Source of the DNA: Chthoniobacteraceae bacterium
GTDB taxonomy: Bacteria > Verrucomicrobiota > Verrucomicrobiia > Chthoniobacterales > Chthoniobacteraceae
DNA: 48,546 bases
Assembly: GCA_947471505.1 (NCBI GenBank)
Contig: CANIWM010000047.1
Coordinates: 1-48,546, forward strand
Direction: 5' to 3'
Under the pieces are notes generated by a model. It was not told the origin of the DNA. It was given only the letters and a program-made list of their open reading frames with translations, and did no database searches. Position numbers and translations under genes: made by a program. Positions 1 through 48,546 of the stretch are shown here, in pieces. Each line of letters begins with the position of its first letter. The stretch's first letter is position 1.

Positions 1-63
1 ATCGTCCTGGCCAATTATTGCTTTGAGTTCACTCACGGTCTTCTTATTCTTTTTATGGGTCAT
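1..63 (-). CDS. Partial hypothetical protein, N-terminus only
   Basis: An ATG at 63-61 on the minus strand opens a frame with no stop to the window edge (21 codons). The visible residues begin MTHKKNKKTVSELKAIIG: a lysine-rich, polar start typical of a small cytoplasmic protein. No family can be named from this much. It lies downstream of the helicase gene on the same strand, beyond a pair of strong hairpins, so it is probably a separate transcription unit. There is no clear Shine-Dalgarno sequence, only an A-rich stretch. The call rests on a sensible residue composition and an open frame, and could be wrong. Confidence 0.45.
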   Translation of the reverse strand, partial: MTHKKNKKTVSELKAIIGQDD

Positions 64-168
64 GGTTGTTTTTTAGGTTTGGGTTGCTTGATCGCTCCCT
101 TCCTTACCATGACCCGCTTTCTTTTTGCTGAACTCTTCGCACTCTACCCCCGTCGCAATGGTCGCGTG

Positions 169-211
169 AGCGGCGAGGCGCCGCTGGCACCACCTGCGGC
201 GAGGCGCCGCA
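169..211. repeat. Two tandem near-identical GC hairpins
   Basis: The 15-mer GCGGCGAGGCGCCGC occurs twice, at 170-184 and 196-210, 26 bp apart. Each copy is a perfect stem: AGCGGCG/CGCCGCT at 169-185 and TGCGGCG/CGCCGCA at 195-211, both with the 3-nt loop AGG. The flanking stem-closing base pair differs (A-T versus T-A) but stays paired, which suggests the structure is conserved. The pair lies past the helicase stop on the minus strand. There is no U-tract, so a REP-like or mRNA-3'-end element fits better than an intrinsic terminator. Confidence 0.7.
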
Positions 212-248
212 GCAACGACCCCGCTTGTGTGCGGGTGCGGGTTGCGTT

Positions 249-2783
249 TCACCCGATGCTACCGATGCTTTGCAGGATGAGGGTGGGCGCTGAGTCTTCT
301 CGGGCTCGGGCGAGGTCGAGGTGGAAGGTGCATTGCCAGTCGTTGTGCTCCTCGGGGTCTATGAGGACTTGGCTGATGGCCCACGTTTTTTGATCCTCGC
401 TGGGCTCGATGTAGGTGTGGCGTCCGTTGCGGGCTTCGTTGTCGAGGCGGATGCGCTGGTGGTCGGTGTAGTAGGGGTCGAGGGCGGCGGCGAGGGTGTC
501 GGCGGTCCATGCTCCGGGGGCGATGTCGGCGAGGGCGGAGTCGTAGTCTTCGATGGAAAGGGCGCGGAGGAAGCGGAAGATGTAGGTGCGGATGAGGGCG
601 GTGAATTCGCGTTTGTTGCGGGTAATGTCGGGAGCTTGGATTGGCTCTGGCGCTTGTTCGCGGGGCTGGTAGGCGGGGTCGCGGAGGCGTTCCCATTCAT
701 CGAGGAGGCTGGAGTCGGTGCCGCGTAGGAGGCCGGCGAGCCAGGCTTCCATTTCCTGCACGGGCTCGGTCTTGAATTTCTCCGGGACGGTCTGGGCGAG
801 GATTTTGTGGACGCTGGAGAGGTGGCGGAGGAGGACGCCTTCGACGCGGTGGAGGTCGTAGTCGGCGATGTAGTCGGGGAAGGTGCGGAAGTTCTCGAAC
901 ATCTCGCGGGCGATGCTCTTGGGGCGGATGTTTTCTTGGCCGACCCACGGGTGGGCGTCGCTGAAGGCGTTGAAGGTGTTGTAGATGAAGTCGCGGCAGG
1001 GCTTGGGGTATTCGAGGTCTTTGAGTTTGGCGACGCGTTCCTCGAAGGGGATGCCTTCGTTTTTCATGTCGGCCATTGCTTCGGTCTTCACGCGGTCGAG
1101 CTGGCGGCGGAGGATGATGTCGGGGTTTTCCATGATGGATTCGCAGAGGGTGAGCACGTCGGCGGCGTAGTTCGCAGAGGCGGGGTCTATGAGGGCGAGG
1201 GTGTCGATGAGGTAAAGGGAGAGCGTGTAGTTGAGCGAGAAGTCGTCTTGCAGTTCGACGTTGAGGTGGAGCTTGGTGCCGGTGGGCGGGCGCTGGGCGG
1301 TGGGGAGGATGGTGAGGATTTTGCGGTCCACGAGCGCACGGAAGAGCTGCCATGCGCGGAGGGTGTGCTGCTTTTTCGCGGCAGCGGTGTCGTGGGAGTC
1401 GGCGATCAATTTCCGCATCGCAGCGCAGGCGTCGCCGGGGCGGCTGAGGACTTGGAGGAGCATGGCGTGGGTGAATTGGAAGCGGGAGACGAGGGGCTCG
1501 GGCGTGGCGACGATGAGTTTTTTGAAGGTGTCTTCGTTCCAGCCGACGAAGCCTTCGGGCGGTTTCTTTTTGACGAGCTTCTTGAGCTTCTTCGCGTCGC
1601 TGCCGGCTTTGGCGCTCATTTTGGCGTTCTCGATGATGTGCTCCGGGGCTTGGGCGACGACGAAGCCGATGTCGTCGAACCCGCGCCGCCCGGCGCGTCC
1701 GGTGATCTGGTGGAAGTCGCGGGCGGTGAGGGTGGCGACGCGCTCGCCGCTGTATTTGCTGAGTTTGGTGAGGAGGACGGTGCGGATGGGGACGTTCACG
1801 CCGACGCCGAGGGTGTCGGTGCCGCAGATGACTTTTAGCATGCCGCGCTGGGCGAGCTTTTCGACGAGGAGGCGATACTTCGGCAGCAGCCCGGCGTGGT
1901 GGATGCCGATGCCGTGGGCGAGATACTTTTTGACTTCTTTGCCGTAGGGGCTGGTGAATTTCTCGCCGGCCATCGCGTCTTTGAGCGTGGCCTTTTCCGC
2001 CGTGGTGCAGAAGTTGAGGCTCATCAAGTCTTGCGCGGCTTGCGCGGCGTCGTTCTGCGAAAAGTGGACGAGATAAACGGGCGCTTTGTTCGCCGCGAGC
2101 AGCTCTTGCAGCGTGGTGTCCGTGGAAGTCTCGACGTAAGTGAACTCGAGCGGGACGGGCCTCTCGGTCGTGGCGATGATGGTCGTCTCGGCGTGCGTAA
2201 GCTCGGTGAGTGTCTCTTTGAAAAACGCAGTGCCGCCCATGGTTGCGGACATGAGCAGGAAGCGCGAGGCGCTCATGGTGAGCAGCGGCACTTGCCAAGC
2301 GACGCCGCGATCCTTGTCGGCGTAGTAGTGGAACTCGTCCATGATGACTTCGCGGAAGGGAGCCGCCGCGCCATCGCGGAGGGCGTAGTTGGCGAGAATC
2401 TCGGCGGTGCAGCAGAGGATGGGAGCGTTGCGGTTCACGGTCGCGTCGCCGGTGGTCATGCCGACATTGTCGGGCCCGAAGTCGCGGCAGAGGGCGAGGA
2501 ACTTCTCGTTCACCAGTGCCTTGATGGGGCACGTATAAACAGACCGCCGCCCGCGCGCCAACGAGCGGAAATGGAGGGCGGTGGCGACGAGCGATTTTCC
2601 CGAGCCGGTGGGGGTGTTGAGGATCACATTGCGGTCGTCGAACAGCTCCAGCAGGGCTTCCTCTTGGGCGGGGTAGAGCGTGAGTTTCACCTCAGCCACG
2701 TAGTCGAGAAAGGCGGCGAGCAGCTCATCGTTGGAGCAATCCGTAGATGCGGGCAGGCGGCGAAGCAGCGGGTGATCGGGCAT
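249..2783 (-). CDS. Ski2-like DEAD/DEAH-box RNA helicase (DUF3516 type)
   Basis: An 844-residue superfamily 2 helicase, predicted cytoplasmic and acting on RNA or structured nucleic acid with ATP. Visible motifs in order: Walker [10 protein letters not shown] (56-64), motif Ia-like [12 protein letters not shown] (about 84-95), the DEFH box (149-152), SAT (179-181), then a second RecA-like domain with HHAGLLP (about 295-301), [12 protein letters not shown] and motif [12 protein letters not shown] (359-368). The Ski2-like motif VI and long C-terminal half (about 400 residues, mostly helical) match the bacterial helicases that carry a DUF3516 C-terminal region. The start at 2783 puts the Q-motif region (LYPAQEEAL, residues 37-45) at the expected distance before Walker A. 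It diverges from the gene at 2892. The in vivo substrate is unknown. Confidence 0.9.
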
Positions 2784-2891
2784 TGGCCGCGCAGTTATCC
2801 CGGAATCGCGGCGGTGGGCAATGGCGGAGTCTCGGGTGCGATGCTCACATTCGGCTGGTCCGCGCGGGGGAACTACGGTTGAACGGGGGCA

Positions 2892-4133
2892 ATGCGTGCG
2901 AAATTTCTGCTCATTCCTGTGGCTCTGTTGTCGGTGGCTGTCGTCGTGTGGTGGGGCGTGAAGCCTGTGGCGCCGCGCGATGCTCCTGTGAGGGTGTCCG
3001 TTCAGCCTGCTGTTTCGCCGGGGCCCGGCGTTGTGGATTCGCGCACGCCTCCCGTTGCCCCTCGCGATTCGCTGATCGATGCCGTGTGGGCGGCGTTTTC
3101 TGCCGATGCGGCCAACACGAAGTCTGCGCTCGATGCACTCGAGCTGAGGCGAACGAGATATCCAAGCGATCCTACGACGACAACGGCGATTCGTGGGTTC
3201 CTCGATGCCGATGCGGCCAACACGAAGTCTGCCCTCGATGCACTCGCGCTGAGGCTGTGGGGGATGCCTCGCGACGTGGCGACGGGGGCGATTCAGGGGT
3301 TCCTCGATGGGCGCAACAATGCGGAGACGCGTCTGCCTTTTGCCGTAGGCGATGGCGGGAATCTCTCCACTGCGCCAACGCTGCGCGTGTGGCTGCTGGA
3401 CCAGCTCGGGCAGTTGGATCCCGCCGCCGCTGCGGACTATGCGCAGAGCATCCTCAGCGCGCGGGAGAGCGCGGAGGAATGGGCGGTGGCGCTACGGGAT
3501 TTTGCAAGGGTGCGGACGGGACCAGCGGATGGGGTGTTTCTTTCGACGAAGATGCGCGTGCTACTAACCGAGCCGCGCTGGCAGGCGGAGGCGAGCGTGG
3601 GCTGGCTGGAGGCGTTCGACGTGGCGGTGCATCTGCGCGATACGACGCTGGCCCCGGAGCTTTCGCGTCTGCTGACGCGCACGGAGAAGCAGGATAAGCC
3701 CGCCGCTTTCGCCGCGTATTTGACGCTCGACCGGCTCGTGCTGGCGGAGCCCACGGCGATGCTCGGGCGTCTGCAAGCGGAGCCGGACTTGATGCAGGGG
3801 AGGGAGCAGACGAGGGCCAATTACTTCGCCCGTGCCGATGTGCGCGACCCGCAGCAGCGTGCGTTAGTCGAGGCATACCTTGCGGACCCGCGCCACTCGC
3901 CGGAGGAGCTGGCGAAGTTCGCCGGGCTCTACCCGAACGCGAACCGAATGATTTCCAAAAACCTCCTGACACCGACGGAGACGCCGACCCGCGAGAGCCT
4001 CGCTGCGCATGACCGCGAGGCGCTGGCCGTGGTGACGGCGTGGGTGGAAGACGCGCGCTTTGAGAGCATCCGCCCGGCGCTGGAGGAGACGCGGCGGCGG
4101 CTAGAGGAGTTCGTGCGGCAGGCGGGGCAGTAA
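2892..4133 (+). CDS. Unknown exported protein with an internal tandem duplication
   Basis: A 413-residue protein I do not recognise. It begins with a short hydrophobic segment (about residues 3-22, a signal anchor or uncleaved signal peptide), followed by a Pro/Val-rich linker to about residue 60. The rest is helical and Ala/Leu/Arg-rich, consistent with a helical-repeat fold outside the membrane. Near residues 70-140 there is a head-to-tail duplication: [13 protein letters not shown] occurs twice, 35 codons apart, with 48 of 50 bases identical (3101-3150 and 3206-3255), and a GFLD motif ends each unit. The gene ends 2 bp before the stop of the convergent CotH gene. No catalytic motif was found. 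Function unknown. Confidence 0.8.
3101..3310 (+). repeat. In-frame 105-bp tandem duplication
   Basis: The 50 bases at 3101-3150 recur at 3206-3255 with two mismatches, exactly 105 bp (35 codons) downstream. The remainder of each unit is more diverged but ends in the same GFLD-coding segment. Near identity of one half and divergence of the other suggests either a recent partial duplication or gene conversion between two old repeat units. Confidence 0.75.
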
Positions 4134-4135
4134 GT

Positions 4136-7100
4136 TTACGGCTTGAGCGCGCGCACTCGGAGGTAGCGCGGGGTGGAGCCCATCGGGGTCGTGTCGCGGT
4201 AGCAGACTTCTTCGGTGCCGTTGCCGAGGTCGGTGGCGGAGACCTGGACGCCGACGGCCGCCCAGCCGACGGGGTTTGCGAGGTCGGAGTTCGCTTCGAC
4301 GACGTAGGTGAGGTCGAGGGCGTTCTTGGCGCGGCGGAAGGTGACGCAGAGGTAGTCGGTGCCTGCGACGTTGGCCCTGCCGCCGACGGTGATGGCTCCG
4401 GGATTGTCGGCGGTGCGCGGGTTGCGGCCAAAGGCAAATTCGGCGAAGTTATTCATGCCGTCACCATCGGGGTCTGCGGTGAGTGCGCCGACGGTGTTGG
4501 GGTTGAGCACGGTGGGCATTTCTGCGGGGGTGAAGTAGTCCCAGCGCCAGCCCTCAAATACGCGGGAGCTGCCGGTGTCGCCGCCAGTGGGCGAGCCGTT
4601 TTGCGTATCGCTGAGCGCCCAAGTGGTGGGCGTGTCGTAGGCGGTGTAGGCAGGGTTTGCGGAGCGGGTGACGAAGCTGCGGTATTGCCCGGCGGGGACG
4701 GGGAGCCAGTCGTCGTCGTAGGTGAAGGTGAGGACTTCTTCGCCGGTGCTGTCGATGATGCGGACTTTCTCGCCACCGTTGTCGAAGCTGCCTTCAAACT
4801 CGCCAGCGATGAGCATTCCGGTGCCGTAACGTGTTTCAAATGCGGTCTGGCTGGCGACGACGAGGCAGCGTTGATTTGGGTTCAGATTGAACGGCGTCGG
4901 GAAAGTGAAGGTGACGCCTTTATCGAAGTATGCGCCGCCGAGGTTGAGGACGGACGGTCCGTTGTTGATGAGTTCGATGAACTCGAAATCCGTCGCCACG
5001 AGGCCGGGAGTCACCGCGAGTTCCGCAGGGGTTGCGGGCGCGGGCTCGAAGTTCAATTCGGTGACGCGCAGGTAGTTTTGGGCGACCGTCGGGTTCGCGG
5101 CCCATGTGGTGCTGGCGATGACGGTATTCAGAGTGTTGCGGAGTTCGAGCCCGCCGCCGCGTGCGGTGAGGCGTCCGTTGAATGGTCCAGCGACGTGGCA
5201 GTATTCGTTCGCTTTTGGCGAGACTGAGCGGGCGCGGAATTGTGCGGAATTTTTCGCGACAAAGATGCGTCCGATATTCTCAGTGCCGGTCGTGTAGGGG
5301 GGGATGACGGTGCCTCCGCGGAAGGTGTAATCCACGTTTTCGTTGCTCGATGTGAGCCCGCCGGGGCCGGTGATTTTCCAGCCGGAGATGTCGAGATATT
5401 CGGAGGTGTTGTTTCGGATGCTGAAATACTCCTGCTCTCCGTTGCCGGAGGTGGGGCTGTAATCGACTGTTTCAATCACGATCGAACCCTGAGTGATAGC
5501 CGATTGCGCTGCGGGAATCGGGTCGGTGCCGCTGCCGGGATTTTGGCCATCGAGATTGTAGAGATGCCGACGGCGACCAGTAAGGTAGGCATAGGTAGAG
5601 TTGGTGTTGGTGCTGTTGGTCGCAAGGTTTGCACTCGCTGTGTAGCCAGGATAGTTCCACGGAGCTGCGGTGACAGACGTGAAAGGATTCACTAAACGCG
5701 ATGCTTGCGCACGCATGGTGTGATCGACGCCGCGCGAGTCGCTGAATGTGATCGGCGTTCCTGAGGCATGGACCCAGAATCCCCATTTTTCAAAATCGAG
5801 GACTGCGTCGGATTTCGCTCCGCCGGGCAATCCGGGAGGATCCATCTGGTCGAGGCGCGTCGAAAACTGCGTCTCAAACCAGTTCTGCGGTGTTGCGACG
5901 GAGCCGAGATAAGTGTCCATCAAGGTGCGAACACGGCGGACGAGCATTTTGTTTATTTCCGGCGAGTTATAGACCAGCGTTTTCAAGCGGTTGCTGGCGC
6001 CGTTTTGAATCGTACGCTGGCTGTCGATTTCATCATTGAAGTAACCTTGATTGGGGTTCCACGTATGACCGAGTGAGAGATCTTGATCCCAAGGAATCAG
6101 CGACCATTCGCCGGTTCCGTTCGTATTGCGGAACATGTAAAAGTTCTTGTGGCCCCAATCTTGGCTGACCAGAAATCCGTGGACCGCGATTGCGTTGACG
6201 ATGGCACTGATGTCCACGTTGTCGTAGCCATAGGTTCGACGCTGGGCGAGGGTCCGCGTTTCCAGTAATCCGTCTAGCATTGCCTGATAATCGGCCTTGG
6301 TTGCATCGATATCTTCTCGCGTTTTTTGCTCGGCCTGCCCGGTGGAAAGGAGCGCGTCATACACTTTGTAGAGCGCATCCGCCGGGCTGAAGCCGTAGCG
6401 CTCCAGCATGTCTTCGTTGCCGTCTTCCACGATGTCGTAGATGCCCCAGAAGTGGTTCGCGACGGTGGCGGAATTGGTGTCGGTGATTTGGTGCACGCGC
6501 ACGGTTTCAGTCCAATGCGACATGATGTGGCCGGAGACTTCCCAGAACTTCCATGTCGTCGGTGTCCGCATTTTCGATTTGTCTGCGTAGTTCGTCAGGA
6601 GGTTGAACGAGCGCACCTTTGGATTCGTGCTGCTCCACTCCATTCGGTTGTCTTTTGTGAAGTTGAAATTAAGGCTCTTCTTGCTGGTCGGGAAACCTGC
6701 GGACGACTGCCCGTGGAGTTCGCAATAGACGTTGTCGTAAAAGCGTCCGCGGTAGAAAGCGGAGCAGGATTTGCCGTTGTTTGCAGAAGAAATGGCGGTG
6801 GTGAAATCTGCGGATTTGATGAACCAGTACAAAATGGGAAGTTGGCTGTACTGTGCTACATTTCCCGGCGATGACATGGTGCCGTAATACTGTGCGATAT
6901 CGAGGTAGGTGTCGGCAATAGTCCCGCTGATTGGCGGCGGGTTTGTTGGTGCTGCGGTGACGGAAAATCCGGGATACGGCGGCGCATATGAGATTTGTGG
7001 TGTCGCGAGATTGTCCCGTGCCTCAATACGCCAGCGGATCATCTCGCCGGGGTTCAGGCTGGTCGTCGGGATTTGCGCGGTGAAGATACTGTCCCCTGCC

Positions 7101-8473
7101 AGAAGGTCGCCGTTCAACCCATCATCGAGCATCGTGATGGAGTTTTCACTGTCGTACATTCGGCGCCACTTGAGCTGCACTGGCGCTGTGGAGTTGAGAT
7201 TGTTGACGGTCTTTGTGACTCGCGCGGTCACGAGGATTGGCAGGCTTCCGACTCCTCCAACGGGGAGCACAGCCGGGTTTTCGGTAACTTGAGAGATGTC
7301 CGGAGGAATGGCGGTCGTGATCGCTGAATTGGCTGCACCCAACGTCGCGGAAGTCAGGAAACCAGTCGAAAAGCCGTTCGGGGTATCGACTTCGAGCACT
7401 GGGCGAAGGCACACGTTGTCTGTCTCGCCGAGGCTGCCGTCGCTGTTCAGAAGTTGAAAGGCCAGAACGTTTGTTCCGGCGACGAGTGCGCCGGGGCCGT
7501 TGGTGGTGTTCAGAAAGGTCGGATTTCCCTGAGTGACGACACCTAGATCGTTTTTATCGAACGAGGCGGCGGAATTCCACAGCAGTGGCGAGGGTTTGAG
7601 GCTTGAGCCAATTTCCACTCCGTTCAAGTAGCAGACGAATCCGTCGTCGTGGCGAGATTTGAGCCGCACGGCTGTCGCGCCTGCGGGATTTGCGATCGTG
7701 AATGGGAAGCGAACGTAGATGGATTTGTTCACCCGCTCAGCCGGTGGGATGGTCGTCGTGATGATTGGAACGGTAACCGAATTGACCGTGATCGTTTTGC
7801 CATCGAACCCGTATCCAAGCCCCGAGACTGCCGTTGGCCACGCAGAGTCATCGAAAACGCGCGCGTTCCACCCAGATGGAATGTTGGCCTGTACTGCAGG
7901 CACGATGTATTTCCCGGTCACACCTTCGGGCATGACGACTGTCACCACCGATGTCACCGTGACTCCGTAAGTCAGATTCGGCGGCTGCGGCGGGTACACG
8001 AACGTCGGAGCCGTACCAATTTCGTGTTCGACGGTGACGCCATCCGGGCGGACCAAAGCGAGGTGCTCGCCACCGTTGTTGAGTTTGAAATTCGTGTGCA
8101 GCCTTGGAGCGGTGGGCGTCCCGACATTGCCCTTGCGGTTCTTGTTTGAGCACCAGACTACGAGTCGGGAATTCGCTGTGCCGTTCGCAGTCAGCGTCAC
8201 AGCGGGGCTTGTCACTGGGAACTGCCATTTGCGCAAATCCGCGTTCAGCCGGTTGGCGTCCTCGCCGCCCGCATCGGTAAGATACCAGCCGTTCAGCGAA
8301 ACGGACGTGTTGCCGAGGTTCGTTAGTTCAATCCAGTCTTCATGCGAACCATCTTCATCGACGTACGCGCTCGTGGCGTTGTCTGCCATGAATTCGCTGA
8401 TGATGACTTGCGCGTTTGCTGAGACTCCTGCGCATAGGATGATAAAAATACGGAGTAGAGTTCGGGATGACAT
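4136..8473 (-). CDS. Large secreted lamin-tail / CotH kinase-like protein
   Basis: About 1,445 residues from the ATG at 8473. That start gives a clean signal peptide (MSSRTLLRIF then a hydrophobic run, cleavage after ANA). An ATG at 8518 would add 15 polar residues and is less likely. Order of parts: a lamin-tail domain (VIISEFMADN ... DWIELTN), a jelly-roll-like region with FVCYLNG, a pre-CotH linker, a CotH domain at roughly 540-860 (ELHGQSSAGF, NHFWGIYDIVEDG, then NFYMFRN and IPWDQDLSLG with the conserved metal-binding type WDQD), a second and third lamin-tail-like domain (YFSIRNN, FEFIELIN), and a C-terminal DPDGDGMNNFAEFAFGRNP segment typical of verrucomicrobial exported proteins. CotH proteins of spore formers are protein kinases; secreted versions in this phylum have no established role. 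Base composition is a little less GC-rich than its neighbours. Confidence 0.85.
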   Translation of the reverse strand: MSSRTLLRIFIILCAGVSANAQVIISEFMADNATSAYVDEDGSHEDWIELTNLGNTSVSLNGWYLTDAGGEDANRLNADLRKWQFPVTSPAVTLTANGTANSRLVVWCSNKNRKGNVGTPTAPRLHTNFKLNNGGEHLALVRPDGVTVEHEIGTAPTFVYPPQPPNLTYGVTVTSVVTVVMPEGVTGKYIVPAVQANIPSGWNARVFDDSAWPTAVSGLGYGFDGKTITVNSVTVPIITTTIPPAERVNKSIYVRFPFTIANPAGATAVRLKSRHDDGFVCYLNGVEIGSSLKPSPLLWNSAASFDKNDLGVVTQGNPTFLNTTNGPGALVAGTNVLAFQLLNSDGSLGETDNVCLRPVLEVDTPNGFSTGFLTSATLGAANSAITTAIPPDISQVTENPAVLPVGGVGSLPILVTARVTKTVNNLNSTAPVQLKWRRMYDSENSITMLDDGLNGDLLAGDSIFTAQIPTTSLNPGEMIRWRIEARDNLATPQISYAPPYPGFSVTAAPTNPPPISGTIADTYLDIAQYYGTMSSPGNVAQYSQLPILYWFIKSADFTTAISSANNGKSCSAFYRGRFYDNVYCELHGQSSAGFPTSKKSLNFNFTKDNRMEWSSTNPKVRSFNLLTNYADKSKMRTPTTWKFWEVSGHIMSHWTETVRVHQITDTNSATVANHFWGIYDIVEDGNEDMLERYGFSPADALYKVYDALLSTGQAEQKTREDIDATKADYQAMLDGLLETRTLAQRRTYGYDNVDISAIVNAIAVHGFLVSQDWGHKNFYMFRNTNGTGEWSLIPWDQDLSLGHTWNPNQGYFNDEIDSQRTIQNGASNRLKTLVYNSPEINKMLVRRVRTLMDTYLGSVATPQNWFETQFSTRLDQMDPPGLPGGAKSDAVLDFEKWGFWVHASGTPITFSDSRGVDHTMRAQASRLVNPFTSVTAAPWNYPGYTASANLATNSTNTNSTYAYLTGRRRHLYNLDGQNPGSGTDPIPAAQSAITQGSIVIETVDYSPTSGNGEQEYFSIRNNTSEYLDISGWKITGPGGLTSSNENVDYTFRGGTVIPPYTTGTENIGRIFVAKNSAQFRARSVSPKANEYCHVAGPFNGRLTARGGGLELRNTLNTVIASTTWAANPTVAQNYLRVTELNFEPAPATPAELAVTPGLVATDFEFIELINNGPSVLNLGGAYFDKGVTFTFPTPFNLNPNQRCLVVASQTAFETRYGTGMLIAGEFEGSFDNGGEKVRIIDSTGEEVLTFTYDDDWLPVPAGQYRSFVTRSANPAYTAYDTPTTWALSDTQNGSPTGGDTGSSRVFEGWRWDYFTPAEMPTVLNPNTVGALTADPDGDGMNNFAEFAFGRNPRTADNPGAITVGGRANVAGTDYLCVTFRRAKNALDLTYVVEANSDLANPVGWAAVGVQVSATDLGNGTEEVCYRDTTPMGSTPRYLRVRALKP

Positions 8474-8644
8474 AAAATTCGGTATGGTGACGGTAGGGGC
8501 GTTCATACGCGTGCTCAAGTGAATCCTTCGATTGCTATGGCCGACTATAGATTTATCAGAATCTCGATGCTCGAACGAGAGTCGAGGGTCGGCACGGGAA
8601 ACATGACGCCTCGCATCGTCTGAAAAATTCCACCCCCGACAAGC

Positions 8645-8673
8645 TTGACGATTTGTGCGCGCGCGACTTTATT
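8645..8673 (+). promoter_or_regulatory. Sigma-70 type promoter of tRNA-Ala
   Basis: A -35 box TTGACG (8645-8650, 5 of 6 consensus) and a -10 box TTTATT (8668-8673, 4 of 6) are separated by exactly 17 bp and end 22 bp before the tRNA. Position and spacing fit a housekeeping promoter for this stable RNA. Confidence 0.65.
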
Positions 8674-8695
8674 ACGCCCCGCGTCAGTCAGGAAA

Positions 8696-8771
<76 letters not shown>

Positions 8772-8781
8772 CTTTCCGCGG

Positions 8782-9207
8782 TTAGGGCTGTGGCACTTCG
8801 ATATAATCCAGCGCCCATTCGCGCATGAAGCGCACGCGCTCGGGATCGACTCGGTAGATGATGAGCTCAGGGTTTTCCGGGGTGCCGAGGTATTTGCGGA
8901 GCAGGGGATTGCTTTCCCAAATGGAGCGGAGCGTGTCGGCATCGCTCACGACGGTGGCGGTGCCGGTGATGCGGACTTGGTCGTGCTGGTCGTCGAGGTA
9001 GCAGACTTCGCATTTTGGATTTGCGGCGAGTTCGGCGGTTTTTCCGTAGCGGCGGAGATTGGCGATGTAGATGCGGAAGCCGTCCACGCGGACCGGCGAT
9101 ACGGGGCGGAGGTGCGGCTGCCCGGCGGCATCTACGGTGGCAAGCATGGGGAACTTGGCTCTGCGAATGGTTTCTGTGGCGGCTTGGTGTGCTTCGTGTG
9201 GAGTCAT
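8782..9207 (-). CDS. Pyridoxamine 5'-phosphate oxidase-like split-barrel protein
   Basis: A 141-residue protein of the PNPOx-like flavin split-barrel family, cytoplasmic. Visible features are the opening helix with FPMLATVDAAGQPHLRPV (about residues 19-36; the usual first strands and substrate or flavin contact region), GFRIYIANLRRYGKTAELAANPKCEVCYLD in the middle, and VRITGTATVV. Length fits the short single-domain members, which bind FMN, F420 or heme, so the cofactor cannot be told from sequence. The stop lies 10 bp past the tRNA CCA end on the opposite strand. Seven bp separate it from the aldo/keto reductase upstream, so the two are probably co-transcribed and may share a redox role. Confidence 0.85.
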   Translation of the reverse strand: MTPHEAHQAATETIRRAKFPMLATVDAAGQPHLRPVSPVRVDGFRIYIANLRRYGKTAELAANPKCEVCYLDDQHDQVRITGTATVVSDADTLRSIWESNPLLRKYLGTPENPELIIYRVDPERVRFMREWALDYIEVPQP

Positions 9208-9214
9208 GGTGTGT

Positions 9215-10399
9215 TCAGCTTTGGCTCAGCCGTTTCTTTGGCGCATCGAGGAGAAGTTCATGCGCCTCGCGCAATACTGCGGGAATGCGGGCGGCGAAAG
9301 GCGAAGCGGCGCACGCCTTCTCCACCGCTGCTGCGTCGAATGTCTGCGCCATCTCGCCGGGAAACCAATGCCCGCCAGCGCCGCCGAGAAGGTTATATCG
9401 CATTTTGCCCCAGTCGGTGAGGCCGAGGCCGCGTGCGTAGGTGTAAAGGCGGGCGATTTCTTGCACGTTGATCTGGCCGGGGATGGCCTCGTAATTCGGC
9501 AGTCCTTCCGGCCACCGAGCGCACCAGTCTGCACCGAGGACGCGCTCCAGTTCTGCACGCAGACGTTGCTCAACGGGCGCGGTGAGTTCCGCCGCGCGGT
9601 CGTAGTGCGCGAGGGCGGCGAGGTGCTCCTCGAAATCGCCGGGGCACGATGCGCCGACGCTGAGGGTGTGGACTTCCGGGCGCGAGAGCGTCCACAGATC
9701 ATTCCACTGCATCGGCGAAAGCGGCGCGCACATTTCGCGCAGCGAAGCGGGCGGGCTGTAGAGTTTGCCGCCTTTGTCGTTGGGCGAAATGATGAACACG
9801 CCCATGTCGTGCGCGGCGGCGGCTTGCACGGCGGGCCAGTTCAGTTCGTTCACGAAATACCAGTGCAAGTTCACGTAGTCGAACGCGTCCGATTCGATGG
9901 CTTTCACGATGATGTCCGTCGTGGCGTGGGTGCTGAAGCCGATGTGCTTGCAGCGGCCTTCGCGCTGGAGCTTCTGCGCTTCTTCGAGGCACCCGCCTTT
10001 GCGCAGCGACCAGTCGAGCAGTTCGGCGTTATTGATGCCGTGGAGCGAGAGCAGCTCGACGTGGTCGAGCTTCAAGTAGCTCATGGATTTCTCGAACGTC
10101 TCGCGAAACTCCCGCGCTGTGGCGAAAGGCGCGACCTTCGTCTGCACGGTCATTTTCTCGCGAGGGAGACGCGGGAGAATCCACCCGAGCTGCATCTCGC
10201 TACTGCCGTAGCCGCGTGCGGTTTCGATGTGGTTGATGCCCACCTCCAGCGCACGGAGGATGGTTTCTTCGAGGTTGCGCTGCCCCTTTTCCTCGACCGT
10301 CTCCGGCGCAACGTCGTCCCACGACTGTTGGTAGCGCATCCCCCCGCAGGAGAAAACGGGCATCTCGATATTGGTTCGGCCAAAGCGACGGTATTTCAT
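9215..10399 (-). CDS. Aldo/keto reductase with degenerate ferredoxin-like tail
   Basis: A 394-residue NAD(P)H-dependent oxidoreductase of the aldo/keto reductase superfamily. The TIM-barrel part shows the start MKYRRFGRTNIEMPVFSCGG, the catalytic region HIETARGYGSSE (the Tyr of GYG matches the family acid; Asp is replaced by Glu in ETARGYG), QTKVAPF, and KHIGFSTHA near residue 160. The C-terminal 120 residues align in layout with the subgroup that carries a 4Fe-4S tail (expected CxxCxxC ... PEGINIP), but here only WCARWPEGLPNYEAIPGQINVQEI remains, so the cluster cysteines are missing. It is followed by the split-barrel protein after 7 bp. Substrate unknown. Confidence 0.88.
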   Translation of the reverse strand: MKYRRFGRTNIEMPVFSCGGMRYQQSWDDVAPETVEEKGQRNLEETILRALEVGINHIETARGYGSSEMQLGWILPRLPREKMTVQTKVAPFATAREFRETFEKSMSYLKLDHVELLSLHGINNAELLDWSLRKGGCLEEAQKLQREGRCKHIGFSTHATTDIIVKAIESDAFDYVNLHWYFVNELNWPAVQAAAAHDMGVFIISPNDKGGKLYSPPASLREMCAPLSPMQWNDLWTLSRPEVHTLSVGASCPGDFEEHLAALAHYDRAAELTAPVEQRLRAELERVLGADWCARWPEGLPNYEAIPGQINVQEIARLYTYARGLGLTDWGKMRYNLLGGAGGHWFPGEMAQTFDAAAVEKACAASPFAARIPAVLREAHELLLDAPKKRLSQS

Positions 10400-10462
10400 C
10401 GCAGTGGGCGTTAGTCGGGAATCGGCGCGGGGTAAAGCGGGGAGTGGAGCCGGTGGGGGGTA

Positions 10463-10630
10463 TTAAAAGTGGAATGCCGGAATTGGCATCGTCGAGCTAG
10501 GACGCGGAAGTAGCGGGGCCGTCCCGGCCCCGTCGCGACACGCAGTGTCGCAGACACGCAAGCGCCTTTGGCGCTCGGGGCCGAGACGGCCCCGCTACCA
10601 TTGCGATTCAATCGCTTATTCCACTTTTAA
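10463..10630. mobile_element. Nested inverted-repeat element (MITE/REPIN-like)
   Basis: Outer perfect 13-bp inverted repeat TTAAAAGTGGAAT (10463-10475) and its complement (10618-10630). Inside it lies a perfect 14-bp inverted repeat GTAGCGGGGCCGTC (10510-10523) with its complement at 10585-10598. Between and around these are smaller perfect hairpins: TGCC-GGAATT-GGCA (10475-10488), GCGACAC-GCA-GTGTCGC (10535-10551), AGCGCC-TTT-GGCGCT (10561-10575) and GCGATT-C-AATCGC (10603-10615). There is no coding capacity. The 168-bp size and terminal repeats fit a non-autonomous, RAYT- or transposase-mobilised repeat. No flanking target duplication is obvious. It sits upstream of the aldo/keto reductase start. 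Confidence 0.7.
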
Positions 10631-10835
10631 CCACACCCTGGAGCGGGATCCCTGAAACTCCACACTTGCCAACCCTACGCGCACCCATATAATCATCCTC
10701 CATGCGTCCGAGTCCTATCAACCGCATCCGTTTCACTCCTTCACCGAGCCCGACCGAAGGAAATCTGGCTCCTTCCCCTGAGACTTCGACTCTCGTTGTA
10801 AGTCCTTCTCCATCAACTATGTCCCCCGCAAGCCT

Positions 10836-11087
10836 TTCGACTTTTCGGGCGTTCCTGACGACTTTGTGCCCTCTCCCGACGGCTCCACAGACCCTTCCGA
10901 CGGCTTCACGGGGTAGTCTGACGACTTCACGACCCTTACAGACTACTTTTCCACCTTTTCCGACTACTCCACGGCTCAGCCAGACTGCTCTGCGGCGGGT
11001 TCCGGCGACATTACGGCTTCTTCCAGCGATAGCCCGCCCTCTCCCCACAGCTCGGCGCCTTCACCCGACCGCTTGGTGCCCACACTT
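10836..11087. repeat. Degenerate 21-bp tandem repeat array
   Basis: About twelve consecutive units of exactly 21 bp, best conserved from 10857 to 10982 with units beginning at 10857, 10878, 10899, 10920, 10941, 10962 and 10983. The consensus is close to GACGACTTCACGACCCTTTCC; weaker units continue to about 11087 and perhaps start near 10815. Because 21 is a multiple of 3, several frames stay open across it: a plus frame (10702-11133) reads PT-rich heptads and a minus frame (10608-11048) reads heptads like KVVRNAR. Neither has other support as a gene. The third plus frame reads DDFT-type heptads but is broken by a stop at 10914-10916. The array ends about 50 bp before the gene that follows. 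Confidence 0.75.
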
Positions 11088-11137
11088 TGCCATCCGTTGC
11101 TCCCAAAAACACAACCTAACACAACAAAACTAACATT

Positions 11138-11191
11138 ATGGAACTTCATCAAGATGTCGGTGCGCGCGCCGACCAAACCGTGCCTGTGTAG
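11138..11191 (+). other. In-frame upstream segment ending in amber codon
   Basis: An ATG at 11138 begins MELHQDVGARADQTVPV and meets TAG at 11189-11191. After the TAG the same frame continues QTHFGTLIVSKMNG... into the downstream gene without any other stop. The A-rich sequence just before 11138 (ACAACAAAACTAACATT) looks like a leader in front of a start codon. Either the gene once began here and acquired a nonsense mutation, the TAG is read through, or 11138-11191 is a small separate upstream ORF. Confidence 0.5.
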
Positions 11192-11215
11192 CAGACTCAC
11201 TTTGGCACGCTCATC

Positions 11216-12079
11216 GTGAGCAAAATGAACGGCTCGGGCCTTCGTGTCCTCGCCGATGCGCTGGTGGGCACCGCGCAGCTTCGCGATAACAAACTCCAAG
11301 ACCTCGACGACGCCCGGCAGGCGCGCGACATCCTCTGTGGCAAAATCCATCTGCTCGATGTGAAAGTGCCCGCTCTCATCGCCGCGGCGCTTTCCGAGGA
11401 ACCGCAGATCATCGCCGATCTGGATAAGGTTTGGGCCATCGTCCCCGAAGGCCTCGAATCTTGCGTGGCGCGTGCGCAAAAACTCGTGCCGGTGTGGAAG
11501 GCGGCCAACTTGTTTCTCGCATCGCAAGTGCCCGCGCTTCCCGCGCTGACTCGCAACGGGAAAACGGTGGCCAACCTCGAAACCCTCATCCTGCAAGCAG
11601 CGCCCGCGCTTTCCGCCGTAGCGACACTCGAATCCGAAGCGGGCACCATCCGTGGGACGCTCCGCCGCGATGCGCAGCGGGTGGACCGGATCAATAAGGC
11701 GGCGTTCAAAGGCATGACGGCGCTCGCCGATGAAGGCACGCCGGGGTTCGACGCGCTGGCCACGATCACGACATCGAGCACGAGCCTTCTGCCCGACACC
11801 CTCGGCATTCGCTCCGTGCTGCAAGGCGGCACCAACGGTCTGCAAGTGCTGGCGAGCTATGAGCCGAGCACCATCGAGCCCGGCGAGACGCGCGAATTGC
11901 AATACATGCGCGACGGAATCGACGCCGACTGGACGACTATCGCCGTGGACGCGAGCGGCAACGCGCTCGGGCCATTTGTAGTCGGCCAGACGATCCGCTT
12001 GCGCACGGCGGTGACGAATTCGCACGGCACGCGCAACAGCGGGCCTCGGCGGCTGATCATTCAGGCGGTGGAGGGGTAG
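11216..12079 (+). CDS. Unknown protein, helical core with fibronectin-like tail
   Basis: A 287-residue protein I do not recognise, read from GTG 11216 (ATG 11225 is also possible). Residues 1-180 are charged and helix-prone (VGTAQLRDNKLQDLDDARQARD), ending in a NKAAFKGMTALADEGTPGFDAL segment. Residues 200-285 look like a single beta-sandwich (LQVLASYEP ... ELQYMRDGIDADWTTIAVDASGNALGPFVVGQTIRLRTAVTNSHGTR), the pattern of a fibronectin type III or related domain. There is no signal peptide or membrane segment. The frame extends upstream through an amber codon to an ATG at 11138, so the N-terminus may be truncated. It sits between a 21-bp tandem array and a small zinc-ribbon gene in a non-housekeeping stretch. 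Confidence 0.65.
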   Translation: MSKMNGSGLRVLADALVGTAQLRDNKLQDLDDARQARDILCGKIHLLDVKVPALIAAALSEEPQIIADLDKVWAIVPEGLESCVARAQKLVPVWKAANLFLASQVPALPALTRNGKTVANLETLILQAAPALSAVATLESEAGTIRGTLRRDAQRVDRINKAAFKGMTALADEGTPGFDALATITTSSTSLLPDTLGIRSVLQGGTNGLQVLASYEPSTIEPGETRELQYMRDGIDADWTTIAVDASGNALGPFVVGQTIRLRTAVTNSHGTRNSGPRRLIIQAVEG

Positions 12080-12084
12080 CAGTG

Positions 12085-12333
12085 ATGGGAAATATGCAAC
12101 GCGCTGTTCCTCTTCACCTCGCAAATGGTGAAGAGGGCGCAGCGGTGGCGACTGGCAATAATGCCGCTTGGAATTGTATCTGCGCCCGAACGCTTCCGCT
12201 CATTGGTCCGTTAGCAAAGACCGTCGATCCGGGAGAAAATACGTTGGTCGTTTGCCCTGACTGTGGGGCGAGATTTCACGTACTCGGCGAAGGATCTGCA
12301 TGGACGAGGGTGTCTGCGGTGAGGCAACTTTGA
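12085..12333 (+). CDS. Small zinc-ribbon-like protein
   Basis: An 82-residue protein (ATG 12085; GTG 12082 would add one residue). The N-terminal half is unremarkable; the C-terminal half carries WNCICARTLPLIG and CPDCGARFHVLG, i.e. CxC and CxxC pairs about 26 residues apart, a plausible zinc ribbon. The start lies 5 bp after the stop of the preceding gene and the stop is 2 bp before the amidase start, so the three may form one transcript. Function unknown; the metal-site reading is an inference from cysteine spacing. Confidence 0.6.
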   Translation: MGNMQRAVPLHLANGEEGAAVATGNNAAWNCICARTLPLIGPLAKTVDPGENTLVVCPDCGARFHVLGEGSAWTRVSAVRQL

Positions 12334-12335
12334 AT

Positions 12336-12992
12336 ATGCAATTCACCCGTCTTATTTCCATGCGCGTCGCGTGCGCGCTCGCTGCGCTTTTTCTCGCTGC
12401 GTGTTCGTCGGACCGCGTGATCGATACGAGCCGGACGTTTAAAAAGGTGGTGATCGATGCGGGGCACGGCGGGCATGACTCGGGCGCTACGAGCCGCTAT
12501 GCTGGGCGGGAGAAAGACCTCGCGCTTGATGTTGCGCTGCGAGTCCGTGCGAAGCTGGAGGCGGCGGGCTTCGATACGGTGATGACGAGGAGGAGCGATG
12601 TCTTCATCGAGCTGGATCGGCGGGCGGCTATCTCGAACGCGCAGACTAATTCCATCTTCGTATCCGTCCATTTCAACGACTCGCCCAACGCGAGCATCCG
12701 GGGCAGCGAGGTCTATTACAAGAGTCGGTGCTCGGTGCGGATCGCCGAGAACATTCTCACGCAGATTGCGGCTATCCCCGGCTTCAGTAATCGCGGGGTT
12801 CGCACGGCGAATTTCCGCGTCTTGAAAAAGAACCACTATCCCGCAGTGCTCGTGGAGTGTGGCTATCTTTCGAACCCCTCCGAGGGCCGTCGTTGCAGGG
12901 ATGGAGGGGCACTGGAAGCCCTTGCCGAGGCTATCGTGCGCGGTATCGTTCTCCAGCGCCACGGCGGAGCTTCGATGGTCGCGGCCAACTAA
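12336..12992 (+). CDS. N-acetylmuramoyl-L-alanine amidase, lipoprotein
   Basis: A 218-residue amidase_3 family enzyme that cleaves the amide bond between N-acetylmuramic acid and L-alanine in peptidoglycan. From ATG 12336 the N-terminus is a lipoprotein signal with lipobox LAAC (Cys23); an ATG at 12360 gives a shorter version of the same signal. Zinc ligands and catalytic residues are visible: IDAGHGGHDSGA (His44), the Glu in GREKDLALDVALR, His in FVSVHFNDSPN, and the catalytic Glu in PAVLVECGYLSNP. The size is that of a bare catalytic domain with no SPOR, LysM or AMIN domain, so it is predicted to be anchored in the outer or inner membrane, facing the periplasm. It is followed by the sulfatase after 4 bp. 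Confidence 0.92.
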   Translation: MQFTRLISMRVACALAALFLAACSSDRVIDTSRTFKKVVIDAGHGGHDSGATSRYAGREKDLALDVALRVRAKLEAAGFDTVMTRRSDVFIELDRRAAISNAQTNSIFVSVHFNDSPNASIRGSEVYYKSRCSVRIAENILTQIAAIPGFSNRGVRTANFRVLKKNHYPAVLVECGYLSNPSEGRRCRDGGALEALAEAIVRGIVLQRHGGASMVAAN

Positions 12993-12996
12993 ATTT

Positions 12997-14535
12997 ATGC
13001 GTCACTTCTTCATCTTCCTCGTCGCCCTCAGCACCGCACTCGCTGCGGAGAAACCGAATGTCGTGTTCATCCTCGCTGATGATCTGGGGATCGGTGACGT
13101 GCGCGCTTTTAACAAAGAGTCGAAAATCGCCACGCCGAACTTGGACCGCCTCGCTGCGAGCGGGATGAAGTTTATCGACGCCCACACTTCGTCGTCCGTC
13201 TGCACGCCTACACGCTACGGCTTGCTCACGGGGCGCTACAATTGGCGCTCGCGGCTCCAGTCCGGTGTGCTCGGCGGACTCAGCCCGCGCCTGATCGAGG
13301 ATGGTCGCGTGACGGTCGCCGCGATGCTCAAGGAGCAAGGCTACCGCACCGCCGCCGTCGGCAAATGGCACCTCGGGCTTGGCTGGGTAAAGCACGAGGG
13401 CAAGACCGTGAACGAACTGGGAATCGAGAACGAGGCGCAGACCGGCAGTATCGACTTTTCAAAATCGTTCACCGACGGCCCTCTCGCGCTGGGTTTCGAT
13501 TATTTCTTCGGCATCGCCGCGTCGCTCGACATGGCACCCTACACGTTCCTCGAAAACGACCGCTGCACCGTGCTGCCCACCGAAACCAACCACTTCCCGA
13601 TGATGGCTGACCGCCCCGATGGGCCGAAGACTCGCAAGGGCCCTGCCGCGCCCGGTTTCGACGCGAAGAATGTCCTGCCTACATGCACCGCAAAAGCTGC
13701 CGAGTGGATCGGTGCGCAAGCAAAAGCCGGCAAGCCATTCTTCCTCTACATACCGCTCAACGCCCCGCATACACCGTCGGTTCCGACGGCGGAGTTTGAC
13801 GGCAAGAGCAACCTCAACAGCTACGCCGATTTCGTGATGCAGACCGATGGCAGCGTGGGCGCAGTGCTCGACGCGCTGGAAAAAGCGGGCGTCGCGGACA
13901 ACACGCTCATCATCGTCACCAGCGACAACGGTTGCTCCCCGCAAGCCCGCATCGAAGAGCTTCGCGAAAAGGGCCACGACCCGTGCTGGGGCTTGCGCGG
14001 GACGAAGGCGGACGTGTGGGAAGGCGGGCACCGTGTGCCATTTATCGTCCGCTGGCCGGGGAAAGTGAAGCCAGCCACCGAGAGCACGCAGCTCGTCTGC
14101 CTCACCGATTTCTACGCCACCGTGGCTGACATCGCAGGTGCAAAGATTCCCGGCACCGTCGCCGAAGACAGCGTCAGCTTTCTCCCCGCGCTCCTCGGCC
14201 AGCCGAGCGCCCGCGATACGCTGGTCTCGCACAGCATCTCCGGGCACTTCGCGATCCGGCGCGGCAGCATGAAGCTCTGTCTCACGCCCGGCAGCGGGGG
14301 CTGGAGCAACCCAAAGCCCGGCAACCCCGCCGCCGCGAAGCTCCCGCCGTATCAGCTCTACGACCTCGCCGCAGATCGTGGAGAGACCAAGAACCTCGCG
14401 ATCGAGCGACCCGATGACGTGAAGGCGCTCACCGCCTTGCTGGAGAAGTTCGTCGCCGATGGCCGCAGCACTCCCGGTGAGCCTCAGAAAAACACGGTGG
14501 ACGTTCACATTATCAAAGCGGGGAAGGCGAAGTAG
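12997..14535 (+). CDS. Secreted arylsulfatase-type sulfatase
   Basis: A 512-residue type I sulfatase hydrolysing sulfate esters. ATG 12997 is chosen because it starts a signal peptide (MRHFFIFLVALSTALAAEKP, cleavage near LAA-E). The first metal-binding Asp pair is in FILADDLGIGD (27-35), and the formylglycine motif CTPTR is at 69-73 with Cys69 as the residue to be converted, followed by GLLTGRY. Other typical segments are VGKWHLG, VTSDNG and GLRGTKADVWEGGHRVPFIVRWPG. The Cys-type motif needs a formylglycine-generating enzyme, which is not in the window. Secreted sulfatases are abundant in Verrucomicrobiota that degrade sulfated polysaccharides. The substrate cannot be assigned. Confidence 0.93.
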   Translation: MRHFFIFLVALSTALAAEKPNVVFILADDLGIGDVRAFNKESKIATPNLDRLAASGMKFIDAHTSSSVCTPTRYGLLTGRYNWRSRLQSGVLGGLSPRLIEDGRVTVAAMLKEQGYRTAAVGKWHLGLGWVKHEGKTVNELGIENEAQTGSIDFSKSFTDGPLALGFDYFFGIAASLDMAPYTFLENDRCTVLPTETNHFPMMADRPDGPKTRKGPAAPGFDAKNVLPTCTAKAAEWIGAQAKAGKPFFLYIPLNAPHTPSVPTAEFDGKSNLNSYADFVMQTDGSVGAVLDALEKAGVADNTLIIVTSDNGCSPQARIEELREKGHDPCWGLRGTKADVWEGGHRVPFIVRWPGKVKPATESTQLVCLTDFYATVADIAGAKIPGTVAEDSVSFLPALLGQPSARDTLVSHSISGHFAIRRGSMKLCLTPGSGGWSNPKPGNPAAAKLPPYQLYDLAADRGETKNLAIERPDDVKALTALLEKFVADGRSTPGEPQKNTVDVHIIKAGKAK

Positions 14536-14541
14536 TCAGCC

Positions 14542-15072
14542 ATGAAGCGCGCTGTTTTCCTAGACCGCGATGGGGTGATCAATCGGCCTGTCGTCCGCGA
14601 GGGGAAGCCGTTCCCGCCGGTCACGGTGGAGGAGTTTGCGCTGCTGCCGGGCGTCGCGGAAGCCTGTGCCCGCCTTCGCTCGGCTGGGTACCTGATCATT
14701 TTGGCGACGAATCAGCCGGACGTGGGGCGGGGCACTTTAGCTCGCGAGATCGTGGAGGCGATGCACGAGAAAATGCTGCGCCTTGTGCCGATGGATGCCG
14801 TGGAGGTTTGCACCGATCCGGGGCAGGGGACTCCGAGCGAGTTTCGCAAGCCTGCGCCGGGGATGCTCCTGCGCGCTGCGGCGGAGCATGGCGTTGACCT
14901 GCGGCAGTCTTGGATGGTGGGCGACCGCTGGCGCGACATTGACTGCGGCATGCGCGCGGGGTGTCGCACGGTGTTTATTGATTGGGGCTACGACGAGGAG
15001 TTGCGCGCGCAGCCGGACTTCCGCGCGGCGAATCTGAGCGAGGCGGTGGAGGTGATTTTGCGGAACGGGTGA
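14542..15072 (+). CDS. HAD-IIIA family phosphatase (GmhB-like)
   Basis: A 176-residue HAD phosphatase. Motif I is FLDRDGVIN (nucleophile Asp8, acid Asp10), motif II ILATNQPDVGRG, and motif III/IV KPAPGMLLRAA ... MVGDRWRDIDCGMRAGC. This order and size match D-glycero-D-manno-heptose-1,7-bisphosphate 7-phosphatase (GmhB) and histidinol-phosphatase relatives. The zinc loop of classical GmhB (CxH ... CxC between motifs II and III) is absent: the corresponding region is EVCTDPGQGTPSEFRKPAP with one Cys. It is therefore a zinc-loop-less HAD-IIIA enzyme; sugar phosphate is the likely but unproven substrate. It starts 6 bp after the sulfatase stop and converges on the redoxin gene with a 5-bp gap. 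Confidence 0.85.
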   Translation: MKRAVFLDRDGVINRPVVREGKPFPPVTVEEFALLPGVAEACARLRSAGYLIILATNQPDVGRGTLAREIVEAMHEKMLRLVPMDAVEVCTDPGQGTPSEFRKPAPGMLLRAAAEHGVDLRQSWMVGDRWRDIDCGMRAGCRTVFIDWGYDEELRAQPDFRAANLSEAVEVILRNG

Positions 15073-15077
15073 GGGGG

Positions 15078-17387
15078 CTACTTGCTGACGGTCCCCGCTG
15101 CTTTGTTCACGGGCATGGCGAGGAGGCGTTTGCTCTCGGTGAGAAGCCATTTTACGTTGCCGAAGGGTTGGCTGGAGATGTCTTGCCAGCGGACGTAGCC
15201 GGCGGCGTCGATGAGGAAGGTGCCGTGGAGTGCTTGGCTCTCGAAGTCGTCGTAGGTGCGGTAGGCTTTGAAGGCGGCGAGGCCTGGATCGGCGACGATG
15301 GGGAAGGGGAAGCCTTCGGCGTCTTTGGCTTGGACGAAGGTCTTGTTGAGGTCGGCGGCGTTGTCGGTGCTGACGGCGATGATGTCTATGCCAGCGGCGG
15401 CGTAGTCTTTGGCGACGGGGCCGAGGAGGTTGAGCTGCTCGATGCAGTGGGAGCATCCGCTGCCGAGGTAGAAGACGAGGAGCTGTGGGCGGCCTTTGTG
15501 CTCGGCGAGGGAGTGATTTTTGCCGAGGGCATCGGGGGCTTGCCATTCGGGGGCGACGTAGGGCGACCAGCGGAATGGGCCGAGCTTTGCGAGGTCGGGG
15601 CGTTCGCCGGAATCGCCCTTCCATTCGAGCTTCGGCCGCCAGTCGGCGGGGAGTTGGAGGTCGTCGATGACGGGCTTGAGGCGGGTAAAGGCGAGTTCGC
15701 CGAGGTCGGCCTGCGCGCAGAGTGGGCGGAGTTTCTCGAAGGTTTTCTTGGCGTCGTCTTTGTTGCCAGCGCGCCACTGGATGTCGGCGAGGTTGGCGAG
15801 GGGGAGGACTTGGCCTTCGGTGTTTTTTGCGGCGCGTTCGGCGGCTTCGAGGGCTTGTTTGTTGTCGCTGAGCTTGACGTAAATGCGGGAGAGGCGGATG
15901 GCAGAGATGTCTTTGGCTTTGTCGAGGAGGGGCTTGATTTCGAGCATCGGCTTGGCTTCGGCGAGGGCTTGATAGAGCTGCACTTCGTCGCGGTAGCGTT
16001 CGAGGGTTTGGATTTTGTCGGAGAAGCTGAGCATGGCGTCGGTCATCGCTTTGGCTACGTCTTTGGAGGTCTTCTTGGCCTCAGTCTCGGCGGCTTCGGC
16101 GGCGTCGTAGCGTTGCTGGCGGGCGCGGGTGATTGCGTGTTCGAGGGCGACGCGCTTTTCGTCGCCTTTGGGGAGGTTGTTGGTCTGGAACGCTGCAACA
16201 GCGAGGGTGCGGAGGCGGCGTCCGTCTTCGGTGGGGTCGATGCTCGGGTCGAGATATTGGGTGCCGTCGAGGGCGAGCAGCTCTTCCCAGTGTCCCCATT
16301 CGAGCAGGACATCGAGGAGGCGTTTGCGCCCCATCTGGAAACCGGTGTTGGACTCTGCGTAGCCCGCTTTACCCACGAGGCTGTGGCCGGATGCGAGTCG
16401 GGGGAGTTCGATCATATTCTTCGCCAGCTCGGTGCCTTCGCGGATGCGTCCGATGAAGCCGAGGTTCTCCACGAGCCAGTCGTTGTTGTGGGCGTAGTTG
16501 TGGATTTGCTCGGGCATGATGCGCGCGGCCAGCATGTGCGCGTGGTCGGTGCGGGCGCTGGCCTCTTGCTGCCATGCGGCGTCGCCGAACCGCTTGAGCT
16601 TTACGAAGGTGTGGCCGGGCATGTGCCACATGTGGGCGATGCCTTGCGCGGTCTGGCCGAGGACGGCGGCGCTGGTGAGCGCGCGGCGGTCGTCCTCGAA
16701 GTTCCAGAGGTGGATCAAATAGTGGTGGATGCCAGGATGCTGCGGGTTTTTCGCCAGCACGGACTCGGCGAGCGCGGCGGTGGCGGTGTGGCTGCTGAGG
16801 GGGATGCCGCGCTGCGAGTTGTCCCAGATGTGGAAGACGAGGAAGGCGCGAGCCTCGATGTCGTCGGGGTTTTCAAAGGCGATCTTTTCGAGGGCTTTGA
16901 CGAGCTTGCGGCGGGCGTCTTGGTTCATGCCCGTGCCGCCGGAATAGGCGTCGTGATACGCGGCGAGCCACGCCTGCTCGCGGGGGGAGACGTTGTCTTT
17001 GAGCTTGAGCCCGTCTTTGATGAATTGGGCGTTGCGCTTGTTGTTGTTTTGGTTCGCGAGCGTGAGGCCCCAGTAGGCCATCGCGCAGTCGGGGTCGAGC
17101 TTGAGAACCTGGCGGAAGGAGCGCTCGGCTTCGTAATACCAAAAGCCGTGGAGTTGGGCGACGCCTTGATCGAAGAACTTCGCCGCCTCCTCGGATTTCG
17201 TGGTGACGGCGAAATGCACGTTGCCCATCGAGGGCAGCAGCGTGGCGGCTTGGCGCGGCCCTTCGTCGAACGCCTCACCGTGGGCGCTGTGGCCGAAGCG
17301 CGGCTTCCCGTCTGGGCCGAGCGGTGCGTCGTCGGCGCGGAGTGTGGCAGTGCAGGCGAGGGCGATGAGTAGAAGTGAGCGGGTCAT
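15078..17387 (-). CDS. Secreted TPR protein with C-terminal thioredoxin-like domain
   Basis: About 769 residues from ATG 17387 (signal peptide MTRSLLLIALACTATLRADD; the frame opens 13 codons earlier). Residues 50-560 are helical TPR-type repeats, opening with FFDQGVAQLHGFWYYEAERSFRQVLKLDPDCAMAYWG, the pattern of secreted tetratricopeptide proteins with a conserved His/Tyr-rich first repeat. The C-terminal 190 residues form an AhpC/TlpA-type redoxin with the active-site pair GSGCSHC (CxxC variant), FPIVADPGLAAFKAY and GTFLIDAAGYVRW. The protein is probably periplasmic and may act in thiol redox chemistry on clients bound by the TPR part. Partner unknown. It is divergent from the oxidoreductase at 17523. 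Confidence 0.85.
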   Translation of the reverse strand: MTRSLLLIALACTATLRADDAPLGPDGKPRFGHSAHGEAFDEGPRQAATLLPSMGNVHFAVTTKSEEAAKFFDQGVAQLHGFWYYEAERSFRQVLKLDPDCAMAYWGLTLANQNNNKRNAQFIKDGLKLKDNVSPREQAWLAAYHDAYSGGTGMNQDARRKLVKALEKIAFENPDDIEARAFLVFHIWDNSQRGIPLSSHTATAALAESVLAKNPQHPGIHHYLIHLWNFEDDRRALTSAAVLGQTAQGIAHMWHMPGHTFVKLKRFGDAAWQQEASARTDHAHMLAARIMPEQIHNYAHNNDWLVENLGFIGRIREGTELAKNMIELPRLASGHSLVGKAGYAESNTGFQMGRKRLLDVLLEWGHWEELLALDGTQYLDPSIDPTEDGRRLRTLAVAAFQTNNLPKGDEKRVALEHAITRARQQRYDAAEAAETEAKKTSKDVAKAMTDAMLSFSDKIQTLERYRDEVQLYQALAEAKPMLEIKPLLDKAKDISAIRLSRIYVKLSDNKQALEAAERAAKNTEGQVLPLANLADIQWRAGNKDDAKKTFEKLRPLCAQADLGELAFTRLKPVIDDLQLPADWRPKLEWKGDSGERPDLAKLGPFRWSPYVAPEWQAPDALGKNHSLAEHKGRPQLLVFYLGSGCSHCIEQLNLLGPVAKDYAAAGIDIIAVSTDNAADLNKTFVQAKDAEGFPFPIVADPGLAAFKAYRTYDDFESQALHGTFLIDAAGYVRWQDISSQPFGNVKWLLTESKRLLAMPVNKAAGTVSK

Positions 17388-17522
17388 GGAATGTGGGGAG
17401 ACAATCCGATGGGGCGCAAGATGCAAGGGCCGAACTTAGATACGAAGTTTACGGAAAGTTGCCATCTCGGCGTCTTTTTCCTCGCTAACAATCGGGCCAG
17501 CCCGTTATTACGTTCCGCCGTA

Positions 17523-18701
17523 ATGATTCGCCGCGAATATCTTATCATCGGGGCTGGTGCCGCTGGAATGGCTGCCTGCGAGGCCATCCGTGCGCTCGAT
17601 AAAAAGGGCAGCATCATGCTAGTGAGCGCGGAGCCGCATTGCGGTGTCCGACGCCCAGAACTGCTGCCCGCCATGCTGGGCGCGAAGGCCGTGCCCATCG
17701 AGAAGCTCGTCACGCACGACATGGCGTGGTTTGCGAAGCACAAAATTGATGTGCGGCTGAACACGATGATCACCCAGTTTAGCCTAGAGCAGCGCGCAGC
17801 GGTGTTGGCGACGGGGCAGGCGGTTACATTCGGGAAAGCGCTCCTCGCTACGGGCAGTCGCGCCCGCCGCCCGGAGGTAGCGGGGAACAAGTTGGGGAAC
17901 ATTTTCTTTTTGCGGTATGCGCGCGATTTAGTCGGCTTCCGAGAAGTGCTGGAGCTGGAGAAAAGTTGCGTCGTCATCGGCGGAGGCTTCGTGGCGGCAG
18001 AGACTGCGGCCCTTTTGCGAAAGCTAAAGGTAAACGTCACCCTGATGTCGCGCTCTGCGAACATCTGGAGCCGCTATCTGGACCCAGAGACGGCTGCTTG
18101 GCTGAGTAAGTATTACGCCGAAAACGGGGTGAAGCTGATGCTCGGTCAACATCTGAACGGCTTTGAAGGGCGGACGTATCTCCAGCGAGTGCAGACGAAG
18201 AGCGGAGAGCGGATCGATACAAACCTCGCCATTTGCGCGATGGGGTCGGAGCCCAATCTGCAACTCGTCGCCGCCTCACCCCTGTGGTCGCAAAACGGTT
18301 GCCCGGTGACTGAGCGCCTAGAGAGCGACGAGATCGGTATTTTCGCAGCGGGAGACATCGCGCTTTATCCCAACTCGCACTTGGGCGGAATGCGCCGCGA
18401 GGAGCACTGGGACGCGGCGCTCGCGATGGGGAAGGCGGCGGGCACCAACATGGCGGCCAAGAAGATGGTGAGCTTCAACTACGTGCCGTGGCACCAGAGT
18501 AAGGTGTTTGATTTGCAGTTCGACTTCGTCGGAGATTTTACACGCCCGCCGACGCGAGTGGAACTGGAAGGGGACCGCGATAAAAAGCGCAAGTTCACGC
18601 TGAAGTGCTACCAACTCAACCGGCTGACCGGATACGTCTTCTGCAACGAGGACCAGAAAAAGGTGCAGAAGGTCCGGGGCGAGTTTCCGCGGGCGAAGTG
18701 A
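17523..18701 (+). CDS. FAD-dependent pyridine nucleotide-disulfide oxidoreductase
   Basis: A 392-residue flavoprotein. ATG 17523 places the FAD-binding Rossmann motif YLIIGAGAAGMAACEAI at residue 6 onward; a more upstream ATG would add 44 unlikely residues. The NAD(P)H-binding motif is SCVVIGGGFVAAETAALLRKL (about 150-170) and the second FAD motif is IGIFAAGDIAL (about 280). No CxxC redox-active disulfide is present after the first Rossmann motif, so it belongs with NADH oxidase / rubredoxin reductase / AIF-like members. The C-terminal 100 residues include WHQSKVFDLQFDFVGDF, resembling the C-terminal domain of such reductases. The electron acceptor is unknown. It ends at a strong terminator. 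Confidence 0.87.
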   Translation: MIRREYLIIGAGAAGMAACEAIRALDKKGSIMLVSAEPHCGVRRPELLPAMLGAKAVPIEKLVTHDMAWFAKHKIDVRLNTMITQFSLEQRAAVLATGQAVTFGKALLATGSRARRPEVAGNKLGNIFFLRYARDLVGFREVLELEKSCVVIGGGFVAAETAALLRKLKVNVTLMSRSANIWSRYLDPETAAWLSKYYAENGVKLMLGQHLNGFEGRTYLQRVQTKSGERIDTNLAICAMGSEPNLQLVAASPLWSQNGCPVTERLESDEIGIFAAGDIALYPNSHLGGMRREEHWDAALAMGKAAGTNMAAKKMVSFNYVPWHQSKVFDLQFDFVGDFTRPPTRVELEGDRDKKRKFTLKCYQLNRLTGYVFCNEDQKKVQKVRGEFPRAK

Positions 18702-18704
18702 TTG

Positions 18705-18733
18705 AACGGCTCAGCTTTCTGAGTCGTTCTTTT
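18705..18733 (+). terminator. Intrinsic terminator after the FAD oxidoreductase
   Basis: AACGGCTCAG (18705-18714), loop CTTT and CTGAGTCGTT (18719-18728) form a 10-bp stem with one G-U pair, followed by CTTTT on the plus strand. The hairpin overlaps the last codons and stop of the convergent small gene on the minus strand. Confidence 0.75.
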
Positions 18734-18965
18734 GTAAGAGGATAGGCCGTTTTCCCGGCGCCGATGCGCATTGATCGCATTCCCACGAAGAGAGGAGTCT
18801 TCCGAGAGTCAATGCAATCCAAGGAATTAGCCATATTCCCAAAGTCAGGATGGATAAAATGGCGTGCCGTCGATGAGTGATTACCCGGCGGCGGAAATGT
18901 TGCTCGTGACCGCAGCGGGGACACCACGCTACGCGTGTATTCTTGGATCGGTTGGTTAAGCTCAC
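18711..18965 (-). CDS. Small zinc-ribbon membrane protein
   Basis: An 84-residue protein: an N-terminal CPRCGHEQHFRRR segment (CxxC at about residues 15-18), one hydrophobic stretch (AILSILTLGIWLIPWIALTL, about 35-54), then CDQC (about 63-66) and a polar tail. Two CxxC pairs flanking a membrane segment suggest a zinc ribbon or treble-clef whose halves meet across a hairpin. No named family recognised. The DNA is visibly A+T-richer than its surroundings, as for a recently acquired gene. It is convergent with the FAD oxidoreductase and shares its terminator region. Confidence 0.7.
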   Translation of the reverse strand: MSLTNRSKNTRVAWCPRCGHEQHFRRRVITHRRHAILSILTLGIWLIPWIALTLGRLLSSWECDQCASAPGKRPILLQKNDSES

Positions 18966-19039
18966 TTGGTTGGAAGGAGGGTAGACTATTAGGGCATTCG
19001 GTAAAGTCCAGCGAGGAACGTAACGATTTGCCCTAGCGA

Positions 19040-19972
19040 TTAGCGTCGCTCTTCCTCGTCGTCTTCCTCATCGTCAGAATCCTTTTTCCCGTCGTTCTCG
19101 TCGTCCTCGTCCTCATCGTCGGAGAGTCCGTCGCCGTCCGTGTCGTCTTCGTACGGGTCGCCATTTGCCCACCCATCGCCGTCGATGTCGTTGTCGTTGG
19201 AATTGATCAAAGAGTCTCCGTCGATGTCGTCGTCCGAAGTGTCCGCTTTCCCGTCGCCGTCGATGTCGTCTTCGTCGGCATCGTCGTCTGCGAGCCCATC
19301 GCCGTCGATGTCGGTCTCCTCGGCGGAATCATCGTTGAGCCCGTCCCCATCAATGTCCTCCTCTTCTTCCGAATTGTCCGCGAGTCCGTCTCCATCAATG
19401 TCCGTTTCCCCATTGGCATCGTCATTCAGGCCGTCCCCGTCGATGTCATCCTCGGTGGCGGAATTATCCTTGTCGTTGTCCCCATCGATGTCCAGTTCTG
19501 CGAGGTCATCATCGGCGAGACCGTCGCCATCAATGTCGTCCTCGTTTTTGGCGTTGTCGTTTTTGCCATCGCCGTCGATGTCGCGCTCCGCAAAGGAGGT
19601 ATCGAGGCGTTGGTCTGCATCGATGTCGAGTTCAAGCGGGGAGTCGTCGAGATTGCCGTCGCCGTCGATGTCCAGCTCCGCGATGGAGTCATCCAAGAGG
19701 CCGTCGCCATCAATGTCCTTCTCAGCAGCGCTGTCGTTGTTCAACCGATCGCCGACCCAGCGGCCACGAAAAGGGCCGGATTTGGCGATGCCGCCGTCCA
19801 CATTTCTATCGAGCGCGTTTGGGATTCCATCGTTGTCGATATCCGGGTCAACGATGTTCGGAATGCCGTCTCCATCAATATCCGCAGGGTTCACAGGAGC
19901 AGCCCACGCAGAAGCGCTCATTGCAGCGGCGAACGCGACTGCGACTAATGCTTTGTATGAGAGCGGAATCAT
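19040..19972 (-). CDS. Secreted acidic DIDGDG-repeat (calcium-binding type) protein
   Basis: A 310-residue exported protein. ATG 19972 is preceded by AAGGCGG at a good Shine-Dalgarno distance and begins a signal peptide (MIPLSYKALVAVAFAAAMSA, cleavage near AWA-A). After a short head (DIDGDGIPNIVDPDIDNDG) and a basic patch (FRGRWVGDR) come ten consecutive exact 15-residue repeats of the form DIDGDGxxDDxxxEx, two of 13, one of 15, and a highly acidic tail ending DEEDDEEERR. Each unit contains a DxDxDG loop as in dockerin, EF-hand and thrombospondin type 3 repeats, so calcium binding is a reasonable inference. There is no enzymatic domain, LPXTG or PEP-CTERM sorting signal. Role could be calcium scavenging, matrix or surface structure. 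It is divergent from the ABC transporter. Confidence 0.85.
   Translation of the reverse strand: MIPLSYKALVAVAFAAAMSASAWAAPVNPADIDGDGIPNIVDPDIDNDGIPNALDRNVDGGIAKSGPFRGRWVGDRLNNDSAAEKDIDGDGLLDDSIAELDIDGDGNLDDSPLELDIDADQRLDTSFAERDIDGDGKNDNAKNEDDIDGDGLADDDLAELDIDGDNDKDNSATEDDIDGDGLNDDANGETDIDGDGLADNSEEEEDIDGDGLNDDSAEETDIDGDGLADDDADEDDIDGDGKADTSDDDIDGDSLINSNDNDIDGDGWANGDPYEDDTDGDGLSDDEDEDDENDGKKDSDDEEDDEEERR
19087..19720 (-). repeat. 45-bp coding tandem repeats (15-residue units)
   Basis: The DNA under the DIDGDG protein repeats with a 45-bp period, most visible as the recurring 15-mer that encodes DIDGDG (GACATCGACGGCGAC and synonymous variants on the minus strand). Ten units are in perfect 45-bp register, then 39, 39 and 45 bp. 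Synonymous codons differ between units, so the array is old or selected at the protein level, not a fresh microsatellite-like expansion. Confidence 0.85.
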
Positions 19973-20082
19973 AACGCCGCCTTTATCGCAGCTTTTTGTA
20001 TGGGCGGCAACGAACATTTTGCGCGAATCTTCGGTGAGGAGGTTGAGGGACGGGCGAGTCTTCCTTTGCCAGTTTATCACGC

Positions 20083-21966
20083 TTGGAAATCGTTTGGGTG
20101 TTGAACACTCGCGCGCAATCCGCTTCCACTCCCTGCGTGCTAGAACTTAAAGACATTTCCCTTTCAATCGAACACGGCGACTCCGAGCAACTGCTGCTTT
20201 CGGAGGTGACTACACGGATTCCGCGTGGGCACTTCGCCGCCATCATCGGGCCTTCCGGCTGCGGAAAGAGCACGCTGATGAAGGTCATCGCCGGCATCCG
20301 CGAGCATACGACGGGCACGATTCACTGGGACGGGCGGAACCTCTCTGAGGACGGCGATATGGAGCCGCATGAGATCGGCTACGTTCCGCAATTCAGCATC
20401 GCGTATGAGCTGCTCACGGTGGACGAATGCGTGGAGGGCGCGCTGCGGCTCCGCGTGTCGGGAATTAGTGGCGCGGAACTCGATGCGCGCATTGATTTAG
20501 TGCTGAAAGAAACCGGCCTCGGCGAAATCGCAGACCGCCGCGTATCCATGCTCTCGGGCGGCCAGCGGCGGCGGCTCGCGATGGCGATGGAGATGGCCAG
20601 CCAGCCGCATTTGCTGCTGTGCGATGAGGTGACGAGCGGGCTCGACCCGAAGAGCGAAGACGAGATCGTGAAGCTCATGCACGCGCTCTCGCGGACGGAT
20701 AGTCGGATCGTCCTCAGCGTGACGCACAGCCTTCAGCATGTGGAGCTGTACGATAGCGTGATCGTCCTCTACCAAGGCTTCCTCGTCTATCACGGAGCGC
20801 CGGAGTTTATCGTCCACTACTTCGGCATCAAACGCCCGGAAGACCTGTATCCACGCCTCTCCGAGCGCAACGCCGGAGACTGGAACCGCTCGTGGCAAAA
20901 GCACGGAGCCGTCTATTACGCGCAGAGCAAACTCCCCGCGCTGGCCCTCCAAGTCGCCAGCGGAGACTCCGCCAGCCCGAGCGGCGTCCAAGACCCGCCA
21001 GCGCTGACCGAGGAGGAGGAAATCGAGCGTCTCCGCAAGATCGTGCAGGGGAAGCCCGATGCTCCTGCGGAGAAAACGCGCGACGACCGCAAGGTGGCGG
21101 TGCCGGGTGCCGTGTCGCAGTTCTTCGTGCTGCTGGCGCGTCGGTGGAAGCTGTTCTTTCGCGACCGCGCGCAGCTTTTACTCCAGCTCGCTTTGCTGAT
21201 CGGCTTTCCGTGCTTGGTCGTCATTTTCGCCCTGGATGGGCTGCCGGATGTGAAAGGGCTCGGCGACTCGGCGAGCAGCATCGGCACGATGTTCGAGAAG
21301 GCGCGGCAAGAGGCTTCCACCATTAAGAGCATCTCGAAAGTCGGCAGCTTGGTATCCGGCCTCATCATGTTCCAAGTCATCCTCCTGGCGCTCATGGGCG
21401 CGAACAATTCCTCCCGCGAAATCGCGGCGGAGCGGAACCTTTTCGAGAAGGAGAAATTCGCCGGCCTCAGCCCGCTGGCCTACATCGCGAGCAAGCTCGT
21501 CTTCCTCGGCACGCTCGTCCTCGCGCAGAGTCTGTGGATGGCGCTCTTTGTAAATATGATCGTCGGTTTCCAAGGCAGCTTCGGGATGCAGGCGCTCACA
21601 CTCGTGCTAGTGAATGCGGCGATCACTTCCATCTGCCTCGGCATTTCCGCGTGGATGAAAACCGCCGAGCAAGCGTCGCTCATGGGCATCTACCTCGTCG
21701 GCTTTCAGCTCCCGCTCAGCGGTGCAGTCCTCGCGCTCCCCAAGGCTATCGCGACGGTCGCGCAGGTCTTCATTGCGAGCTACTGGAGCTGGAGCGCCTT
21801 CATCCGCTCGATGGAAAACACGCGCTACTACGACGCGATGACCAACTACGGCGTCGTGCCCACCGAGCCCGCTGGCGGACTGCTGTGCGTGTGGGTGCTC
21901 CTCGCGCACGTCGCCCTCGGGCTGGCGCTGGCATACACGGGCAGCCGGAACTCCCGCTGGGAGTAA
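20083..21966 (+). CDS. ABC-2 type transporter, ATPase fused to permease
   Basis: About 627 residues. The frame opens with TTG 20083; GTG 20098, TTG 20101 and GTG 20137 are also possible and the start is undecided. N-terminal ATPase: Walker A GPSGCGKST (about 63-71), Q-loop YVPQFS, signature LSGGQRRR (about 166-173), Walker B LLLCDEVTSGLD and H-loop THS. A charged linker (about 290-350) leads to a permease domain with six or so hydrophobic segments (LALLIGFPCLVVIFAL, LIMFQVILLALMGAN, and others), containing the ABC-2 sequence NNSSREIAAERNLFEKEKFAGLSP that is typical of ABCG/White-type half transporters. It should dimerise. Substrate unknown. It is followed by the DRTGG protein 1 bp downstream, suggesting coupled expression. 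Confidence 0.9.
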   Translation: MEIVWVLNTRAQSASTPCVLELKDISLSIEHGDSEQLLLSEVTTRIPRGHFAAIIGPSGCGKSTLMKVIAGIREHTTGTIHWDGRNLSEDGDMEPHEIGYVPQFSIAYELLTVDECVEGALRLRVSGISGAELDARIDLVLKETGLGEIADRRVSMLSGGQRRRLAMAMEMASQPHLLLCDEVTSGLDPKSEDEIVKLMHALSRTDSRIVLSVTHSLQHVELYDSVIVLYQGFLVYHGAPEFIVHYFGIKRPEDLYPRLSERNAGDWNRSWQKHGAVYYAQSKLPALALQVASGDSASPSGVQDPPALTEEEEIERLRKIVQGKPDAPAEKTRDDRKVAVPGAVSQFFVLLARRWKLFFRDRAQLLLQLALLIGFPCLVVIFALDGLPDVKGLGDSASSIGTMFEKARQEASTIKSISKVGSLVSGLIMFQVILLALMGANNSSREIAAERNLFEKEKFAGLSPLAYIASKLVFLGTLVLAQSLWMALFVNMIVGFQGSFGMQALTLVLVNAAITSICLGISAWMKTAEQASLMGIYLVGFQLPLSGAVLALPKAIATVAQVFIASYWSWSAFIRSMENTRYYDAMTNYGVVPTEPAGGLLCVWVLLAHVALGLALAYTGSRNSRWE

Positions 21967-21967
21967 A

Positions 21968-23098
21968 ATGAACACAATCACACCACGGATATTTGTCGCA
22001 GCGACCCAGCAAAACGACGGCAAGACCACTGTCTCTCTTGGCCTCTTCGGCGCGCTCCGCAAACAGCTCGGGCGCATTGGATTCATCAAGCCCGTCGGCC
22101 AACGCTTCGTGGAAATTGATGGCGAGTTGGTGGATGAAGACACGATCTTGATTGATACGACTTACGGCATCTTCGCCCCGCTCGCCGACATCAGCCCTAT
22201 CGCCGTCGAGCCGGAATTCACCCGCAAGTTCATCCAGCAGGCGAATACGGACGTCCTCGTTCGGCGGATCCAGAACTCCTTCGATCGCGCTGCATGGGAA
22301 AAGGATTTCGTGATCATCGAGGGCACCGGTCACGCCGGAGTCGGTAGCGTTTTCGACCTCTCAAACGCGCGCGTGGCCAAGCTCCTCGGCGCAAAAGCCA
22401 TCCTCGTCACGCAAGGCGGCATCGGGCGTCCCATTGACGAAGTGGCGCTCAATCGCGCGCTGTTTGAAAAGGAAGGCGTCGAGCTAATCGGCGTCGTCCT
22501 CAACAAAGTGCTGCCGGAAAAATACGACCACGTCCTTGAGTTTGCCGGGAAGGGATTTGCTCGGCTCGGCATCGAACTGCTCGGCGTCATCCCGGACGAT
22601 CCCGTGCTCGCCCATCCCACGCTTGGGCAAGTCTGCAAAGCCGTGCGCGGCGACTTCATCAACGCCCGTGCCAGCTCCCGCAGACTTGCGAGGAAGGTGC
22701 TCATCGGGGACATGGAAGCCGGGCACCTCCTGCGCCAGTTCACACCGGGCACGCTCGTCGTCACGCCTGGGGACCGCGAGGACGTCATTCTCGCCTCGAT
22801 CTCTTTGGTTGGGCAAAATGCGCGCGGCATGTGCGGCCTCGTCCTGTGCAACGACCTCAAGCCCGATGCCGCAGTCATGCAGGCATTGCAGGCGAGCGAG
22901 CTGCCCGCCATCACCTCGCCGCTCGACAGCTACACCATCGCTAGCCGTATCCATTCGATGACGGTGAAGACGCTGCCGGGCGACGAAGAAAAGATCAGCC
23001 GCATCCGGGAGATGAGCGAGAAATACATCAACATCGAGCGACTCCTCGCCCTCGTGAAGGGGGAAGAAGAGACGAAAGCTGTGATTCGTGATTCGTGA
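21968..23098 (+). CDS. BioD-like P-loop ATPase with DRTGG domain
   Basis: A 376-residue protein resembling the N-terminal part of long phosphotransacetylases. Residues 1-210 are a dethiobiotin-synthetase-like P-loop domain (FVAATQQNDGKTTVSLGLFGAL at 9-30 in place of a standard Walker A, and FVIIEGTGHAGVG). Residues 220-330 fit a DRTGG domain (KVLIGDMEAGHLLRQFTPGTLVVTPGDREDVILAS). The phosphotransacetylase catalytic domain itself is absent, so this is the stand-alone regulator-like form. Such proteins have no settled function. It follows the ABC transporter by 1 bp. No signal peptide; predicted cytoplasmic. Confidence 0.82.
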   Translation: MNTITPRIFVAATQQNDGKTTVSLGLFGALRKQLGRIGFIKPVGQRFVEIDGELVDEDTILIDTTYGIFAPLADISPIAVEPEFTRKFIQQANTDVLVRRIQNSFDRAAWEKDFVIIEGTGHAGVGSVFDLSNARVAKLLGAKAILVTQGGIGRPIDEVALNRALFEKEGVELIGVVLNKVLPEKYDHVLEFAGKGFARLGIELLGVIPDDPVLAHPTLGQVCKAVRGDFINARASSRRLARKVLIGDMEAGHLLRQFTPGTLVVTPGDREDVILASISLVGQNARGMCGLVLCNDLKPDAAVMQALQASELPAITSPLDSYTIASRIHSMTVKTLPGDEEKISRIREMSEKYINIERLLALVKGEEETKAVIRDS

Positions 23099-23101
23099 AG
23101 A

Positions 23102-23177
23102 GTGATTTGTCGCAAGCGAGAACCTCACAGATTTATGGGAGGGAAGCCTCGCACGCTTGCGACGACTCACAAATCAC
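23102..23177. repeat. Inverted repeat between convergent genes
   Basis: GTGATTTGT-CGCAAGCG (23102-23118) is complementary to CGCTTGCG (23154-23161) plus ACAAATCAC (23169-23177), with seven unpaired bases (23162-23168) in the right arm. It sits between two convergent genes, overlapping neither stop. There is no clear U-tract on either side, so it may be a bidirectional termination or RNA-stabilising structure or the scar of a small repeat element. Upstream there is a short direct repeat GTGATTC-GTGATTC (about 23083-23096). Confidence 0.5.
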
Positions 23178-23185
23178 AGCCGCGC

Positions 23186-23893
23186 CTAGCTCCCCACCGG
23201 AATCGGCATCAGCACTTGCACGCTCTCCCCATCGAGCCAGTCCGTGTCTTTCTCGAACATATCTTTGGATGGGTTGTCGGCGCGCTTGATGAAGAAGCTG
23301 GTGCCTTTCTCTTTTGGCTCCGGCGAAGTCTGCACGCTGCCGTCCACCCGCAGCACAGCGGCGAGTTCGCCCTTCCATACGCCGCCGGGTTTGGAGGTCT
23401 CTTTCACGTAAGTCGTGCCGCCGGGTGCGAATGCAGTGGCGAGCAACGGCCAGCGGGAGTCGGAGTTTTCGCCCAGCCCGCGAACGTAGGCCCAGTCACA
23501 TTCGCCAGCGCGGAGACGATACTGGTCGGCGGCGCTGGCGGGCAGCGTCTTGCACCACGCCGACTGCCGGTTGGTGAAGATTGATTTGTCTGCTCCGGCG
23601 TAGCGCGGCATGAGGAGTTCCAGCGCTTCGTTGGAAGTTGCCACGAGGGATGCCGAACTATCCGGGTCTTTATAAAGCGGGAACTGCCCGTCGTGCGAAG
23701 CCGCATACATACGAAGGCCAATGCCGATCTGTTTGGCGTTGCTGACGGTATTTGCGAATCGCGCCCGCATGAGCGCGCCCTGCATCGTGGGCAAGGCGAG
23801 CGCGGCGAGGATGGCGATGATGCTGATGACGACGAGTAGCTCGATGAGCGTGAAGCCCTGCGAGCGGAGCTGTTTGAACTGCGGTGTTTTCAT
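23186..23893 (-). CDS. Pseudopilin-like protein (type II secretion G/H type)
   Basis: A 235-residue protein from ATG 23893 (an earlier ATG at 23950 adds a basic, unconserved 19 residues). The class III signal and stem are clear: [28 protein letters not shown], with prepilin cleavage between Gly and Phe and Glu5 of the mature protein present. The globular part is a verrucomicrobial type: [48 protein letters not shown], then an acidic [14 protein letters not shown] end. It is a clear paralog of the protein at 41385-42077. No other secretion or pilus genes are nearby, so these are orphan minor pseudopilins exported and methylated by machinery encoded elsewhere. Confidence 0.9.
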
Positions 23894-24093
23894 GGTGTGT
23901 GTGTTTCTAGTTTTGGTGTGTGTGCGGCGGTCGCGGAGTGCTTCCGTCACGGGGAAAAGATTCGCGCACCCGTGTTATGGAATTGTTACCGCCGCGTTCG
24001 CTGTTCGTGATTTGCGGCACCATGAATCCACCTCCTGCCGCTCCGCGTTAGAAACGCACGAACCATCCACACAATCTCGTAGCGCCCCTCCGA

Positions 24094-25422
24094 CTACTCT
24101 GCGGCGATGCAGTAAAGAAACCGCTCGCCGCGCAGGAAGAGTTCGCGATCGACGAGCGCCGGGGACGCGCTGAACGAGTCGTCGAGTTGGTTTACCGCGA
24201 GCGTCGCGTTCTGCGCATCATGGTTCAAGACGACCGTGGTGCCATCGCGAGCCGTGACATAGATGCGGCCTGCGGCACCGACCGGCGAGGCAAAGATGAA
24301 GTCGCGGATTCCGTCGAGGCGAAGCGGTTCGCCGCGGGATTTTCCGGTCATCGGGTCGAGGCGCACGAGGATGTTCTGGTTGTGCCGGAGATGGTACAGC
24401 GTGTCGCCGTAGAGCAGTGGCGATGAGACGTAGGGCGTCATGCGGTTGAGCGTCCAGACCACGTGCTCGGTGCCCGTGATGTCGCCCTTTGCCCCAGCCA
24501 GTCGGATGCCGAGCATGGCCTGCCGATAGTAGCTGTTCCCCGCGATGAGCATGCCGCGTGTGTAAACCGGCGATGAGACGACGTTATCCGTGAGCCCGGC
24601 GCATTCCCAAATCAGTTCGCCAGTTCCGAGATCGTAGCCGCGCACGCGTTTCGTCGCGCTGACGATCACCTGTGGCTTCCCATCGACTTCGATGATGAGC
24701 GGCGTGGACCATGATGTTTTCTCGTCGCGCTTCACTTTCCAAAGTTCGCGGCCCGTTCGTTTGTCGAAGGCGTAAAGAAAGGAGTCGCCTTCATTGTCCC
24801 AATTCACCACGAGCGAATCTCCGTGGATGACGGGCGAACTGCCCTCTCCATGCGAATGCAGCGTCTGCATCTTCCCGAGGTCTCTCTGCCACTTCACCAC
24901 GCCATCGAAGTCCATGCAGTAAAGCCCGCGCGACCCGAAAAAGGCGTAGAGCAACTCCCCATCGGTCACGGGTGAATTCGACGTCTGACTGCCCGTATTA
25001 TGCCCGCCCTCGTGCGGCCACTCCTCGCGCACGACCTTCTTCCAAAGCACATGCCCGTCGTTCCGGGCAACCGCGATGACCATGTATTGATGGCGGTGCG
25101 TCACCGGCACGCTGTCGTGGACGCCGGGAGCGGAATCCAATACCGGCGTCTGTGCCTCGCCGATCGGAGCCGCCGCGAGAAGGAAGACGCGGTCGGCGAA
25201 AACAATGGGCGATGAGTGCCCCTTGCCAGGAAGCTCAATCTTCCAGCGGATATTCTTCTTCTCGCCCCATTCGATCGGCGGATTTGCCTTCGGTGCCACG
25301 CCATTTGCCAACGGCCCGCGCCACTGCGGCCAGTATCGCATCCCGTCCACGCTCGCATCGTCAGCCACGACCAGCGGCGCCAGTAGAAACATCAACGCGG
25401 AAAGGAAAAATGACGGCTTCAC
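24094..25422 (-). CDS. PQQ-like beta-propeller repeat protein, secreted
   Basis: A 442-residue exported protein with signal peptide (MKPSFFLSALMFLLAPLVVA). Typical opening YWPQWRGPLANGVAPKANPPIEWGEKKNIRWKIELPGKGHSSPIV is found in outer-membrane assembly factor BamB-like/PQQ propellers of Planctomycetes and Verrucomicrobia. At least six blades follow with GxxLWxx motifs (GHVLWKK, GVVKWQ, GRELWKVK, GELIWECAG) and an SSP cap in several blades. There is no visible heme c motif (CxxCH) and none of the PQQ-binding disulfide of true quinoprotein dehydrogenases, so catalysis is unlikely. A binding or scaffolding role in the periplasm is inferred. 200 bp separate it from the pseudopilin downstream. 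Confidence 0.85.
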   Translation of the reverse strand: MKPSFFLSALMFLLAPLVVADDASVDGMRYWPQWRGPLANGVAPKANPPIEWGEKKNIRWKIELPGKGHSSPIVFADRVFLLAAAPIGEAQTPVLDSAPGVHDSVPVTHRHQYMVIAVARNDGHVLWKKVVREEWPHEGGHNTGSQTSNSPVTDGELLYAFFGSRGLYCMDFDGVVKWQRDLGKMQTLHSHGEGSSPVIHGDSLVVNWDNEGDSFLYAFDKRTGRELWKVKRDEKTSWSTPLIIEVDGKPQVIVSATKRVRGYDLGTGELIWECAGLTDNVVSSPVYTRGMLIAGNSYYRQAMLGIRLAGAKGDITGTEHVVWTLNRMTPYVSSPLLYGDTLYHLRHNQNILVRLDPMTGKSRGEPLRLDGIRDFIFASPVGAAGRIYVTARDGTTVVLNHDAQNATLAVNQLDDSFSASPALVDRELFLRGERFLYCIAAE

Positions 25423-25542
25423 GATTGCGGAGTATTCGGGCCGACTGCTGACGTGTCAACCGCCTCCATGTTTCCCGCAGGGCAGAGTCGCATCCGTGAC
25501 GCGGACTTGCATCGGTTGACGGAGCGGCGTACGGCGTTCTGT

Positions 25543-26709
25543 ATGAATCCCGATGTTCTCATCGTCGGTGGCGGCATCGGCGGCACGATGCTCGCGGCGT
25601 TGCTCTCGCGCGGGGGCAAACGCGTGCTCATCATCGAGCGTGCGAAGGGGCCACCGGCGTTTTTGCGTCCGGAGATTTTGTGGCCCCGGGCTGTGGATAC
25701 GTTGTTTTCGCTAGAATCGCGGGAGTTTTGGGAGCGGGAGTGCGTCCGTGCGGCGGGTGGCATCGTGCTGGACAACAGCGGGAAGCTCACGCCGGTGGTC
25801 ACGCCTGAGTTATTCGGGCGCGCGGGAGTGTTGCCGTTCTTTGAGAACCCGAATGCGACGCGGGAGACGTTGCTTGGCATCTGCGGGGCGGAGGTGCGCC
25901 GCGGCATCGAGGTGCTCGCGGTGCGGGCGCGCGATCTGGCGGCGGGCACGGAGATGGAGATCGAGGCTGCGATAACGATTGGCGACGACGGAGCGGAGTC
26001 CCGCGTGCGCGCCGGGTGTGGGATCGCGATGGAGTTGCGCGCGTTTCCGATGGAGTTCATTACGCGCGGGGTGTCGTGGCCGTCGGCGTGGCCGGTGGAT
26101 GTCGTTCGCATTTTCCTCCCGCGCCGCCGTCTGTCCGGCGGGTTGCTTGCGCTGGCGATGTTCCCGCTGCGAGGGGGAAAGGCGGCGTGTCTCGCGCCCG
26201 TCGTGACGGGCAGTGTGGACGAGGCGTTGGCGGCGGATTTCGCGGAACTGCTCGCTGGGGCAGCGGAGGTGCCGGAGGAGCTGCGCGCAGTGGATTTTCC
26301 GCAGAGTTTCACGCGGATCGGGCGCAAGTGGGGCCACGCGCCGCGCTACGGGTGCGACGGCGCGGTGCTCTTGGGCGATGCGATTCATCCCGTGAGCCCC
26401 GCGGGCGGGCAGGGCGCAAACATGGCGATTGCCGACGCCGTCGCGCTGGCGCGAATCCTCCTCGCTGGCGCGCCCGATCCCGCCGCCGCGCTGGAACGCG
26501 AGCGCCGCGCTGCGAACGAACGCGGTGTGCAGCCGACGCGGTTGACGTCGCGTTTCTTCCGTCTATCGCGCATCCCGCTGCTGGGCTCGCTGCCGGGCCT
26601 GCTGATCCCGCTCGTGCTGCGGAGCGATGCGATGCGTATTCGCGCGCTACGCCGACTGGCTGGCTGGCAGGAGAGCGCGGCTTGGTGCCTGCCGCGTCTC
26701 ACGGTTTAA
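25543..26709 (+). CDS. FAD-dependent aromatic-hydroxylase-like monooxygenase
   Basis: A 388-residue flavoprotein of the PHBH/UbiH superfamily. ATG 25543 sits 4 residues before the FAD-binding motif VLIVGGGIGGTMLAALLSRGG. The second motif is the DG-type IGDDGAESRVRAGCGI (about 145-160), and the third is VLLGDAIHPVSPAGGQGANMAIADAVALARIL (about 283-315), which binds the FAD ribityl and pyrophosphate. Cofactor and substrate would be NAD(P)H, O2 and an unknown ring compound. The C-terminal end has two hydrophobic stretches (SRIPLLGSLPGLLIPLVL) that may associate with the membrane. The stop abuts the aroK stop on the other strand. Confidence 0.85.
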   Translation: MNPDVLIVGGGIGGTMLAALLSRGGKRVLIIERAKGPPAFLRPEILWPRAVDTLFSLESREFWERECVRAAGGIVLDNSGKLTPVVTPELFGRAGVLPFFENPNATRETLLGICGAEVRRGIEVLAVRARDLAAGTEMEIEAAITIGDDGAESRVRAGCGIAMELRAFPMEFITRGVSWPSAWPVDVVRIFLPRRRLSGGLLALAMFPLRGGKAACLAPVVTGSVDEALAADFAELLAGAAEVPEELRAVDFPQSFTRIGRKWGHAPRYGCDGAVLLGDAIHPVSPAGGQGANMAIADAVALARILLAGAPDPAAALERERRAANERGVQPTRLTSRFFRLSRIPLLGSLPGLLIPLVLRSDAMRIRALRRLAGWQESAAWCLPRLTV

Positions 26710-27261
26710 TTACTCCCACCGAAAGACCGACCGCGCCTCTTCCAAAATCATCTCGACCACCTGCTCTCGCGCCAGTCCGGTGCTATTCACGGTAAACTGC
26801 GCCGCTGCTGCGTACATCGGCCGGCGCTCTTCTACCATCGCCTCGATGCGCTCCTTTGGGTTCTCCGTTTGGAGCAATGGGCGGGAGGTGCTTTTCGCCA
26901 CGCGGGCGTAAAGTTCCGCAGGGTCGGCAGTCAGTTGCACCACCCAGCCAAGTCCGCGCAAAAGGGGAACGTTGCACGGCTGCGTCACGATCCCCCCGCC
27001 TGTGGCGAGGACGTGGCGGCGGAGGCCCGAGAGACTCTCCAGCGTCGCTGTTTCCCGCTCGCGGAAATAGGGCTCTCCATAGCGTGCGAACATTACTTTA
27101 ATCGCCATTCTCGAGCGCTCCTCTAGCAGGCGGTCCGTATCCAGGAAGTGGAAGCGGAGGCGCTTCGCGAGCATCCGGCCTACCGTACTTTTCCCGCTCC
27201 CCATGAAGCCGATGAGGATGATGTTTTCGCGGGGCGGTGTGGTCGGCAGTTCGTCAGACAT
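26710..27261 (-). CDS. aroK: Shikimate kinase
   Basis: A 183-residue shikimate kinase, ATP-dependent phosphorylation of shikimate to shikimate 3-phosphate on the way to chorismate. The P-loop is GFMGSGKST (18-26), the substrate-binding motif DTDR (about 41-44), the Arg-containing region FRERETATLESL, the GGG motif ATGGGIV, and the lid RPLL (about 127-130). Length fits the family. It is co-transcribed with the PepSY-like gene upstream (5-bp gap). The product chorismate feeds the anthranilate (trpE) and 4-amino-4-deoxychorismate (pabC-like) steps found elsewhere in the window. Confidence 0.95.
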   Translation of the reverse strand: MSDELPTTPPRENIILIGFMGSGKSTVGRMLAKRLRFHFLDTDRLLEERSRMAIKVMFARYGEPYFRERETATLESLSGLRRHVLATGGGIVTQPCNVPLLRGLGWVVQLTADPAELYARVAKSTSRPLLQTENPKERIEAMVEERRPMYAAAAQFTVNSTGLAREQVVEMILEEARSVFRWE

Positions 27262-27266
27262 TGCGC

Positions 27267-28166
27267 TTAGTCCCGTAGTCGTTCGCCGGGCGCGGGCTTG
27301 TAGTAGCGCGTTTCGTTTGGGTCGGGCTTCGATGGGCGGCGTTCGGGCTGGCGGGGTTCATCGCGTTCGTCGTTTGTTGTGTGGCTTGGGCCATAGGTGG
27401 GGCGTCCGCCGGGGCGAACGTTGCGGTCGAACCAACTGTGGAGCTGACGCCCGCGAAGCTTGAGATGGCTGGCGACGGTGTCGATGGCTCTTTCGTAGCC
27501 GGGGTTGGGGATGCCGGGGTCGGTATCTTCTTCGTCATCGCGCCGTTGTTGTGGGGCGGGGTTACGGCGCGGTTGGGGCTTGGGCTCGTCTGCCGGATCG
27601 TAGTTCGCCGGGTCGTCTTTTACGTAGGCGGGCTGCTGCTTGGGCTTTTCTGCGATTGACTGCTTGGGCGGAGTGGCGGTTTTTTTGAGCCCTTCGGAAG
27701 AGAGGACTTTGCCGGTGTCTGCACCGATGCTGAGGATGGCGATTTTTTCGTGACCTTCATCCACGAGGCGGACTTCCCACACTGGCGTGGATTGGGCTCC
27801 GCTGCGGAGGGTGTAGTCGGCGTAGTCGTAGGAAAATGCGGCCTTTTTCGCCTCGCGCTCGGCGACGGTGTGTGCGCCGTCGCTGTCGAGTTTGAGCTCG
27901 GAGAGATTCAGCGGAGTCAGGGCGCGGCCTGCAGAGGTGGACGTGAGCTTTGCTCCGCGAATGTCGTAGGAGGTTTCCTTTGTGCTGATCTTCCAAGTGG
28001 TCGGCTGCGGTGAGCCGTGGAGCCCTCGGACTTCGGTGATTTTTTCGAGCAGAGATTCGCTCTTTTCTTTGCCGACTACGCGCATCGCATCGTAGGCGGT
28101 GGCGGCGTTCGCAGAGTGTGCGGAAATGATGATGGCGGCTATGGAGCCGAGCAGGACTGTTCTCAT
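27267..28166 (-). CDS. Secreted PepSY-like protein with disordered tail
   Basis: A 299-residue protein from ATG 28166 (signal peptide MRTVLLGSIAAIIISAHSANA). Residues 25-165 form a folded region: YDAMRVVGKEKSESLLEKITEVRGLHGSPQPTTWKI and KIAILSIGADTGKVLSSEG, the latter like a PepSY-type strand-turn-strand. The last 130 residues are rich in Pro, Arg, Lys, Asp and Gln (PKPQPRRNPAPQQRRDDEED and similar) and are probably disordered. No catalytic residues stand out. It sits 5 bp ahead of aroK, which looks like operon sharing, not functional linkage. Family assignment is tentative. Confidence 0.7.
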   Translation of the reverse strand: MRTVLLGSIAAIIISAHSANAATAYDAMRVVGKEKSESLLEKITEVRGLHGSPQPTTWKISTKETSYDIRGAKLTSTSAGRALTPLNLSELKLDSDGAHTVAEREAKKAAFSYDYADYTLRSGAQSTPVWEVRLVDEGHEKIAILSIGADTGKVLSSEGLKKTATPPKQSIAEKPKQQPAYVKDDPANYDPADEPKPQPRRNPAPQQRRDDEEDTDPGIPNPGYERAIDTVASHLKLRGRQLHSWFDRNVRPGGRPTYGPSHTTNDERDEPRQPERRPSKPDPNETRYYKPAPGERLRD

Positions 28167-28206
28167 GGTTGGTTTTGTAGGCGAGTGAGCGTTGGTTTTC
28201 GAGCAG

Positions 28207-29736
28207 TTAATTTGGCGATGCGATGCGATACACTTCGAGGCCGGGGTGAAGGTAGATGACGGTGCCTCGCGCGCGGGCCCACACGGGCTCGAAGGACTTC
28301 CGGAGGTCTGCGTAGAAAACGCGCCGCCGCTCGGCATCGTCTGCGCCGCCTGCTTTGGGCTTCATTCCGGCGCGCTCGAACCGCATGAAGGTGCTCTCGC
28401 TGATGACTGCGTATTGGAAGCCGTCGGACTGCAATTTCTCCAGCGTGCCAATATCCGCCGCGTATTCGGCGCTGACCATGGGGTTTGGTAGCGGACGCGC
28501 TCTGCGGCTGGAGCGGCGGGGCTCGGGCAGGCGCACGCGATTGTCTTTCGCGATGCGGTCTGTGGGCTGCGTGTTCTGCCGGAGCCACTCGGTGAGTTCC
28601 GCCGTGTCGTCGGTCTGGAATGCGGCGAAGTATCTAGCCAACCCACCGCGATCCGGCGTCCAATTAATAAACTGGCCCGCCAAAAGCAGTGCGCAGATCC
28701 CCGCCTCCAGCGTCCTGCGGCGAGCACGAATTCGGAACAAGCGCGCAGCATCGGGAATGGCCGTGGCGGCGAGGAGCGTAAAAAGGGCGGTTGCCGGCAA
28801 AAAATAGCGGTCATTTTCCTTCGGGAAAAAAGACATCGTGATCCCGAGTGCGAAAGGGAACGCGATGGTCGCCCATTCCGCCGCATTCATCACGCTGCGG
28901 CGCTTCCACGAGGTGACGAGGAGCACGCCGAGTAGCAGCCAGATCACGGGCGTCGTATTCGCGAGGAAGATGCTCCAATACTTCGTGTGCGGGACGCTCT
29001 GCGTCATGCCTTGGCCGCCGGTGGCCAGCGCGGCTTCGCGGTGGAAGCTCGCTTGCACTTCGCCGAAGTGTGCGAGCGCCTGAGGGTTCGTGGCGGCGAT
29101 CACGCCTAGCGCGCAAACTACTGCGGCCAGCATGACGCGCCATCCGCATTTCGCCCGCGTAGAAATGAACACCGGCACGGCGACGCCGAGCGCGAGAACC
29201 CCGAGCACTTTCCCGGAAATAGCCAGCCCAACGCCCGCGCCCAGCAGTAGCGCCGCGCGCAGAGAGGGCCACCGCTGGTGCAAGTGCGCCGCGAGGAAAG
29301 TAACGGACAATCCGAAGAGCAACGCGGTGTCCTCTTTCATGTAATGGCTCAGCTCGAAAAGCTGGTGGTGCGTAGCAAGCGCCAACCCCGCGATCACGCC
29401 GACGAGCCAACCGCGCCAAGCGATCCCGAGTAGCGAGAGCGCGACCACTGCCGCTGCCGTGAAGCCCGCAGAAACCCAGCGTCCGGCCTCCACGACCGCC
29501 TGCGGAGTGGGCTTCACGTCGAAGAGCCATACCGCCGCCTTCGCGCTATTGAGCAGCAGCATCGGGTGGTGGAAATTCAGCGCCCGCGTGCCAAGCACCT
29601 GCTCCACTTTCCCCGGCTCATCGGGGTGATAATACCACGGAAAGTCGTTGTGCCTCGTTCCCAGCCAAAGCGTGAGGACGAAGAGAGCCATGCTCCAAAG
29701 CCACAAGCGGGCAAAGTCGGGCAATCGGGAAAGCAT
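28207..29736 (-). CDS. GT-C type membrane glycosyltransferase
   Basis: A 509-residue multi-pass membrane protein with about 11 hydrophobic segments. It has the hallmark of ArnT/PMT-type GT-C enzymes: an acidic pair in the first large periplasmic loop after TM1 (YYHPDEPGKVEQV, about residues 35-47), followed by an aromatic-rich membrane core (LATHHQLFELSHYMKEDTALLFGLSVTF). Such enzymes use polyprenyl-phosphate sugars to glycosylate lipids or proteins outside the membrane. The C-terminal 150 residues are soluble. The sugar and acceptor cannot be named. The gene is monocistronic by spacing and followed downstream by the PepSY-like gene. Confidence 0.8.
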   Translation of the reverse strand: MLSRLPDFARLWLWSMALFVLTLWLGTRHNDFPWYYHPDEPGKVEQVLGTRALNFHHPMLLLNSAKAAVWLFDVKPTPQAVVEAGRWVSAGFTAAAVVALSLLGIAWRGWLVGVIAGLALATHHQLFELSHYMKEDTALLFGLSVTFLAAHLHQRWPSLRAALLLGAGVGLAISGKVLGVLALGVAVPVFISTRAKCGWRVMLAAVVCALGVIAATNPQALAHFGEVQASFHREAALATGGQGMTQSVPHTKYWSIFLANTTPVIWLLLGVLLVTSWKRRSVMNAAEWATIAFPFALGITMSFFPKENDRYFLPATALFTLLAATAIPDAARLFRIRARRRTLEAGICALLLAGQFINWTPDRGGLARYFAAFQTDDTAELTEWLRQNTQPTDRIAKDNRVRLPEPRRSSRRARPLPNPMVSAEYAADIGTLEKLQSDGFQYAVISESTFMRFERAGMKPKAGGADDAERRRVFYADLRKSFEPVWARARGTVIYLHPGLEVYRIASPN

Positions 29737-29790
29737 CGCGTGTCGTGTAGCCGCTTTCCTCGCCCGCGTCCAATCCGCGTTTAAGCAAAA

Positions 29791-29826
29791 TCGCGCGCGG
29801 CCAGCGTAAAAGCCGACCGCGCGCGA
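29791..29826 (-). terminator. Intrinsic terminator of typA
   Basis: TCGCGCGCGG (29791-29800) and CCGCGCGCGA (29817-29826) form a perfect 10-bp stem with a 16-nt loop. On the minus strand the stem is followed by TTTTGCTT. It lies 25 bp past the typA stop. Confidence 0.75.
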
Positions 29827-29850
29827 GTGGAATGCGATGATGAATCCGGT

Positions 29851-31677
29851 CTAGCCGACTGCGGATTTCTCCGAGCGTTTGCGCGCTCCGGCATCGAGGA
29901 TTTTCTTGCGGAGTCGGATCGATTTTGGAGTGACCTCCACGTATTCGTCCGGCGCGATGTATTCCAGCGAACGCTCCAAGCTGAGCTTGAGTGCGGGTGG
30001 GAGGGCGATGCCTTTTCCGTCACCTTGCGAGCGCATGTTGGTGAGCTTCTTGGCGCGGCAGGGATTCACGGGCATGTCGTCGTTGCGGCTGTTTTCGCCG
30101 ACGATCATTCCCTCGTAGATTTCCTCCTGTGGATCGATGAAGAGACGCCCGCGCTCTTGCACGGTGTCCAGCGCGTAGGCGGTGCTCATGCCGTTCTCCA
30201 TGCTCACGAGCACGCCGTTGCCACGGTTTGGGATTTCGCCTTTGTGCGGGCCATAGCCGTGGAAGAGCGAGCTGGTGATGCCCATGCCCTTCGTCACGTT
30301 CACGAGCACGGTCTCGAAGCCGATGAGTCCGCGCGTCGGGATGATGGCGGTGAGCGCGACGCTATGGGGGTGATGCTCCATGTTTGTAATCTCGGCCTTG
30401 CGTCCTGCGAGGCTCTGGATGATGTCGCCGAGGTATTCCCCGGGGAGATCGACGTTCAGTTCTTCGTAAGGCTCAAGGACGTTGCCGTCTTCGTCGCGCT
30501 TAAAGATGACTTCAGGCCGGGAAACGAGGACCTCGAAACCTTCGCGGCGCATCTGCTCCACAAGAATCGCGACCTGCATTTCGCCGCGCGCCTTGATGTC
30601 GAAGTGACCGGCGGTATCCGTGTCCGCGACTTGGATGGAGACGTTCGTCCGCGTCTCGCGGAAAAGCCGCTCGCGCACCTGGCGCGCGGTGAGGAGCGTG
30701 CCTTCGCGACCAGCCAGAGGGCCGTCGTTGATGCAAATCTTCATACTGATCGTCGGTGGATCGATGTCCACAAACGGCAGCCGCTCGCGTTCTTCGCTAT
30801 CCGTCAGCGTCTCGCCGATGAACACGTCCTCGAATCCTGCGATGCCCACGATGTCGCCCGCCCATGCTTCGGGAACTTCGACTTTCTTGAGCCCTTCGTG
30901 GCCGAAAACGGCGGTCACCTTCGCTCTCGAAGTGCGGCCTTCACTGTGCAGGCAGACGATAGTGTCGCCCGTCTTTACGCTGCCGGAGACGATGCGCCCA
31001 TAAGCGAGTCGCCCGAGGTATTCACTGTGGTCGAGGTTTGCTACGACGAATTGGAAGTAAGGAACTTCGCTGATTTTCGGCGCTGGCACTTTGTCCACAA
31101 CCGTCTGGTAGAGAGCATCCATCGTCGTGCTCTCGTCCTTGAGGTCGAGCTTTGCATATCCATTCTTCGCGCTCGCATAGACGATAGGGAAGTCGAGCTG
31201 GTCGTCGTTCGCATGAAGCTCCAAGAACAGCTCAAACACTTGATCGAGCACCTTCAGCGGATTCGCGTTTGGCCGGTCAATCTTATTGATGACCACGATT
31301 GCCTTCGCACCGTTTTCTAGCGCCTTTTTCAAAACGAATTTCGTCTGCGCCTGTGGTCCGTCATACGCGTCCACGACGAGCAGCACACCATCAATCATCT
31401 TCATGATGCGCTCCACTTCGCCGCCGAAATCGGCGTGGCCGGGAGTATCCACGATATTGACGTGGTAGCCCTTCCAGATGAACGCGGCGTTCTTGGCGCG
31501 AATGGTGATGCCCTTCTCGCGCTCAAGGTCCATCGAGTCCATGATGCGCTCCTCGGATGCTTTGGCTTCGTTGGCGCGGAAGGTGCCCGCTTGTTTGAGC
31601 AAGCAGTCCACGAGCGTGGTTTTGCCATGGTCAACGTGAGCGATGATGGCGATGTTTCGGATATTGTCTTTCTGCAT
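29851..31677 (-). CDS. typA: Translational GTPase TypA/BipA
   Basis: A 608-residue ribosome-associated GTPase, the usual family length. ATG 31677 puts G1 AHVDHGKT at residues 13-20. G2 lies in REKGITI, G3 is [14 protein letters not shown] (about 77-90), G4 is NKID (about 131-134). Domains II, III and the C-terminal BipA-specific domain follow ([23 protein letters not shown], and [16 protein letters not shown]). It acts in ribosome assembly and stress adaptation, in particular in the cold. An ATG 20 codons upstream would add a non-conserved segment. It ends at a strong terminator. Confidence 0.96.
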
Positions 31678-31779
31678 AAAATCGGATTTTCCCTTAAAAA
31701 AGGGGGCGGAACATGGCAGAAACATTTCTTCTGGCAAGCGATGGATGGGGAAACTTTGAAACCTCGCGCTGATCAGGAT

Positions 31780-32778
31780 TTATACGCTCAACGCCCGCAA
31801 GTCCTCCACCGTTGCGACGCCCGTGGTGCCGAGCTGGTGGATGACGACGGATGCGGCGGCGTTTGCGAGGGCGAGAGCCTCGGGCACTTCAGCCCCAGCA
31901 GCAAGCGCAGCGCAGAGATTCGCGCTCACGGCGTCGCCCGCGCCGACGATGTCTATTTCGCCGCGAATGGGCAGCGCCGGGGCGAGATGCGTGGCGCTCT
32001 CGGGCGTCGCGCCGATCATTCCATTCTCGGCGAGCGTGATGAAGACGGGGCGGCCCGTCTGCGCCGCCAACGCAGCAGCCGCTGCGGGGACTTGTGAGAG
32101 GTCGGCGAGGTCGCGGCCTTGGAGGAGGCCGAGTTCCTTGCCGTTCATCTTCATGGTGACGGGCGGCCAGTCGCGCAGGCTGCGGCGCGAGTCGGCCAAA
32201 ATGGGGAGCGTCGGTTGCGAGCGCGCGATTTCCCCGATGGCTTCGCGGACGGCTGCGGTGATGACGCCCGTCTCCGCCACATCCACTTGGTCCATGATGA
32301 TGAACGCATCCACTTCATCCGCCAGAGCACGGATAGCGCCGATGATTTTGTGCTCCACATCCGGCGGCGTGGGCGTCCAGTTTTTGAGGTCGAGTCGGCT
32401 GAGTTCGCGGCCTGCGAGCATCGGCTTCGTGTAGGTGAAAGTGCGGCGATGTGGTGTCTCGATGAAGTGCTCCAGATGCACGCCGCGCAGCCCGCGCAAA
32501 GCATGGAGCAACTCGTAGCCCTCGCCATCCTTCCCGCAAAACCCGACGACGGAAATGCGCCTGATGCCGAGGGCGACAAGGTTGTTCACGATCGTTCCCG
32601 CCGCTCCAGCTTGCGAGCGGACGCTGACGACGTTGTGGACCGGCAAGCCTGTCTCCACCGAGGTTTCCGGGCGGTCGGGGTCAATGACGAGATAGCGGTC
32701 GAGGCACACATCGCCGACGACGGCGATGCGGAGCTTCCCGTAGCGTTCGGCGATTTGGGTGAAACGCGAAGTGTTCAT
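31780..32778 (-). CDS. PfkB-family sugar kinase, HldE/RfaE N-domain-like
   Basis: A 332-residue ribokinase-fold kinase. Features: IAVVGDVCLDRYL at the start (as in HldE/RfaE1 heptose kinases and ADP-heptose relatives), substrate-binding GAAGTIVNNLVALGI, a lid, and the PfkB signature GEIDIVGAGDAVSANLCAALA with the catalytic Asp in GAGD. The cytidylyltransferase domain of bifunctional HldE is absent. The likely reaction is ATP-dependent phosphorylation of a sugar phosphate; heptose 7-phosphate is possible, especially with the HAD-IIIA phosphatase at 14.5 kb, but the two are 17 kb apart. Starts at ATG 32778. Confidence 0.85.
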   Translation of the reverse strand: MNTSRFTQIAERYGKLRIAVVGDVCLDRYLVIDPDRPETSVETGLPVHNVVSVRSQAGAAGTIVNNLVALGIRRISVVGFCGKDGEGYELLHALRGLRGVHLEHFIETPHRRTFTYTKPMLAGRELSRLDLKNWTPTPPDVEHKIIGAIRALADEVDAFIIMDQVDVAETGVITAAVREAIGEIARSQPTLPILADSRRSLRDWPPVTMKMNGKELGLLQGRDLADLSQVPAAAAALAAQTGRPVFITLAENGMIGATPESATHLAPALPIRGEIDIVGAGDAVSANLCAALAAGAEVPEALALANAAASVVIHQLGTTGVATVEDLRALSV

Positions 32779-32802
32779 TGGTATCGAAAAGTCTAAACCC
32801 CT

Positions 32803-33237
32803 CTATGACTTGCCATTTTGGAAGGCAGTATTTGGATCAAAAGGTGGTTCCGCCGGATACATCGCAAATCCGATTCCGGCGTTGACCTCTAAAGCGGCCT
32901 TGAGTGTCTGCGGGTCTAGATGCTCTTCTAGGCAATGTGGATCGTCACCGACACGATACCCTGCGTAGAACTCTCTCACGCCAGCGCGGTCCCAGTCGCT
33001 GCGAACTTCCGGCGGGAGTCGATGGATCATTCCGCATAAATCTAGAATTGTGCTGTTCGCGTTTTGCTTTGAAGGCAATTGAAAGTAGATGTACCACTTG
33101 TGGGATTTGGACTCCAGCTTCTGAACATAGTCCATCTTCTCAAAATAGTTGATGAACGCATCAGAGTCGAAATTAGTGTGGATACCGATTTCGACGCAAA
33201 TGAACTCTGACTTTCTCCGTGCAGTGGACTCGCTCAT
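32803..33237 (-). CDS. Unknown small protein in an A+T-richer patch
   Basis: A 144-residue protein I do not recognise. It is mixed alpha/beta in appearance: FICVEIGIHTNFDSDAFINYFEK, a HKWYIYFQLP strand, DLCGMIHRLPPEVRSDWDRAG and a C-terminal FAMYPAEPPFDP. No signal peptide, membrane segment or catalytic motif is evident. Codon use and base composition are less GC-rich than in the kinase and peptidase genes on either side, as for a transferred gene. It ends 24 bp before the kinase start and lies next to the M16-tail remnant at 33250-33288. The start at ATG 33237 is the only convincing one. Confidence 0.7.
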   Translation of the reverse strand: MSESTARRKSEFICVEIGIHTNFDSDAFINYFEKMDYVQKLESKSHKWYIYFQLPSKQNANSTILDLCGMIHRLPPEVRSDWDRAGVREFYAGYRVGDDPHCLEEHLDPQTLKAALEVNAGIGFAMYPAEPPFDPNTAFQNGKS

Positions 33238-33249
33238 TACTCTAGCGAA

Positions 33250-33288
33250 CTACTTCACCACGTTCAGTTCCGTGTCATACTCGACGCC
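33250..33288 (-). pseudogene. Remnant of an M16 peptidase gene end
   Basis: On the minus strand these bases read GVEYDTELNVVK-stop. The intact M16 peptidase gene at 33547 ends VVVYDTEMNVVK-stop, and over 42 bp the DNA is about 79% identical. The remnant overlaps, in another frame, the 3' end of the small gene at 33264-33488 and has no gene body left. Most likely a paralogous M16 gene was deleted except for its last codons; alternatively the small gene was inserted near the end of such a gene. Confidence 0.5.
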
Positions 33289-33488
33289 TTCGCCATGCGC
33301 ATCACATGCTCAAGGCTCAAAAACATATCCAGCTCTGTGCGCTCGGATTTGCGGATGGTTCCCTCTTTCAGTTTATCTACCAAAGCCTCCACACGAGCCT
33401 GAGCCGCCTTGGATGGCCGGAACTTCGCGAGCCGTTCGCGGTCGGTAGTTTCAGCGATGAAATCAATGAGTTCCTGATAAGGCTTCAT
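33264..33488 (-). CDS. Small antitoxin-like protein with fused C-terminus
   Basis: A 74-residue protein with a helical, charged sequence: MKPYQELIDFIAE ... FRPSKAAQARVEALVDKLKEG ... SERTELDMFLSLEHVMRMAKA. The pattern (FRPS, an E/R/K-rich linker, ending LEHxxRxAKA) resembles a family of small proteins often found beside HNH or other toxin-like genes; this is from memory and unverified. No toxin partner is visible here. The last residues (SSMTRN) come from DNA that in another frame is the M16 tail remnant, so the natural C-terminus was probably replaced. It lies 58 bp from the M16 gene stop, on the same strand. Confidence 0.65.
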   Translation of the reverse strand: MKPYQELIDFIAETTDRERLAKFRPSKAAQARVEALVDKLKEGTIRKSERTELDMFLSLEHVMRMAKASSMTRN

Positions 33489-33546
33489 GGGCGTTCTTTA
33501 CGTTCAGATTCATCTCTCGGCAAGCGCCAGATACGCTGTGACCGCG

Positions 33547-34956
33547 TTACTTCACCACATTCATCTCCGTATCATACACCACCACTTTGCCGATCTTCTC
33601 CAGTTCCGGTTTTACCGTCTCGGCTTTGCCGACGACGACGATGGCGGTGTTCTCGGTGCTGAGGTATTTTTGCGCGAGCTTCTGTGCCGAGTCGGGTGTG
33701 ACGGCGCTCATGCGGGTGGCGTAGGTTTTGTAAAAATCGGCGGGGAGTCCGTAGAGTTCAATGTCTTGTACACGGCCTGCGACGCGCCCTGCGCTTTCGA
33801 GCGAGAGGAGGTAATTGCCGACGTTGTATTGGCGCTGAAGCTCTAGCTCTTCGGCGGGGATGGGTTCGGTGCGGATGCGCCCGATTTCGTTCAGGATTTC
33901 TTGGATGGCGGGCGCGGTGACTTCGTTACGGGCGTCGGCGGTGGCTTGGAAGTAGCCGCCTTGCGCGTAGTAGTTAAACGCGCACGAACTGCCGTAGGTG
34001 TAGCCGTGTTTTTCGCGGAGATTCTGGAAGAGCCGTCCGCTGAATCCGCCGCCGAGCGTGGAGTTCATCACGTTCACTTCCGGGAGGTCGGGGAAGTTGC
34101 GGGCGGGCGCGGGCTGGCAGACGATGATGCTGCTCTGCACGCTCTCGGGGCGGTCCACGAGATGAACGGTGAGTCCGTTCATTTTCGGCGGTGGCGGAAG
34201 CGGCGCGAGCGGTGGTGTTGGGCGGCTCTCCCATGCTGCGAAAGCCTTCTCGACCTTCGCCACAATCGCGTCTGGTTCTACGTCGCCGACGATGACGAGG
34301 CTGGCGTTGTTTGGCACGATCCACGTTTTGTGAAAGGCGACGATGGCATCGCGAGTGACGGCTTTCACCGAGTCCTCCGTGCTGAATTTCCCATACGGAT
34401 GCTCGCCGAAAATCACGCGCCCCATGAGGTTCCCCGCGAGTGTGCCGGGCTGCTTTTTCCCCGCAGCGATGCTGGAAAGTGAACGCTTTTGCTCCTTGGC
34501 GAGTTCATCGGCGGGGAACACGGGGTTCACCAGCGCATCGGCGAACAGCTCCAGCAGGCGGTCGGTGAACTTTGTCAGTCCGCTCGTGCTCACACTCATC
34601 GAGTCCGCGCTCGCACCGCCCGTGAGTTGCGCGCCGATGGAATCAATCGCCTTTGCAAACGCCGCCGCATCGAGCTTTGTCGTGCCGCGATTCAGCAGGC
34701 TTGCGGTGAATCCGCTCAGCCCGCTCCCGCCGTCCACCGTAGAGCCCGCCTTGAGCTGCAGTCGCAGCGTGACCGTGGGTGAACGATCATCGGGGATGAC
34801 GATGACGCGCAGCCCGCTGGCCAGCGTGCGCACTTTGAAATCTGGAAACGCCGCAGTAGGAGCCGGGCCTGGTGTCGGTTGCTTTGTGCGGTCCACGGCG
34901 GGGGCGACGAACGGCAAAAGAGCGACGGCGGAAGTGAGAAGGATACGGAATATCAT
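33547..34956 (-). CDS. M16 family peptidase-like protein, catalytically inactive
   Basis: A 469-residue exported protein with signal peptide (MIFRILLTSAVALLPFVAPA). It has the two M16 halves: the N half (LASGLRVIVIPDDRSPTVTLRLQLKAGS) lacks the HxxEH zinc motif, reading GGSGLSGFTASLLNRG at that place. The C half has GGGFSGRLFQNLREKHGYTYGSSCAF, with the Arg/Tyr pair that in M16B partners helps hold substrate. This is the non-catalytic subunit type of a heterodimer, the partner being the zinc-containing gene directly upstream, 6 bp away. Together they should degrade peptides in the periplasm. Confidence 0.88.
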   Translation of the reverse strand: MIFRILLTSAVALLPFVAPAVDRTKQPTPGPAPTAAFPDFKVRTLASGLRVIVIPDDRSPTVTLRLQLKAGSTVDGGSGLSGFTASLLNRGTTKLDAAAFAKAIDSIGAQLTGGASADSMSVSTSGLTKFTDRLLELFADALVNPVFPADELAKEQKRSLSSIAAGKKQPGTLAGNLMGRVIFGEHPYGKFSTEDSVKAVTRDAIVAFHKTWIVPNNASLVIVGDVEPDAIVAKVEKAFAAWESRPTPPLAPLPPPPKMNGLTVHLVDRPESVQSSIIVCQPAPARNFPDLPEVNVMNSTLGGGFSGRLFQNLREKHGYTYGSSCAFNYYAQGGYFQATADARNEVTAPAIQEILNEIGRIRTEPIPAEELELQRQYNVGNYLLSLESAGRVAGRVQDIELYGLPADFYKTYATRMSAVTPDSAQKLAQKYLSTENTAIVVVGKAETVKPELEKIGKVVVYDTEMNVVK

Positions 34957-34962
34957 GGTGAG

Positions 34963-36327
34963 TTACTTGGCTGGTGCTTCGGCGACGGGGTAGTGCAGGC
35001 GGTAAGTCTGCTCTTTAATGAGATACTTGTTTGCGACTCGTTTGAGGTCCTCGCGTTTGACGGCGAGATAGCGGTCGAGTTCGCCGTTCACTTCGGAGGT
35101 TTTGCCCCACGTCAGGCGAGCGCGGGCGAGGTTGCGGGCTCGGGCGCTCATCTGCGAGTTGTCGCGGGCGAGTTCGTCTTCCTTGCCGTTGAGGGCTTTG
35201 GTGAACTCGTCTTCTGTCACGCCTTCGGCTTTCACTTTCTCGACTTCCTCGTCGATGAGTTGGTCGAGTTTCTCCAGCGTCACTCCGCGATTTCCCGTAG
35301 CGAAGACACCGATGAGCCCCGCGCTTTCAAACAACACGGGGAATGCCTGCGCAGCGACTGCGGCCTGCTCTCTATCCACGAGCCTGCGGTAAAGGCGCGA
35401 GCTGCGGCCCGACGCGAGGATGTCCGCGAGGAGGTCGAGCGCGACGGCGTCGGGGTCTGTCTCGGGGCAGGCGACCCATGCGTGCATTGCGGCGGGGAGC
35501 GGAGTCTTTGATTCCTTCACCTCGACGAGCACAGGCTTTTTGGGCGGCGTGAGTTTCACCACGGGGCGCTTGGGCGCAGTGCCTTTGGGGATGTCGCCAA
35601 AGTAGTCGGCGACGAGCTTCTTCGCGTCTTCCGTTTTGAAATTGCCCGCAATCGCGAGGGTCGCGTTGTTGGGCATGTAGTAAGTTTTCCAAAACTCGCG
35701 GAACTCGCCGATCTGCGCTTGGTCAATGTATTGAGTGCTGCCGATGGGCGTCCACTCGTAGCTGGTCCCGGCGAAGACCATCTTGCAGAGCTGCTCAAAC
35801 AGCGAGCCATAGGGCTGGTTGTCATAGCGCATCCGGCGTTCCTCTTTCACCACCTGCCGTTGAGTTTCCACGCCGGTTTCGTCGATTCGATTATGCAGCA
35901 TCCGCTCGCTCTCGATCCACAGCGCGAGGGCGAGTTGGTTTTGCGGGAGGTTGAAAAAGTAGTCCGTCACATCGAACGACGTGCTGGCGTTCAGATTGCC
36001 GCCTGCGCCGGAGATGAGTTTATCGATGCGGGAGCGCGGGATGTTCTCGCTGCCCTCAAACATGAGGTGCTCGAAAAAGTGCGCGAAGCCCGTGCGGTCC
36101 GGGCGCTCGTTCTTCGAGCCGACATGATACAGCACATAAGTCGAGACGACCGGTGCGGCGTGGTTTTCATGGAGGATGACGTGCAACCCGTTCGGAAGAT
36201 CGTATTCGGTGAAAGCGAGCGGTTTGATCGCCGATTTAGTCTCCGCGACGGGCGCGGCTTTAGATTCTTGCGCATGAGCCGCTGCCGCTAGTGCGAGCGC
36301 GGACGCGAGGATGACGGTTTGGAGCAT
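34963..36327 (-). CDS. M16 family zinc peptidase, catalytic subunit
   Basis: A 454-residue metallopeptidase with signal peptide (MLQTVILASALALAAAAHA, ATG 36327). The inverted zinc motif HFFEH is at 83-87 (His83, Glu86 catalytic, His87). The distal zinc ligand Glu lies in ETQRQVVKEERR about 75 residues later. The second half contains a SGRSSRLYRRLV segment. Together with the downstream inactive homologue it forms the classical M16B pair. Located after trpB on the same strand with a 52-bp gap containing a weak AGCGGG/CCCGCT hairpin (36341-36358). Confidence 0.92.
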   Translation of the reverse strand: MLQTVILASALALAAAAHAQESKAAPVAETKSAIKPLAFTEYDLPNGLHVILHENHAAPVVSTYVLYHVGSKNERPDRTGFAHFFEHLMFEGSENIPRSRIDKLISGAGGNLNASTSFDVTDYFFNLPQNQLALALWIESERMLHNRIDETGVETQRQVVKEERRMRYDNQPYGSLFEQLCKMVFAGTSYEWTPIGSTQYIDQAQIGEFREFWKTYYMPNNATLAIAGNFKTEDAKKLVADYFGDIPKGTAPKRPVVKLTPPKKPVLVEVKESKTPLPAAMHAWVACPETDPDAVALDLLADILASGRSSRLYRRLVDREQAAVAAQAFPVLFESAGLIGVFATGNRGVTLEKLDQLIDEEVEKVKAEGVTEDEFTKALNGKEDELARDNSQMSARARNLARARLTWGKTSEVNGELDRYLAVKREDLKRVANKYLIKEQTYRLHYPVAEAPAK

Positions 36328-36379
36328 GGCGGCGGAGCAAAGCGGGAACTCGCCCGCTCGTAAAGAGGCGTTGTGCCGC

Positions 36380-37588
36380 TTACGGCTTCTTCCCGTCGAA
36401 CAGGAACTCCGCAGCTTGCGCCACGTCTTTATCACCGCGTCCGCTGAGGTTCACGATGATGAGTTTGTCCTTCGCCAGCTTGGGCGCGAGTTTGATGACT
36501 CCCGCGATGCCGTGCGCGCTTTCCAGGGCGGGGATGATGCCCTCCCAGCGCGAGAGTTTGGAGAAAGCGTCGAGTGCTTCGTCGTCGGTCGCGAAGTCGT
36601 ATTCGATGCGGCCTTGCTCGCGGAGAAAGGCGTGCTCCGGGCCGACAGCGGCGTAGTCCAATCCTGCGCTGACGCTGTGTGTGAGCTGGATTTGCCCGTC
36701 GTTGTCGGCGAGCAGCCAAGTCTTCGTTCCTTGCAGCACGCCGAGCTTGCCACCCTGGAAGCGCGCCGCGTGTTCGCCATCGCGGATGCCGCGGCCACCC
36801 GCCTCGACGCCGAGCATTTTCACCGACTCGTCGTGGAGGAAGGGCCAGAAGAGCCCGATGGCGTTGCTCCCGCCGCCGACGCAGGCGATGAGTTGGTCTG
36901 GCAGACGGCCCTCTTTTTCTAAAATCTGCCGTCGCGCCTCGTCGCCGATGACGCGGTGAAAATCGCGGACGATCATCGGGAAAGGGTGCGCGCCCAGCGC
37001 GGAGCCGAGGATGTAGTGCGTCGTCTGCGGATTCGTCACCCAGTCGCGCATGGCTTCGTTCACGGCTTCCTTTAGCGTGCGCTGGCCTGCGGTTACGGGG
37101 ACGACTTTGGCCCCGAGGAACTTCATCCGCGCCACGTTCAGCGACTGCCGCGCCATATCCACCTCGCCCATATAAATTACGCAGTCGAACCCGAACCGCG
37201 CACACACGGTAGCCGTCGCCACGCCGTGCTGGCCGGCGCCTGTCTCGGCGATGATGCGCTTTTTGCCGAGTCGGCGGGCGAGGAGGATTTGGCCGAGGGC
37301 GTTGTTGATTTTGTGCGCGCCGGTGTGGAGCAAGTCTTCGCGCTTCAGGTAGATTTTCGCGCCGCCGAGTTCTTCGGTGAGGCGCTCCGCGAAATAGAGC
37401 GGCGTCGGGCGCCCCACGTAATCTTTGAGGTAGTGTGCGAGTTCGGCCTGAAAGGCGGGGTCCACTTTCGCGCGTTCATACTCGGCGGTAAGCTCGATGA
37501 AATTCTGCATCAACGTCTCGGGCACAAACATCCCGCCGTATTTTCCAAAGTGTCCGTGCGTATCCGGTAGCTGGTCGTAACTGGTCAT
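36380..37588 (-). CDS. trpB: Tryptophan synthase beta subunit
   Basis: A 402-residue PLP enzyme that joins indole and L-serine to L-tryptophan, acting with TrpA (not in the window). ATG 37588 gives the family-typical start ([14 protein letters not shown]). The PLP lysine is Lys93 in [14 protein letters not shown]; the phosphate-binding glycine loop is [12 protein letters not shown]. The gate and monovalent-cation region ([24 protein letters not shown]) and the C-terminal LSGRGDKD are present. It lies 17 kb from aroK and 4.5 kb from trpE. In many genomes trpB sits next to trpA; here it is among unrelated genes, so tryptophan genes are scattered. Confidence 0.97.
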
Positions 37589-37631
37589 TGCGGGACAAGA
37601 CAGGTTTGCGCCGCGCCTTTCAACGGCGAAC

Positions 37632-38450
37632 TTACGGCATCCCCGTCGACAGCCTTGCGAAGTCTTCCGCCGAGATGGGCCCCGCTGCGCCGTTTTCCCG
37701 AAGAGGCGCACTACGAGTGGAGCGACGGACGCGGCCCAGCCACTCGCTGCCGAGCGGCTCGGCGAGTAATTCGCGGTGCGTGGCCGCTACCGTCGTTTCG
37801 TCTTTTTCGCCCGTCGCTTTTCCTCGCCCGATATGAAAGCCAGCAAGCGCAAGCGTGACGCGGACGGCGGTGGAGCGGCTGTAACTCGTGAGTGTGCAAG
37901 GCTCGCAGAGCTGCGCCCGGAGCTGCGCGAAATGCTCCAGCGTCCACATCCCGGGATTCGCGGCGGGGGAATACGGGTCATACATGATGGCGTTCGGCGG
38001 TGGCGCTGCGGCCTCCACGCGGAAGTCGCCGGGGTGGAAAAACCACGCGACATTCCCCACATCCACGCGGCCTTCTTCCACGAGCTGCGCAGCGGCAGCG
38101 CGCCACGGCACGAGGTAGCCGAGCGCCTCCGCATTGCGCACCGCGAACTCAAGCGGCGCGAGCGAGTGGTCGAAGCTGTGAAGCTCCACGCGCGCGGTGC
38201 TCCCAGCCAGCGCCTCCAACACTGCGACAGCGTTTGCGGCTGCTCCCAGCCCGACATCCCACACGATCAATCGTCCGCTTTCTCCCGCTCGCTCGACGAT
38301 GCGCGACTGCGCGACGTGTAGCCCGCGAGCCTCCGCCATCGGGCCGACGACGGGGTGGAACGTCTCGCCGTGTAAGACGGAGCGCAGGCTCATCGCCCCG
38401 GAGGCCACGGGCACGAGCGTAAAGGAATCGGAATCTTCCGGCACGGTCAC
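37632..38450 (-). CDS. MnmC methyltransferase-domain-like protein
   Basis: A 272-residue SAM-dependent methyltransferase of the type found as the MnmC N-terminal domain or stand-alone DUF752. Evidence: [24 protein letters not shown] at the start, a Rossmann motif [19 protein letters not shown] (glycine-rich SAM loop), and the MnmC-like motif [23 protein letters not shown], where MnmC has DAF/PY-SPxKNPxxW. The FAD-dependent domain of full MnmC is absent. The MnmC methyltransferase finishes 5-methylaminomethyl-2-thiouridine in tRNA wobble positions; that role is inferred. Its ATG overlaps the LolD-like stop by 4 bp. Confidence 0.8.
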
Positions 38451-39112
38451 TTCACGATTCGCCCATCCTGAATCTCCAGACGACGGTCGCCGCGTGTGGC
38501 GAGCTGGGCGTCGTGGGTGACGACGATGAGCGTCTTATTTTCATCGCGGACGAGGGCGAGGAGTGTGGAGATGATGCTTTCGCCGGTCTTGCTGTCGAGG
38601 TTCCCCGTCGGTTCATCGGCGAAAATGATGCGTGGATTGTTGATGAGCGCGCGGGCGATTGCGACGCGTTGTTGCTCGCCGCCGCTGAGTTCTGCGGGGA
38701 GATGAGCGAGGCGATCTTGCAGGCCCACGCGAGCGAGCGCGGCCTCGGCTTCGGCGCGTTTGTTCATACCGCCGATCATCGCGGGAAGTTGGACGTTTTC
38801 TAGCGCGGTCAGCTCGGGGAGGAGGTGATACGCCTGAAAGACAAAGCCAAACGCGCTGTTGCGCATGGCGGCGAGCGCGCTCTCGGGTTGCGCGTAGAGC
38901 GGTGTGCCCTCGAAGAAGACTTCGCCTTCCTCCGGTCGCTCCAGCCCTGCGAGCGTGTAGAGCAGCGTGCTCTTTCCCGCGCCGCTCGCGCCGCAGAGGA
39001 AGACGGACTCGCCAGCGGAGACTTCCAGCGAGATGCCTTGCAGGACATCAATGGTCCGCTGGCCCATCTTGAATGAGCGGCGGAGATTTTGTGCGGTGAG
39101 ATGTGCGGTCAT
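38447..39112 (-). CDS. LolD/MacB-type ABC transporter ATP-binding protein
   Basis: A 221-residue ATPase of the lipoprotein-exporter/MacB type. ATG 39112 is chosen because an upstream continuation of the open frame only reads the antisense of pgeF. Motifs: Walker A GASGAGKST, Q-loop FVFQAYHLLPELTALENVQLP (the LolD/MacB-characteristic stretch), signature LSGGEQQRVAIARAL, Walker B IIFADEPTGNLD and H-loop VVTHD. The permease (LolC/E or MacB type) is not in the window. It overlaps the methyltransferase by 4 bp, so translational coupling is likely. Confidence 0.9.
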   Translation of the reverse strand: MTAHLTAQNLRRSFKMGQRTIDVLQGISLEVSAGESVFLCGASGAGKSTLLYTLAGLERPEEGEVFFEGTPLYAQPESALAAMRNSAFGFVFQAYHLLPELTALENVQLPAMIGGMNKRAEAEAALARVGLQDRLAHLPAELSGGEQQRVAIARALINNPRIIFADEPTGNLDSKTGESIISTLLALVRDENKTLIVVTHDAQLATRGDRRLEIQDGRIVK

Positions 39113-39137
39113 GTCGTGTGGCGATGAAGGATGTGCA

Positions 39138-39833
39138 TCACTCAAATCCGCTGCGAGAAATATCGTGAAATCCAGGGTGTTGCTGGTCACTAAGCGCGAG
39201 CAGCGCGACCATGCGCCCGGTTTTGCCGAGTTCGCGGCGGTAGCTGTAGTAGCGGTCGGGGTGGGCGGCGGTGCAGGTGCCGCAGTCGTGGATGGAGCCG
39301 ATGCCTGCTTGCGCAAGCTGGCGCGTGATTTCGGAGGGGAAGTCGATTTCGTAAAAGGGCGGGCGGATGCAGGGGCCGAGCTGCGCGACCATCCGCGAGG
39401 GAACGCAGCCGTAGGTGGCGACCATCGCATCCACCGTGGCGCGGACGATTTCAAGCTGCGTGCCTTTTTTCCCGCTGTGGATGCAGCCGATGGCGCGGCG
39501 CTCGGGATCGACGAGGAAGATGGGGCCGCAGTCGGCGACGTAGATGCCGAGGCACACGGCTGGGTCGTCGGTGATAAGTGCGTCCACTCCCGGGAAGTGT
39601 GAGCGCGAGTCGGCGCGGACTGCGGCGACTGCGGAGCCGTGGACTTGCTCGGCAGTGATAAAGCAGCGGTCGCCGAGGCCGAGTTCGGTGCGGAGCTGGG
39701 CGTGGGCTGCCGCGAGTCGGGCGAGCGCGGTGTCGCGGTCGGTGTCCACGTCAATGCCGGGGAATCGGCCCGTGAAGGCGTGGATAACGGGCAGTTTGGC
39801 AAGTGAGGGGAATGTTTCGCTCGTGCTTTGCAT
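39138..39833 (-). CDS. pgeF: Peptidoglycan editing factor / YfiH-type multicopper-like protein
   Basis: A 231-residue member of the PgeF (YfiH, laccase-domain) family. The three metal-site residues match: His in AEQVHGSAV, Cys in VADCGPIFLVD and His in IGCIHSGKKGT. In E. coli PgeF corrects the incorporation of wrong amino acids into peptidoglycan stem peptides; other members have adenosine phosphorylase or deaminase activity. The length is slightly below the typical 240. It is 25 bp upstream of the LolD-like gene. Confidence 0.87.
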   Translation of the reverse strand: MQSTSETFPSLAKLPVIHAFTGRFPGIDVDTDRDTALARLAAAHAQLRTELGLGDRCFITAEQVHGSAVAAVRADSRSHFPGVDALITDDPAVCLGIYVADCGPIFLVDPERRAIGCIHSGKKGTQLEIVRATVDAMVATYGCVPSRMVAQLGPCIRPPFYEIDFPSEITRQLAQAGIGSIHDCGTCTAAHPDRYYSYRRELGKTGRMVALLALSDQQHPGFHDISRSGFE

Positions 39834-39848
39834 GGTGTGAAAATGTGG

Positions 39849-40631
39849 CTACTCGCGGAGGCGGTTCATTTCCCCGACGAGCTTCGGCCCGATGTGACGT
39901 GGGCCGAGCGGGCGGCCTTCGAGGGTGGCGATGGGCATGACGCCGAGCCAGGAGTTCGTGAGGAATATCTCGTCGGCATTCACGACATCTTCGCGGCGGA
40001 TGCGGCGCTCTTCGACTTTGCGGCGCTTGATGACCCACTCGCGGACGATGCCGAGTCGGCAGCCGCAGCCGCGCGATGGAGTGAGGATGCGGTCGCCGTG
40101 GACGATGAAGACGTTTGCGCAGCAGGCGGAGACGAGTTCGGCGTGGTCGTTGAACAGGAGGGCTTCGTCGAGCTTGCGCGCTTTGGCGGTGGCGAGGGCG
40201 TCGGCGTTGAACCAGTAGTTCGCAGTTTTGAGTCCGCCGAAGGGTGCGCGGTAGGTTTCGTCGTGGATGCCGAGCGCCCAGCTCTCTTCGTGCTCGGGCT
40301 CGCGGGCTTCTAAAAGGAGGAAGATGCGTGGGACGGTGACTGGCGCGGACGGCCCGCCGTCGCCCGCGGTGATGTAGATGCGGGCGACGCCGTTGATACC
40401 CGCCGTCTCCAGCACGTCGGCAGCGCGCCAGAAGATTTTCTCGTCGAGAGGGAAGTCGCGCTCTGCGCAGGAGGCGAGCAGCCGCTGGCGATGTTGCGTC
40501 CACAGTTCGATGCGCCCATCCCACACGCGCACGGTCTCGAATAGCGCCATGCCGTAGCGAAACCCACGGTCCGCAAGCGGCACGGATGTCGCAGGGGAAA
40601 ATTCGGAGCCCGTCCAAAGCCATGATTGCAT
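39849..40631 (-). CDS. Class IV aminotransferase (aminodeoxychorismate lyase-like)
   Basis: A 260-residue PLP enzyme of fold type IV. ATG 40631 gives the family start (MQSWLWTGSEFSPA). Features: DRGFRYGMALFETVRVWDGR (D-R-G-x-x-Y-G and the substrate-binding Arg), the PLP lysine Lys135 in GGLKTANYW, EALLFNDHAELVSACCANVFIV and the C-terminal EIFLTNSWLGVMPI. The family contains 4-amino-4-deoxychorismate lyase (PabC) and branched-chain or D-amino-acid aminotransferases. The short length and GIVREWVI region favour PabC, but no folate gene is adjacent. It is 15 bp upstream of pgeF. Confidence 0.85.
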   Translation of the reverse strand: MQSWLWTGSEFSPATSVPLADRGFRYGMALFETVRVWDGRIELWTQHRQRLLASCAERDFPLDEKIFWRAADVLETAGINGVARIYITAGDGGPSAPVTVPRIFLLLEAREPEHEESWALGIHDETYRAPFGGLKTANYWFNADALATAKARKLDEALLFNDHAELVSACCANVFIVHGDRILTPSRGCGCRLGIVREWVIKRRKVEERRIRREDVVNADEIFLTNSWLGVMPIATLEGRPLGPRHIGPKLVGEMNRLRE

Positions 40632-40681
40632 GGGTGTGGCGGTAGGCGATTGGCGTGCGGTGGACAAGCGTGTGAAAACAA

Positions 40682-40715
40682 AAAAACGCCTCCCGCTTTC
40701 GCAGGAGGCGTTTTT
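40682..40715. terminator. Bidirectional intrinsic terminator
   Basis: AAAAACGCCTCC (40682-40693) and GGAGGCGTTTTT (40704-40715) form a 12-bp stem with a 10-nt loop and A/T tracts on both sides, so it can stop transcription in either direction. It lies 25 bp past the rhodanese stop on the minus strand, and isolates the rhodanese gene from the pabC-like gene. Confidence 0.9.
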
Positions 40716-40739
40716 GCTGAGCCTTAGTGGCCGTGCGGT

Positions 40740-41126
40740 TTAGTTGGCCGCTTCGGTTTTTTCACCAGCGCTCTTCCAGCCGGAAATGCCAGCGGAGAGG
40801 TGCTTGATGTTTTTGTAGCCGAGCTTCTCTGCTGCTGTTGCGGCTGCCTTGTAGGCGCTGCAAGCGGGACCGCCGCAATAGGCGACGACGAGCGCGTCTT
40901 TGTCCGCAGGAAGTTTCGACGCGAGGTCGGCTTTGGATGCGCTGAAGTCAATGGCGGTTGGGACGTGGCCAGCTTTGAACGAGCTGGAGCCGTTCACGTC
41001 GATGATGGTGACTTTCTTATCGGCGATGGCTTTCTTCAGGTCGGCGATGCTGATGTCTGCGAACTCGCCAGCGAAGGCGGTAGCAGAGATGAACATTGCG
41101 GCGACGAGTGTAAGGATTTTCTTCAT
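40740..41126 (-). CDS. Secreted rhodanese-like domain protein
   Basis: A 128-residue single-domain rhodanese with a signal peptide (MKKILTLVAAMFISATAFA), hence periplasmic. The domain begins DISIADLKKAIADKKVTIIDVN (the DVR-like position is DVN), then GHVPTAIDFS, and the catalytic loop VVAYCGGPACSAYKAA, with the Cys in the usual place after the beta-strand, followed by LGYKNIKHLSAGISGWKSAG. The active site is larger than in thiosulfate sulfurtransferases (CGGPACSA), so the substrate may be different. The gene is isolated by the terminator downstream and a 200-bp 5' region. Confidence 0.9.
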   Translation of the reverse strand: MKKILTLVAAMFISATAFAGEFADISIADLKKAIADKKVTIIDVNGSSSFKAGHVPTAIDFSASKADLASKLPADKDALVVAYCGGPACSAYKAAATAAEKLGYKNIKHLSAGISGWKSAGEKTEAAN

Positions 41127-41329
41127 GGTTGTTTTTATGATTTGTTGTTTTGAGTTTGAACATCTCCCTCAGCATTGGGCTGAAGGATTGCTCGGGCTTT
41201 AGCGTTCCGGTTGCTGGTGGCAACCGAAAAACCGCAGCGGAAGCGACATTCGCTTACTATGACCCACCGACGAGCGGTTTTATTCTAAATATTTTCGGCA
41301 GTTTTTGGAGACAGGTTCGCGGCAAACAA
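41127..41329. other. Intergenic region upstream of rhodanese gene
   Basis: No ORF with coding character. It holds two small perfect hairpins, CGGTTGC-TGGTG-GCAACCG at 41208-41226 (preceded on the minus strand by a T-run) and AGCGA-CATT-CGCT near 41241-41254, plus an A+T-rich stretch at 41281-41300 in which the rhodanese promoter probably lies. No confident -10/-35 pair could be set. Confidence 0.4.
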
Positions 41330-41360
41330 AAACGCCGACTCCATTGCGGAGTCGGCGTTT
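41330..41360. terminator. Intrinsic terminator of second pseudopilin gene
   Basis: AAACGCCGACTCC (41330-41342), loop ATTGC, GGAGTCGGCGTTT (41348-41360): a perfect 13-bp stem. On the minus strand it is followed by T-rich TTTTTGTTTG. It lies 24 bp past the pseudopilin stop. Confidence 0.9.
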
Positions 41361-41384
41361 GAGTGAATTCGTTTTGTCGGTGGG

Positions 41385-42077
41385 TTACTTCGGCATCAGG
41401 ACTTCGATGTTGTCGCCATCGAGCCAGTCGCCAGCTTTTACGAAAGCGTTGGCCTTTTTGTCGTCAGGGCGGGTGACGAAAGAAGTGTCGCCATCCACTT
41501 TGAGGCCGGCGCCTTCGCTCACGACTTTTGCGCTGTGGTCCACATAAACGACGATTGCATCGGTCCGATCCCAGATGCCACCTTTTTTGCCGGTGCCCTT
41601 CACGTATTGCCCAGCCGAGCTGGAGAAAGCGGTCGCCATAAGCGGCCAGCGGGCGTCGGAGACTTCGGTGAGGCCACGAACGTAGCTCCAGTCGCATTCG
41701 TTGGTGCGGAGTTTGTATTGGTCCGCCGTGTCGGAGGACGCCGCTGCGTTTTCGCACCACTTTGACTTCTTGTTGATAAAGATGACCTTGCTGGTGGAAT
41801 ACTTCGGCATCAGCGACTCCAGCGCGTCGTTCGATGTGGCGAAGCGATTGGAGGCGGCCTCCGGGTCTTGGTAGGCCGGATAGACGCCGTCGTGGTCGCT
41901 CGCATACATCTTCAGAGCGGTAGAAATCTGCTTTGAATTGTTGAGCGAGTCGGTGAGACGGCCCTTTTTCTGTGCGCTGGCGAATACAGGCAGTGCGAAG
42001 CCTGCGAGGATGGCGATAATCGAGATTACGACGAGCAATTCGATCAGAGTAAATGCTGAGTGTTTTTGGATTTTCAT
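41385..42077 (-). CDS. Pseudopilin-like protein (paralog of 23186-23893)
   Basis: A 230-residue prepilin with cleavage motif [24 protein letters not shown]. Here the residue before Phe is Ala in place of Gly, a tolerated variant at the prepilin peptidase site. The globular region matches its paralog closely: MYASDHDGVYPAYQDPE, ECDWSYVRGLTEVSDARWPLMATAF, GGIWDRTDAIVVYVDHSAK and a TGDWLDGDNIEVLMPK-like end. It is monocistronic, with its own terminator (41330-41360) and upstream inverted repeat. The two paralogs, 18 kb apart and at about 40% identity by eye, are likely minor pseudopilins. Confidence 0.9.
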   Translation of the reverse strand: MKIQKHSAFTLIELLVVISIIAILAGFALPVFASAQKKGRLTDSLNNSKQISTALKMYASDHDGVYPAYQDPEAASNRFATSNDALESLMPKYSTSKVIFINKKSKWCENAAASSDTADQYKLRTNECDWSYVRGLTEVSDARWPLMATAFSSSAGQYVKGTGKKGGIWDRTDAIVVYVDHSAKVVSEGAGLKVDGDTSFVTRPDDKKANAFVKAGDWLDGDNIEVLMPK

Positions 42078-42103
42078 AGATTTGATTGGTGGGACGTTGT
42101 TGG

Positions 42104-42174
42104 AAGCGCAAATTAAGTCGGCATCTCATTTCCCGCAAAGGAAAAAATGTGAACTCGCTGATAGATTTGCGCTT
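42104..42174. repeat. Inverted repeat between trpE and pseudopilin gene
   Basis: AAGCGCAAAT (42104-42113) and ATTTGCGCTT (42165-42174) are perfectly complementary across a 51-nt spacer containing a smaller TTTCC/GGAAA pairing. The right arm overlaps the trpE stop. It may be part of the 3' end of the hisI-trpE mRNA or an operator for the pseudopilin gene. Confidence 0.4.
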
Positions 42175-43681
42175 ACACTGGCGATTGGTTCGCCCGCGCG
42201 ATGGCGGCTATGACGCCCATCGCCTTGTTCACCGTCTCTTGGTATTCGTATTCTGGAGTGCTGTCGGCGACGACACCCGCGCCCGTTTGGACGTAGGCTT
42301 TGCCGTCTTTTAGTACGGCGGTGCGCAGTGCGATGCATGAGTCGCTATTTCCATCGAACCCGAAGTAGCCGACCGCGCCCGCATAGACGTTGCGCTTGGA
42401 TTGGTCGAGTTCCGCGATGACTTGCATGGCGCGCACTTTGGGCGAACCGCTTACGGTTCCGGCCGGGAAAGTCGCTCGCATCACGTCGTAAGCGGAGCGG
42501 TCCGGGCGAAGGCGCCCCTCCACATTGCTGACGATGTGCATGACGTGACTGTAGCGCTCCACGATCATAAAGTCGTTCACTTTCACACTCGCATACTCGC
42601 TCGCACGGCCCACGTCGTTGCGGGCGAGGTCCACGAGCATGAGATGTTCGGCGCGCTCTTTCGGGTCGGCGAGAAGATCAGCGGCGTTGAATGCGTCTTC
42701 TTCCGGCGTCGCGCCCCGGCGGCGGGTTCCGGCGATGGGGCGGATTTCGATTTTGCCGTTAATCGCCCGCACATGCACCTCGGGCGAACTGCCCACGAGC
42801 GCGAAGCGGCCCGCGAATTTCATGCAGAACATATACGGCGACGGATTCACAAATCGCAGCGCCCGATACAGAGTCACCGGGTCGCCGGAAAACTCGGTCT
42901 CGAACCGCTGGCTGACAACGATTTGAAACGCATCGCCCGCGTGGATGTATTCCTGACATTTCGCCACCATGTCGAAGAACTGCTCGCGCGTCGTATTACT
43001 GCGGCATTCCGCCGGAGCTGGCGCGGGCGTGATGGGAAAAGGCGGGAGCTGATTCGGCTTCGCCAGCTTTTCCAAAATCGCGGAGATACGCACCTGCGCC
43101 GCCGCATAAGCCGCATCCACATCGCCCTCGATAAATGCGTTCGCCACCACGCGAATGCGCCGCTTCAAGTGGTCGAAAATGAGGACCGTATCCGCGATGA
43201 CAAAAAGGCTCTCCGGTAACCCAAGTTCGTCCTTTTTCGCCGCCGGAACCGTCGGCTCAAAGAAGCGCACCATGTCGTAGCTCAAGTAGCCCACAGCCCC
43301 GCCCGCAAAGCGCGAGCGGAGCTCTGGCGGTTCGTCCGGCAGAGGCACGTATTTGTATTTTGACATCAGTGCTTCGACGTCGGCGAGCGGGTCGCGCACG
43401 CTCTGAAACTCCCGCGTGGCGCCATTCTCCGAGAGCTTTACCGTGCGCCCCTGGCTCTCTAATACCGTCCTCGCTCCGGTGATGAGAAACGAGAAGCGCC
43501 CGGTCTGCTCAATCTTCTCCACGCTTTCAAAAAGAAACGTGTAGCCGCCATCATCGAGCTTGGTGAAAGCCGCGATAGGCGTCTCCGCGTCGGCGATGAT
43601 TTCGGCGTAAACCGGGATGAGGTTGCCCTTTTTTGCCAAAGCGGAAAACTCCGCCAGCGAAGGTGTGAAATGTGTGTTCAT
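42173..43681 (-). CDS. trpE: Anthranilate synthase component I
   Basis: A 502-residue chorismate-utilising enzyme that makes anthranilate from chorismate and glutamine (with TrpG, not in the window) or ammonia. The C-terminal domain shows the family signatures: FQIVVSQRFE, NPSPYMFCMKF, EIRPIAGTRRRG, the Mg-binding Glu in EHLMLVDLARND, VMHIVSNVEGRLR, FPAGTVSGSPKVRAMQVI and TGAGVVADSTPEYEYQET. The N-terminal region (LIPVYAEIIADAETPIAAFTKL) contains the segment with the LxES-type tryptophan feedback site (FLFESVE, about residues 48-54), so end-product inhibition is expected. It follows hisI with an 8-bp gap, and both lie under the Trp/His leader. Confidence 0.95.
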   Translation of the reverse strand: MNTHFTPSLAEFSALAKKGNLIPVYAEIIADAETPIAAFTKLDDGGYTFLFESVEKIEQTGRFSFLITGARTVLESQGRTVKLSENGATREFQSVRDPLADVEALMSKYKYVPLPDEPPELRSRFAGGAVGYLSYDMVRFFEPTVPAAKKDELGLPESLFVIADTVLIFDHLKRRIRVVANAFIEGDVDAAYAAAQVRISAILEKLAKPNQLPPFPITPAPAPAECRSNTTREQFFDMVAKCQEYIHAGDAFQIVVSQRFETEFSGDPVTLYRALRFVNPSPYMFCMKFAGRFALVGSSPEVHVRAINGKIEIRPIAGTRRRGATPEEDAFNAADLLADPKERAEHLMLVDLARNDVGRASEYASVKVNDFMIVERYSHVMHIVSNVEGRLRPDRSAYDVMRATFPAGTVSGSPKVRAMQVIAELDQSKRNVYAGAVGYFGFDGNSDSCIALRTAVLKDGKAYVQTGAGVVADSTPEYEYQETVNKAMGVIAAIARANQSPV

Positions 43682-43689
43682 AGAAAAAG

Positions 43690-44070
43690 TCAGACGCCGT
43701 ACGTTTTTGCTGCGTCGAAGAGCGGCGTCTCCTCGATAGGTTTTGGCAAACCGTGGTTATCGAGCTCTTGAAAAAAGCACGACTCATAGCCCGTGTGACA
43801 CGCCCCTCCGGTCTGCTCGACCTCAAAAAGCAGCGTGTCTTTATCGCAATCCACGGCCCACCGTACCACACGCTGGACGTTACCGCTCGTCTCGCCCTTC
43901 ACCCAGTATTTTTGCCGGGATCGGCTGAAGTACACCATCATCCCTTTTTCGAGCGTCATGCGGATGGATTGGTCGTTCATCCACGCCATCATGAGCACGC
44001 GCTTGCTCTGCGCGTCCTGCACGATTGCTGGGATGAGTCCGTCTGAGTTGTATTTGAATTGGCTGATCAT
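43690..44070 (-). CDS. hisI: Phosphoribosyl-AMP cyclohydrolase
   Basis: A 126-residue single-domain HisI, third step of histidine biosynthesis (ring opening of phosphoribosyl-AMP). The zinc ligands Cys75, Cys91 and Cys98 (VDCDKD and GGACHTGYESCF) and the Asp74/76/78 triad that binds Mg are all present, as is KGETSGNVQ. There is no HisE domain; length and ending match mono-domain archaeal/bacterial HisI. The ATG at 44070 comes about 10 nt after the attenuator U-tract and has no Shine-Dalgarno sequence. trpE follows after 8 bp. Other his genes are not in the window. Confidence 0.96.
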   Translation of the reverse strand: MISQFKYNSDGLIPAIVQDAQSKRVLMMAWMNDQSIRMTLEKGMMVYFSRSRQKYWVKGETSGNVQRVVRWAVDCDKDTLLFEVEQTGGACHTGYESCFFQELDNHGLPKPIEETPLFDAAKTYGV

Positions 44071-44079
44071 GTGTTTGGT

Positions 44080-44125
44080 AAAAAAGAAAACGGCCCGTGA
44101 TTCGCGGTATCGGAATCAACGGGCC
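44080..44125 (-). terminator. Attenuator terminator hairpin upstream of hisI
   Basis: On the minus strand GGCCCGTTGATTC (44125-44113) pairs with GAATCACGGGCC (44103-44092): 7 + 5 bp with one bulged U and a 9-nt loop, followed by GTTTTCTTTTTT (44091-44080). The first codon of hisI is at 44070. A strong intrinsic terminator 10 nt before a start codon, downstream of the leader ORF, can only make sense as a conditional one. Confidence 0.88.
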
Positions 44126-44182
44126 AAGAGGCTTCGGCGCACAGTGGCGACGACCGTTCCGCAGAAGCGCGGAACCGGCCCG

Positions 44183-44215
44183 TCAAAAATGCCACCAATG
44201 CCAGAAAAATTTCAT
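44183..44215 (-). CDS. Leader peptide rich in Trp, His and Phe
   Basis: A ten-codon ORF beginning at ATG 44215 and ending at TGA 44185-44183 encodes MKFFWHWWHF: three Trp, two His and three Phe among ten residues. Regulatory codons W-H-W-W-H occupy 44203-44189, just before the stop, the classical place in amino-acid operon leaders. Only a weak purine-poor sequence (GCGGCAG) precedes the ATG, as for most genes here. It lies between the phzF stop (44263) and hisI (44070). A random ORF of this composition, in this strand, ahead of hisI and trpE and a terminator, is very unlikely. Confidence 0.9.
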   Translation of the reverse strand: MKFFWHWWHF

Positions 44216-44262
44216 CTGCCGCTTTGGATACGCGGCGACGCGTGGGGAGAAAAGGGAAAAGT

Positions 44263-45048
44263 TCAATCTGGGAGCAGCAACTCCGCGCGACTGTAGAGAG
44301 CGGCACTGCCGCCCATGCCGACGCGGTCGCCGCGCAGTTCGCAGTGAATAGTGCCGCCCCGCTTAGAGAGTTGGCGCGCGACCATCTTGGTCTTGCCGAG
44401 TTTTTCCGCCCAATATGGGATGAGCGTGCAGTGTGCGGAACCAGTTACAGGGTCCTCGGGAATTCCGACGGATGGGGCGAAAAATCGGGAGACGAAATCT
44501 ACTTCGCGTCCCGCCGCTGTGACGATCACGCCGAGGCTGTCGAGCGTGGCGAGCTGCGGGAAATCGGGAGTGAGCGTGCGCACTTCTTCCTCGTCGCCGA
44601 CGACCGCCATGTAGTCGCGGTTCCTGCGGACTTCGCGCGGCACTTGGCCGAGGCCTGAGTAGAGGGCGGGCGGCGCCGGGCTGGGTTCGCCGGGGCGACT
44701 GGGGAAGTCGAGCATCACCACGCTGCCGTCGAACGAAGCGCTAAGCGGGCCGCTTTTCGATTGGAAATTGACCGTCTCTTTTTTGTGGCCGAGTTCCGTG
44801 AAAAGCACGAAGGCCGAGGCGAGTGTCGCGTGGCCGCAGAGATCGACTTCTTGGTCGGGCGTGAACCAGCGCAGCTCGAATGTGTCGCCGACTCGGACGA
44901 GGAATGCGGTTTCGCTCAAGTTGTTCTCGGCGGCGACTTGTTGGAGCAGCGAATCGCGCAGCCAGCGTTCCAGCAGGCAGACGCCAGCAGGGTTTCCACT
45001 AAAAACGCGGTCGGTAAATGCGTCCACTTGGTAATACGGTACTTTCAT
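44263..45048 (-). CDS. PhzF-family isomerase
   Basis: A 261-residue protein of the PhzF/diaminopimelate-epimerase fold. ATG 45048 gives the usual start (KVPYYQVDAFTDRVFSGNPAGVC); the open frame runs further upstream only antisense to ctaA. The catalytic Glu is Glu46 in ENNLSETAFL. The DLCGHATLASAFVL motif and the PEDPVTGSAHCTLIPYW motif of the second half are both present. PhzF isomerises trans-2,3-dihydro-3-hydroxyanthranilate in phenazine synthesis, but most family members are outside phenazine clusters and have unknown substrates. It stands before the hisI-trpE leader on the same strand with a 47-bp gap to the leader ORF; anthranilate chemistry next door is suggestive only. Confidence 0.88.
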   Translation of the reverse strand: MKVPYYQVDAFTDRVFSGNPAGVCLLERWLRDSLLQQVAAENNLSETAFLVRVGDTFELRWFTPDQEVDLCGHATLASAFVLFTELGHKKETVNFQSKSGPLSASFDGSVVMLDFPSRPGEPSPAPPALYSGLGQVPREVRRNRDYMAVVGDEEEVRTLTPDFPQLATLDSLGVIVTAAGREVDFVSRFFAPSVGIPEDPVTGSAHCTLIPYWAEKLGKTKMVARQLSKRGGTIHCELRGDRVGMGGSAALYSRAELLLPD

Positions 45049-45153
45049 TATACCGGAACCTGCCAGAGCGCGACGGGTTCGCGCAAGTGTGAGCGTGGTT
45101 TTTTGAAACTCCCGGCTTTGCGGGAGCGTTACCGTTGGTAAGATCCCACTTTT
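45049..45153. other. Divergent promoter region phzF / ctaA with hairpins
   Basis: This 105-bp region must serve both genes. It holds two hairpins, CTCCCG-GCTTTG-CGGGAG (45109-45126) and TTACC-GTT-GGTAA (45129-45141), the second 12 bp before the ctaA ATG, so they may be in the ctaA 5' leader. A TTGAAA at 45103-45108 could be a -35 box but no matching -10 box is found. Confidence 0.35.
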
Positions 45154-46266
45154 ATGTCCACGCCGCTCTACAGTCCTTGCGTCTCGCGCCTCTCGAAATT
45201 CTGCGTCTTTGCGACGCTTGTCCTGATTTTTTTGGGCGCAATCGTGACGACTTATGATGCCGGCATGGCTGCGCCGAATGCGCCGCATGTCGATGGCACT
45301 TTGCTGAACCCTACGACGCCGGGGACCGACATCCCTTGGTATAAAAATCCGCCTTTGCTCAAGGAGCACGGTCACCGGTTGGTCGCGATGGCGATGGGGC
45401 TGAGTGTCGGGGTGATGGCTGCGATGCTTTGGAGGAACTGGACGGCGTTCTTTGTTGCGATTGCATTTATGTTCGCGGCGGAGGGTTGCCGGGCGTTTGG
45501 GTGGAAGGGAAATGTGATTTCGCAGCTCCGTGTGTGGCCTGCGATGATCATATTTATCGGGATGCTTGTGGGCCGGATGAAGCGACGAGGTGAGAAGATG
45601 ACTGTGGATCAAGGGCTCGTGCTCGCGGCCTACATCGGCGCGTGTGTGCAGGCGGCGCTGGGTTCGCTGAGGGTGGAGATCGAGACGGCGGGGAACCTCG
45701 CGCTCGCCACGAACATCCGCACTTTCCACGGAGTATTTGCGCAGATTTTCCTCGCGCTCCTCGTCGTGCTGGCGGCGCGGCTTTCGCCGATCTGGAAGGA
45801 ACTTGGCGAGCGTCCGAAGATCGACGGCGCACGCAAGATTCACGTCATGGCGATCGTGCTTCAATGGCTCTACATCATCCAGCTCGCGTGTGCGGCTTAT
45901 CTCCGGCATCGGGGGCTTGGGCTGGTGATCCCTACGTGGCCGGCAGCGGGGAGCGGGATGATGCCGGATGTCTGGACGCATCCCGTGGGGATTCATTTCC
46001 TCCATACGCGGGTGCTTCCGATTCTCATCACGGGGCACGTGATCGGGCTCGCCATCGCTTGTTTGAAGCGGGCGGCGGGTGAAGTGCGAATCACGCGGCT
46101 CGGTTTGGCGTTGCTTGCCATGGTCATCGTGCAGTTCATGCTCGGCGTCATGATCATCTGGAAAGGGCGGCATCCGCACATCACCAATACCCACGTCGTC
46201 GTTGGCGCGCTCATCTGCGCGACGACCGCGCTGCTCGCGGCGCGTAGCTGGAGGGTGAAGGCGTGA
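45154..46266 (+). CDS. ctaA: Heme A synthase, COX15/CtaA family
   Basis: A 370-residue membrane protein with eight hydrophobic segments in two similar four-helix halves. It oxidises heme O to heme A for cytochrome oxidase. Conserved histidines are visible: HGHRLVAMAMGL (after helix 1 loop), RTFHGVFAQIFLALLVV, GIHFLHTRVLPILITGHVIG and NTHVVVGALI, matching heme ligand positions. The first periplasmic loop has no CxxxxxC pair. Followed with a 4-bp overlap (GTGAGT region) by ctaB. Inserted loops between helices (residues 35-70) are longer than in the Bacillus enzyme. Confidence 0.92.
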   Translation: MSTPLYSPCVSRLSKFCVFATLVLIFLGAIVTTYDAGMAAPNAPHVDGTLLNPTTPGTDIPWYKNPPLLKEHGHRLVAMAMGLSVGVMAAMLWRNWTAFFVAIAFMFAAEGCRAFGWKGNVISQLRVWPAMIIFIGMLVGRMKRRGEKMTVDQGLVLAAYIGACVQAALGSLRVEIETAGNLALATNIRTFHGVFAQIFLALLVVLAARLSPIWKELGERPKIDGARKIHVMAIVLQWLYIIQLACAAYLRHRGLGLVIPTWPAAGSGMMPDVWTHPVGIHFLHTRVLPILITGHVIGLAIACLKRAAGEVRITRLGLALLAMVIVQFMLGVMIIWKGRHPHITNTHVVVGALICATTALLAARSWRVKA

Positions 46267-47156
46267 GTGAACCCGTGGCCGTGCCGGCGGCAAATGCCGA
46301 GCCGGGCATCCTCGCCGACCTTCTGGATCTCACGAAGGCGCGGCTGAACATGCTCGTGCTCATCACGACGTTCGTCGGCTATTGGATGGGCGCAACGGGT
46401 GCGATCGACTGGCTGCGACTCATCCAGGCGATGCTCGGCACCGCCCTCTGCGCGGCGAGCGCTGCGGCGCTGAACCAGCTTTGGGAGGTGAAAATCGACG
46501 CGCTGATGCCCCGCACCGCCGATCGACCCATCGTTGCCGGGCGTATGAAAAAGAGCGCGGCATTTTGGATCGCACTCGCACTCGCAGCCATCGGCGGCAC
46601 CTGGCTGTGGCTCGCGGTGAATGCGCTCAGCGCGATTCTCGCAGTAAGCACGATCCTCATTTACGTCGTCCTTTATACACCGCTGAAGCGTGTCTCTGCG
46701 TGGTGCACGCTCGTCGGAGCGGTGAGCGGCGCGATTCCTCCGGTGGTCGGCTGGGCTGCGGCAAATCCGCATCTTTCGCTCGGCGCGTGGGTGCTTTTCG
46801 GCGTGCTTTTTGCGTGGCAGATGCCGCACTTCCTCGCCATCGCGTGGATGTATCGCGACCAGTATCGCAGCGCGGGGCTCGTCATGCTGAAGCGCGACGA
46901 CAACACGGGCTTTCCCACCGCAATCACCAGCCTCTTCTTCACGTTCCTGCTGACCGGAATCACCCTCGTGCAATTCAACGCGGGCCTCGGCGGCAGCATC
47001 TATCTTGGCGGTGCACTTCTGTTTAACAGCATCTTCTTCCTCGCCGCACTCCACTTCTGCGCCGACCGTTCGCGTCCCGTGGCGCGGCGGCTCTTCTTCA
47101 CGAGCATCATCTATCTGCCGCTCATTCTCGGGCTCATGGTGTTTACGAAAGTATGA
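46263..47156 (+). CDS. ctaB: Heme O synthase (protoheme IX farnesyltransferase)
   Basis: A 297-residue UbiA-superfamily prenyltransferase adding a farnesyl group to heme B to give heme O. The start GTG 46263 overlaps the ctaA stop by 4 bp. First acidic motif NQLWEVKIDALMPRTADRPIVAGR (about 75-98, the typical NxxxDxxxDxxMxRTxxRP) and the second YRDQYRSAGLVMLKRDD are present, with about nine hydrophobic segments and LMVFTKV at the C-terminus. Next gene starts with another 4-bp overlap. Confidence 0.95.
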   Translation: MSEPVAVPAANAEPGILADLLDLTKARLNMLVLITTFVGYWMGATGAIDWLRLIQAMLGTALCAASAAALNQLWEVKIDALMPRTADRPIVAGRMKKSAAFWIALALAAIGGTWLWLAVNALSAILAVSTILIYVVLYTPLKRVSAWCTLVGAVSGAIPPVVGWAAANPHLSLGAWVLFGVLFAWQMPHFLAIAWMYRDQYRSAGLVMLKRDDNTGFPTAITSLFFTFLLTGITLVQFNAGLGGSIYLGGALLFNSIFFLAALHFCADRSRPVARRLFFTSIIYLPLILGLMVFTKV

Positions 47157-47776
47157 GGGCGCTCGCATTTCTCGCCGCCATCGCGCTCGTCGGGTGCGAG
47201 CAAAAGGCGCCGCCGCCGTTTGACTCACCCGCGAAGGAAGTCACCGATCCGCTCGCCGATATGCTGGAGCATCCGCGCTACACGGTGCCCCCGTTCACGC
47301 TCACGGAGCGGAGCGGCCAGCCGTTTGACTCCACAACGATGCGGGGCAAAGTGTGGGTCGTCGATTTCTTCTTCGCCACGTGCCCCGGCATTTGCACGGC
47401 GCTCAGCGCGGAGGCGCAAAAAGTTCACGCGGCCACTGCCGATCTTCGCGATGTCGCGCTCGTCTCCATCTCCACCGACGAACGTGACACGCCGGAAATC
47501 CTCCGCGCCTACGCCGAGCGCCATAAGGCGGACACGCGCTGGTTTTTTCTCACCGGAAAAAAGGCGGACGTCTTTCACCTCGGCAACGATGGCTTTAAGC
47601 TCGTGCTGGCCGACAACACCGCCGTCGATGCGAAGGAACAGTTCATCCACAGCGGAATGCTCGTCCTCATCGATCGCGCCGGGATGATCCGCGGCTACTA
47701 CGACGCCGTGGGACCAAAGGCCGAGGAAAACCGCCTGCGTCTCATCACCGACATCCAACGTATACACGCTCAATGA
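47153..47776 (+). CDS. SCO1/SenC-type copper chaperone, lipoprotein
   Basis: A 207-residue thioredoxin-fold protein carrying copper to the CuA centre of cytochrome oxidase. The start ATG 47153 overlaps ctaB by 4 bp. The N-terminus is a lipoprotein signal (LAAIALVGC). The metal site is FFFATCPGICTALS (CxxxC, as in Sco proteins) and the third ligand His lies in QFIHSGMLVLID. The segment VALVSISTDERDTPEILRAYA is family-typical. It is predicted to be anchored at the periplasmic side. Confidence 0.93.
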   Translation: MRALAFLAAIALVGCEQKAPPPFDSPAKEVTDPLADMLEHPRYTVPPFTLTERSGQPFDSTTMRGKVWVVDFFFATCPGICTALSAEAQKVHAATADLRDVALVSISTDERDTPEILRAYAERHKADTRWFFLTGKKADVFHLGNDGFKLVLADNTAVDAKEQFIHSGMLVLIDRAGMIRGYYDAVGPKAEENRLRLITDIQRIHAQ

Positions 47777-48204
47777 CACTGCCAGCCATCAACGCCAGCC
47801 TCAACGCCACCGCCGCCCTGCTCCTCATCCTCGGCATGATCTTCATCAAGCGCGACCGCAAACAAGCCCACGGATACACGATGGGCGCAGCGTTCGTCGT
47901 CTCGTGCGCATTCCTCGCCTGCTACCTCTACCACAAGTATTCGCTCTACCACGACACCGGGAAGGCGAACACCGCATTTGCAGGCCCGCAGCCGTGGAAG
48001 ACCATCTATCTCGTCATGCTCGCGAGCCACGTGTTGCTCTCAATCACGGTTCCGCCGCTCGCCATTATCACCATGCGCCACGCGCTCGCCGGGCGATATG
48101 AACAGCATCGGAGGCTCTCCAAAATCACGCTCCCGATCTGGCTCTACGTGAGCGTCACCGGAGTGCTCGTGTATTTCTTCCTCTACCGCTGGTTCCCGGC
48201 GTAA
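47773..48204 (+). CDS. DUF420 membrane protein (oxidase assembly)
   Basis: A 143-residue protein with four hydrophobic segments (ALLLILGMIFI, GAAFVVSCAFLACYLY, IYLVMLASHVLLSITVPPLAII, LPIWLYVSVTGVLVYFFLYRW) and conserved His in MASHVLL and MRHALAG. DUF420 proteins (YozB/CtaM-like) are needed for maturation of aa3-type oxidase in some bacteria and lie near Sco and CtaB. The 4-bp overlap with the Sco gene continues the pattern of the whole operon. The oxidase subunits themselves are not in the window. Confidence 0.88.
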   Translation: MTLPAINASLNATAALLLILGMIFIKRDRKQAHGYTMGAAFVVSCAFLACYLYHKYSLYHDTGKANTAFAGPQPWKTIYLVMLASHVLLSITVPPLAIITMRHALAGRYEQHRRLSKITLPIWLYVSVTGVLVYFFLYRWFPA

Positions 48205-48221
48205 ATCGACGCTCACTTTTC

Positions 48222-48428
48222 GTGGCCACGATCATCTCGCATCCCGCAGTTCCGCTCGCCGTCGGCATCGCGTTGGGTCGCGGCGTGATTCCGGCGCGGT
48301 TGCTGGAGTTTGGTCTCCTTTGTTCGATTTTGCCGGACTTAGACGTGCTCGCTTTCAAGCTGGGCATTCCATACGAGGCGATGCTTGGGCACCGGGGGTT
48401 CAGCCTAAAAACGGCAGTTGAGGGTTGA
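48222..48428 (+). pseudogene. Truncated membrane metal-dependent hydrolase (DUF457-like)
   Basis: From GTG 48222 the first 62 residues read as the N-terminus of a YdjM/DUF457-type inner-membrane protein: ISHPAVPLAVGIALGRGVIPARLLEFGLLCSILPDLDV and GHRGFS, where the family goes on with a His-Ser and membrane segments. Instead the frame continues LKTAVEG and stops at 48428. The break at about 48407 starts with CTAAAAACGGCAGTTGA, so the gene looks cut by an insertion or rearrangement. Another start at an ATG is not available. Confidence 0.6.
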
Positions 48429-48546
48429 GGGCGAGGGGGAGCGGCGCGGGTTGGATTTCACGGTGGCGGCAGGTCGATGATGCTGCGCGCGGTGGTTGCG
48501 CGGTCGCTGTTTTAGAAAATCAGCGCGTTTTGTTTGGGTGGGGAGG
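48407..48546. other. Possible mobile-element edge and tail region
   Basis: From about 48407 (CTAAAAACGGCAGTTG) the sequence no longer fits the hydrolase and no coding frame appears up to the window end. Such a conserved-looking boundary directly after a broken gene suggests the terminal repeat of an insertion sequence whose transposase lies outside the window. A single edge cannot prove it. Confidence 0.3.
48505..48533 (+). terminator. Possible terminator at window end
   Basis: CGCTGTTTT (48505-48513) pairs with AAAA (48516-48519) and CAGCG (48521-48525) with one bulged T, and is followed by CGTTTTGTTT on the plus strand. The small loop of two bases makes the upper stem doubtful. Confidence 0.3.

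Follow-up and report, generated by a model that had tools for sequence, protein, structure and literature searches.

Leaders that answer to more than one amino acid are already known among ribosome-mediated attenuators in the thr and ilv systems, whose leaders contain two or three kinds of regulatory codons. The remark in the preliminary description that classical leaders carry runs of a single amino acid was too strong, since codons are mixed in both of these leaders; the thr leader responds to Thr and Ile, according to a title cited in PMC7041290. A his leader of Salmonella into which two Ser codons had been inserted responds to starvation for either His or Ser (PMC4046918). The trp leaders (trpL) of Enterobacteria, Rhizobia, Corynebacterium and Streptomyces consist of a short open reading frame (ORF) with tandem Trp codons, followed by mutually exclusive antiterminator and terminator structures that control trpE, and the trp attenuators of Actinobacteria contain double or triple Trp codons (PMC1262725). 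In Sinorhizobium meliloti the attenuator RNA rnTrpL starts at the ATG of the leader, and only trpE(G) of the three trp operons is attenuated (PMC7298713).

The leader described here, located before hisI and trpE in a bacterium of the Chthoniobacteraceae, is a variant of the mixed-codon kind. In the thr and ilv leaders the amino acids come from a single pathway family, whereas Trp and His are made by separate pathways, which share PRPP as a substrate. It has in common with trpL the short ORF with tandem Trp codons, the predicted alternative structures and control of trpE, and with the hisL leader of Salmonella and E. coli that a ribosome would read His codons. The S. meliloti trpL leader is not known to contain His, and the present leader differs from trpL in that its first gene is hisI and that a His codon within the predicted sensing window is conserved. 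The trpL leader of S. meliloti codes for 14 amino acids with consecutive Trp codons (PMC7298713), whereas ten codons with both Trp and His are found here; hisL contains seven consecutive His codons (PMC4046918), whereas here single His codons are mixed with Trp and a hisL-type run is not present.

The window, that is, the whole stretch of 48,546 nucleotides that was analysed (contig CANIWM010000047.1, assembly GCA_947471505.1), matched at the Rfam gathering score only a tRNA, and no Rfam trp leader. The genes concerned are the following:
44183 to 44215, minus strand: leader ORF MKFFWHWWHF with its stop codon, supported by sequence, conservation and shuffles.
43690 to 44070, minus strand: hisI, phosphoribosyl-AMP cyclohydrolase, NCBIfam NF000768 above cut-off.
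42173 to 43681, minus strand: trpE, anthranilate synthase component I, NCBIfam TIGR00564 above cut-off.

The leader, encoded on the minus strand (44215 to 44183), reads ATG AAA TTT TTC TGG CAT TGG TGG CAT TTT TGA, hence three Trp codons, two His codons, both single, and three Phe codons. The ORF, its codon counts and the match of its amino acids to the two genes that follow had all been claimed from the letters alone, and they stood when the sequence was re-read and both genes were assigned by profile. A PhzF-family gene on the same strand ends at 44263, upstream of the leader, and 112 nt separate the end of the leader from the start of hisI. The terminator lies in this gap. Short ORFs are common, and ORFs with two adjacent Trp codons (WW) occurred by chance in 3 of 55 loci with unlinked genes. 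The leader was compared with dinucleotide shuffles of the 192-nt region, 20,000 in all. Of these, 33 contained a short WW ORF and 11 one with at least three Trp and at least two His codons, while an ORF with HWW was present in none. This shuffle test and the conservation of position, length and core in the genus and the family led to the rejection of a chance ORF in the intergenic region, a reading whose probability is negligible.

A search of related Verrucomicrobiota for a short ORF with Trp and His codons, proposed in the preliminary description, bore out the leader. Of 97 genomes, 81 contained hisI (82 matches), and the upstream region was examined for 70 of the matches; loci L031 to L039 were left out of the counts because they lie on the same contigs as L002 to L010. 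Linkage, defined as trpE after hisI on the same strand and within 1 kb, holds for 51 of the 70 loci. Of these 51 linked loci of the order, 22 have a WW leader before hisI-trpE, including those of all ten genomes of the genus, where the peptides are MKFFWHWWHF (twice), MTTHWHWWHF, MTNYWHWWHL, MTNYWHWWHI, MKFSQHWWRP, MKFSQHWWHP, MKFTPHWWRP, MNDFPRWWHH and MTTYWDWWHL. Other genera have MNSLLHWWRN, MNFAHWWWHI, MILTAHHWWPC, MNQYWWHFF, MNFTLHWWQL, MKITPHWWHN and five MKLxLHWW(R/H) forms, and another family has MSLPAIHWWHW; many of these start with GTG. Six further linked loci show, by eye, a leader with one Trp codon. No leader was seen in 21 of the 51 linked loci, among them 10 of the 12 in genus g5, and also those of families f4 and f5; of the remaining two, L118 shows no more than MRHMDWRHS, a possible ORF with a single Trp codon, and L104 has just 75 bases upstream, too little sequence to read.

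Where the two genes lie apart, a WW ORF was found upstream of hisI at 1 of 19 loci (L136, 32 amino acids) and upstream of trpE at 2 of 36 (L154, 43 amino acids; L158, 41 amino acids). None of the three has His adjoining WW and, judged from their sequences, they look like chance ORFs. In G020, the one genus g9 genome with hisI and trpE apart, neither gene has the leader. A covariance model built from 24 leaders and run over 213 genomes of the order gave matches in 30 genomes, and 26 of these are among the 40 family genomes listed, at one place each, before hisI. The other four matches, in family f6, are a 5S rRNA with a terminator and were discarded as false. The linkage of hisI and trpE is wider than the leader: trpE follows hisI without a visible WW leader in five Omnitrophota records (L076, L078, L096, L098 and L099) and at the Verrucomicrobiota locus L073. 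At L133, in another family, a HWWHW leader is directly followed by a different hairpin and T-run. In G008 (L008) the gap between hisI and trpE measures about 455 nt and contains an ORF that by eye resembles a small helical-bundle protein.

The segments of the leader RNA, with the putative promoter element, are as follows:
44225 to 44230, minus strand: putative -10 box TATCCA, the start codon 9 nt further on, with box spacing as in most relatives, by eye.
44191 to 44196, minus strand: segment 1, GGTGGC, within the Trp/His codons, from the alignment, the consensus fold and the state with no ribosome.
44177 to 44182, minus strand: antiterminator arm CGGGCC, directly 3' of the stop codon, complementary to 44125 to 44120.
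44149 to 44184, minus strand: middle hairpin GACGGG.CCG.GTTCCGC / GCGGAACGGTCGTC, from the folds, with seven pairs changed on both sides.
44143 to 44151, minus strand: possible partner of segment 1, GTCGCCACT, from the alignment and the consensus fold.
44092 to 44125, minus strand: GC-rich terminator hairpin GGCCCGTTGATTC...GAATCACGGGCC, from the sequence and the folds.
44080 to 44091, minus strand: U-rich tail of the terminator, from the sequence.

Most of the 28 leaders listed show, by eye, TTGCC or something close, about 17 bases, TAT or TAA, about 9 nt and then the start codon, the first box being weak in the window itself (TTTTCT). If these boxes are the promoter, the leader mRNA would start at or just before the start codon, and we infer that it is probably leaderless or nearly so; this putative start suggests a geometry similar to that of S. 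meliloti rnTrpL. A promoter and terminator consensus scan of 43900 to 44400 gave no promoter-like and no terminator-like site; the terminator was missed, in our reading, because its 9-nt loop and its bulge are beyond the limits of this simple tool. The terminator hairpin with its U-rich tail is conserved in the alignment, as is the CGGG of the antiterminator arm, which as CGGGCC can pair with GGCCCG of the terminator 5' arm. Segment 1 is able to pair with the downstream stretch GTCGCCAC, through GTCGCC or GCCAC, the register varying between folds, and in the single-sequence fold it takes another partner slightly further on. The 145-nt leader RNA folds with -58.9 kcal/mol (z-score -3.95). Covariance analysis, also proposed at the outset, located all the pairs changed on both sides in the middle hairpin; the terminator core is nearly invariant and hence yields no covariation evidence. 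Downstream of the possible segment 1 partner, at 44133 to 44142 of the window on the minus strand, nearly all aligned leaders contain GTGCGCCGAA, mostly TGCG[TC]CG in the family.

The effect of ribosome position was studied by folding the transcript up to the terminator 3' arm with a ribosome placed at each codon; its 3' edge was set 15 nt downstream of the first base in the P site. The model is thermodynamic, without pausing or kinetics, and covers 24 of the 28 leaders (22 WW and six one-Trp); L019, L020, L023 and L133 were left out because they do not have the same arms. With a ribosome stalled at the first or the last Trp of the last Trp run, or at the codon preceding that run, the probability P of the antiterminator exceeded 0.5 in all 24 leaders, and with a ribosome at the stop codon in none. 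Without a ribosome, P exceeded 0.5 only in L027 (0.96) and was partial in L112 (0.30). A stall at the codon after the last Trp gave, with the standard footprint, a median P of 0.11, with values above 0.5 in 6 of 24. Across five footprint sizes the codon before Trp stayed inside the sensing window in 23 to 24 of the 24 leaders. With the two largest footprints the first Trp was inside in 23 and 16 leaders and the last Trp in 17 and 3, while with the smallest the codon after Trp was also inside, in all 24. Hence the codon before WW, mostly His, is predicted to lie in the sensing window whatever the footprint. In silico, an antiterminator that depends on the ribosome excludes the terminator in each of the 24 leaders modelled, and the leader of the window has the arrangement of a bivalent leader, with His6 and Trp7/8 inside the sensing window and hisI and trpE downstream.

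According to the mechanism proposed, a ribosome stalled at His6, Trp7 or Trp8, and in this leader also at Trp5, would cover segment 1 and leave the CGGGCC after the stop codon free. The free CGGGCC would then pair with the terminator 5' arm, and RNA polymerase would continue into hisI-trpE. At the stop codon the ribosome would cover CGGGCC, so that the terminator forms; in the absence of a ribosome, CGGGCC would be blocked by segment 1 together with the middle hairpin, with the same outcome. Through this stalling and pairing, a shortage of either charged tRNA-Trp or charged tRNA-His would raise the expression of both genes. We infer that the response to Trp is very likely and that to His likely. 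Sensing of Trp and joint control of hisI and trpE, as first suggested, are well supported by conservation, by the alternative RNA structures and by the ribosome-position model.

Sensing of Phe, which had been put forward as a further possibility, is not supported. The leader of the window does contain three Phe codons, and a stall at F4, at the edge of the sensing window, gave P 0.95; stalls at F3 and F10 gave 0.09 and 0.00, and the Phe codons vary even within the genus. A third sensed amino acid is scarcely credible.

The position of His requires a closer look. In 19 of the 22 WW leaders His directly precedes WW, the other three having Arg, Asp and Tyr, and the codon after WW is His in 14 and Arg in 6. 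Counted on the hisI tree of these leaders, amino-acid changes numbered 3 at the codon before WW, 9 to 12 at each of the three preceding codons, none at Trp and 6 at the codon after. An alternative explanation is that the attenuator reads Trp only, and that His is kept for pairing of CAU/CAC in the RNA or for decoding speed next to UGG. In its favour, WW is invariant in 22 of 22 leaders, an invariance that follows from choosing the leaders by WW, and His is not. Pairing was evaluated by placing each of the 61 sense codons at the His position in 12 of the 24 modelled leaders. The off state was kept by 38 to 61 of the 61 codons in ten of the 12, which speaks against a pairing role, and by just 8 and 9 in L011 and L117, where most replacements break it; pairing may therefore account for His in some leaders but is no general explanation. 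Moreover, on the tree the third base of the His codon before WW changed four times while His stayed, and in the six one-Trp leaders His directly precedes Trp in four and stands one codon earlier in one, the sixth having Tyr.

Codon choice bears on the same question. The His codons of Verrucomicrobiota leaders strongly favour CAT (CAT:CAC 29:7, whereas hisI and trpE at these loci have 64:204), a preference that is counted in favour of the two-amino-acid reading and also of the Trp-only alternative; it could come from a constraint on the RNA as well. A biased choice of regulatory codons is known in other leaders (PMC1183508). In Poribacteria, introduced below, the figures are 137:7 in the leaders and 474:308 in hisI and trpE, and the preference of leaders for CAT over the downstream genes holds in the GC-rich phylum too.

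At one distant match, L060, whose record is assigned to Candidatus Poribacteria, hisI-trpE is preceded by MKFSNLLLHSNTATHNWHWWHSIWSGRSMPLLK. In this phylum hisI was found in 75 of the 78 genomes searched (76 matches), and 70 loci were examined. A leader with the W-H-W core or a variant of it, detected by script, precedes hisI at 59 of the 70 loci, 47 of them with exactly HWHWW; an example is MQTLNRQPQFQIASHHWHWWHRVEGSSVPLLR. Five uncounted loci (L192, L194, L201, L231 and L241) have a leader that by eye is disturbed, truncated or diverged, the sequence upstream of hisI is too short at L189 and L197, and no leader was seen at L236, L239, L242 and L247. At 68 of the 70 loci trpE follows hisI within 0.9 kb, the other two being at contig ends. 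In L192 and L201 an in-frame insertion separates the HW and WWH parts, both of which are kept, and the insert of L192 contains an inverted repeat. A second WW ORF between hisI and trpE was found in none of 55 Poribacterial gaps, and an ORF of the loose pattern in 3 of the 55.

The Poribacterial leaders, mostly of about 30 codons, are longer than the Verrucomicrobiota leader, and their terminator and antiterminator arm differ from the Verrucomicrobiota ones; in the L181 group the antiterminator arm lies, by eye, within the last leader codons. Of the 59 leaders, 57 have His between the first and the second Trp codon, with two amino-acid and five third-base changes at this position on the tree, and 51 have His ahead of the first Trp, with seven changes there; the Trp codons changed 0 to 2 times and codons outside the core 8 to 20 times. 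In the model of 58 of the 59 leaders (L249 was left out, its terminator not being found), the median probability that the terminator 5' arm is held by upstream sequence was 1.00 with the ribosome stalled at any of the core codons, about 0.3 by ten codons further on, 0.22 at the stop codon and 0.79 without a ribosome. RNAalifold on 56 leaders found just a small local hairpin at the His/Trp core. This finding, in a layout different from that of Verrucomicrobiota with a similar mix of His and Trp, argues further against keeping His for pairing. The Trp-only alternative is considered unlikely. The similar mix, the different layout and the same two genes form, as comparative evidence, the strongest indication that His is read.

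It is reasonably probable that a leader sensing Trp and His couples hisI to trpE in two phyla, a family of Verrucomicrobiota and Poribacteria, with lengths, terminators and antiterminators that differ and HWW or HWHWW codons that are alike, either by convergence or through an old shared core. The keeping of a similar core peptide in both would also suit a sensor made of the nascent peptide, in which HWHWW itself would halt the ribosome, like TnaC in the presence of free Trp, or would act in trans like peTrpL. The codons around the core, however, change freely, and the modelled geometry agrees with stalls at the core codons for which no peptide effect is needed; a peptide sensor is very unlikely. 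Among the open-access full texts searched, no paper was found that reports a leader with both Trp and His codons or an attenuator in either phylum.

Other genes of the two pathways and a control set were also searched. In the genus no WW ORF was found within 400 bases upstream of trpB (8 loci), hisG (10) or trpD (8), and loose patterns matched there in a few single genomes. The genome of the window has an HH ORF before hisG (L260) and an HHH ORF before trpD (L276), neither of them common to the other genomes examined. The trpB gene of the window (36380 to 37711), which shares the strand of trpE and is located some 4.5 kb past it, is without a W leader. Upstream of hisG in Poribacteria, loose matches were found at 4 of 27 loci (one of the 27 had only 193 bases); two of the four, at L353 and L360, are an ORF beginning MWWW near -447. 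As a control, the 30 gammaproteobacterial trpE loci with the best-scoring matches out of 143 genomes searched were taken. A WW ORF was present in eight of these best 30, with His directly before WW in none of the eight and directly after it in two (L316 and L320); these were counted as ORFs, real leaders or not, and the set is too thin for a rate of His adjoining Trp. The two cases with His after WW fall on the side of the Trp-only alternative.

Taken together, the reading preferred here is a ribosome-mediated transcription attenuator that responds to two amino acids, Trp and His, over hisI-trpE, with a probability of roughly 0.74. That the structure is a ribosome-mediated attenuator is close to certain, and that it senses Trp hardly less so. 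Sensing of His is likely on the basis of conservation and modelled geometry. What had been claimed for His is supported for the codon before WW, which is conserved and lies in the predicted sensing window, and by a His/Trp leader in a second phylum; the codon after WW is mostly outside that window at the standard footprint.

If this reading is true, a single attenuator monitors two separate pathways through a mixture of their codons, and the leader would be a natural form of the dual-response leader built in Salmonella (PMC4046918). The many natural codon variants on offer could serve for testing which codons are sensed. Moreover, ribosome-mediated attenuation would be extended to two little-studied phyla.
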